Part shown: piece by piece, positions 1 through 26,425 of the stretch
How positions within the stretch are numbered: the first letter of the stretch is position 1
Layout: every line of letters begins with the position of its first letter
Origin: a virus
Length of the DNA stretch: 26,425 bases
Strand: one strand, 5' to 3'
IMG/VR virus record: IMGVR_UViG_3300005607_000424
Location: 1 to 26,425 of that record
Notes under the pieces: model-generated
Told to the model about the DNA's origin: nothing
What the model saw: only the letters and a program-made list of their open reading frames with translations
Database searches by the model: none
Position numbers and translations under genes: made by a program

Positions 1-282
1 CGAGCGGATGGTCACGCCGCGGTCGAAGGCATCGACGATGTTCGGCGCCTTCGACCAGACGAAGGCCGCCGCCTCGATGCTTGCGCCGCTCTCGGGGAAC
101 GTCTTGCCGCGCCAGGTATTGGCGAGGCGCTGACCGAGGCCGGCATCCACAACGTCGGCGCGCAGATCGGACTTGAGCCCCTCCGTCGCCTGACGCATCG
201 CGGCGGTCACAGACCGCGCGATATCCCCTTCGGTGCCCTCAAGACCATTGGCAAGATCGGACGTTTGCAGCGCGAAACGCAT
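1..282 (-). CDS. Phage DUF6441-like protein, C-terminus cut by window edge
   Basis: Partial gene; the 94 N-terminal residues are visible and the frame stays open to base 1. It starts at an ATG (282) only 3 bases after the stop of the head-tail adaptor gene, so it is the next member of the leftward head-tail operon. The protein begins MRFALQTSDLANGLEGT and continues with a helical stretch rich in Ala and Arg, then a GLGQRLANTWRGKTFP segment and a Trp-containing AAAFVWSKAP segment. This resembles the DUF6441 family of alphaproteobacterial phage proteins, encoded next to head-completion genes and probably a minor tail or tail-completion component. The family link is from memory of such proteins; no catalytic motif is seen. 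Confidence 0.6.
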   Translation of the reverse strand, partial: MRFALQTSDLANGLEGTEGDIARSVTAAMRQATEGLKSDLRADVVDAGLGQRLANTWRGKTFPESGASIEAAAFVWSKAPNIVDAFDRGVTIRS

Positions 283-285
283 CGC

Positions 286-603
286 TCAAGCCTGTTTGGC
301 CGCCTCGCACGTCCATACGAGCCCGAGGCCATCCGACAATGGCGCGGCGATGACCTCGTAGAGGTCGCCGGCAATCTCGAAGGTATCGCCGGCGGCCGGT
401 TCGGCGATGTCCGAACGGCGCACATCGATCAGCACGGAGGGCAATAAGGCGCGGCTGTCGCCGAAGCCGACCACCGAATCCGGGCTCTTGCGGACCACGC
501 GCACCGGAACGCCTGCCCCGGCGCCACCGCTCCGCCACAATGCGTCTTCGCCGACGTTGCCGTCGGCGAAGATCGCATCGATCGCCGCGCCGAAGGCGCT
601 CAT
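286..603 (-). CDS. Head-tail adaptor (lambda FII-like / Gifsy-2-like)
   Basis: A 105-residue small beta-rich protein beginning MSAFGAAIDAIFADGNVGEDALWRS. The pattern of an N-terminal helix, an ALWR segment, a PVRVVR strand, a VDVRRSDI strand, then GDTFEIAGDLYEV and a C-terminal strand with Trp is typical of the lambda gpFII / Gifsy-2 ATP-binding-sugar-transporter-like family. These proteins join the filled head to the tail. The ATG at 603 shares one base with the stop of the DUF2190 gene (TGATG); a GTG at 606 would add one residue. GAGG lies just upstream. Translational coupling and position between DUF2190 and the DUF6441-like gene support the assignment. Confidence 0.75.
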   Translation of the reverse strand: MSAFGAAIDAIFADGNVGEDALWRSGGAGAGVPVRVVRKSPDSVVGFGDSRALLPSVLIDVRRSDIAEPAAGDTFEIAGDLYEVIAAPLSDGLGLVWTCEAAKQA

Positions 604-953
604 CACGCCTCGTTCGCCCGCGCGGTGCCGTTAAGGCGGACGCGCCCGGTCGTCGATCCCACGCCGCCGTCAACGGCCGCCACGGCCGCGCCGATCAGAA
701 GATTGCCGGTCGCGACGGTGGTGCAGCGCTTGTTGGTGTCGTCCCAGTAGACCAGCGCGCCGACGGTCCAGGCTTGCGAGCCGACCTTCGGCAGGTCGAA
801 CACGCCGCAGGTCTTGAGGGGGACGTCAGCATTCTGCGCGGCGTCGGTGACCGCAACACCGAACAGTTGACCGACCTTTGCGCCCTGACCGGACGCGAGC
901 GCGTACGGCGCAGGCACGACGACGATCTCGCCATCTTGCACGAAATTCTTCAT
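603..953 (-). CDS. DUF2190 capsid protein (probable decoration/fibre protein)
   Basis: 116 residues starting MKNFVQDGEIVVVPAPY, with the family hallmarks of DUF2190: an N-terminal FVQ-G sequence, a Gly-rich GQLFGVAVTDAA strand, the GVFDLPK motif (residues about 50-56), then AWTVGALVYWDD and a C-terminal Gly-rich RVRLNG strand. Members are encoded beside the major capsid gene in lambda-like phages and are thought to decorate or stabilise the capsid. A GGAG ribosome-binding site lies 7 bases before the ATG. The gene is separated from the capsid gene by 84 bases holding two hairpins, one terminator-like. A second, divergent DUF2190 gene sits at 25866-26210. Confidence 0.85.
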   Translation of the reverse strand: MKNFVQDGEIVVVPAPYALASGQGAKVGQLFGVAVTDAAQNADVPLKTCGVFDLPKVGSQAWTVGALVYWDDTNKRCTTVATGNLLIGAAVAAVDGGVGSTTGRVRLNGTARANEA

Positions 954-974
954 GGAGCTTCTCCGTTGAAAAGA

Positions 975-999
975 GCGGAGCGCCGCGAAGGCGCTCCGC
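975..999 (-). terminator. Terminator-like hairpin between capsid and DUF2190 genes
   Basis: Perfect 10-bp stem, GCGGAGCGCC paired with GGCGCTCCGC, and a 5-base loop. Read on the minus strand it is followed at once by TCTTTTC. It lies just downstream of the capsid stop (1038) and ends about 20 bases before the DUF2190 start. A second inverted repeat, GCGCCGC (1007-1013) with GCGGCGC (1026-1032), precedes it. The T-run is short, so this probably attenuates rather than ends transcription, leaving the capsid message more abundant than the genes after it. Confidence 0.65.
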
Positions 1000-1037
1000 A
1001 GTCATAGCGCCGCAGGGAGGATAGTGCGGCGCCTATG

Positions 1038-3035
1038 TCAGGCCGGGTTGGCTCCGGCGTTGAAGAACAAGCCGCGATAGTCGAGCGCCTTGGCGGCGAA
1101 GTCGTGCCGCACCTTGAACTCGACCCCGTCCACCTCGAACCCGACGCGTTGATCGAGGAACGGCTCGGTCTGGCCTTCGAGCCGCGCATATTCGATCGTA
1201 TCGATCAGGTTCGGATCGGCGGCGAGCCACCACGGCTGCGGGCCGCCCGGCTTGAACAGCCGAGGCTCCTCGACCACCGTCAACGCGCCGGCGAACGCGT
1301 TCACGTCCGCCGCGCGCGCCGGCGTTGTCGCGGCGATCATCTTGCGCGCCTCGATCGCCCGCTGTCCCGGCGGCACGAGGATGAACCGCGGAATAACCGC
1401 GATATATTCCTCGCCGGCGATATCCCTCTGCTGCGCCATCTTCTCCCACGCCTCCGACAACGCAGCCTCGTTGATGACCGACGCCGTGCCAAGATTGTTA
1501 TGGTTGGAATGGAACAACGCGACGCCATCCGACAGCGCCGCATTGGCGAGCAGCTCGCCGTAGACGATCGCCGACTCCAGATCGGCCGCACGCTGACCGG
1601 CGGTGGACAGCGCCCGATCGAAGGCGCGGAGATCGTCGTTGACGATCGCCTGCCGCGTGAGCGCGACGATGCGGCCGAAGGTAGCGAGCTTGTAGGTCTC
1701 GCGCCCCTCGGCGATGGTGCCGTAGGTGAACTCGGCACCTTCCATCACCGGCTTCAACGTCGGGAAGTTACCGACCTGCGTCGGATACATCGGCTTGAAG
1801 TCAGTCGCGGTGATTCCGCGCGTCCAGACCTCGAACGTCCGCGGCGTAGCCTGATAGGCCTGACGCAGACGCTTGCCGGCGACAGCCGCCAGGATCAGCG
1901 GGAAGTCCGACGTGGAATGCATCCCGGCCGCGCGCGTCGCCGCATAGGCAATCTCGTTTGCCGTCATGCCCCGGGTTCGCGTACCCGACGCGTCAAGGCA
2001 ATCGCGCGCGACGTCGGTCAGCGACATGCCGCGATATTCGCGTGCGCGGTCGGTGAGGGGAAATGCCGCCGGCGCGATGCGATGGAGCAGCGCCTCGACA
2101 AGCGCCTCGCGCCGGGTAACCGTAGCGTCGAGGCCGCCCATGACCACGGACACGTGATTATGGCCGGTACCCTTCGCATCCCGCTCCGCGAGTTTGTCGA
2201 GCACCGCAGCGCGCGCCTCGTCAAGCGACACGTTGCGATCGACGAGATCTTCGGCAAAGGAACGCTCCAGGCCGAAGCGCTCCTGCAGCGCGTAGATACC
2301 GGATATACGCTCGCGCTCCTGCGCGCGAACCTGCTTCGTGTCGACCGGTTGCGTCGATGCCTCATCGGCCTTCCGCGCATCCGGCACGAGTTCGATGTCG
2401 CCGCCAGTTTCGCCGGCGGCCCGCGTCTTGATGTCGGCCATGATGGCCTCCTTTTCTGCGGCCGCGGGGGCGGCCTGTTCAGCGTCGGCCCGGACCACGA
2501 CGCAGGGGGCGGCCGCTTCCGCTGAACGGAAGCCGGCCCCGGGATCGGCCCCGATCGGGACCGCGGAAATTTCGAGAGGTTCCCAGTCGACGGCCCGATA
2601 GACATCGGGTTCGCCGTCGTTCTCGGTGATTTCGTATCTGTGCACGCGGTAGCCGACCGACACCGACTTGATGTGCCCGGCACGAATGTCGGCCACGATC
2701 GGCTCTACGTCCGCGCGCTCGCTCAGGCGCACCTTCGCAACCGCGATGCCATTCTCGATCCGCGCGCTGCCGGGGACCACCGAACCGAGAATGGCGGTGA
2801 CGTCCGCGGCGCGATGATCGCGCAGAAACGGCGCGCCTGCATTCAGGCGTTCCATGCGCACGGCGCCAGGATCGAGCGAAAGCTCCTCGTCGTATGCGTC
2901 GCCGAAGAACGAATAGCGGCGCACGCGCGCGCCGGTGGACCAGACGACATCGATGGTGCGCGCCTCGCCGTCGAAGGACGACGGCACGAGTTCCGCCGCC
3001 CGCGCGAGCGGCGGCAGGTTGACAGTTTTCTGCAT
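1038..3035 (-). CDS. Prohead protease / major capsid protein fusion
   Basis: 665 residues from the ATG at 3035 (protein MQKTVNLPPLARAAEL), chosen because AACGAGGT lies just upstream and the portal gene ends at 3052; the frame is open further upstream but those codons look like shadow. Residues about 1-165 are an HK97-type (S78/U35) prohead protease with candidate catalytic His in FLRDH (His74) and Ser in KSVSVGY (124/126). Residues about 199-290 are charged and helical (RAQERERISGIYALQERFG), as expected of a scaffold. Residues about 290-665 match the Mu gpT-like/HK97-fold major capsid part, with FHSNHNNLGT and the LTVVEEPRL segment. Protease-capsid fusions are a known arrangement. A strong internal start at 2441 could also give a separate scaffold-capsid chain. 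Confidence 0.85.
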   Translation of the reverse strand: MQKTVNLPPLARAAELVPSSFDGEARTIDVVWSTGARVRRYSFFGDAYDEELSLDPGAVRMERLNAGAPFLRDHRAADVTAILGSVVPGSARIENGIAVAKVRLSERADVEPIVADIRAGHIKSVSVGYRVHRYEITENDGEPDVYRAVDWEPLEISAVPIGADPGAGFRSAEAAAPCVVVRADAEQAAPAAAEKEAIMADIKTRAAGETGGDIELVPDARKADEASTQPVDTKQVRAQERERISGIYALQERFGLERSFAEDLVDRNVSLDEARAAVLDKLAERDAKGTGHNHVSVVMGGLDATVTRREALVEALLHRIAPAAFPLTDRAREYRGMSLTDVARDCLDASGTRTRGMTANEIAYAATRAAGMHSTSDFPLILAAVAGKRLRQAYQATPRTFEVWTRGITATDFKPMYPTQVGNFPTLKPVMEGAEFTYGTIAEGRETYKLATFGRIVALTRQAIVNDDLRAFDRALSTAGQRAADLESAIVYGELLANAALSDGVALFHSNHNNLGTASVINEAALSEAWEKMAQQRDIAGEEYIAVIPRFILVPPGQRAIEARKMIAATTPARAADVNAFAGALTVVEEPRLFKPGGPQPWWLAADPNLIDTIEYARLEGQTEPFLDQRVGFEVDGVEFKVRHDFAAKALDYRGLFFNAGANPA
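2442..2456 (-). promoter_or_regulatory. Internal ribosome-binding site for a nested scaffold-capsid product
   Basis: On the minus strand the sequence reads GAAAAGGAGGCCATC followed by ATG at 2441. AGGAGG is a perfect Shine-Dalgarno core with 5 bases of spacing, and the ATG is in frame, at residue 199 of the protease-capsid fusion. It falls precisely at the junction between the protease domain and the scaffold-like region. Initiation here would make a 467-residue protein (MADIKTRAAGETGG...) ending at 1038. The logic resembles lambda C/Nu3, where a scaffold is translated from inside the protease gene. Confidence 0.6.
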
Positions 3036-3051
3036 TGTTGACCTCGTTGCG

Positions 3052-4548
3052 TCAGCCGCCGACCCCGCCGGCGTCTTCCTGCGGCTGAAAAAGTCCCTGC
3101 TGGGTGACGCGCCGCGGATCGCTGTCGAGCACGATCTTCGCGGCATCGAGCTTCGCGTTCGTCGCAGCGATCTCGGCGATCTGCGCGTCGGGATTGCGCC
3201 CCTGACGCGCGATCGCCTGCGCGAGCGTGAGCGTCCCGGTACGGATCATCATGAGGTCCGCCTGCGCGTCCTTGAGCGGGTCGACCGCCTCGAAGCGCGG
3301 TGGCTCCCATTCGGCCGGTACGGTCGGCTCAGAGATCAGGCCCGCCGTCCATGCCGCATCGATGAACCAGTTCCACACCGGCTGGCAGAAGCCAGGAATG
3401 ACGATCTGCCATTGCATGGCCTCGACCATCCGCCGGAACTCGACAAGCCCGGCGCGGATCGACGAATAGTTCACCTGGCTCAAATCGCCGGTGAGCAGCT
3501 CGTAAGGCACGCGGAAGCCGGCCGCGATTATATGCAGTTGCGCACGCAACCATTCGCTCACGCCCGCCGTCGCGGCCGGCTGATTGAACTTGATGTCCTT
3601 GCCGCCGCGGGCATAGGCGATCAGCCCCGGTTCGAACTGCTCGATGCGCTTGCCGCTTGCGTCGACCACCGTCGGCGCGATTCCCTGCTCGGCCTCGTCC
3701 GCGCCAATGACGACACCAACGAGGCAGGCTTCCGTTTTCTTGCGGACGAGCTCGGCATTGGTCCAGTCATCGAGATCACGCAACGCGCGCATGACCGGCG
3801 CGCCCCAAGGAACGCCGCGCTGCTGCACGCGCTGACGCTCATAGAGATGCGCCACGCCGTCCGCCGGCACGCGGACCGATTGGAAGCTGCGCGCCAACGG
3901 CACGGCCACGTCGCCCGGATGGTCCGGAAAGAACCAGTAAGCGCGCCGTTGACCGATCGGATCGTACTCGATGCCGCGCACGATGCGGCCGCCATCCGCA
4001 AGCGCGCCAATCTTCGACTCGTCGAGATGGTCGGCCTCGTAGAGTTGAACCTGCATCGGCACTGACAGGCCGTCTTCAGCACGCCGCGTGCGACGGCGCA
4101 CGAAAACCTCGCCGGCCTCGATCATCTCGCGGACAGCGAGCGTCATGAGCGCGTCGAAGTCGCCGAGCCCGTCTGCATCACACCGGGTGCACCATTCCTC
4201 CCACAGCGCGTTGATGCGACGATCGATCGCGTCATTTCCGCTCGCCGCACGCGCCTCGAAGCCGCTGCCCACAATATTGTTCACGAGCACCGCAACGGCC
4301 TTCGCCGCATGCGGATTATTGCGGACGAGGTCACGCATGCGATCGCGCAAACGCGCGCCGGCCGACGCGATCTCTGCGTCTGCCGATGTCGAAGGCGCGC
4401 GCCAGCCGTCCGTACGGCGTCCGACCGCGGCGCCATCGTAGCCGCGCGCAAGCATCGCAAAGGCCTGCCGGGCGGCAAGACGCTTCACAGCCGCGCGCGG
4501 CGCGATGGCTGCAACCGCGCGGTCGAACCAGGTCGTATGCACGCTCAA
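3052..4548 (-). CDS. Portal protein, lambda gpB family
   Basis: 498 residues. The portal is the dodecameric ring through which DNA enters and leaves the head. Family features seen: an N-terminal Ala/Arg helix, RLRDRMRDLVRNNPHAAKAV and VNNIVGSGFEARA (about residues 66-99), LWEEWCTRCDADG, an EAGEVFVRRR strand, PVQLYEADHLD-like text, and the late LLTGDLSQVNYSSIRAGLVEFRR motif characteristic of Phage_portal_2. Length fits the family. The start is a TTG (4548) overlapping the stop of the gpW-like gene (TTGA) with AGGGG 6-7 bases upstream; a GTG at 4542 is the alternative. It lies between the gpW-like gene and the protease-capsid fusion, as usual. Confidence 0.9.
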   Translation of the reverse strand: MSVHTTWFDRAVAAIAPRAAVKRLAARQAFAMLARGYDGAAVGRRTDGWRAPSTSADAEIASAGARLRDRMRDLVRNNPHAAKAVAVLVNNIVGSGFEARAASGNDAIDRRINALWEEWCTRCDADGLGDFDALMTLAVREMIEAGEVFVRRRTRRAEDGLSVPMQVQLYEADHLDESKIGALADGGRIVRGIEYDPIGQRRAYWFFPDHPGDVAVPLARSFQSVRVPADGVAHLYERQRVQQRGVPWGAPVMRALRDLDDWTNAELVRKKTEACLVGVVIGADEAEQGIAPTVVDASGKRIEQFEPGLIAYARGGKDIKFNQPAATAGVSEWLRAQLHIIAAGFRVPYELLTGDLSQVNYSSIRAGLVEFRRMVEAMQWQIVIPGFCQPVWNWFIDAAWTAGLISEPTVPAEWEPPRFEAVDPLKDAQADLMMIRTGTLTLAQAIARQGRNPDAQIAEIAATNAKLDAAKIVLDSDPRRVTQQGLFQPQEDAGGVGG

Positions 4549-4754
4549 TTGTCGCCCCTGTTGAACGACGCGAAGCCCGCGACGGGACGCGGCGTGCCGG
4601 CAGCCGCCTGCATTTCCCCTTCGATGGTACGGATGCGCGCGAGCAGATCGGCGGCCGATCCGTATTCGACGGTCTTGCCGTCATAAGTCACGCGCAGCGT
4701 GCCGCTCGCATATGCGCGCCTTAACGCGTCAAGTTCGGATTGCGACCACGCCAT
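4545..4754 (-). CDS. gpW-like head-tail joining protein
   Basis: 69 residues: MAWSQSELDALRRAYASGTLRVTY, then an aromatic strand with KTVEYGSAADLLARIRTIEGEM. This two-helix plus hairpin pattern is typical of the phage gpW/head-tail-joining family, which sits on the portal after packaging. The ATG at 4754 shares its first base with the stop of the preceding gene (TGATG); a TTG at 4757 would add one residue. It is always found, as here, between the large terminase and portal genes in lambda-like modules. A paralogue is seen at the right edge (26213-26425). Confidence 0.8.
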   Translation of the reverse strand: MAWSQSELDALRRAYASGTLRVTYDGKTVEYGSAADLLARIRTIEGEMQAAAGTPRPVAGFASFNRGDN

Positions 4755-5041
4755 CAAGCGACCCCGACACTTTTGTATTTAAAGAACCGATCGACAAACA
4801 CGCGCGGCGTTTTCGGATTAGCAAGCCAATCGATGAGCGATTCCATGCTTACGTTCACATGGTCATAGCCATCATCTGTTGGCCTTCCTTGCAGACGCAA
4901 TCGACCGGAGGCAGCTTCCGCCTTCACTTCGTCAAAGGTCAAATCGAATTGCATCATGAACAGCCCGAGCGGGAATATCACCGACTTCGGATCGTTCTCT
5001 AGAAACCTAATAGCCTCTTCGCCGGTCAGAATCCGAAGCAT
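4754..5041 (-). CDS. Unknown small phage protein between terminase and gpW
   Basis: 95 residues from the ATG at 5041 (MLRILTGEEAIRFLENDP); GAGGG lies 9 bases upstream, and the ATG overlaps the terminase stop as TGATG. A longer form from 5050 is possible but has no room for a ribosome-binding site. I recognise no family. It looks like a compact alpha/beta protein with FPLGLFMMQFDLTFDEVK in the middle, a basic GRLRLQGRP segment, and a C-terminal RVFVDRFFKYKS. Its DNA is more AT-rich than its neighbours, particularly at the 3' end, suggesting later acquisition. This position is normally empty in lambda-like modules, so it is an insertion into the head operon that kept the translational coupling intact. 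Confidence 0.65.
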   Translation of the reverse strand: MLRILTGEEAIRFLENDPKSVIFPLGLFMMQFDLTFDEVKAEAASGRLRLQGRPTDDGYDHVNVSMESLIDWLANPKTPRVFVDRFFKYKSVGVA

Positions 5042-7029
5042 CAGAGCCATCCCTCGTGTCGGCCAAGCCAGTCACTGCGACGAATTTCATCTTGCGACGA
5101 TGGCAACCTGCCATCGCCGGAAGTCGCATCCTCGCGGTGCGCAGCGTCGATCTGCATTTCCTGCTGTTCCCAGCGCCGATCGTCCCAACGATCGATGCCG
5201 ACGAGCCACGCCGCCGCGCGCGCATAAACGCGGCAATCGAGCGCCTCGTTACGCTCCCGCATCTGCCGCCATTCCAATTTCGAGAAGCCGCGCCGGTCGC
5301 GGACGGTGACGAGCTGCTCGGCGGTGAGCTGCTTGATCCACTCGGCCGTCACGCCGAGCGGGATGTGGATGTAGCCGTCCGGAAAGACGGCGCCGGACGC
5401 AATCTCCTCGTCCGTCGGCCGATCGAGCCGGAGAAACCGGTACGTCTCGGATTTGAACACCGCGACGCAGACGCTCCACACCTTCGCGCCGCGGCGAATT
5501 TTCCTGCCGCCCTCGGACAGATCGACATACGAAGGGCCTTCGACAGGCGTTGATCGATCGAAACGATACGTACCCTTGACCGCGATAGCCTGCCCGGCTC
5601 CTGCGCGGCGCACCCACGCATAGACAGCGGCGGTGGTGCGCCCGTCGCCCGAGTCCACCGCGAGACGCGCAAGCCGCATGCGCGCGCCGTTCTCGTGCTT
5701 CCACGTCTGGTCCAGGAGCGCCGTCAACCGGCTCCATACTTCCTGACGCGAAGTATCGCCTTCCAGCACGACGTGATCGACAAGCCAGCTTTCGAGGCGC
5801 CGGCCCCAGGCCCAGACATCGACTTCGATGCGGTCGTGCTGCACGTCGGCGCCGGCGGTAAGAATCAGTCCGCCGCGCGGCACCACGCCTAACCGCCCCT
5901 CGCGCCGTTCGTAGAGACGCTGCCAGTCAGGCGCCTCGCCGCGTTCCTGCCATGTCTCACCGAGCAGCGTGTTCTTTGTGGCCTTCAGCTCGGCATCGTT
6001 GCCCTGCGCCGCTTCCCAGTCGCGCGCAATCTGCTCCCACGACAGCCACCCGACCGGCGAGTAAAGGCCGGAGATGTGAAACCCAACGACATACGGATCG
6101 GACGACGTAGCAGTCGCACGCCACTCGCCGTTGGCGTTCATCCACGTCTTGCAATGCTCGGCGAAGCCGGCTTCGCAGCCTTCGCAGATGTACTGGACCG
6201 TTTCCGGTCGGCCCTTTTCCCAACGCAGGCGCTCGAACTTTAGCCATTGCATCGCTCCGCAATGCGGACACGGCACGAAATAACGCCTTTGATCAGAGGC
6301 TTCATATTCGCGTTCGATCCGCGAAAGCCCCTTGATCGTCGGCGTCGACACGAGAAAGACCTTCGCCCGGTGACCGAACGTCCTCGTCCGCGCGACCGCA
6401 AGTGCAACCGGATCGCCCTCGCCGTCGACGTCGCCATCGTAGGCATCGATCTCGTCGAGGAAGACATAGCGCGCCGGCATCGACCGCAGGCCGACCGCGC
6501 TGTTCGCGCCGGTAAGGACGAGCTGGCCGCCGGCGAACCGCTTCGCGAACACCGTATTGCCGGCGTCGCGCGAACGCGCCGGCATGATCAGCGCCCGCAA
6601 CTCCGGGCTTTCCTCGATGAGCGGCTCGATGCGTTGCTGCGAGAGCCGCTTGGCAAGCTCGGTCGTTGGCTGGACAGCGAGAAACGGCCCGGGCGCCTGG
6701 TGGATGCAGTAGCCGATCCAGTTGTTGCCGGCCTCGGTCGCACCCACCTGCGCCGCCTTCATGAATACGATCCGCCGCGCCGGATGCGACGGCGACAGCG
6801 CGTCCATGATCGCCCGCATGTAGGGCGTGCGGTCGGTCCGGTAGCGACCAGCTTCCGACGCCGCCCGCGACGAGAGAATGCGATACCGGTCCGCCCATTC
6901 CGAAACCGTCAGCGCCGGATCGGGAGCGAGTCCTCGCGCCCAGGCGCGGATGATGTCGGCCTCGCCGTCATAGGCCTCACCGGAGTTCGACACGGACGTC
7001 TGAGAGTTCGGCGAGGTGCCGCCGGACAT
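5041..7029 (-). CDS. Terminase large subunit, GpA family
   Basis: 662 residues, the usual size for lambda gpA-type terminases, the motor that cuts concatemers and pumps DNA into the head. Seen: an atypical Walker A, KAAQVGATE (91-99); Walker B with VFLDEIDAYDGD (189-200); motif III STPT (228-231); a four-cysteine zinc-ribbon, CPHC (254-257) and CEGC (282-285); then the RNase H-like nuclease region starting GADVQHDRIEV (Asp395). The ATG at 7029 overlaps the small terminase gene by 53 bases with only a weak ribosome-binding site, so a downstream GTG at 6993 is possible. C-terminal tail is hydrophilic and variable, as in relatives, where it contacts the portal. Confidence 0.93.
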   Translation of the reverse strand: MSGGTSPNSQTSVSNSGEAYDGEADIIRAWARGLAPDPALTVSEWADRYRILSSRAASEAGRYRTDRTPYMRAIMDALSPSHPARRIVFMKAAQVGATEAGNNWIGYCIHQAPGPFLAVQPTTELAKRLSQQRIEPLIEESPELRALIMPARSRDAGNTVFAKRFAGGQLVLTGANSAVGLRSMPARYVFLDEIDAYDGDVDGEGDPVALAVARTRTFGHRAKVFLVSTPTIKGLSRIEREYEASDQRRYFVPCPHCGAMQWLKFERLRWEKGRPETVQYICEGCEAGFAEHCKTWMNANGEWRATATSSDPYVVGFHISGLYSPVGWLSWEQIARDWEAAQGNDAELKATKNTLLGETWQERGEAPDWQRLYERREGRLGVVPRGGLILTAGADVQHDRIEVDVWAWGRRLESWLVDHVVLEGDTSRQEVWSRLTALLDQTWKHENGARMRLARLAVDSGDGRTTAAVYAWVRRAGAGQAIAVKGTYRFDRSTPVEGPSYVDLSEGGRKIRRGAKVWSVCVAVFKSETYRFLRLDRPTDEEIASGAVFPDGYIHIPLGVTAEWIKQLTAEQLVTVRDRRGFSKLEWRQMRERNEALDCRVYARAAAWLVGIDRWDDRRWEQQEMQIDAAHREDATSGDGRLPSSQDEIRRSDWLGRHEGWL

Positions 7030-7498
7030 ACGATTCCAGGACCGTTTCCATCTGATGTGGATCGACGCGCAATTCCGCCGCCATCAACGCCGCAACGCGC
7101 GCCGGCCATTGAACCCATGCGTCGCGCTCGCGACGCGCAAGCCCGAACACGGTTGCGATTGCGCGAGCGCGATCGACAAGTTTTCCCTTGAGCACATCCA
7201 GCTTGATGCGCCGTTCTTCGGCCTTGAGCGCCTCGCCGACCGTGCGCACGCGCGCATAATTAGTCGCGCCGCCTGGCGCTGCATTGGCAACCTCGTCATT
7301 GATCGGCGGCGCTTGCGCCCTGGCCGCACGAGGACGCCGCTGCGCCGGATCGGTTCGCGCCGCCCAGGCGGCATCTGCCTTTGCCGGATCGATCGTACCG
7401 TCCGGCTCTAGAGGAATGCGACCTGAGGCGATGGCCTTCCGGACCGCCGTCTCGGCCACCCCTCTGTGACGCGCGTAAGCTCTCCGCGAGAGGCCCAT
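6977..7498 (-). CDS. Terminase small subunit (Nu1-like DNA-binding)
   Basis: 173 residues. The N-terminus, MGLSRRAYARHRGVAETAVRKAI, reads as a winged helix-turn-helix of the Nu1 type, followed by a basic Pro/Ala linker and a long helical region (KAEERRIKLDVLKGKLVDRARA) ending with a VRRHLAEL helix that should dimerise and bind the large subunit. It recognises the packaging site on phage DNA. It overlaps the large terminase start by 53 bases. Three CATGCT repeats spaced exactly 11 bp (7496, 7507, 7518) begin at its start codon. The upstream GAGAGAAG is a weak ribosome-binding site. Confidence 0.75.
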   Translation of the reverse strand: MGLSRRAYARHRGVAETAVRKAIASGRIPLEPDGTIDPAKADAAWAARTDPAQRRPRAARAQAPPINDEVANAAPGGATNYARVRTVGEALKAEERRIKLDVLKGKLVDRARAIATVFGLARRERDAWVQWPARVAALMAAELRVDPHQMETVLESYVRRHLAELSDVRVELR

Positions 7499-7528
7499 GC
7501 TTCTCTCATGCTCTCGGCATGCTCAGAG
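7496..7528. repeat. Three CATGCT repeats at 11-bp spacing
   Basis: CATGCT occurs at 7496, 7507 and 7518, exactly 11 bp apart, with pyrimidine-rich tails between. The cluster covers the start codon of the small terminase gene and the bases upstream. One-turn spacing suggests protein binding on one DNA face. Candidates are a terminase recognition (cosB/pac-like) site, which often lies at the small terminase gene, or an operator. The remaining spacer to 7688 shows no gene and no clear promoter. Confidence 0.4.
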
Positions 7529-7688
7529 AACATCGAAATTCCAGTTGCTCGCGCCCCCAGACTGAGCCTGACTGACCGCCGTGCCGGTGCGACGTCCATA
7601 CCCGCCGCGGCGAAGGGCCGAGAAGCAGAGCTGGGGTCCTGCTTTGCGTCGCGCCGGCACACCAACACAAACGCGGAGCATCGATATC

Positions 7689-7904
7689 GTGGCACGCCAC
7701 AAGTGGATCGAAAAACATCGCACATATGGCTCTTGGCGCGCTACCTGCGCCCGGTGTGGCTTGATGCGCGATCAACGATTCTGTGGCGATGCACATTGGA
7801 CGGAATGGAAATGGCCAGACGGCCAGTGGTTCCGCGCCGACAGGACTCCGCCTTGCGGCGCCATCACACAAAACCGAACGACCAGCCATGACGCACCCCG
7901 CTGA
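7689..7904 (+). CDS. Small Cys/Trp-rich putative zinc-binding protein
   Basis: 71 residues from a GTG at 7689 with GGAG about 10 bases upstream: MARHKWIEKHRTYGSWRATC. Two cysteine pairs, CARC (about 20-23) and a later Cys in RFCGDAHW with PPCG near the end, plus five tryptophans (WTEWKWPDGQW), suggest a small zinc-ribbon fold. No named family recognised. It is the first gene of a three-gene plus-strand island facing away from the small terminase, and its end overlaps the next gene by 17 bases, so they are co-translated. The non-ATG start is inferred from the ribosome-binding site and from where the Cys-rich pattern begins. Confidence 0.55.
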   Translation: MARHKWIEKHRTYGSWRATCARCGLMRDQRFCGDAHWTEWKWPDGQWFRADRTPPCGAITQNRTTSHDAPR

Positions 7905-8778
7905 CCGCGCCAATGCGGAAATAATCGCGAACGCAGTCCGGTTCGACGTCGCGCTCTTCATCGGTCGTGGCAAGTACGCGCATGCATCCGCGCGGACCCT
8001 GAACGAAGCGCGAAATGTCGCCGCGCCTGCACTTGAGGCCGAGCACCCCTATGGGCGCCGCGCGCTGATCTACGCGATCGACGCAAACGGTCGCTCCGCG
8101 CTGGTTACGAACGACTACAATCCCCCACACAAACACGACGATCCGGGTGGCGTGCCGGAGTTCCTTTGCCGCCGCTGCCATCCCGAGCTGAATCTGACGC
8201 CAGAGCGCCGCCGCGAACTCGATGCCGCCGACGAAGAGCGTCAAAAAAAGGAACGAGCAAGACTCGCACTCCAGCACGAAATCCACAAAACAAAGTTACG
8301 CTTGGCGACCGCGCTGAAACGCGGCGAACCGGAAGAAGGATCGGTCCAGGCAAAGATAATCCTGGCGCTGCGAAACAAACTCGCGAGACTGCAACGCTCG
8401 ACAGCCCAACCGGAGGAGCAGACGGCAATGAAAATGACCAACACGCGCCGAAAAGCCAAAACGAAAAAACGGACAAAAGCCAAAGCAGACCCGCGCGACG
8501 CGAAGCTCGTCCCCGATCCGTCGCGCGAACCTCGTCCGCCCAGCAAGCGCTCGCAGGCCGAAGCCGACGCACGCGCCGGCAAGCTGCCGGAGCCACCGGA
8601 TTTCAGCGCGGAAACACACAAGCGGTTTCGCGCCAAGCTCGCGCGCCTCGTCGAGCTCGCCAAAGCCGGCGACATCGAGGGCCTGAAGGCAATCAAGATC
8701 AATCCGGTCTCGACCAGCCCGAAGGCGATGGCGCGTTATCGCGATCTCTGCATCATCGCCCTTGAGGCGCGGTCATAA
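7888..8778 (+). CDS. Two-domain protein of unknown function with basic hinge
   Basis: 296 residues from the ATG at 7888. Residues 1-80 (ANAVRFDVALFIGRGKYAHA; GRRALIYAIDANGRSALVT) look like a small alpha/beta domain seen in other rhizobial hypothetical proteins. Residues about 80-180 carry CRRC, HPEL and a long charged helix. Residues 181-205 are an extreme Lys/Arg hinge (TRRKAKTKKRTKAKA). Residues about 235-296 are a conserved helical module (FSAETHKRFRAKLARLVELA; INPVSTSPKAMARYRDLCI) that in my recollection also occurs as a stand-alone alphaproteobacterial protein. An in-frame ATG at 8428 with GGAGGAG 9 bases upstream could make that 116-residue C-terminal product separately. Function unknown; accessory cargo. 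Confidence 0.7.
   Translation: MTHPADRANAEIIANAVRFDVALFIGRGKYAHASARTLNEARNVAAPALEAEHPYGRRALIYAIDANGRSALVTNDYNPPHKHDDPGGVPEFLCRRCHPELNLTPERRRELDAADEERQKKERARLALQHEIHKTKLRLATALKRGEPEEGSVQAKIILALRNKLARLQRSTAQPEEQTAMKMTNTRRKAKTKKRTKAKADPRDAKLVPDPSREPRPPSKRSQAEADARAGKLPEPPDFSAETHKRFRAKLARLVELAKAGDIEGLKAIKINPVSTSPKAMARYRDLCIIALEARS
8412..8430 (+). promoter_or_regulatory. Internal ribosome-binding site and start within the two-domain gene
   Basis: GGAGGAG (8412-8418) stands 9 bases before an in-frame ATG (8428). The product, MKMTNTRRKAKTKKRTK..., would be the basic hinge plus the conserved C-terminal module (116 residues). The site marks the boundary between a non-conserved charged helix and the conserved module, which supports real use. 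Confidence 0.45.
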
Positions 8779-8794
8779 CGCAGGAGCGCGAACA

Positions 8795-9013
8795 ATGCGG
8801 TACCAAATTTCCTTCGAGCTTGCCGGAAAAGTCCATTGGGTGTTTTGCGAGCGGAAGGACACGGCGGAAAAGCTTGTTGCGTTGCTCGATCTGGCCGGCA
8901 ACCACCACATCGAAATTCTACAAGACCCAAATACAGACCATGCGCGGTGGTTGATCGTTGATCGGGACCGCAAAAGAAGCGTCATTCTTCGCGAGAGGCC
9001 CGCGGGGACTTAG
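8795..9013 (+). CDS. Small unknown protein, last gene of the plus-strand island
   Basis: 72 residues from the ATG at 8795, with CAGGAG 7-9 bases upstream. Sequence MRYQISFELAGKVHWVFCER reads as a beta hairpin, followed by a helix (DTAEKLVALLDLAG), a strand (HHIEILQD) and a basic C-terminus. The pattern suggests a single small alpha/beta domain. No family recognised. It is 16 bases behind the two-domain gene and ends tail-to-tail with the PLP enzyme gene, the two stop codons interlocking over 4 bases (TTAG), so no terminator separates the convergent units. Confidence 0.65.
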   Translation: MRYQISFELAGKVHWVFCERKDTAEKLVALLDLAGNHHIEILQDPNTDHARWLIVDRDRKRSVILRERPAGT

Positions 9014-9711
9014 GGCGTCACCGGCCCAGCTACGTTCCAGAACAACACGCGGCCCGGACCTTTCCGGGCCGCGCAAAACTCCCAGGCCTTCGCGTCGTAG
9101 TGCGGGTCGCTCGGGAACGGCGGCCTCAACTTCGCCTCACGGCCGAACGGCGCAGGGTAGACGTGGATCGTCGCGCCCGCGACCTCGGCCGGCGTCAACG
9201 CGCGGCCAACCTGCACCACGTGCCTCCGTGCATGCGGCCACGCTTTCGCGAGCGCCCGGGCCAAGACGCCCGAGCCTGCCGCGCACCACACCTCGTCCGG
9301 ATCGACGCCGGTCGCAATGGCCGCCGCGGCGATCGCGTCGATTGCCTCCGGCATGTCGACGCCGAACGGGGCCAGCCGCGCGCCGGTCCGCGCGCAGTAT
9401 TCGCGCGCACGCGCCTGAACGACCGAGAGATAGCCTGGCGCAACCTCGATCACCGTCGCGCCGAGCCGGGCCGCCTCGAGCGTGCGCGGATGCGGCTTCC
9501 GCCGCTTCGCGACGAAGATCGTCGCGCGCTTGCCGAGCTGCCGCGCGACCGTTGCCAGCGCTGTCTGCGCGCCGCCCTCGGCCGGCGACGCGTAGACCGC
9601 CTCGCGCGCGCCGTCGAACAGCATCGGCATAAAGCGGGCCTTCGTGCCGCCGGGGAGGAGATCGTCGCGGACGACCAGCACGCCGGCATGCTCGATCACG
9701 ATCGGCATCAT
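9010..9711 (-). CDS. PLP-dependent enzyme of the Trp-synthase-beta / ACC-deaminase fold
   Basis: 233 residues. The N-terminus, HAGVLVVRDDLLPGGTKARF, matches the fold-type II PLP enzymes (ACC deaminase, D-cysteine desulfhydrase, threonine synthase), in which Lys of GGxK forms the Schiff base (Lys24 here). It is followed by ASPAEGGAQTALATVARQLG, the substrate-binding loop and helix, and by a Gly/Ser-rich phosphate loop, CAAGSGVLARALA. It is shorter than cellular members (about 330), so the C-terminal part is trimmed. Its ATG overlaps the XF1762 stop (ATGA), placing it last in the modification cassette. I infer that it acts on an amino-acid-derived donor or on a modified base; the reaction is not known. 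Confidence 0.75.
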   Translation of the reverse strand: MMPIVIEHAGVLVVRDDLLPGGTKARFMPMLFDGAREAVYASPAEGGAQTALATVARQLGKRATIFVAKRRKPHPRTLEAARLGATVIEVAPGYLSVVQARAREYCARTGARLAPFGVDMPEAIDAIAAAAIATGVDPDEVWCAAGSGVLARALAKAWPHARRHVVQVGRALTPAEVAGATIHVYPAPFGREAKLRPPFPSDPHYDAKAWEFCAARKGPGRVLFWNVAGPVTP

Positions 9712-10157
9712 GAAGCCACTCTTTCGAAGAGTAGCTTGTCCAGTGTCGGATGCTTATCGATTCGCGGACGAGAGGGACACGACCACGAGCGACCGCGGAC
9801 CTCGCCAATGAGTCGCCATCCGGAGGCAACCAGGGACGTTCCTGGTTCAGAGGCCAGAATGTAGGTGCCAATGCGTTTGAATCCAAGCGCGAATGCAGCG
9901 CGGGCCGCAGCTCCGTATAGAAACGAGCAGGCACCTTTCGTTCCATCGGTGCAAAGGCGTGTCACCTCCGCCGTGACGCCATCATCCCGCAGCCGCGCGA
10001 CAGGTCGACCGACTATCGCTACGCCGACAATTTTGCCCTGCTCGGCAGCACCAATCGAGAACAAATGGCCGACAACTGGGCGGTGGTGACGATGATAGCG
10101 CCTAACGAAATCATTCGCTTCGTCAAGGCTGACACGCTCAACCGAGAAACGCTTCAT
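9708..10157 (-). CDS. XF1762-family, Mom-like GNAT-fold protein
   Basis: 149 residues. ANDFVRRYHRHHRPVVGHLF near the N-terminus, GKIVGVAIVGRPVAR strand-loop, VTRLCTDGTKGACSFLYGAA and the FKRIGTYILASEPGTSL segment are the signature of the XF1762 family, which is related to phage Mu Mom within the GNAT fold. Mom converts adenine in phage DNA to a carbamoylmethyl-type derivative that blocks restriction enzymes. Whether XF1762 proteins do the same is inference. The gene overlaps the methyltransferase end by 20 bases and the PLP enzyme start by 4, so all are produced together. The acetyl-CoA pyrophosphate loop is not convincing, again as in Mom. Confidence 0.8.
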   Translation of the reverse strand: MKRFSVERVSLDEANDFVRRYHRHHRPVVGHLFSIGAAEQGKIVGVAIVGRPVARLRDDGVTAEVTRLCTDGTKGACSFLYGAAARAAFALGFKRIGTYILASEPGTSLVASGWRLIGEVRGRSWSCPSRPRIDKHPTLDKLLFERVAS

Positions 10158-10923
10158 CGCCGAACTCCACCGCGCCGCAGGCCTCCGTCGCCTTGCGGGG
10201 ATCGCCTTTGACGAAAACCATCACGTTCTGGTGCGTGCGGCCTAGCTTGCGCGAGACCTCGAACTGCCGACCGACGCGCACGGGCAGCGAACCGACCGCG
10301 GTGACCAGGATGGCATCGTTGTAGAACCGCGCGCCGGCGGCCTCGAAGGCCTCGACGGTGCGGCCCGGCAGATTCACGTAACAGCCGTCCTCGTCGCGAA
10401 CGTCGCCGACAACCCAGACCGCGAACCGATCCTCGCGCAGGCGCGCGACGGCATCGCGGATTATCGCGCCATAGGTCGCAAAGAACTCTTCGCGGCCCAT
10501 GTTCGACAGATCCCGCGGGTCGTCCGAATAGCGCTCAAGATTCCAATAGGGCGGGCACGAGAAAATGAGATCGGCCTCGACGTCGAACGCGTGACGCGCG
10601 ATCTCGCGCGCGTCGCCGACCCGCCACTGCGGCTTCGGACCGTCGGCGAGGTAGAGCTGCGCCATGTTCGCCGCGACCTGCTCCTCGCGCAGTTCGATGC
10701 CGACATATCGCCGGCCGAGCCGCGAGGCGACGATGCCGCGGACCGAACCGCCGGCGAAGGGATCGAGCACGGTGCCGCCCGGCGGGCAGAACCAGCGATA
10801 GGCGATCTCGCAAACGACGGGATCGAAGATCGATGTGCCCGATCCGACTTCGAGGATCGCCTGGCTGACCGGATCGAGATCGCCCGCCTCGCGGTCGCCT
10901 TTGACGAACGTAAGATTGGTCAT
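10138..10923 (-). CDS. DNA methyltransferase (N6-adenine/N4-cytosine type)
   Basis: 261 residues from the ATG at 10923, which overlaps the ParB-like stop (ATGA). Motif I for SAM binding is TVLDPFAGGSVRG (51-63), followed by YVGIELREEQ; catalytic motif IV is SCPPYW (122-127). The order I then IV, close together with no large target-recognition domain between, fits small phage amino-methyltransferases. The C-terminal half (GDVRDEDGCYVNLP, KLGRTHQNVMVFVKG) is conserved in phage DNA methylases. Specificity cannot be read from sequence; it does not look like CcrM. In related phages this domain is often fused to the ParB-like domain, here encoded separately. Confidence 0.88.
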   Translation of the reverse strand: MTNLTFVKGDREAGDLDPVSQAILEVGSGTSIFDPVVCEIAYRWFCPPGGTVLDPFAGGSVRGIVASRLGRRYVGIELREEQVAANMAQLYLADGPKPQWRVGDAREIARHAFDVEADLIFSCPPYWNLERYSDDPRDLSNMGREEFFATYGAIIRDAVARLREDRFAVWVVGDVRDEDGCYVNLPGRTVEAFEAAGARFYNDAILVTAVGSLPVRVGRQFEVSRKLGRTHQNVMVFVKGDPRKATEACGAVEFGDEAFLG

Positions 10924-11663
10924 CCCAGCTGCCGGCCGCGGCCGTCGCCCCGCGCCTTCGATTTCGAGTAGTTCGTCGCGGGCAACGGCGACCAGCCGGG
11001 AGATGCGGCCTTCGCCATGCGCGCCCGATCGAGCGGACGCGGGCTCCCGCCCGGCGCGGCGCCGCGGCCGAGTTCCGAGCGGATGCCGAGGTCGATCCAG
11101 GCGCGCTTGCGCCCCTGCCACCAGCCCTTGCGCGCGTCGAGCACGCTGAACGGTGGAATCCCGAAGCGCTCCGCCAGCGTTGCGGACGGTTCGGACGCCG
11201 GCGATCCGGCGGGAGGATTGCCGGAGCCACCGGCGTCCCCGCCCCCGAGCGAAGCGGGGACGTCGATCGAATCGAGAATGCGGCCGAGCTCGTCGTCGCC
11301 GAAACCGAGCACGTCGAGATCGAATTCCTCCTCGCGCAGCGCCGCGAGCTCGGCCCGCAGCATCGCCTCGTCCCAGCCGGCGTTCTCCGCGATCTTGTTG
11401 TCCGCGATCACGAGCGCCCGTCGCTGCGCTTCGCTCAGGTGGTCCAGCACGATCACCGGGACTTCGGTGAGGCCGAGCAGCTTTGCGGCGAGCACGCGGC
11501 CGTGGCCCGCCACGATCAAGTCGTCGGCGCCGATGAGAACCGGGTTGACGAAGCCGAACTCGGCGATCGACGCGGCGATCTGCGCGATCTGATCCTCCGA
11601 ATGCGTTCGCGCGTTGCGGGCGTAGGGGATCAACCTGTCGACCGGCCGCATTTCAATTTGCAA
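10920..11663 (-). CDS. ParB/sulfiredoxin-like domain protein with WWQ-RK-AW tail motif
   Basis: 247 residues from a TTG at 11663, chosen because GGAGGT lies 5 bases upstream; the ATG at 11651 is too far from it. Residues 1-100 are a ParB N-terminal-like domain: VDRLIPYARNARTHSEDQI, IVAGHGRVLAAKLLG with the GHGR box (53-56), and VIADNKIAENAGWD. Residues 168-200 hold FGIPPFSVLDARKGWWQGRK-RAW, a motif I recall from phage DNA-modification proteins. A Gly/Pro linker and basic tail finish it. Standing alone before a methyltransferase, it is a modification or site-selection partner, not a plasmid partition protein: there is no ParA gene nor ParB HTH domain. Confidence 0.85.
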   Translation of the reverse strand: MQIEMRPVDRLIPYARNARTHSEDQIAQIAASIAEFGFVNPVLIGADDLIVAGHGRVLAAKLLGLTEVPVIVLDHLSEAQRRALVIADNKIAENAGWDEAMLRAELAALREEEFDLDVLGFGDDELGRILDSIDVPASLGGGDAGGSGNPPAGSPASEPSATLAERFGIPPFSVLDARKGWWQGRKRAWIDLGIRSELGRGAAPGGSPRPLDRARMAKAASPGWSPLPATNYSKSKARGDGRGRQLG

Positions 11664-11853
11664 TCACCACCTCCGACAATGAAAAGCCGCCGCATCGGTG
11701 CGCCGTCCGGCTGCGCCGGATTCACCCCGCCGCACCCGCGGGTAGCGCCTCTGTCCGGCAACCTGCATCTGCGCGGCGGCAAGCAGCCCGCCAGGACGGG
11801 CGTCCCCGTCCAACCGTCCCCGTCGCAGGGATCGGAAGCGAGCGGCTCGCCGC

Positions 11854-11981
11854 TGCGCACCTGCGCACCTGCGAACCGGGGTGCGCACCTGTGGGTGCGC
11901 AGGCGTCTCGGTCGAAACCAAAGCAAGATCAATGAGTTGGCTCGCGGAGCAAGGCGCGCACCTTCGAACCATGGGTGCGAA
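11854..11981. repeat. Cluster of 8-bp TGCGCACC repeats
   Basis: TGCGCACC at 11854-11861, 11862-11869 and 11882-11889, the variant TGCGAACC at 11870-11877, the inverted copy GGTGCGCA at 11894-11901 (forming a perfect 8-bp-arm hairpin with the copy at 11882), then TTCGAACC at 11963-11970 and GGTGCGAA at 11974-11981. The 8-bp period at the left end is exact. It could be a protein-binding array controlling the cassette, a leader RNA structure, or replication iterons. Position inside the leader favours control. Confidence 0.55.
11926..11941 (+). repeat. Divergent copy of the AAATCAATGACTTAGG box
   Basis: AGATCAATGAGTTGGC matches the box found at 14086, 14153, 20854 and 24247 with a few changes; the preceding AAAGCAAG also resembles the AAGCAA before the copy at 14086. 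Weakest of the five copies. It lies among the TGCGCACC repeats. Confidence 0.35.
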
Positions 11982-12089
11982 CCCGGAATTTTGTTCTGCC
12001 GCTGGGGTTTTCCCGGGCCTTTGCCGCCCGCATAGCGCAAGCGGCGAGGAAGAACCTAAGGCCGCCCCTCGCGCGCATGGCGCCCGATC

Positions 12090-12127
12090 ATGCCGAAAAA
12101 ATTTGCGTCGTTTGTTGCAAATGTCAA
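12090..12127 (-). promoter_or_regulatory. Leftward promoter-like site with overlapping dyad
   Basis: On the minus strand a consensus -35, TTGACA (12127-12122), is followed after 16-17 bases by CAAATT/AAATTT, a moderate -10. Within this spacer is a dyad, ATTTGC at 12101-12106 and GCAAAT at 12117-12122 separated by 10 bases, well placed for a repressor. It would drive the ParB-MTase-XF1762-PLP cassette. Confidence 0.45.
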
Positions 12128-12160
12128 ACACAAAAATGTTTCATCGATATGCGAGTCGGT

Positions 12161-12583
12161 TCAATTGTTTAGCTCCATCTCGGCGTTCTTCTTCCGCGTC
12201 TTCTTCCTTCGATTCGCCGGCGAGGAAAGCCGATTTGAGATCGTTATCAGGGCCGCCACCCACCGGCGCCACGCGGTTGCGCGCGTCATCCCCAACCGCC
12301 AGCAGATCGGCTTCCAACGCACGCCCTCGGCGCGAAGCCAGACAATCCGCGCGTCGTCCGGATCGAGCCACGCGAGCCACGTGAACGTCTCCTCCATGCG
12401 GCTGATTGCAGCCGGCGACGGCGCAATGCGCGGCATGCGCGCCGGCTCCCAGCCATACATGTCGTAGACGCTCCGCACGATCGGAGGCCAGGCGTTGAAA
12501 TAACCGGTCACGCGCTTTTCCGGCAGCCGCCGCAACGTAGCGGCAGCCTCCTCGAAGCGGGCCTCGACCTCCGTGGGCGTCAT
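12161..12583 (-). CDS. DUF6362 phage protein with C-terminal helix-turn-helix
   Basis: 140 residues from the ATG at 12583, which overlaps the DUF6378 stop (ATGA). Features of DUF6362: VEARFEEAAATLRRLPEKRVTGYFNAWPPIV, then PSPAAISRMEETFTWLAWLDPDDARIVWLRAEGVRWKPICWRLGMTRATAWRRW. The last part reads as a sigma-70 region 4-like helix-turn-helix, so it probably binds DNA, perhaps as a late-gene regulator, as is thought for such end-of-operon phage proteins. The C-terminus is Lys/Arg-rich. It is the last gene of the early operon; no terminator hairpin is seen after it. Confidence 0.75.
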   Translation of the reverse strand: MTPTEVEARFEEAAATLRRLPEKRVTGYFNAWPPIVRSVYDMYGWEPARMPRIAPSPAAISRMEETFTWLAWLDPDDARIVWLRAEGVRWKPICWRLGMTRATAWRRWVAALITISNRLSSPANRRKKTRKKNAEMELNN

Positions 12584-12837
12584 CGCGCGAGCTCCGCGAG
12601 GCACGCCGCATAGCCGGCCACGTCGACGAGGCTGTCGCGGTGCGCGGGATTGCGGCGCAACCGCTCGTGCTTGAGGTCGATCAGGCACAGCACGACCTGC
12701 TCGGGCGTGACCTCGTGCCCGAGCGTGAGCGACCATCGTCGCGCCAGCATACGGAAAAACTCGGCGGGATTTCCGTAGTCCTTGCGCCGCTCCTCGACGG
12801 CACCGACCGCGTTTCCGAGGACAATCTTTGCGTTCAT
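12580..12837 (-). CDS. DUF6378 phage protein
   Basis: 85 residues from the ATG at 12837 with GGAGG 6-7 bases upstream. The sequence EERRKDYGNPAEFFRMLARRWS, then EVTPEQVVLCLIDLKHERLRRNPAHRDSLVDVAGYAACL matches DUF6378, a small all-helical family found in phage early operons. The two helices with conserved K-R and D-VDVAGY resemble MazG-like NTP pyrophosphohydrolase helices, so nucleotide handling is possible, but the metal-binding EExxE motif is absent. Overlaps the RuvC-like gene by 4 bases and DUF6362 by 4. Confidence 0.7.
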   Translation of the reverse strand: MNAKIVLGNAVGAVEERRKDYGNPAEFFRMLARRWSLTLGHEVTPEQVVLCLIDLKHERLRRNPAHRDSLVDVAGYAACLAELAR

Positions 12838-13304
12838 GGTTTTCCTCCGATGTGATTGCTCACGGCCCAATCCAGGATCGCGAGCGCGTCAGCCTCGTTG
12901 TCGTCGCGCGGCGCATGACCGCGGTCCTTGACCGCGGCGATCACCGCTTCCTTCGGCGCGTTGCCCTTGCCGGTCGCGTGCCGCTTGATGGTCGCGACCG
13001 GCACGCCGAGATACGGTACGGCGTTGAGCTCGCACCATGCGGTGAGGTGGGCGAGGAAGCCGCCATAGACCTGCGCCGCGAGCGTTCCGGCGTGCGCGCG
13101 GACTTCCTCGAACACGATCGCGGCGACCGGTCCTGCGTTCGCTGCGATGTCGTCCAGCCATCGGCCGAACCGAAGGAAAGCCATGCCTGCGCCCTCGAAG
13201 CGACCGGGGCGGAATTCGTTGGTGCCGCTCACGATCGCGCCGCTTGCGTTGCGGATCGCCCACCCGGTGCGCGATCCGAGATCGAGCGCCAGGATCACCG
13301 GCAT
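12834..13304 (-). CDS. RuvC-like Holliday junction resolvase / crossover endonuclease
   Basis: 156 residues from the ATG at 13304 (MPVILALDLGSRTGWAI). RNase H-fold catalytic acids are in place: Asp8 in LALDLG, Glu66/67 in IVFEEVRAH, and the acidic C-terminal DDNEADALA (134-142). TIKRHATGKGNAPKEAVIAAV is the helical, DNA-contacting segment typical of phage RuvC-like nucleases. It would resolve branched DNA before packaging. An alternative ATG at 13322 has a better Shine-Dalgarno (GAGG) but would overlap the previous gene by 17 bases. Otherwise the gap to that gene is 1 base. Confidence 0.85.
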   Translation of the reverse strand: MPVILALDLGSRTGWAIRNASGAIVSGTNEFRPGRFEGAGMAFLRFGRWLDDIAANAGPVAAIVFEEVRAHAGTLAAQVYGGFLAHLTAWCELNAVPYLGVPVATIKRHATGKGNAPKEAVIAAVKDRGHAPRDDNEADALAILDWAVSNHIGGKP

Positions 13305-13305
13305 G

Positions 13306-13977
13306 TCAGAACGGAATGTCATCGCCTCGCTCCCAATCGAAATCATCCGCGCGCGCGGCGAGGGACGTGCCGCCGATTTTCAATTCGGAAGGCCACAGAT
13401 TCTTTTTTCTCCCACGGCCGCTACCCCCCTTGCGGGCAGGCGCGGAAAACGAATCCTTGCCCTGTTTCTGGCCAAATGTGCCTATGTTCAGTCCCGGGGA
13501 ACGGACGGCCGTAACCTCCGCTCTTGGAAACGCGCGCTTGATCGCGCGGACCTGATCGCCGAACGCGTCGAGCGCGCGCGCCACCTCGTCTAGCGTCCAC
13601 ACCGCCCCGGCGCGGTCCTTGGCGACCGCCGCGGCTTCGTCGGCGGTGCGGACGATGGCGACGATTTCGCCGGTCGACGGGATGACGGTTTCCCACACCG
13701 CGGGCGACAGCGGTTGCGCGCCGGCGGCCGACGCGGCCTGGTCGAGCGCCGACCACGCGCGCGCCATTGCCTCGGCCTGGACACGGATCGCGTCGTCGCG
13801 TCCCGACGCGAGCGCGTCGTCGAGCCGGTCCTGCTGCGCTCGGAACCGGAGGGCGAGATCGGGAGGGACGAGCCGTGGCAAGCGGTCGATCCCCCACTTG
13901 CGCTCCATCGCGAGGGCGATCTCGTCGAGCCAGTCGATGGCCGCCCGGGCGAGGGCTGACGGGTCAGGCGCGCTCAC
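13306..13977 (-). CDS. Unknown phage protein, early operon
   Basis: 223 residues from a GTG at 13977 with a strong AGGAAGGGG 7 bases upstream. Residues 1-85 are helical (AIDWLDEIALAMERKWGIDRLPRLV), with the GIDRLPRLV text I associate with rhizobial phage proteins of no known function. Residues about 90-140 are an alpha/beta patch (ETVIPSTGEIVAIVRTADEAAAV). The C-terminal third is basic and Gly/Lys-rich, ending in acidic DDFDWERGDDIPF, like the acidic tip of ssDNA-binding proteins, which recruits partners. A DNA-replication accessory role is a guess. It starts just after the repeat-rich gap downstream of the primase-helicase. Confidence 0.6.
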   Translation of the reverse strand: MSAPDPSALARAAIDWLDEIALAMERKWGIDRLPRLVPPDLALRFRAQQDRLDDALASGRDDAIRVQAEAMARAWSALDQAASAAGAQPLSPAVWETVIPSTGEIVAIVRTADEAAAVAKDRAGAVWTLDEVARALDAFGDQVRAIKRAFPRAEVTAVRSPGLNIGTFGQKQGKDSFSAPARKGGSGRGRKKNLWPSELKIGGTSLAARADDFDWERGDDIPF

Positions 13978-13998
13978 GGTTCAACCCCTTCCTGCATG

Positions 13999-14031
13999 CG
14001 CGGCGCGCGCGCCCTCGCGCGCGCGCGCGCG
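13999..14031. repeat. Alternating CG tract
   Basis: Sixteen bases of uninterrupted (CG)8 at 14016-14031 plus GCGCGCGCG at 14003-14011. Such alternating purine-pyrimidine DNA can adopt Z-form or extrude as a hairpin. It lies in the 223-bp gap between the primase-helicase and the next gene, beside the repeat array. Confidence 0.6.
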
Positions 14032-14052
14032 TAGGGGGTATGGGGGTTCTCT

Positions 14053-14194
14053 TCTCCGCCGACTTCCGCAAACCTCCGCCAAGCAAAATCAATGACTTGC
14101 GTGGGGCATCTCCGCAGACTTCCGCAAACTTCCGCAGAACCTCCGCCAAGGAAAATCAATGACTTAGGAGGGTCTTTTCCGCCACCTCCGCCGA
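14053..14194 (-). repeat. Array A: 10-bp GCGGAAG-type repeats with two 16-bp boxes
   Basis: Read on the plus strand, 10-bp units occur as a run of three (14053-14082), a run of three plus one offset by a base (14109-14149), and two more (14175-14194): forms such as CTTCCGCAAA, CCTCCGCCAA, CTTCCGCAGA. Between the runs stand two copies of a box, AAATCAATGACTTGCG (14086-14101) and AAATCAATGACTTAGG (14153-14168). Periodicity of one helical turn argues for a bound protein. Lying right after the primase-helicase stop, it is a candidate replication origin or operator. Confidence 0.6.
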
Positions 14195-14200
14195 TTGCAG

Positions 14201-16405
14201 TCACAACCATTGCAGCACCTTTAGCCCCATGAGTTTCGTCCTCCGGTCGCACTCTTCGATCCCGATTACGCCGTTGTTCAACCAGTCCGCGATCAGGTCG
14301 GCGGCGGACGATTTGCTCATTCCGTATTGCCGCACGAGGTAGTGGCCGAGGTATCGCGAGCCGGCCTGCGGCGCGTGGCTGAACGGTGTCCCTTCCTTGA
14401 AGCGCCGGTCGACCTCCTTCAGGACTTCGCGCGCCTGAGCCATGGTGAAGCCGCTTTCGGCCGGCGCGGCCGGCTCGCTCTCGAGCTGCACAAGCAGCCC
14501 GCTCTCCTCGCGCACGTAGGTGTGCGCGTCGTGGTCGGCCTCGTCGTTCGCCTTGACGACGGCGCCGCGGACGATGCGCCCGCGCTCGAACGGGATCTGA
14601 AGCGTGTTGCAGATAGGGCGCGCGGTCTCGTCGTCGAGCTTCCAGAGCGCGTAGGCGAGACGGGCGCCGTCAACCAGCGCGGTGGTCCCGCGTATAGTCT
14701 CCCGCGCTTCGTCGCCGTCGGCGATGCGCATCATGCCGTCCTTGCGCATGTGATGCGTGAGCAGGACCGTCGCGCCGGTCGCGGTCGCGAGCTCGGCCAT
14801 CGCCGACCAAAGGAACTGCGCCGCCGCCGGATCGGCGTTCACGTCGGCGAGCACGAACGCCTGCAGCGGATCGATCACGACGAGCCGCAGGTCGGGCAGT
14901 TGGACCAGCTGGCGCTTGAGGTCGTCGAAGAACGGCGTGCGCGCGAGCGCCTTGCCGTTGGTCGCGATCAGCGGGCGCGGGCCGCCGGCGTCCGGAAGCG
15001 GAAGCACGATGAGCCGCTTCGGATGGCGCATCCGGCGGGCGTCGGGATCGATGCGATTGAGACGCCGGTGCACGGCGTCGAAGCTGTCCTCGGCTGTGAC
15101 CACCACGGCCGTGCCCTCGACGGCGATCCGTCCGCCGAGGATTTTCCTCGGCTGTTCGAGCCCGGCGACGCCGGCCGCGATCTGAAGCGCAAGATCGAGC
15201 GCGAGATAGCTCTTGCCGAGGCCGCCCATGGCGGCGACCAGCGCCGGGATGCCGAGCGGGATCGTGCCCCGGCAGAGCCACGCGATCGGCTTCGCCTCGC
15301 CGGCGTAGCGGTCGGCGGTCCATTGCAGGAGGTCGATCGTCGGCGGAGCGATGTCGTCGACGTTGTAAGCCGGATTGGGGATATTCCACTTCCGCCGCGC
15401 GCCTTCGATCATGCGCGCGAGGTCGCGGCGGGTCTCATCGACCGTCCATCCGGGGAGCGTGAGGCCCTCGGCCGCGATGAGGATTTCGGCGTCGGACAGC
15501 CCGCGCGAAACCCAGTACCCGACGAGCCGCAGGGTATGGTCGTGCCAGCGCCTGCCGGCGCGGATCGCGGCGATGCATGCGTCGACCGACAGGCCGCCGA
15601 TGAAAAGACCCGAAATTGTGCCCTCGGGCACAATTTCGGGTAGTTTTTCGGGTTCTTTAGTATTTTCAACTTGTTGCCTACTAGTGAGCTCTTTTCGCTC
15701 ACTAGTGAGCAGATCGGGTCTGCCCGCCTCGAAGGCCTCCGAAAGCCGCGCCATCGAATAGGCGGCCGGCCTGCCGTCCTGCGGCACGTGCGTCTCGGTC
15801 CTCTCGAGCACGCGGCCTTCCTTCGTCGGCCAGGCGACAGACCCGCCGAGCCGCAGCACGCGACCCGGGTTGACGACGGACGGATCGCCGCCGAGCGTGC
15901 GGGCGATCCTGCCGTTGAGCGCGCGGATCGCCGCGGCGTCGCGGCACGGCTCGGCGAGCCGCCACCACATCTGCGCGCGCAGGTGTGGGTATCGGCCGGT
16001 GACCACCGTCATCGTCGGCGGAACGCCGAGCTGCTTCGCGGCCGCGACCGCGGCGTGAACCACGTCGTCGTCGATATCGATCCAGGCGCACGGCGCGGCA
16101 AAGAAGTGGCCGTCCGATCCGCGCCGGTCTCGGTGCGCGTCCGGCCGGCGGAGCGCCGCGCCGACATAGACGTTGCATCCCGGCGTGCGGTTGAGCCCGG
16201 CGGCGCGCTCGGCGACCTCTTCCATCTTTTCCGGCGCGAACATCCGTGCGCACGAAAGCCTGCCGTTCTGCGGATCGGTCCACGCAAGCTCGATCAACCC
16301 GCCTTGCGCGCCGCCAATGTCGTCTCCGACGAGGTGCCTCAGATGCCGCAGCATCGCCTCGGGATCGGGATCGCGTATCGGCTCGACGTTCATGGGGAGC
16401 GGCAT
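14201..16405 (-). CDS. Bifunctional primase-helicase (RepB-like primase plus RepA/AAA_25 helicase)
   Basis: 734 residues from the ATG at 16405, which overlaps the HNH stop by one base (an ATG at 16393 is possible; neither has a clear Shine-Dalgarno). Residues about 15-230 match a RepB-type primase: LSCARMFAP, the acidic PCAWIDIDDD (105-114), and HLRAQMWWRL. A low-GC linker (233-262) follows, then a helical PriCT-like part (CIAAIRAGRRWHDHTLRLVGYW). Residues about 380-640 are a RepA-like hexameric helicase: Walker A AAMGGLGKS (391-399), Walker B LRLVVIDPL (507-515), HHMRKDG (551-557). The C-terminus looks like a winged helix (GMSKSSAADLIADWLNNGVIGI). It should start and drive phage replication. 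The linker DNA contains two perfect inverted repeats. Confidence 0.87.
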   Translation of the reverse strand: MPLPMNVEPIRDPDPEAMLRHLRHLVGDDIGGAQGGLIELAWTDPQNGRLSCARMFAPEKMEEVAERAAGLNRTPGCNVYVGAALRRPDAHRDRRGSDGHFFAAPCAWIDIDDDVVHAAVAAAKQLGVPPTMTVVTGRYPHLRAQMWWRLAEPCRDAAAIRALNGRIARTLGGDPSVVNPGRVLRLGGSVAWPTKEGRVLERTETHVPQDGRPAAYSMARLSEAFEAGRPDLLTSERKELTSRQQVENTKEPEKLPEIVPEGTISGLFIGGLSVDACIAAIRAGRRWHDHTLRLVGYWVSRGLSDAEILIAAEGLTLPGWTVDETRRDLARMIEGARRKWNIPNPAYNVDDIAPPTIDLLQWTADRYAGEAKPIAWLCRGTIPLGIPALVAAMGGLGKSYLALDLALQIAAGVAGLEQPRKILGGRIAVEGTAVVVTAEDSFDAVHRRLNRIDPDARRMRHPKRLIVLPLPDAGGPRPLIATNGKALARTPFFDDLKRQLVQLPDLRLVVIDPLQAFVLADVNADPAAAQFLWSAMAELATATGATVLLTHHMRKDGMMRIADGDEARETIRGTTALVDGARLAYALWKLDDETARPICNTLQIPFERGRIVRGAVVKANDEADHDAHTYVREESGLLVQLESEPAAPAESGFTMAQAREVLKEVDRRFKEGTPFSHAPQAGSRYLGHYLVRQYGMSKSSAADLIADWLNNGVIGIEECDRRTKLMGLKVLQWL
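15609..15640. repeat. Perfect 15-bp inverted repeat inside the primase-helicase gene
   Basis: Arms CCCGAAATTGTGCCC (15609-15623) and its exact complement (15626-15640) around TC. On the minus (coding) strand the hairpin is followed by TCTTTTC, on the plus strand by TAGTTTTTC, so it looks like a bidirectional terminator although it lies inside an open reading frame, in the linker between primase and helicase domains. Confidence 0.75.
15680..15710. repeat. Second inverted repeat in the primase-helicase linker
   Basis: ACTAGTGAGC (15680-15689) pairs perfectly with GCTCACTAGT (15697-15706) across 7 bases; the right half is itself part of a 14-bp palindrome, GCTCACTAGTGAGC (15697-15710). It lies 40 bp from the first inverted repeat in the same AT-richer linker. 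Confidence 0.7.
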
Positions 16406-16815
16406 CAGCAGTCGTCGTCTCCACCGAAGCCGTAAGGCCAAAGGATCGCCCTGCCGATCGGATCGGCGATCCTTTTGCCGTCGAGCTGCGCAGCGAACAG
16501 GTCGCCGCACGCCCGTTCCGTCCGCCGTCGCGCAGCGATCCCCTGCGCCCGGGACCGGGCGTCCCATGCATTGTGGCAGCGCTGGCAAAGCGCGCGCAGG
16601 TTACGCGGATCGTTGTTCTCCGGCTGGTGATCGAGGTGCGCGACCGTAAGCACGACCTTCGCACCGGTGATCGGGTGCGGCTCGCCATGCCTGGCCCGGC
16701 AATCGGGAAATTGCGGCGTACCCTCGCAGCGCCAACCGGCGCGCTCTTTTGTCGCGCGACTGATGCGTGTCCAGTCGCGCGGGTAGCGATGTTTATTTTC
16801 GATGCGGATCGGCAT
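16405..16815 (-). CDS. HNH endonuclease
   Basis: 136 residues: IENKHRYPRDWTRISRATKERAGWRCEG, then VVLTVAHLDHQPENNDPRNLRALCQRCHNAWDAR. The AHLDH (first His pair), the Asn of NNDPRNL and the CQRCH segment form the HNH beta-beta-alpha-metal core; with CEG and DCRAR they supply zinc cysteines. Unlike packaging HNH proteins, which sit beside the terminase, this is inside the replication operon, so recombination or host-DNA cleavage is more likely. Its ATG overlaps the upstream stop by one base, as its stop does the primase ATG. Confidence 0.85.
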   Translation of the reverse strand: MPIRIENKHRYPRDWTRISRATKERAGWRCEGTPQFPDCRARHGEPHPITGAKVVLTVAHLDHQPENNDPRNLRALCQRCHNAWDARSRAQGIAARRRTERACGDLFAAQLDGKRIADPIGRAILWPYGFGGDDDC

Positions 16816-17051
16816 CAGTGCATCCGATCCATATTTTTGTCTTCAATGCGCTTCTCGAATTGTTCAAGAAAAGTGAGAAGCGTGACAAGGAGAGGATAGA
16901 AGACGTTGAAGTACGCAATTCGGTAATCTGTTTCGTCAAATTCCGTCTTGCAGTACCGCCACGCTTTCCGCATGACATTGATGCGGCGGACGATCAATGC
17001 AGACATCCTGTCCCATTCGATCTCATTCGGGTCGACAATCCTTTTGCTCAT
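16815..17051 (-). CDS. Small unknown helical protein
   Basis: 78 residues from the ATG at 17051; GAGGAGG lies 7 bases upstream and the ATG overlaps the AAA gene stop (ATGA). MSKRIVDPNEIEWDRMSALIVRRINVMRKAW is followed by a hydrophobic helix, IAYFNVFYPLLVTLLTFLEQF, and a charged tail. The hydrophobic stretch is long enough to be either a buried helix or one membrane segment. AT-richer than its neighbours. No family recognised; position after the AAA ATPase suggests an adaptor or inhibitor but nothing in the sequence proves it. Confidence 0.6.
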   Translation of the reverse strand: MSKRIVDPNEIEWDRMSALIVRRINVMRKAWRYCKTEFDETDYRIAYFNVFYPLLVTLLTFLEQFEKRIEDKNMDRMH

Positions 17052-17962
17052 GATGCCCTCCTCATCGGCCAGACCATTGCGCCAAGCGCCATAACCGCAT
17101 CAGGCGACGCCCACAGCGGCGGCGGCACGTATTCGGGCGCGGGCGCTGTCGCTGCGATGATGGGCGCGAAAAACGAAACCGGATCGTCCACCGATCGCCC
17201 CGTCCTCGGGCCGACGACCAGCGCGCGTTTCATGCCCTCCATCAGCGCGCGAAGCAGCGCCGGCGATGCGCCTTCCGTCATGGTCACAAGCATGTCGACA
17301 TCCTCGTCGGTCGGTTCGTAGGGCGCGGCGTAGCGGCGGATGATCGCGAAGCGCTCGTCGGGGCCGGGAAGGTCAATCGAGATCTGCATGTCGAACCGCC
17401 GCCACAGCGCCGGATCGAGGAAGTCCTGCCGGTTCGTCGCGGCGAGCGCGATGCCGTTGAACCGCTCGATGCGGCGGAGGAGCACGTTGAGCGAGTTTGC
17501 GCGCTCGACCGATGCGCCCTGGTCGTTCATCCGCCGGCCGCCGATCGCGTCGACCTCGTCGAAGAAGACGACGACCTTGCCCTCGGTCTTCGACATCGCG
17601 TCGAAAAGCTGACCGATGTTGCTTCCGGTAGCACCGAGCCACCTATCGATCAGGCTTTCGGACCGGATGCACGCGAGCGGAAGGCCGAGCCGCGCGGCGA
17701 AGTGGTGAGCCCACGTTGTCTTGCCGCAACCCGGCGGACCATAGAGCAGCGCGGTGCGGCGCGGCTTCAAGCCGGCGGCGGCGAGATCGTCGGCGAGCCT
17801 GATCTCCGTCATCCACTCGAACAACGCCGCGCGCGGCCCTGGCGCCAGGATCGGCTCTTCGGCCTCGTGCGGCATGAGCACGTCGGCGAATTTCTCGAGT
17901 GCGGTTTTGACCGCGATCTCGTCGAGACGGACCGCTTGAACGGAAGACTGGTAGCGTCTCAT
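17048..17962 (-). CDS. AAA+ ATPase (FtsH/CDC48-like AAA domain)
   Basis: 304 residues from the ATG at 17962; GAGGAG lies 8 bases upstream and it overlaps the GcrA-like stop (ATGA). Walker A GPPGCGKTT (75-83), Walker B VVFFDEVDAIGG (131-142), sensor 1 in AATNRQD (Asn177), arginine fingers WRRFD (188-189), and a C-terminal helical lid (LVTMTEGASPALLRALMEGM). This is a single classical-AAA module with about 70 N-terminal residues, too short for a protease. Such phage AAA proteins are remodelers; loading or unloading replication or recombination complexes is the likely job. The C-terminus has an extra Pro-rich hydrophobic tail. Confidence 0.85.
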   Translation of the reverse strand: MRRYQSSVQAVRLDEIAVKTALEKFADVLMPHEAEEPILAPGPRAALFEWMTEIRLADDLAAAGLKPRRTALLYGPPGCGKTTWAHHFAARLGLPLACIRSESLIDRWLGATGSNIGQLFDAMSKTEGKVVVFFDEVDAIGGRRMNDQGASVERANSLNVLLRRIERFNGIALAATNRQDFLDPALWRRFDMQISIDLPGPDERFAIIRRYAAPYEPTDEDVDMLVTMTEGASPALLRALMEGMKRALVVGPRTGRSVDDPVSFFAPIIAATAPAPEYVPPPLWASPDAVMALGAMVWPMRRAS

Positions 17963-18420
17963 GCGGCGCTCTCCTCGGTCATGATCCGATACGCGACGCG
18001 CACGTGCCTGGCGCAATACGGATAGGGTTCTATCGCGGGCGATCCGCAGTACCGGAAGCTGGGCAGCTTCGGATCGCCAAGAGGCCAGCGGCAATGATGC
18101 GGAAGAAGTTCGGCGCACGTGACGCCGCCGTTCGGCGCGTCGGCCGCGTCATCGTCGGCGGCCGGACGAAGCAGAACGAGCTTGCCGCGCTGTTTGAACG
18201 CCGGGGCCGATTGTCGAACGGGCTTCGGCGCTGCGGCTTGCCGCGTGCTCTGTTTTCGCTTCGCAAGGCCGAGACGGTGCGCCTTCCCGATGATTGCGTT
18301 GCGGGAAAAGCGCATCCCGAATTTGTCGTTGATCGCCTTGGCGCACTTCGCCGCCGACCATCCCGCGTCCCAGCACTCGCGCAGATAACCGATGGTATCG
18401 TCCGACCAGTGGCTGATCAC
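17959..18420 (-). CDS. GcrA-family cell-cycle regulator homologue
   Basis: 153 residues from a GTG at 18420 overlapping the upstream stop (GTGA). Residues 4-52 are the GcrA helix-turn-helix: WSDDTIGYLRECWDAGWSAAKCA and FSRNAIIGKAHRLGL. Residues 100-145 are the conserved C-terminal sigma-70-binding part: CAELLPHHCRWPLGDP, FRYCG, PYCARHVRVAY. Length is close to chromosomal GcrA. GcrA works with sigma-70 at promoters carrying GANTC methylated by CcrM and is specific to Alphaproteobacteria. A phage copy may reprogram host cell-cycle promoters or switch on phage genes; that is inference. Confidence 0.9.
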   Translation of the reverse strand: MISHWSDDTIGYLRECWDAGWSAAKCAKAINDKFGMRFSRNAIIGKAHRLGLAKRKQSTRQAAAPKPVRQSAPAFKQRGKLVLLRPAADDDAADAPNGGVTCAELLPHHCRWPLGDPKLPSFRYCGSPAIEPYPYCARHVRVAYRIMTEESAA

Positions 18421-19007
18421 GGTTCACCCCCCTCCTTGTCGTCGCCGGGCTTTTCCGATTTCTTCTTCGGCTTCCGCCGGCGCCATGCCTCCGGCACCTC
18501 CATCCCGTCCGTGCCTGTTTCGGCGCACCATCCTTCGTCCCACGCGGCGCGGCGCGGATCGTCGGCCATGTACGGATTGTCGATGACGCGCTTTCCTTCG
18601 CGCGCCGCGGCGCGCCCTGCGGCTCGCGCAGCTTCGATGTCCAAAGTCTGATCGACGGTCTCGGGCGCGGGCGGCGTGGACGCGTCCGCCGGATCGGGCG
18701 GCTCCGGGATTTCGCCCATGAGCCGCCTGCGCGCGGCCTCGCCGAGCGGCGTGCCGCCGAGCATGCCGAGGGCGGCGCGGTACATTTCGCAGAGCGCCTG
18801 ATACTCGCGCCGCTCGAACGGCGACATGCGCCGCTCGCGAAGCATCTGGTTGAGCACCTTCACGTCAAGGCCGGCGTTGCGAGCGCTGTTCTTTGCCTGC
18901 CTGATCTGATCGGCGATGCGACGCTTCTCCTCGTCCAGTCTCTCGATTTCCTCGACGAACTGGACGAGCAGGTCGGCCGCCGCGCCGCCGTTCCGTCGCG
19001 CGTCCAT
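18417..19007 (-). CDS. GapR-like (DUF2312) protein fused to an Rmf/CrpP-like domain
   Basis: 196 residues from the ATG at 19007, 2 bases after the previous stop. Residues about 10-85 match GapR: LLVQFVEEIERLDEEKRRI, ADQIRQAKNSARNAGLDVKVL, a coiled coil that encircles overtwisted DNA. Residues 100-125 are a Pro/Ala/Asp linker. Residues 125-170 match the ribosome modulation factor/CrpP fold: ARAAGRAAAREGK, NPYMADDPRRAAWDEGW. The tail is Lys-rich. It joins a nucleoid-associated and a ribosome-associated module in one chain. Encoded directly before the GcrA-like gene with a GTGA overlap. Confidence 0.8.
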   Translation of the reverse strand: MDARRNGGAAADLLVQFVEEIERLDEEKRRIADQIRQAKNSARNAGLDVKVLNQMLRERRMSPFERREYQALCEMYRAALGMLGGTPLGEAARRRLMGEIPEPPDPADASTPPAPETVDQTLDIEAARAAGRAAAREGKRVIDNPYMADDPRRAAWDEGWCAETGTDGMEVPEAWRRRKPKKKSEKPGDDKEGGEP

Positions 19008-19009
19008 GA

Positions 19010-19645
19010 TCAGAACTCCGTTTCGAGCGCCGGATCGGACGCCGCGGCCTTGGCCGCCGGCGGCGGAACGTGCGCCGCGGCTTGCGGGGACGGCGCCGGC
19101 GCGCCGGTCCTGCCGATCTCGGACTCGTCCACGGGCGAAGCGTCGGGCAGTTCGGCGGGGCGGTCGGCCCACTTCACGATTTCGAGTCGCGGGCGGTAGT
19201 TCGTGCCGAACTTGTCCTTCATCGCGTCCGAGCCGGTGCATGCCACGACCGGAACCTTGCCGCGGTTCTCGGCCTTGCCGCTCTGCTCCTCGAACGCTGC
19301 ATAGAGATCGCGGATTGCGTTTGAAAGGTGGATCGAAGCGGAAGAGAATTCGACGGCGCCGCCGAAGAACTTCTGACTGAAAGCCATGACGACGAAGCCG
19401 CGCTTGTATGCCGGGTCGGGCTGCTGCGCGATGCGGTCGAGGGTCGGGTCGATGACGCGATCGGGCGCCTGACCCTCACGGAACAAGAACCAGCCGGTGC
19501 GGATGTTCTTCAGGTCCAGCAAGAAAGTCGGGCGCGGAATTTCCTGGTCGCCGCCATCCGCTCCCCTGACAAACCACTTGTCCGACTTGGCGTTGTATTT
19601 GACGTAGGGCTTGATCGTGCCGGAACCGCCGATGTGAAGAGGCAT
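19010..19645 (-). CDS. Conserved phage early protein, possible ssDNA-binding protein
   Basis: 211 residues from the ATG at 19645; AAGGAG sits 8 bases upstream, the best ribosome-binding site of this operon, implying high expression. MPLHIGGSGTIKPYVKYNAKSDKWFV begins a beta-rich region (GWFLFREGQAPDRVID, FVVMAFSQKFFGG) that reads like an OB-type fold, followed by a helix with SNAIRDLYAAFEE and a disordered Pro/Ala tail ending in acidic LETEF. High output, beta-barrel core and acidic tip would suit an ssDNA-binding protein, and the PD-(D/E)XK nuclease upstream would be a natural partner. I recognise it only as a common unnamed protein of alphaproteobacterial phages. Confidence 0.6.
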   Translation of the reverse strand: MPLHIGGSGTIKPYVKYNAKSDKWFVRGADGGDQEIPRPTFLLDLKNIRTGWFLFREGQAPDRVIDPTLDRIAQQPDPAYKRGFVVMAFSQKFFGGAVEFSSASIHLSNAIRDLYAAFEEQSGKAENRGKVPVVACTGSDAMKDKFGTNYRPRLEIVKWADRPAELPDASPVDESEIGRTGAPAPSPQAAAHVPPPAAKAAASDPALETEF

Positions 19646-19674
19646 TGCGTTTTCTCCTTTCCTGTTGATCGTTG

Positions 19675-20457
19675 CTAGAAACCGAAGACTTCCCGTCCGG
19701 CCGCGCGCGCGGCCGGTTCGGACCACCAGAACGAGTCGAAGTCGGGGACGATCAGGCCGGCGAGCTCCTGCGGATCGTTCGACACCGCGAGAAACCGGCC
19801 GAGCGAAAGCGCGATGACGCGAAGCGCCGCGAGATGCCGGCGCACGTCGTCGCCGGACATTTCATAGACGGTGACCTGCCGCTTGTCGGTCTTGCCGGGC
19901 GCGGGCTTCGCATAGGCGAAGCGCATCCCGAAATTGCCGTGCGCCGATGCATAGACGGCGCCTTGGCGGCCGTGGGCATCGCTGATCTGCGAGGGAAAGC
20001 GCTCGGTCGTCTTGAGGTCGACGATCAGGCCGTGTTCGGAGAAGCGCCAGTCGATGAAGCCGACGATGGGCACCGGCACGTCATCGAGGCGGATTTCGAC
20101 CCGGTGCTGATAGGCATCGGGAACGCCGTATTGCCTAAGCTCGGCGAGCGCGCCGCGCACCCAGCCGGCGATCTTCTTGCGCTCGTCTTCGCGGCGCGGA
20201 TCGCCGCTTAGAGCGGTTTCCCGCGCGAATTCGCGTTCGGCTCTGTCGATGCAGTCCTCGACCGGAAGGCGCGGGTTGCTCAGGCCAAGATGCACGCCGA
20301 ATTCGACGGCCTTGCCGCGCGCGGCGATGATGCTTGCGGGCAGGCGCCTGCCGAGCAGACGCTCCATGATCCACAGCGCCGGCTCGGCGGCCCAGAGGTT
20401 CAGCGACGAGGCCGAGAGGTGATCGATGCCGTGACGTTCGAAGGCGCGCGTGTTCAT
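19675..20457 (-). CDS. PD-(D/E)XK superfamily nuclease (RecB/Cas4-like)
   Basis: 260 residues from the ATG at 20457, overlapping the HTH gene stop (ATGA). The start HLSASSLNLWAAEPALWIMERLLG and ARGKAVEFGVH is the usual N-terminus of PDDEXK_1 phage exonucleases. Catalytic residues: Glu121 in HRVEIRL, Asp136 in GFIDWRF, Asp147-X-Lys149 in IVDLKTTE, with Gln157 after. It probably resects DNA ends for recombination, working with the candidate ssDNA-binding protein encoded next. No cysteines for an iron-sulfur cluster are seen, unlike Cas4 and AddB. Confidence 0.85.
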   Translation of the reverse strand: MNTRAFERHGIDHLSASSLNLWAAEPALWIMERLLGRRLPASIIAARGKAVEFGVHLGLSNPRLPVEDCIDRAEREFARETALSGDPRREDERKKIAGWVRGALAELRQYGVPDAYQHRVEIRLDDVPVPIVGFIDWRFSEHGLIVDLKTTERFPSQISDAHGRQGAVYASAHGNFGMRFAYAKPAPGKTDKRQVTVYEMSGDDVRRHLAALRVIALSLGRFLAVSNDPQELAGLIVPDFDSFWWSEPAARAAGREVFGF

Positions 20458-20708
20458 CGGCGCCCTCTTCTCGTTCGGAGACCTCCGATTGAAGTTTCCT
20501 CGAGCGACCGAAGCCACTCGCGAAGGGCGTCGACGCGGTAGAGCACCTTCCGGCCTATCTTCGCGTATGGAGGCCCAATTCGGCGGCGAGCCCACCGCGT
20601 CAGCGTGTCCGCCGACACTCCGATCTCGGACGCCGCGCGATCTCTCGTGAGCCACCCGTGGAGGAGCGGCGGCGTGACCGTCGCTTCGGCCGTCTGTTGT
20701 CCATCCAT
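20454..20708 (-). CDS. HTH protein, excisionase/AlpA-like, first gene of the early operon
   Basis: 84 residues from the ATG at 20708 with GGGAG 8 bases upstream (an ATG at 20753 would add 15 residues). LHGWLTRDRAASEIGVSADTLTRWARRRIGPPYAKIGRKVLYRVDALREWL is a winged helix-turn-helix of the MerR/excisionase type: HTH, then the wing with PPYxKxGRxVxYR. Proteins like this act as Xis or as activators of int. As first gene of the leftward operon and next to the 10-bp repeat array at 20777-20826, it may bind those repeats. Confidence 0.8.
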   Translation of the reverse strand: MDGQQTAEATVTPPLLHGWLTRDRAASEIGVSADTLTRWARRRIGPPYAKIGRKVLYRVDALREWLRSLEETSIGGLRTRRGRR

Positions 20709-20776
20709 GTAACCATCTCCCGTCCTGCGCGGATTGGAATCGCGACGATCCAAACACAGGAGCGGCGGGAGGCCTT

Positions 20777-20826
20777 AGGCGGAAACAGGCCGAAACAGGC
20801 GGAAACAGGTGGAAACAGGCGAAAAG
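20777..20826 (+). repeat. Array B: five 10-bp AGGCGGAAAC repeats
   Basis: AGGCGGAAAC at 20777, AGGCCGAAAC at 20787, AGGCGGAAAC at 20797, AGGTGGAAAC at 20807 and the decayed AGGCGAAAAG at 20817, exactly head to tail. One-turn spacing puts all copies on one DNA face. It sits in the control gap between the divergent early operon and the immunity genes, so an operator for the XRE repressor or the HTH protein is likely. Confidence 0.75.
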
Positions 20827-20853
20827 GAAATCGAACTCACGCCTGTTTTTGAA

Positions 20854-20869
20854 AAATCAAACGCTTAGG
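20854..20869 (+). repeat. Box copy near array B
   Basis: AAATCAAACGCTTAGG matches the AAATCAATGACTTAGG box of 14153-14168 at both ends with three changed central bases. It stands 27 bp from array B, as the other copies stand beside or between arrays. Confidence 0.4.
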
Positions 20870-20984
20870 CTGGGGATTCCAGGCGGCGTCATGCGAAGCG
20901 GCAAAAAGGACTCGACTCCGCCCTTTTAAGAACGTAAATAGAACATATCCGTTAACGAAATGGTCAACGATGGGGGGCGGCAGC
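20870..20984. promoter_or_regulatory. Divergent control region of early and immunity genes
   Basis: AT-rich stretch, unusual for this window, between leftward and rightward transcription units. On the minus strand TTGACC (20967-20962) followed by an AT-rich stretch could be a leftward promoter. GTTAAC (20951-20956) and GTCAAC (20963-20968) form an imperfect dyad with 6 bases between, a possible repressor half-site pair. The -10 match is poor. Confidence 0.35.
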
Positions 20985-21698
20985 ATGATGCTCGACGTGG
21001 AATATCCGTGCTTCGGCTCGGGCGAGCCGGCGAGGCTGTCAGCCAATGCGATCAGGCGCCTCGGGGCCGATCTCCGGCAGCGGCTCTTCGGCCATGCCGC
21101 GCGGCCGTTCGAGCCGGCGAACCTGTTCCGCCGGACGGCCCGCCTCCGCGTCAACGGCCGGCCGCTCCGGATCGTGTGGGACGCTGAGCACGCGGTGCAC
21201 GACGAGGCCGGCGAACCCGTGCTCGGCGTCTGCGAACACGATCCGGAGGGGCCGGCAACGGTCATGATCAGCCTGAATGCCGAGCTGCTCGGCGGTCGGC
21301 CCGAGATGCTGCGCTCGACGGCGGCGCACGAGCTTGGCCACGCGATCTTCGACATGCCGGCGGCGGTGGCGAAGGGAGCGGCGCGCGCCTTCCGCAGCGG
21401 CGCGATTGCGGTGCGGGACGCCGCGCCGATCGATTGGCGGGAATGGCGCGCCGACGAGTTCATGGGCGCGTTTCTGGCGCCGCGGCGGCAGCTGGCGCGA
21501 GCGTTCGCCCGCGAGGCTTCCGCGATCGGCGCAGCGATCCGATGGAAGGTGATCGACGAAATCCCGACGCCCTACGTCGCGGCAAACGAGGCAGGTTGGC
21601 CGGCGATCGATGCGATCGCCGGCGCGCTGGCCGAAGAGTTCGGCGTGACGAGCGCCTTCATCGGCGTGCGCCTCCGCAAGTACGGGCTTGTTGGCTGA
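20985..21698 (+). CDS. ImmA/IrrE-family metallopeptidase
   Basis: 237 residues from the ATG at 20985, with a G-run (GGGGGGCGG) as ribosome-binding site; an ATG at 20970 lacks one. The zinc site HELGH is at 115-119 (STAAHELGHAIFD), and the third ligand is probably Glu153 in EWRADEFMGAFLAP, matching the ExxAxxFAxxLL pattern. N-terminal helix and VNGRPLRIVWD strand are usual. In ImmA/ImmR elements the peptidase cleaves the repressor upon damage and so induces the element. The adjoining XRE gene begins 11 bases later, after a perfect AAGGAGG. Gene order peptidase-then-repressor is reversed relative to ICEBs1. Confidence 0.88.
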   Translation: MMLDVEYPCFGSGEPARLSANAIRRLGADLRQRLFGHAARPFEPANLFRRTARLRVNGRPLRIVWDAEHAVHDEAGEPVLGVCEHDPEGPATVMISLNAELLGGRPEMLRSTAAHELGHAIFDMPAAVAKGAARAFRSGAIAVRDAAPIDWREWRADEFMGAFLAPRRQLARAFAREASAIGAAIRWKVIDEIPTPYVAANEAGWPAIDAIAGALAEEFGVTSAFIGVRLRKYGLVG

Positions 21699-21708
21699 AG
21701 GAGGCGCC

Positions 21709-21990
21709 ATGGCATTCGGCTTGACGGTCAGGGCGAAACGGACCGAGCAGGGCATCGGCCTCAACGACTTCGCCGAGCGGCTCGGCGTATCGCCGGCCTA
21801 TTGGTCGCGCGTCGAGCGTGAACAGGAAAAGCCGCCGCGCGACGAGCTTGTCGAGCGCGCCGCGGCGATCCTGGGCGTGCGCATGGACGATCTGTTCGTC
21901 GAGGCGGGGCGCCTGCCGCCGGACATGAGAAGAGATCTGAAGCGCGTAGTCCAGACCTACAGGCGCATGAAGCAACTGCCGCCGAAGTAA
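21709..21990 (+). CDS. XRE-family repressor
   Basis: 93 residues from the ATG at 21709; AAGGAGG starts right after the ImmA-like stop. FGLTVRAKRTEQGIGLNDFAERLGVSPAYWSRVEREQEKPPRDELVERAAAILG is a textbook HTH_3 domain (residues about 4-62), followed by a helical tail (RDLKRVVQTYRRMKQL) that could dimerise or serve as cleavage target. Expected role: repressor that keeps the prophage silent, with the operators in the divergent gap at 20777-20984. Confidence 0.85.
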   Translation: MAFGLTVRAKRTEQGIGLNDFAERLGVSPAYWSRVEREQEKPPRDELVERAAAILGVRMDDLFVEAGRLPPDMRRDLKRVVQTYRRMKQLPPK

Positions 21991-22075
21991 TCCAGGGAAT
22001 TACTTGCCGCGCAGACTTGCTCTATTCGAAACGCGAGGCAGTCTGGACTTGCTCACGCCGCAGAGGGTTGCATCG

Positions 22076-22699
22076 ATGCCGCCGCGCTGTCTTCTTTCTC
22101 TTCTCGAAACCGCCGCCAGGTGGTCCGTGTCCGCATTCGACGTTGTCACATGGGCGCTCGAAGGGCTTCTGTCTCTCTCCATTGCATCGCCGCCGGTCCG
22201 GATCGGACCTGCCGAATTCCTATCGGGTGTCGTCGATGTAGAGCCGACCTATGTTCTCCCGCTTTTTCGGCGCGACGGAGCGCCCATGCAATCCGTTTCG
22301 ATCCGGTGTGTAAGGAATAGCGACAAAAAGCCTTGCTGGATCGTCGATCCCGTCGAAGGGATCATCATCACCGCCGGGGACGTTTTCGTTCGTCGCGCAG
22401 AAATCGAGCGCTTCGAGAAGGATCACCGGATATTCGACGGAGATAAATCGCTTCCAGCAACCCGGCGCCCTGCGGGGGCTCAGCGGCCTGGGCCGGGCGT
22501 TCAACCCCGCCATGACTGGGATTCATTCTACGCGGCGCTCGTTCGCCGCATTCACGAGCACGGCCTGCCGTCCACGCAGGCCGAACTGGTACGGGAGATG
22601 CGCGATTGGTTCGAGCAACGGGACGATGAAAGGGCGCCGGACGAGAGTACCATTGCTCGCAAGATCAGGGTCGTCTGGCACGAGCTGCATCGATCATAG
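22076..22699 (+). CDS. Unknown phage protein with C-terminal helical DNA-binding-like part
   Basis: 207 residues from the ATG at 22076 (AGAGGG 8 bases upstream); a TTG at 22004 would add 24 residues. The N-terminus, CLLSLLETAARWSVSAFDVVTWALEGLLSLSI, resembles an adaptor HTH, then a beta-rich middle (YVLPLFR, ITAGDVFVRRAEIERFE). After a Pro/Arg linker, residues about 145-207 hold DWDSFYAALVRRIHEHGLPS-type text, LVREMRDWFEQRDDERAPDESTIARKI, a pattern seen in other alphaproteobacterial mobile-element proteins of unknown function. It ends 14 bases from the convergent integrase stop. Confidence 0.65.
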   Translation: MPPRCLLSLLETAARWSVSAFDVVTWALEGLLSLSIASPPVRIGPAEFLSGVVDVEPTYVLPLFRRDGAPMQSVSIRCVRNSDKKPCWIVDPVEGIIITAGDVFVRRAEIERFEKDHRIFDGDKSLPATRRPAGAQRPGPGVQPRHDWDSFYAALVRRIHEHGLPSTQAELVREMRDWFEQRDDERAPDESTIARKIRVVWHELHRS

Positions 22700-22713
22700 C
22701 TGCATGCTTTTTA

Positions 22714-23976
22714 TCATGCGGCGCGATCGGAAGCGGGCGATGTCGATACAAGCCTCAACCTCGGGCGCAGCAGCTCGCCCACGGCATCCGCTCCATGACG
22801 GACAGGGTCGTCCAATAGGTGAGCGTAGCGTTGGGTCGTCTTCGTGCTGTTATGGCCGAGTAGCTTTCCGATCATGGGCAGCGACATGCCGCCGCTCGCC
22901 AGCAGCGACGCGAATGTGTGCCTCAGATCATGGACCCGGACGCCTTCGAGTCCGGCGATTTTTCGAATGTCGGCCCAGAAGCGCCGGATATCCTCGATGG
23001 GCTTGCCTTCCACGGCGCCGGGAAAGAGCCATTCGGCGTCGGCGGGAAGAGCGGCGAGTCGCGCGCGGATGAAGGCGACAGCGGCGCGCGAGAGCGGAAC
23101 GCGGTGCATCTTCCTTTGCTTGGTCGTGGAGGCCTTCTTCGTCCAGATCGCAAGATCGAGGTTGAATTCCTCAGGCCGCGCAGTCAGCGCCTCGCCCTTC
23201 CGTGCGCCTGTGAGCAGGATGAACCGCACGACGTCGGCGGCGTGCTGGTTCTTGTGTTCGTCGATGGCGGACGCAAGGCGATCGATCTGGTCGAGCGTGA
23301 GGAATACCTCGCGTTCGTTCTCCACGTTGCGATGGAAGGCAGCGGCCGGATTGTCGGCGCGCATCTGCCATCGCCTGACTGCGAGATTGAACATCTTGCG
23401 CACCACCTCGCCGACACGGTTTGCGCGGATCGGCGTCGGGCGCGGCTTTGCGAAGCCGCGTTTGCGCTTGTATTTCGGATTTTCCTTGCGTGGGCGGGCG
23501 CGGCCGGCGGCGATCTTTGCGAGCAGCTTCGACACGTCCGCTTCGGCGATCTCGGCGACCTTGCGCGACCCCCATTCCGGCTCGACCAGCTTGCGGAGCA
23601 TCGAAATCTGATCCTTGCCGTTGCGCTTCGAGAGCGTCGGCACATGCTGTTCGATATAGCGGTCGATCAACTCGCGTACCGTTGGCGCGGAGCGCAGCTC
23701 CTGGCGCTTGACGAGCGGATCGACGCCTGCGTCGATGCTGCGCTTGAGTTCTTTCGCCCGTTCGCGCGCGGCCGTGACCGACCAGTCGGGCCATGAACCG
23801 ATCGTGAGATAGCGGCGCCGGCCTGCGATCCGGTAGTCGAGAAAGAACGCTTTCGATCCGGACGGTTTCACGCACAACCCGAATCCGGCGACGTCGTCGT
23901 CGCGGATGTGCAAATCGCGCTCGCCTTGAGGCGACGGCGCCATCTTCGCCAAGCGTTCGGTAAGATGAGCCTTCAT
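22714..23976 (-). CDS. Tyrosine integrase (P4/DUF4102 type)
   Basis: 420 residues from the ATG at 23976 (a GTG at 23997 would add 7; neither has a good Shine-Dalgarno). Residues about 1-90 are the DUF4102 arm-binding domain (LCVKPSGSKAFFLDYRIAGRRRYLTIG), residues 98-220 the core-binding domain with a basic insert (RPRKENPKYKRKRGF). The catalytic set is complete: Arg259 in TGARKGE, Lys about 286-289, His349 and Arg352 in HDLRHTF, His375 in LLGH, Tyr384 in TTQRYAH. It should recombine phage DNA into the 3' half of tRNA-fMet, whose remnant begins about 315 bp upstream of its start. Confidence 0.95.
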   Translation of the reverse strand: MKAHLTERLAKMAPSPQGERDLHIRDDDVAGFGLCVKPSGSKAFFLDYRIAGRRRYLTIGSWPDWSVTAARERAKELKRSIDAGVDPLVKRQELRSAPTVRELIDRYIEQHVPTLSKRNGKDQISMLRKLVEPEWGSRKVAEIAEADVSKLLAKIAAGRARPRKENPKYKRKRGFAKPRPTPIRANRVGEVVRKMFNLAVRRWQMRADNPAAAFHRNVENEREVFLTLDQIDRLASAIDEHKNQHAADVVRFILLTGARKGEALTARPEEFNLDLAIWTKKASTTKQRKMHRVPLSRAAVAFIRARLAALPADAEWLFPGAVEGKPIEDIRRFWADIRKIAGLEGVRVHDLRHTFASLLASGGMSLPMIGKLLGHNSTKTTQRYAHLLDDPVRHGADAVGELLRPRLRLVSTSPASDRAA

Positions 23977-24060
23977 GCCTGTGCCGTTCGCTGCCACGCC
24001 TCGACTGAGGCGCGGTGTTCAACGGCGCGCAAGATGCTCGATGTGACCTCGAGGGGCTAA

Positions 24061-24110
24061 GGCGGAATAGGGCGGAAAGGGGCGGAAAGGGGCGGAAAGG
24101 GAGGGAACGG
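24061..24110 (+). repeat. Array C: five 10-bp GGCGGAAAGG repeats
   Basis: GGCGGAATAG at 24061, GGCGGAAAGG at 24071, 24081 and 24091, GAGGGAACGG at 24101, strictly head to tail. Location between int and the attachment core makes arm-type integrase or excisionase sites the first hypothesis. The core GCGGAA is shared with arrays A and B. Confidence 0.8.
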
Positions 24111-24175
24111 GGAGCGCAAACTTGATCGTGCGGCTCGCCAATAGCTCGCCCCGCGAAACGCTTTCATCGACCCAC

Positions 24176-24215
24176 GAATGCGCCTGAATGCGCTCGAATG
24201 CGGCTTGATGCCGGC
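24176..24215 (+). repeat. Second 10-bp repeat array beside the attachment core
   Basis: GAATGCGCCT at 24176, GAATGCGCTC at 24186, GAATGCGGCT at 24196 and the weaker TGATGCCGGC at 24206. A different motif from array C but the same exact 10-bp period; together they would give two classes of site in one attachment arm. Confidence 0.6.
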
Positions 24216-24246
24216 GACGTTCGTTCGGCAGGTCAAGCACTTATTG

Positions 24247-24262
24247 CCTAAGTCATTGATCG
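24247..24262 (-). repeat. Box copy beside the attachment core
   Basis: On the minus strand CGATCAATGACTTAGG. Its last 14 bases are identical to the box at 14155-14168, 10 kb away. It lies about 30 bp from the tRNA remnant. Confidence 0.6.
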
Positions 24263-24290
24263 GGTTGGAAAACCGCCGAATGTCCGGCGG

Positions 24291-24339
24291 TAGGCTCATA
24301 ACCTGAAGGTCGTAGGTTCAAATCCTACCCCCGCAACCA
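24291..24339 (+). tRNA. 3' half of initiator tRNA-Met(CAT): attachment site junction (attL/attR)
   Basis: The sequence from the anticodon stem on is a tRNA: anticodon loop CTCATAA with CAT at 24297-24299, T arm GTAGG-TTCAAAT-CCTAC (24312-24328), acceptor 3' strand CCCCGCA, discriminator A and encoded CCA (24337-24339). It matches the initiator type; its partner 5' strand would be CGCGGGG with the C1:A72 mismatch, but no such sequence or D arm lies upstream. The identity starts at about AGGCTCATAA, so the crossover lies in the anticodon stem-loop. The 5' half, with a phage-supplied 3' half, should be at the other prophage end. Not a functional gene by itself. Confidence 0.85.
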
Positions 24340-24343
24340 AATT

Positions 24344-24372
24344 CGCCCGCTAGGCCAAAGGCTTAGCGGGCG
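24344..24372 (+). terminator. Terminator of the original tRNA-fMet gene
   Basis: CGCCCGCTAGGCC and GGCTTAGCGGGCG form a 13-bp stem (one G-T pair) with an AAA loop, followed by TTTGCTGTT. It starts 5 bases after the tRNA CCA end, as expected of a host tRNA terminator, which marks this as the host side of the junction. Confidence 0.8.
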
Positions 24373-24632
24373 TTTGCTGTTGGGCTCCCGCCACGGGCTG
24401 CGGCTGAGTCAACAATGAGTCAACAAAATTTATGGCGGGGATTGGCGGCGATCCCGCAGTGGGTGCGCTGTTTCCAACGCACACCAGTGCCAATTTCCGA
24501 ACCCGCCTTGAACGGTTGTCGGTTGCATAAACGGCAAATCGGATTCGCTCGCGCGCATGATTCCTGAGAAAATATGGCACGAATCAGTTGGTCTTACGCT
24601 TCCGTGAATTGCCGACGCGCGACCGGGCGAAG
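24373..24632. other. Intergenic host-side stretch with an 11-bp tandem repeat
   Basis: Holds a perfect tandem TGAGTCAACAA at 24405-24415 and 24416-24426. The rest has no convincing gene; the one minus-strand frame has no ribosome-binding site and no recognisable product. The promoter of the following operon should be here but no clear -35/-10 pair is seen. Confidence 0.5.
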
Positions 24633-25058
24633 ATGAAAAGCCACCAAGACTATGCTGATCTTGTTGCCCAGGCTGAAAGGGCAGTAGCCGCGGTAAAGGA
24701 CCCGGACCTTAAGCGCATTGCCTTTCAAAAGGTCCTCGACGATCTCCTTGGCTCTTCCGGAGCCAAACAGCCCGCACCGTCACGGCCGATCAGGAAAGCA
24801 CGTGCAAGAGATCGATCGAAGGCCAAGCCTAATACGCGCGGACCGAAAGCATACATCCACGAGCTTATCGAGGAAGGTTTTTTCAAGAAGCCTAAGACGA
24901 TATCTCAGGTGAAGGCCGAGCTTGAAAACCGCGGCCACCATATCCCCTTGACCTCATTGAGTGGCCCTCTGCAAAGACTCTGCCAAGAAAGATCCCTGAG
25001 ACGTCAAAAGCTAAAGGCCGTGGGGAACAAGCAAACGTATGCATACTCCGCGTGGTGA
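24633..25058 (+). CDS. Winged-helix-like protein of unknown function, first of a two-gene unit
   Basis: 141 residues from the ATG at 24633 (a TTG at 24588 would add 15). Residues 1-45 are a helical part (YADLVAQAERAVAAVKDPDLKRIAFQKVLDDLL), then a basic linker (RKARARDRSKAKPN), and residues about 78-141 the segment KAYIHELIEEGFFKKPKTISQVKAELENRGHHIPLTSLSGPLQRLCQERSLRRQK-type pattern, which reads as a winged helix. This C-terminal module occurs in many unnamed bacterial proteins. The gene is AT-richer than the prophage. It is 3 bases from the HEPN-like gene, so both are one unit. DNA-binding regulator or antitoxin is possible; not proven. Confidence 0.65.
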   Translation: MKSHQDYADLVAQAERAVAAVKDPDLKRIAFQKVLDDLLGSSGAKQPAPSRPIRKARARDRSKAKPNTRGPKAYIHELIEEGFFKKPKTISQVKAELENRGHHIPLTSLSGPLQRLCQERSLRRQKLKAVGNKQTYAYSAW

Positions 25059-25061
25059 GAT

Positions 25062-25829
25062 ATGCCCGCTCGTCGACGCAGCAGCGACGATGATTCGCCA
25101 GCCTCGATCCTGGAGCGATTAGCGAAGCAAGCGATCGACATCGCCAAGAAGGCTAGGAGACACAGGCAAAATCTAGCTGGTGACAATTTTTACGGGAACA
25201 AGCTTGCTCAATTAAGGGCTGATGCCACTAACGCTTTCAGCGATCTAACCGCCCAATCGGCTGGCGATACGACCGCACTTGCTGAGCTGATCGAATCGAT
25301 TTTTTCGGCACAAACAGCGCGCCCTGCGCGGCTCAAATGCTACAGAGAACTATCATACGCGTTGCGGACTACCTGGAGGCGGTCGAAGCCCCTAAGTCAG
25401 TCTAGTGGCGATGCAAGCCTCTTTCCACTTACCATTCTCACGCAAGCGAAAAGAGGATATCTGCCCGCAATTGGCAGGCAGATGAATGGATGCTTCGAGC
25501 AAGGATGGTACGACGCATGCGCTGTCATGATGCGCCGCTTAGTCGAAATCTCGATCATCGAAGCGTTTGAGCACAAAGGCATTGCAAGCAAGATTAAGGA
25601 CAATGCAGGCAACTACCTGCATTTGTCGGCGTTGGTCGATCGTTCGATGACTGAGCCCAAGATTGCTCTTTCACGCAACGCAAAAAAGGCACTCCCGCAG
25701 CTCAGAGACCTCGGCCACTTGTCTGCACACGGGCGGCATTATCATGCTACTAAAGACGACATCGAAAAGGTGCGGCACGGATGCCGAATCGTGATTGAAG
25801 AATTTCTTCACCATGGCGGCTTGCTGTAG
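25062..25829 (+). CDS. HEPN/DUF4145-like protein
   Basis: 255 residues from the ATG at 25062, GGTGAG just upstream. Residues about 1-110 are a charged helical region. Residues about 140-255 have the DUF4145/HEPN pattern: GCFEQGWYDACAVMMRRLVEISII, a long gap with NYLHLSALVDRSM, then LPQLRDLGHLSAHGRHYHATKDDIEKVR and VIEEFLHHGG. The RDLGHLSAH stretch corresponds to the conserved Arg...His of these domains, but spacing differs from the canonical Rx4-6H, so RNase activity is uncertain. HEPN proteins paired with a small DNA-binding protein are frequent in toxin-antitoxin and anti-phage units. Low G+C, beside a tRNA integration site. Confidence 0.7.
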   Translation: MPARRRSSDDDSPASILERLAKQAIDIAKKARRHRQNLAGDNFYGNKLAQLRADATNAFSDLTAQSAGDTTALAELIESIFSAQTARPARLKCYRELSYALRTTWRRSKPLSQSSGDASLFPLTILTQAKRGYLPAIGRQMNGCFEQGWYDACAVMMRRLVEISIIEAFEHKGIASKIKDNAGNYLHLSALVDRSMTEPKIALSRNAKKALPQLRDLGHLSAHGRHYHATKDDIEKVRHGCRIVIEEFLHHGGLL

Positions 25830-25869
25830 CGTTTTAATCGAAACAGGATTTAACTCGTTTCAGCGCTAC
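25826..25869. terminator. Inverted repeat between convergent genes
   Basis: GTAGCG (25826) pairs with CGCTAC (25864-25869), and GAAAC with GTTTC inside, giving a broken stem that overlaps both stop codons. The T-rich GTTTTAATC lies in the left arm. Weak bidirectional terminator at best. Confidence 0.4.
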
Positions 25870-26210
25870 GCCGCCGTGGTCGCCACCCCGTCAAGCCGCA
25901 CGCGCACGATGGTCGCGCCGTTTCCGGCAGCCTCGATGGCGGTGCCGATCGGATAGCGGCCGGCGCCGGGGACGTTGACCTGCTTGGCGGCGTCGTCCCA
26001 GGCCACCGGGTCGCCGGCGGCGATGACGGCGCTCGCGAGCTTCGGCAGATCGAAGACGCCCTCGGTCGCAATCGCGATTGTCTCTCCAGCTGCAGCCGTC
26101 TTGGTGGCAACGCCAAACAAGGCACCGATCACCATAGCGTCGCCCGAGGTCACACCGCCAACGGGCGTCACGACCGTGATTATGCGGCCTTCCTGAATGT
26201 AGTTCTTCAT
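25866..26210 (-). CDS. DUF2190 capsid protein of a second phage
   Basis: 114 residues from the ATG at 26210 (MKNYIQEGRIITVVTP), AAAGGA 8 bases upstream. It has the same features as the DUF2190 protein at 603-953: an N-terminal KNYIQEG, IGALFGVATKTAA, the motif GVFDLPKL, DPVAWDDAAK and a final RVRLDG strand, but low overall identity, so it is another lineage rather than a recent duplicate. It follows the gpW-like gene by 2 bases. In lambda-like phages portal and protease genes usually lie between these two, so this is either a different order or a deletion. Confidence 0.85.
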   Translation of the reverse strand: MKNYIQEGRIITVVTPVGGVTSGDAMVIGALFGVATKTAAAGETIAIATEGVFDLPKLASAVIAAGDPVAWDDAAKQVNVPGAGRYPIGTAIEAAGNGATIVRVRLDGVATTAA

Positions 26211-26212
26211 CG

Positions 26213-26425
26213 TCACGTTCCTTTCGATGAGCTGATGCGAACCTGGTTGACGCGCGGCGCGGAGGCCGCGGCGATGCGCCGGTCGAGGTCGGCGAGCGCT
26301 GCGGCCATCTCGGCGTCGCTCGCATAGGTGACGCGGCGGCCCTCGTATTCGACCGTGCGCACGCCGGCGAAGCGCGCCTTCAAGAGCGCTTCGCGCATGG
26401 CTTCGAGTTCGGGCACGCTTGCCAT
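26213..26425 (-). CDS. gpW-like head-tail joining protein of a second phage (at window edge)
   Basis: 70 residues, MASVPELEAMREALLKARFAG, then VRTVEYEGRRVTYASDAEMAAALADLDRRIAAAS and a short tail (VNQVRISSSKGT). The two helices around a VEYxGRRVTY hairpin are the gpW/head-tail-joining pattern, also seen at 4545-4754. The ATG is the last base triplet of the window, so a start further upstream cannot be excluded and the ribosome-binding site is not visible. It shows that a second phage head module, also leftward, begins here. Confidence 0.75.
   Translation of the reverse strand: MASVPELEAMREALLKARFAGVRTVEYEGRRVTYASDAEMAAALADLDRRIAAASAPRVNQVRISSSKGT

Follow-up and report, generated by a model that had tools for sequence, protein, structure and literature searches.

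Architecture of the locus

The DNA analysed comprises positions 1 to 26,425 of IMG/VR record IMGVR_UViG_3300005607_000424, and this whole stretch of 26,425 nt is referred to as the window. It holds a prophage in which the genes for a primase-helicase, an excisionase-like HTH protein and a tyrosine integrase are each accompanied by an array of short direct repeats (Table 1). A sequence resembling a tRNA 3' end lies beyond the integrase gene and is probably the attachment core; scanning the window for tRNAs returned no complete tRNA gene. Past the core, at 25866-26425, stands what looks like a second DUF2190/gpW-like gene pair, possibly part of another prophage or remnant that adjoins.

Table 1. 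Features of the window, with strand and basis of assignment; loci of relatives carry L numbers
Feature	Position	Strand	Basis or remark
223-aa protein after element A, C-terminus DDIPF (SSB-type tip)	13306..13977	-	read from translation
GC-rich hairpin ending element A	13998..14030	-	z -2.3
Conserved C-rich box of element A, AACCCCCATACCCCC	14034..14048	-	sole window match at <=2 mismatches; also conserved 3' of homologous primase genes
Array A, iteron-like, with nine GCGGAR units grouped into blocks of 3, 4 and 2	14054..14191	-	homologous clusters 3' of primase genes
IHF-consensus site AATCAATGACTTG within array A	14087..14099	+	exact match
IHF-consensus site AATCAATGACTTA within array A	14154..14166	+	exact match; same element in relatives
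Primase-helicase, RSF1010 RepA-like AAA_25 helicase with C-terminal winged-helix-like domain	14201..16588	-	Pfam AAA_25 1e-38; PDB RepA 1g8y 3e-14
RdfS-like winged HTH protein, excisionase-like and proposed to bind B and C	20454..20708	-	HTH_17 1.5e-9; phrog_66; PDB profiles; fold
Array B	20777..20826	+	five units at 20779-20824, consensus GGCGGAAACA, upstream of HTH gene; HTH orthologues have a conserved array upstream
IHF-consensus site beside array B	20855..20867	+	exact match
LexA-type SOS box GAAC-N7-GAAC, in the gap holding B	20930..20944	+	also in L127, L129, L134, L135
Tyrosine integrase with Arm-DNA-bind_3 domain	22714..23997	-	Pfam
Array C	24061..24110	+	five units at 24062-24107, between int and attachment core; relatives also have it upstream of int, in the same place
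Array D, GAATGCG units every 10 bp, candidate arm-type sites of Int	24173..24212	+	similar repeats in loci L127, L134
IHF-like site near core, one mismatch to consensus	24248..24260	-	TAAGTCATTGAT at 24249-24260
tRNA 3'-end-like sequence, probable attachment core	24292..24340	+	read from sequence; same beside int in L134, L135, L127

Arrays A, B and C had been pointed out in a sequence-only reading of this DNA, and we recovered all three where it had placed them. When exact 6-mers occurring three times at 10-bp intervals were counted, the window gave four clusters and dinucleotide shuffles an average of 0.015 (at most 1 in any of 200), while the other spacings from 7 to 16 bp together yielded a single cluster. 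As an isolated word GCGGAA is not enriched (43 observed, 38.8 expected), and its frequency was consequently dropped as a sole signal. The arrays indeed share GCGGAA-like units near 10 bp, yet the assertion that these are exactly 10-bp units does not extend to A: on the + strand its units, written [C/T]TCCGC, start at 14054, 14064 and 14074, at 14110, 14120, 14130 and 14141, and at 14177 and 14186, with one step of 11 bp, one of 9 bp and the remainder of 10 bp. The fourth cluster, array D, lies at 24175 between array C and the attachment core and had been overlooked. With respect to a scattering of such arrays in host intergenic DNA, which would have spoken against that reading, GCGGAA-N4-GCGGAA-N4-GCGGAA was absent from 11 of 12 alphaproteobacterial genomes carrying a related integrase, so that within this group it is no widespread repeat of host intergenic DNA.

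Three exact IHF-consensus sites were found in the window against 0.13 expected, two of them in A and one beside B, with none elsewhere. The LexA-type box in the gap holding B is kept in four relatives, and the prophage may thus be SOS-inducible.

A conserved element follows primase-helicase genes

Scanning IMG/VR for the GCGGAA triple pattern uncovered arrays next to genes for Prim-Pol/AAA_25 primase-helicases. Most A-type clusters were overlooked when exact 6-mer triples served as the sole test, because their spacing varies. A second set of 48 loci was recovered through a primase peptide pattern whose query alignment held some members first found via arrays, and a cluster was taken to be at least four units in 120 bp. 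In 32 of these 48 loci the densest such cluster falls within the 1.3 kb that lie 3' of the primase gene, and in none of them outside this stretch, though the stretch accounts for just 18% of the sequence. A dense cluster is missing in a third of the loci, and in some, other genes stand between primase and cluster.

Array A is part of an element, here called element A, that is situated 3' of genes for Prim-Pol/RepA-like primase-helicases and is made up of direct repeats of the GCGRAAGT type, a C-rich box and a hairpin. In 34 of 59 loci AACCCCC(C)RTACCCCC, or a sequence close to it, comes after the repeats; used alone as a search key, the box returned mostly unrelated matches, many apparently in coding sequence, and is nonspecific by itself. 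A hairpin after the box is present in 29 elements at the same position, with a mean z of -2.8 compared to -0.16 for controls, and it often holds an inverted repeat unit. In alphaproteobacterial A elements exact IHF-consensus sites are strongly enriched, with 13 in 7.3 kb versus 8 in 301 kb.

Primase-helicases occur with GCGGAAGT iterons or with TTCCAACC iterons, and in L373, L307, L309 and L331, which represent few lineages and have no match to the profile of the C-terminal domain, box and hairpin are found 93-165 bp after the gene together with other repeats, TTCCAACC-like or different. In Rhizobium phage RHph_Y3_1, 8 of 12 CGTTCCC/GGGAACG words fall in the gap after the primase/helicase gene.

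Two further observations concern the repeats around such genes. In L307, L309, L373 and L385 the C-rich box, again 3' of primase homologues, accompanies repeats of another family (TTCCAACC, spaced near 10 bp). In L007, L066, L023 and similar loci, other types of primase-helicase, including DUF927, have GCGGAA arrays beside them whose linkers differ (GCGGAACGGT, GCGGAACAGT, GCGGAATATA).

The primase-helicase itself combines several modules. An N-terminal Prim-Pol domain is present in the homologues L026, L049 and L066, and the C-terminal domain was modelled with pLDDT >92 over its folded part, which is predicted to be winged-helix-like; a fold search with this domain gave generic winged-helix matches only and no convincing single match. 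For the 223-aa protein encoded after the element no Pfam or PHROG family was found. Its tip resembles the C-terminus of a single-strand binding protein, and in many loci the element is followed by a protein of similar size.

Element A as a candidate replication origin

Based on these comparisons, array A is most likely a set of origin-type iterons that the primase-helicase would read. The RepA-homologous helicase, the winged-helix-like C-terminal domain and the stem-loop precedent of pRN1 together make an iteron-type origin the simplest reading. Plasmid pRN1 cannot replicate without a stem-loop 3' of its prim-pol replication gene, and the study's authors suggest that some phages are alike in this (PMC4234260). 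In both cases a hairpin downstream of a gene for a primase-helicase with a winged-helix domain is conserved in structure more than in sequence (PMC4234260); here too the structure of the stem-loop is kept while its sequence varies. In contrast to pRN1, the helicase in the window is of the AAA_25/RSF1010 RepA-like and not of the SF3 type, and element A adds iterons, IHF sites and the C-rich box.

Clustered direct repeats beside the initiator gene that are conserved across relatives are the mark of iteron origins, and element A displays this arrangement. Iterons are also known from RSF1010 oriV/RepA and from phage P4 alpha/ori, and the P4 alpha initiator has a winged-helix domain. The resemblance to RSF1010 thus covers the RepA-like helicase as well as the iterons, whereas sequence and spacing of the iterons differ from RSF1010 and P4, and the primase-helicase of the window is a single fused protein. 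In a literature search that covered few subscription journals, no described origin of this primase-helicase class was found.

Mechanistically, the iterons of A would be read by the C-terminal winged-helix domain of the primase-helicase, the IHF sites would bend the DNA, and priming may start at the C-rich box and hairpin. In one complete phage, GC skew was uninformative and gave no indication of the element.

Could element A instead be a transcription-control region, operator or terminator, of the downstream SSB-like operon? It does lie between two co-oriented genes and possesses a hairpin. In most elements, however, no T-run follows this hairpin, and multiple iterons, exact IHF sites in the alphaproteobacterial elements and linkage to a type of primase are more origin-like, so we consider a role restricted to transcription control unlikely. 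A cos or pac site was also considered and provisionally set aside, since A is located approximately 6.5 kb from the terminase small-subunit-like gene.

Arrays B and C as putative operators of an RdfS-like excisionase

Arrays B and C have a common extended motif ending in GGCGGAAACRG. To compare them across phages we used 22 integrase representatives with less than 75% identity to each other. Similarity between B and C of the same locus averaged 20.5, compared to 10.3 for permuted pairs (sd 0.88; reached in 0 of 5000 permutations), from which we conclude that B and C co-evolve; a good B-C match is missing in about 9 of the 22 representatives. The motif differs by lineage, being GGCGGAAACR, GGCAGTGACC, GGGCGCAAACGG or others, and B and C shift jointly, the trace expected of one trans-acting protein reading both sites. 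In relatives, arrays recur at a similar position upstream of the HTH gene and also upstream of int. B and C are thereby direct repeats with a period of one helical turn, C at att and B at a presumed phage promoter, whose position was deduced from gene starts.

The gene beside B encodes a plausible reader. Its product matches Pfam HTH_17 (1.5e-9), with additional weak excisionase matches, falls into PHROG phrog_66, annotated as 'excisionase and transcriptional regulator', and matches the PDB profiles of RdfS (8dgl) and lambda Xis. Congruent with this, the predicted structure has the RdfS excisionase as its best solved match (rmsd 1.0 Å over 51 columns, 37% identity), and the protein is thus a winged-HTH protein of the Xis/RdfS type. 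B and C are best read as putative operators of this RdfS-like excisionase. With every helical turn it would occupy a further unit, in head-to-tail order; on C, in the interval between int and core, it would promote excision and possibly act on the int promoter, while on B, its own promoter, it would exert autoregulation.

The two-site layout has precedents in RdfS and Apl. RdfS of ICEMlSymR7A is a winged-HTH excisionase, and among solved structures it is nearest to the window protein. It binds its own promoter and, upstream of intS, attP (PMC11963761), at sites without an apparent consensus motif (PMC11963761). The window differs in having clear, conserved 10-bp GGCGGAAACR units, and in belonging to a phage and not an ICE. 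Apl and other recombination directionality factors have their sites at att and early promoters, as direct repeats spaced by one helix turn (PMC7498355), and phage 186 Apl and P2 Cox are dual excisionase/regulators that bind such repeats cooperatively (PMC7498355). The HTH protein of the window, however, belongs to another protein branch, and the arrangement in the genome is different, as array B sits 5' of the excisionase gene itself.

An alternative is that the integrase and not the HTH protein binds B and C, as arm-type sites, with Int repressing the HTH promoter. Int indeed carries an arm-binding domain, C is located where arm sites can lie, and the similarity of the B/C motif follows the identity of the arm domain too (partial 0.41). 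It follows HTH identity slightly better (partial 0.52), a difference that is suggestive only, as HTH and Int specificity are not fully separable. In addition, the separate array D adjoining the core is a better candidate for Int arm sites, and the precedents of RdfS and Apl fit the two-site layout, rendering the integrase an improbable reader of B and C. That B is the operator of the XRE/ImmA immunity pair is suggested by its placement in a divergent gap adjoining the ImmA-like gene, yet we deem it very improbable, given that its motif is common to C at int and that in relatives the HTH orthologues, too, are preceded by B-type arrays at much the same distance.

Array A probably belongs to a separate system

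Among the five phages in which A and B were both readable, A-B scores within the same phage were 8-11, against a cross-phage background of 9.4; same-phage A-C scores lay in this range too, while B-C scores reached 23-26. A elements of related phages, on the other hand, strongly resemble each other. Furthermore, A drifts on its own: its unit is GCGAAG in L126, L127, L130 and L131, a drift from GCGGAG, while B and C of L127 still hold GCGGAA. In a Methylocystis prophage B and C are GGGCGCAAACGG-like and A is GCGGAACC-like, and in the prophages of the L147 and L151 genomes A is likewise independent of B and C.

The sequence-only reading had envisaged in-phase, cooperative binding of one protein. 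For B and C this finds support in the extended motif and the locus-by-locus co-variation, whereas for A it does not, the same-phage scores being at background. That a single phage protein acts on all three arrays and so couples replication, immunity and recombination, as that reading had suggested from their GCGGAA-like units near 10-bp spacing, is accordingly very improbable, since A is no nearer to the B or C of its own phage than background and drifts independently, and since A-type clusters follow primase genes while B and C follow HTH and int genes. The dissimilarity of A to its own B and C, and its separate drift, instead call for two binders. The ingredient common to A and B is more likely the host IHF sites than one phage protein.

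Taken as a whole, the explanation that we favor, and hold to be probable if by no means secure, is that the three arrays are two different binding systems which share GCGGAA by coincidence, B and C as excisionase operators and A as an origin-type element. Presence, conservation and position of the arrays were established computationally, as was the co-variation of B with C and not with A, whereas the identity of either binder, excision, autoregulation and origin function are inferred.

Implications for the phage family

A repeat pattern in one genome has thus become two testable systems. B and C belong to a known type, and for RdfS-like excisionases, whose sites in a characterised ICE had no apparent consensus, they offer a consensus motif. 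Element A is the more interesting part, as phages that carry this primase-helicase may have their replication origin there. More tentatively, and with the chances slightly against it, phages with Prim-Pol/RepA-like primase-helicases may share a modular origin 3' of the gene, consisting of iterons that differ by lineage, a C-rich box that hardly varies and a hairpin often holding an inverted iteron, in which the C-terminal winged-helix domain would set iteron specificity while box and hairpin would serve the conserved primase core. Such a box-plus-hairpin core with swappable iterons predicts the protein domain that chooses the origin.
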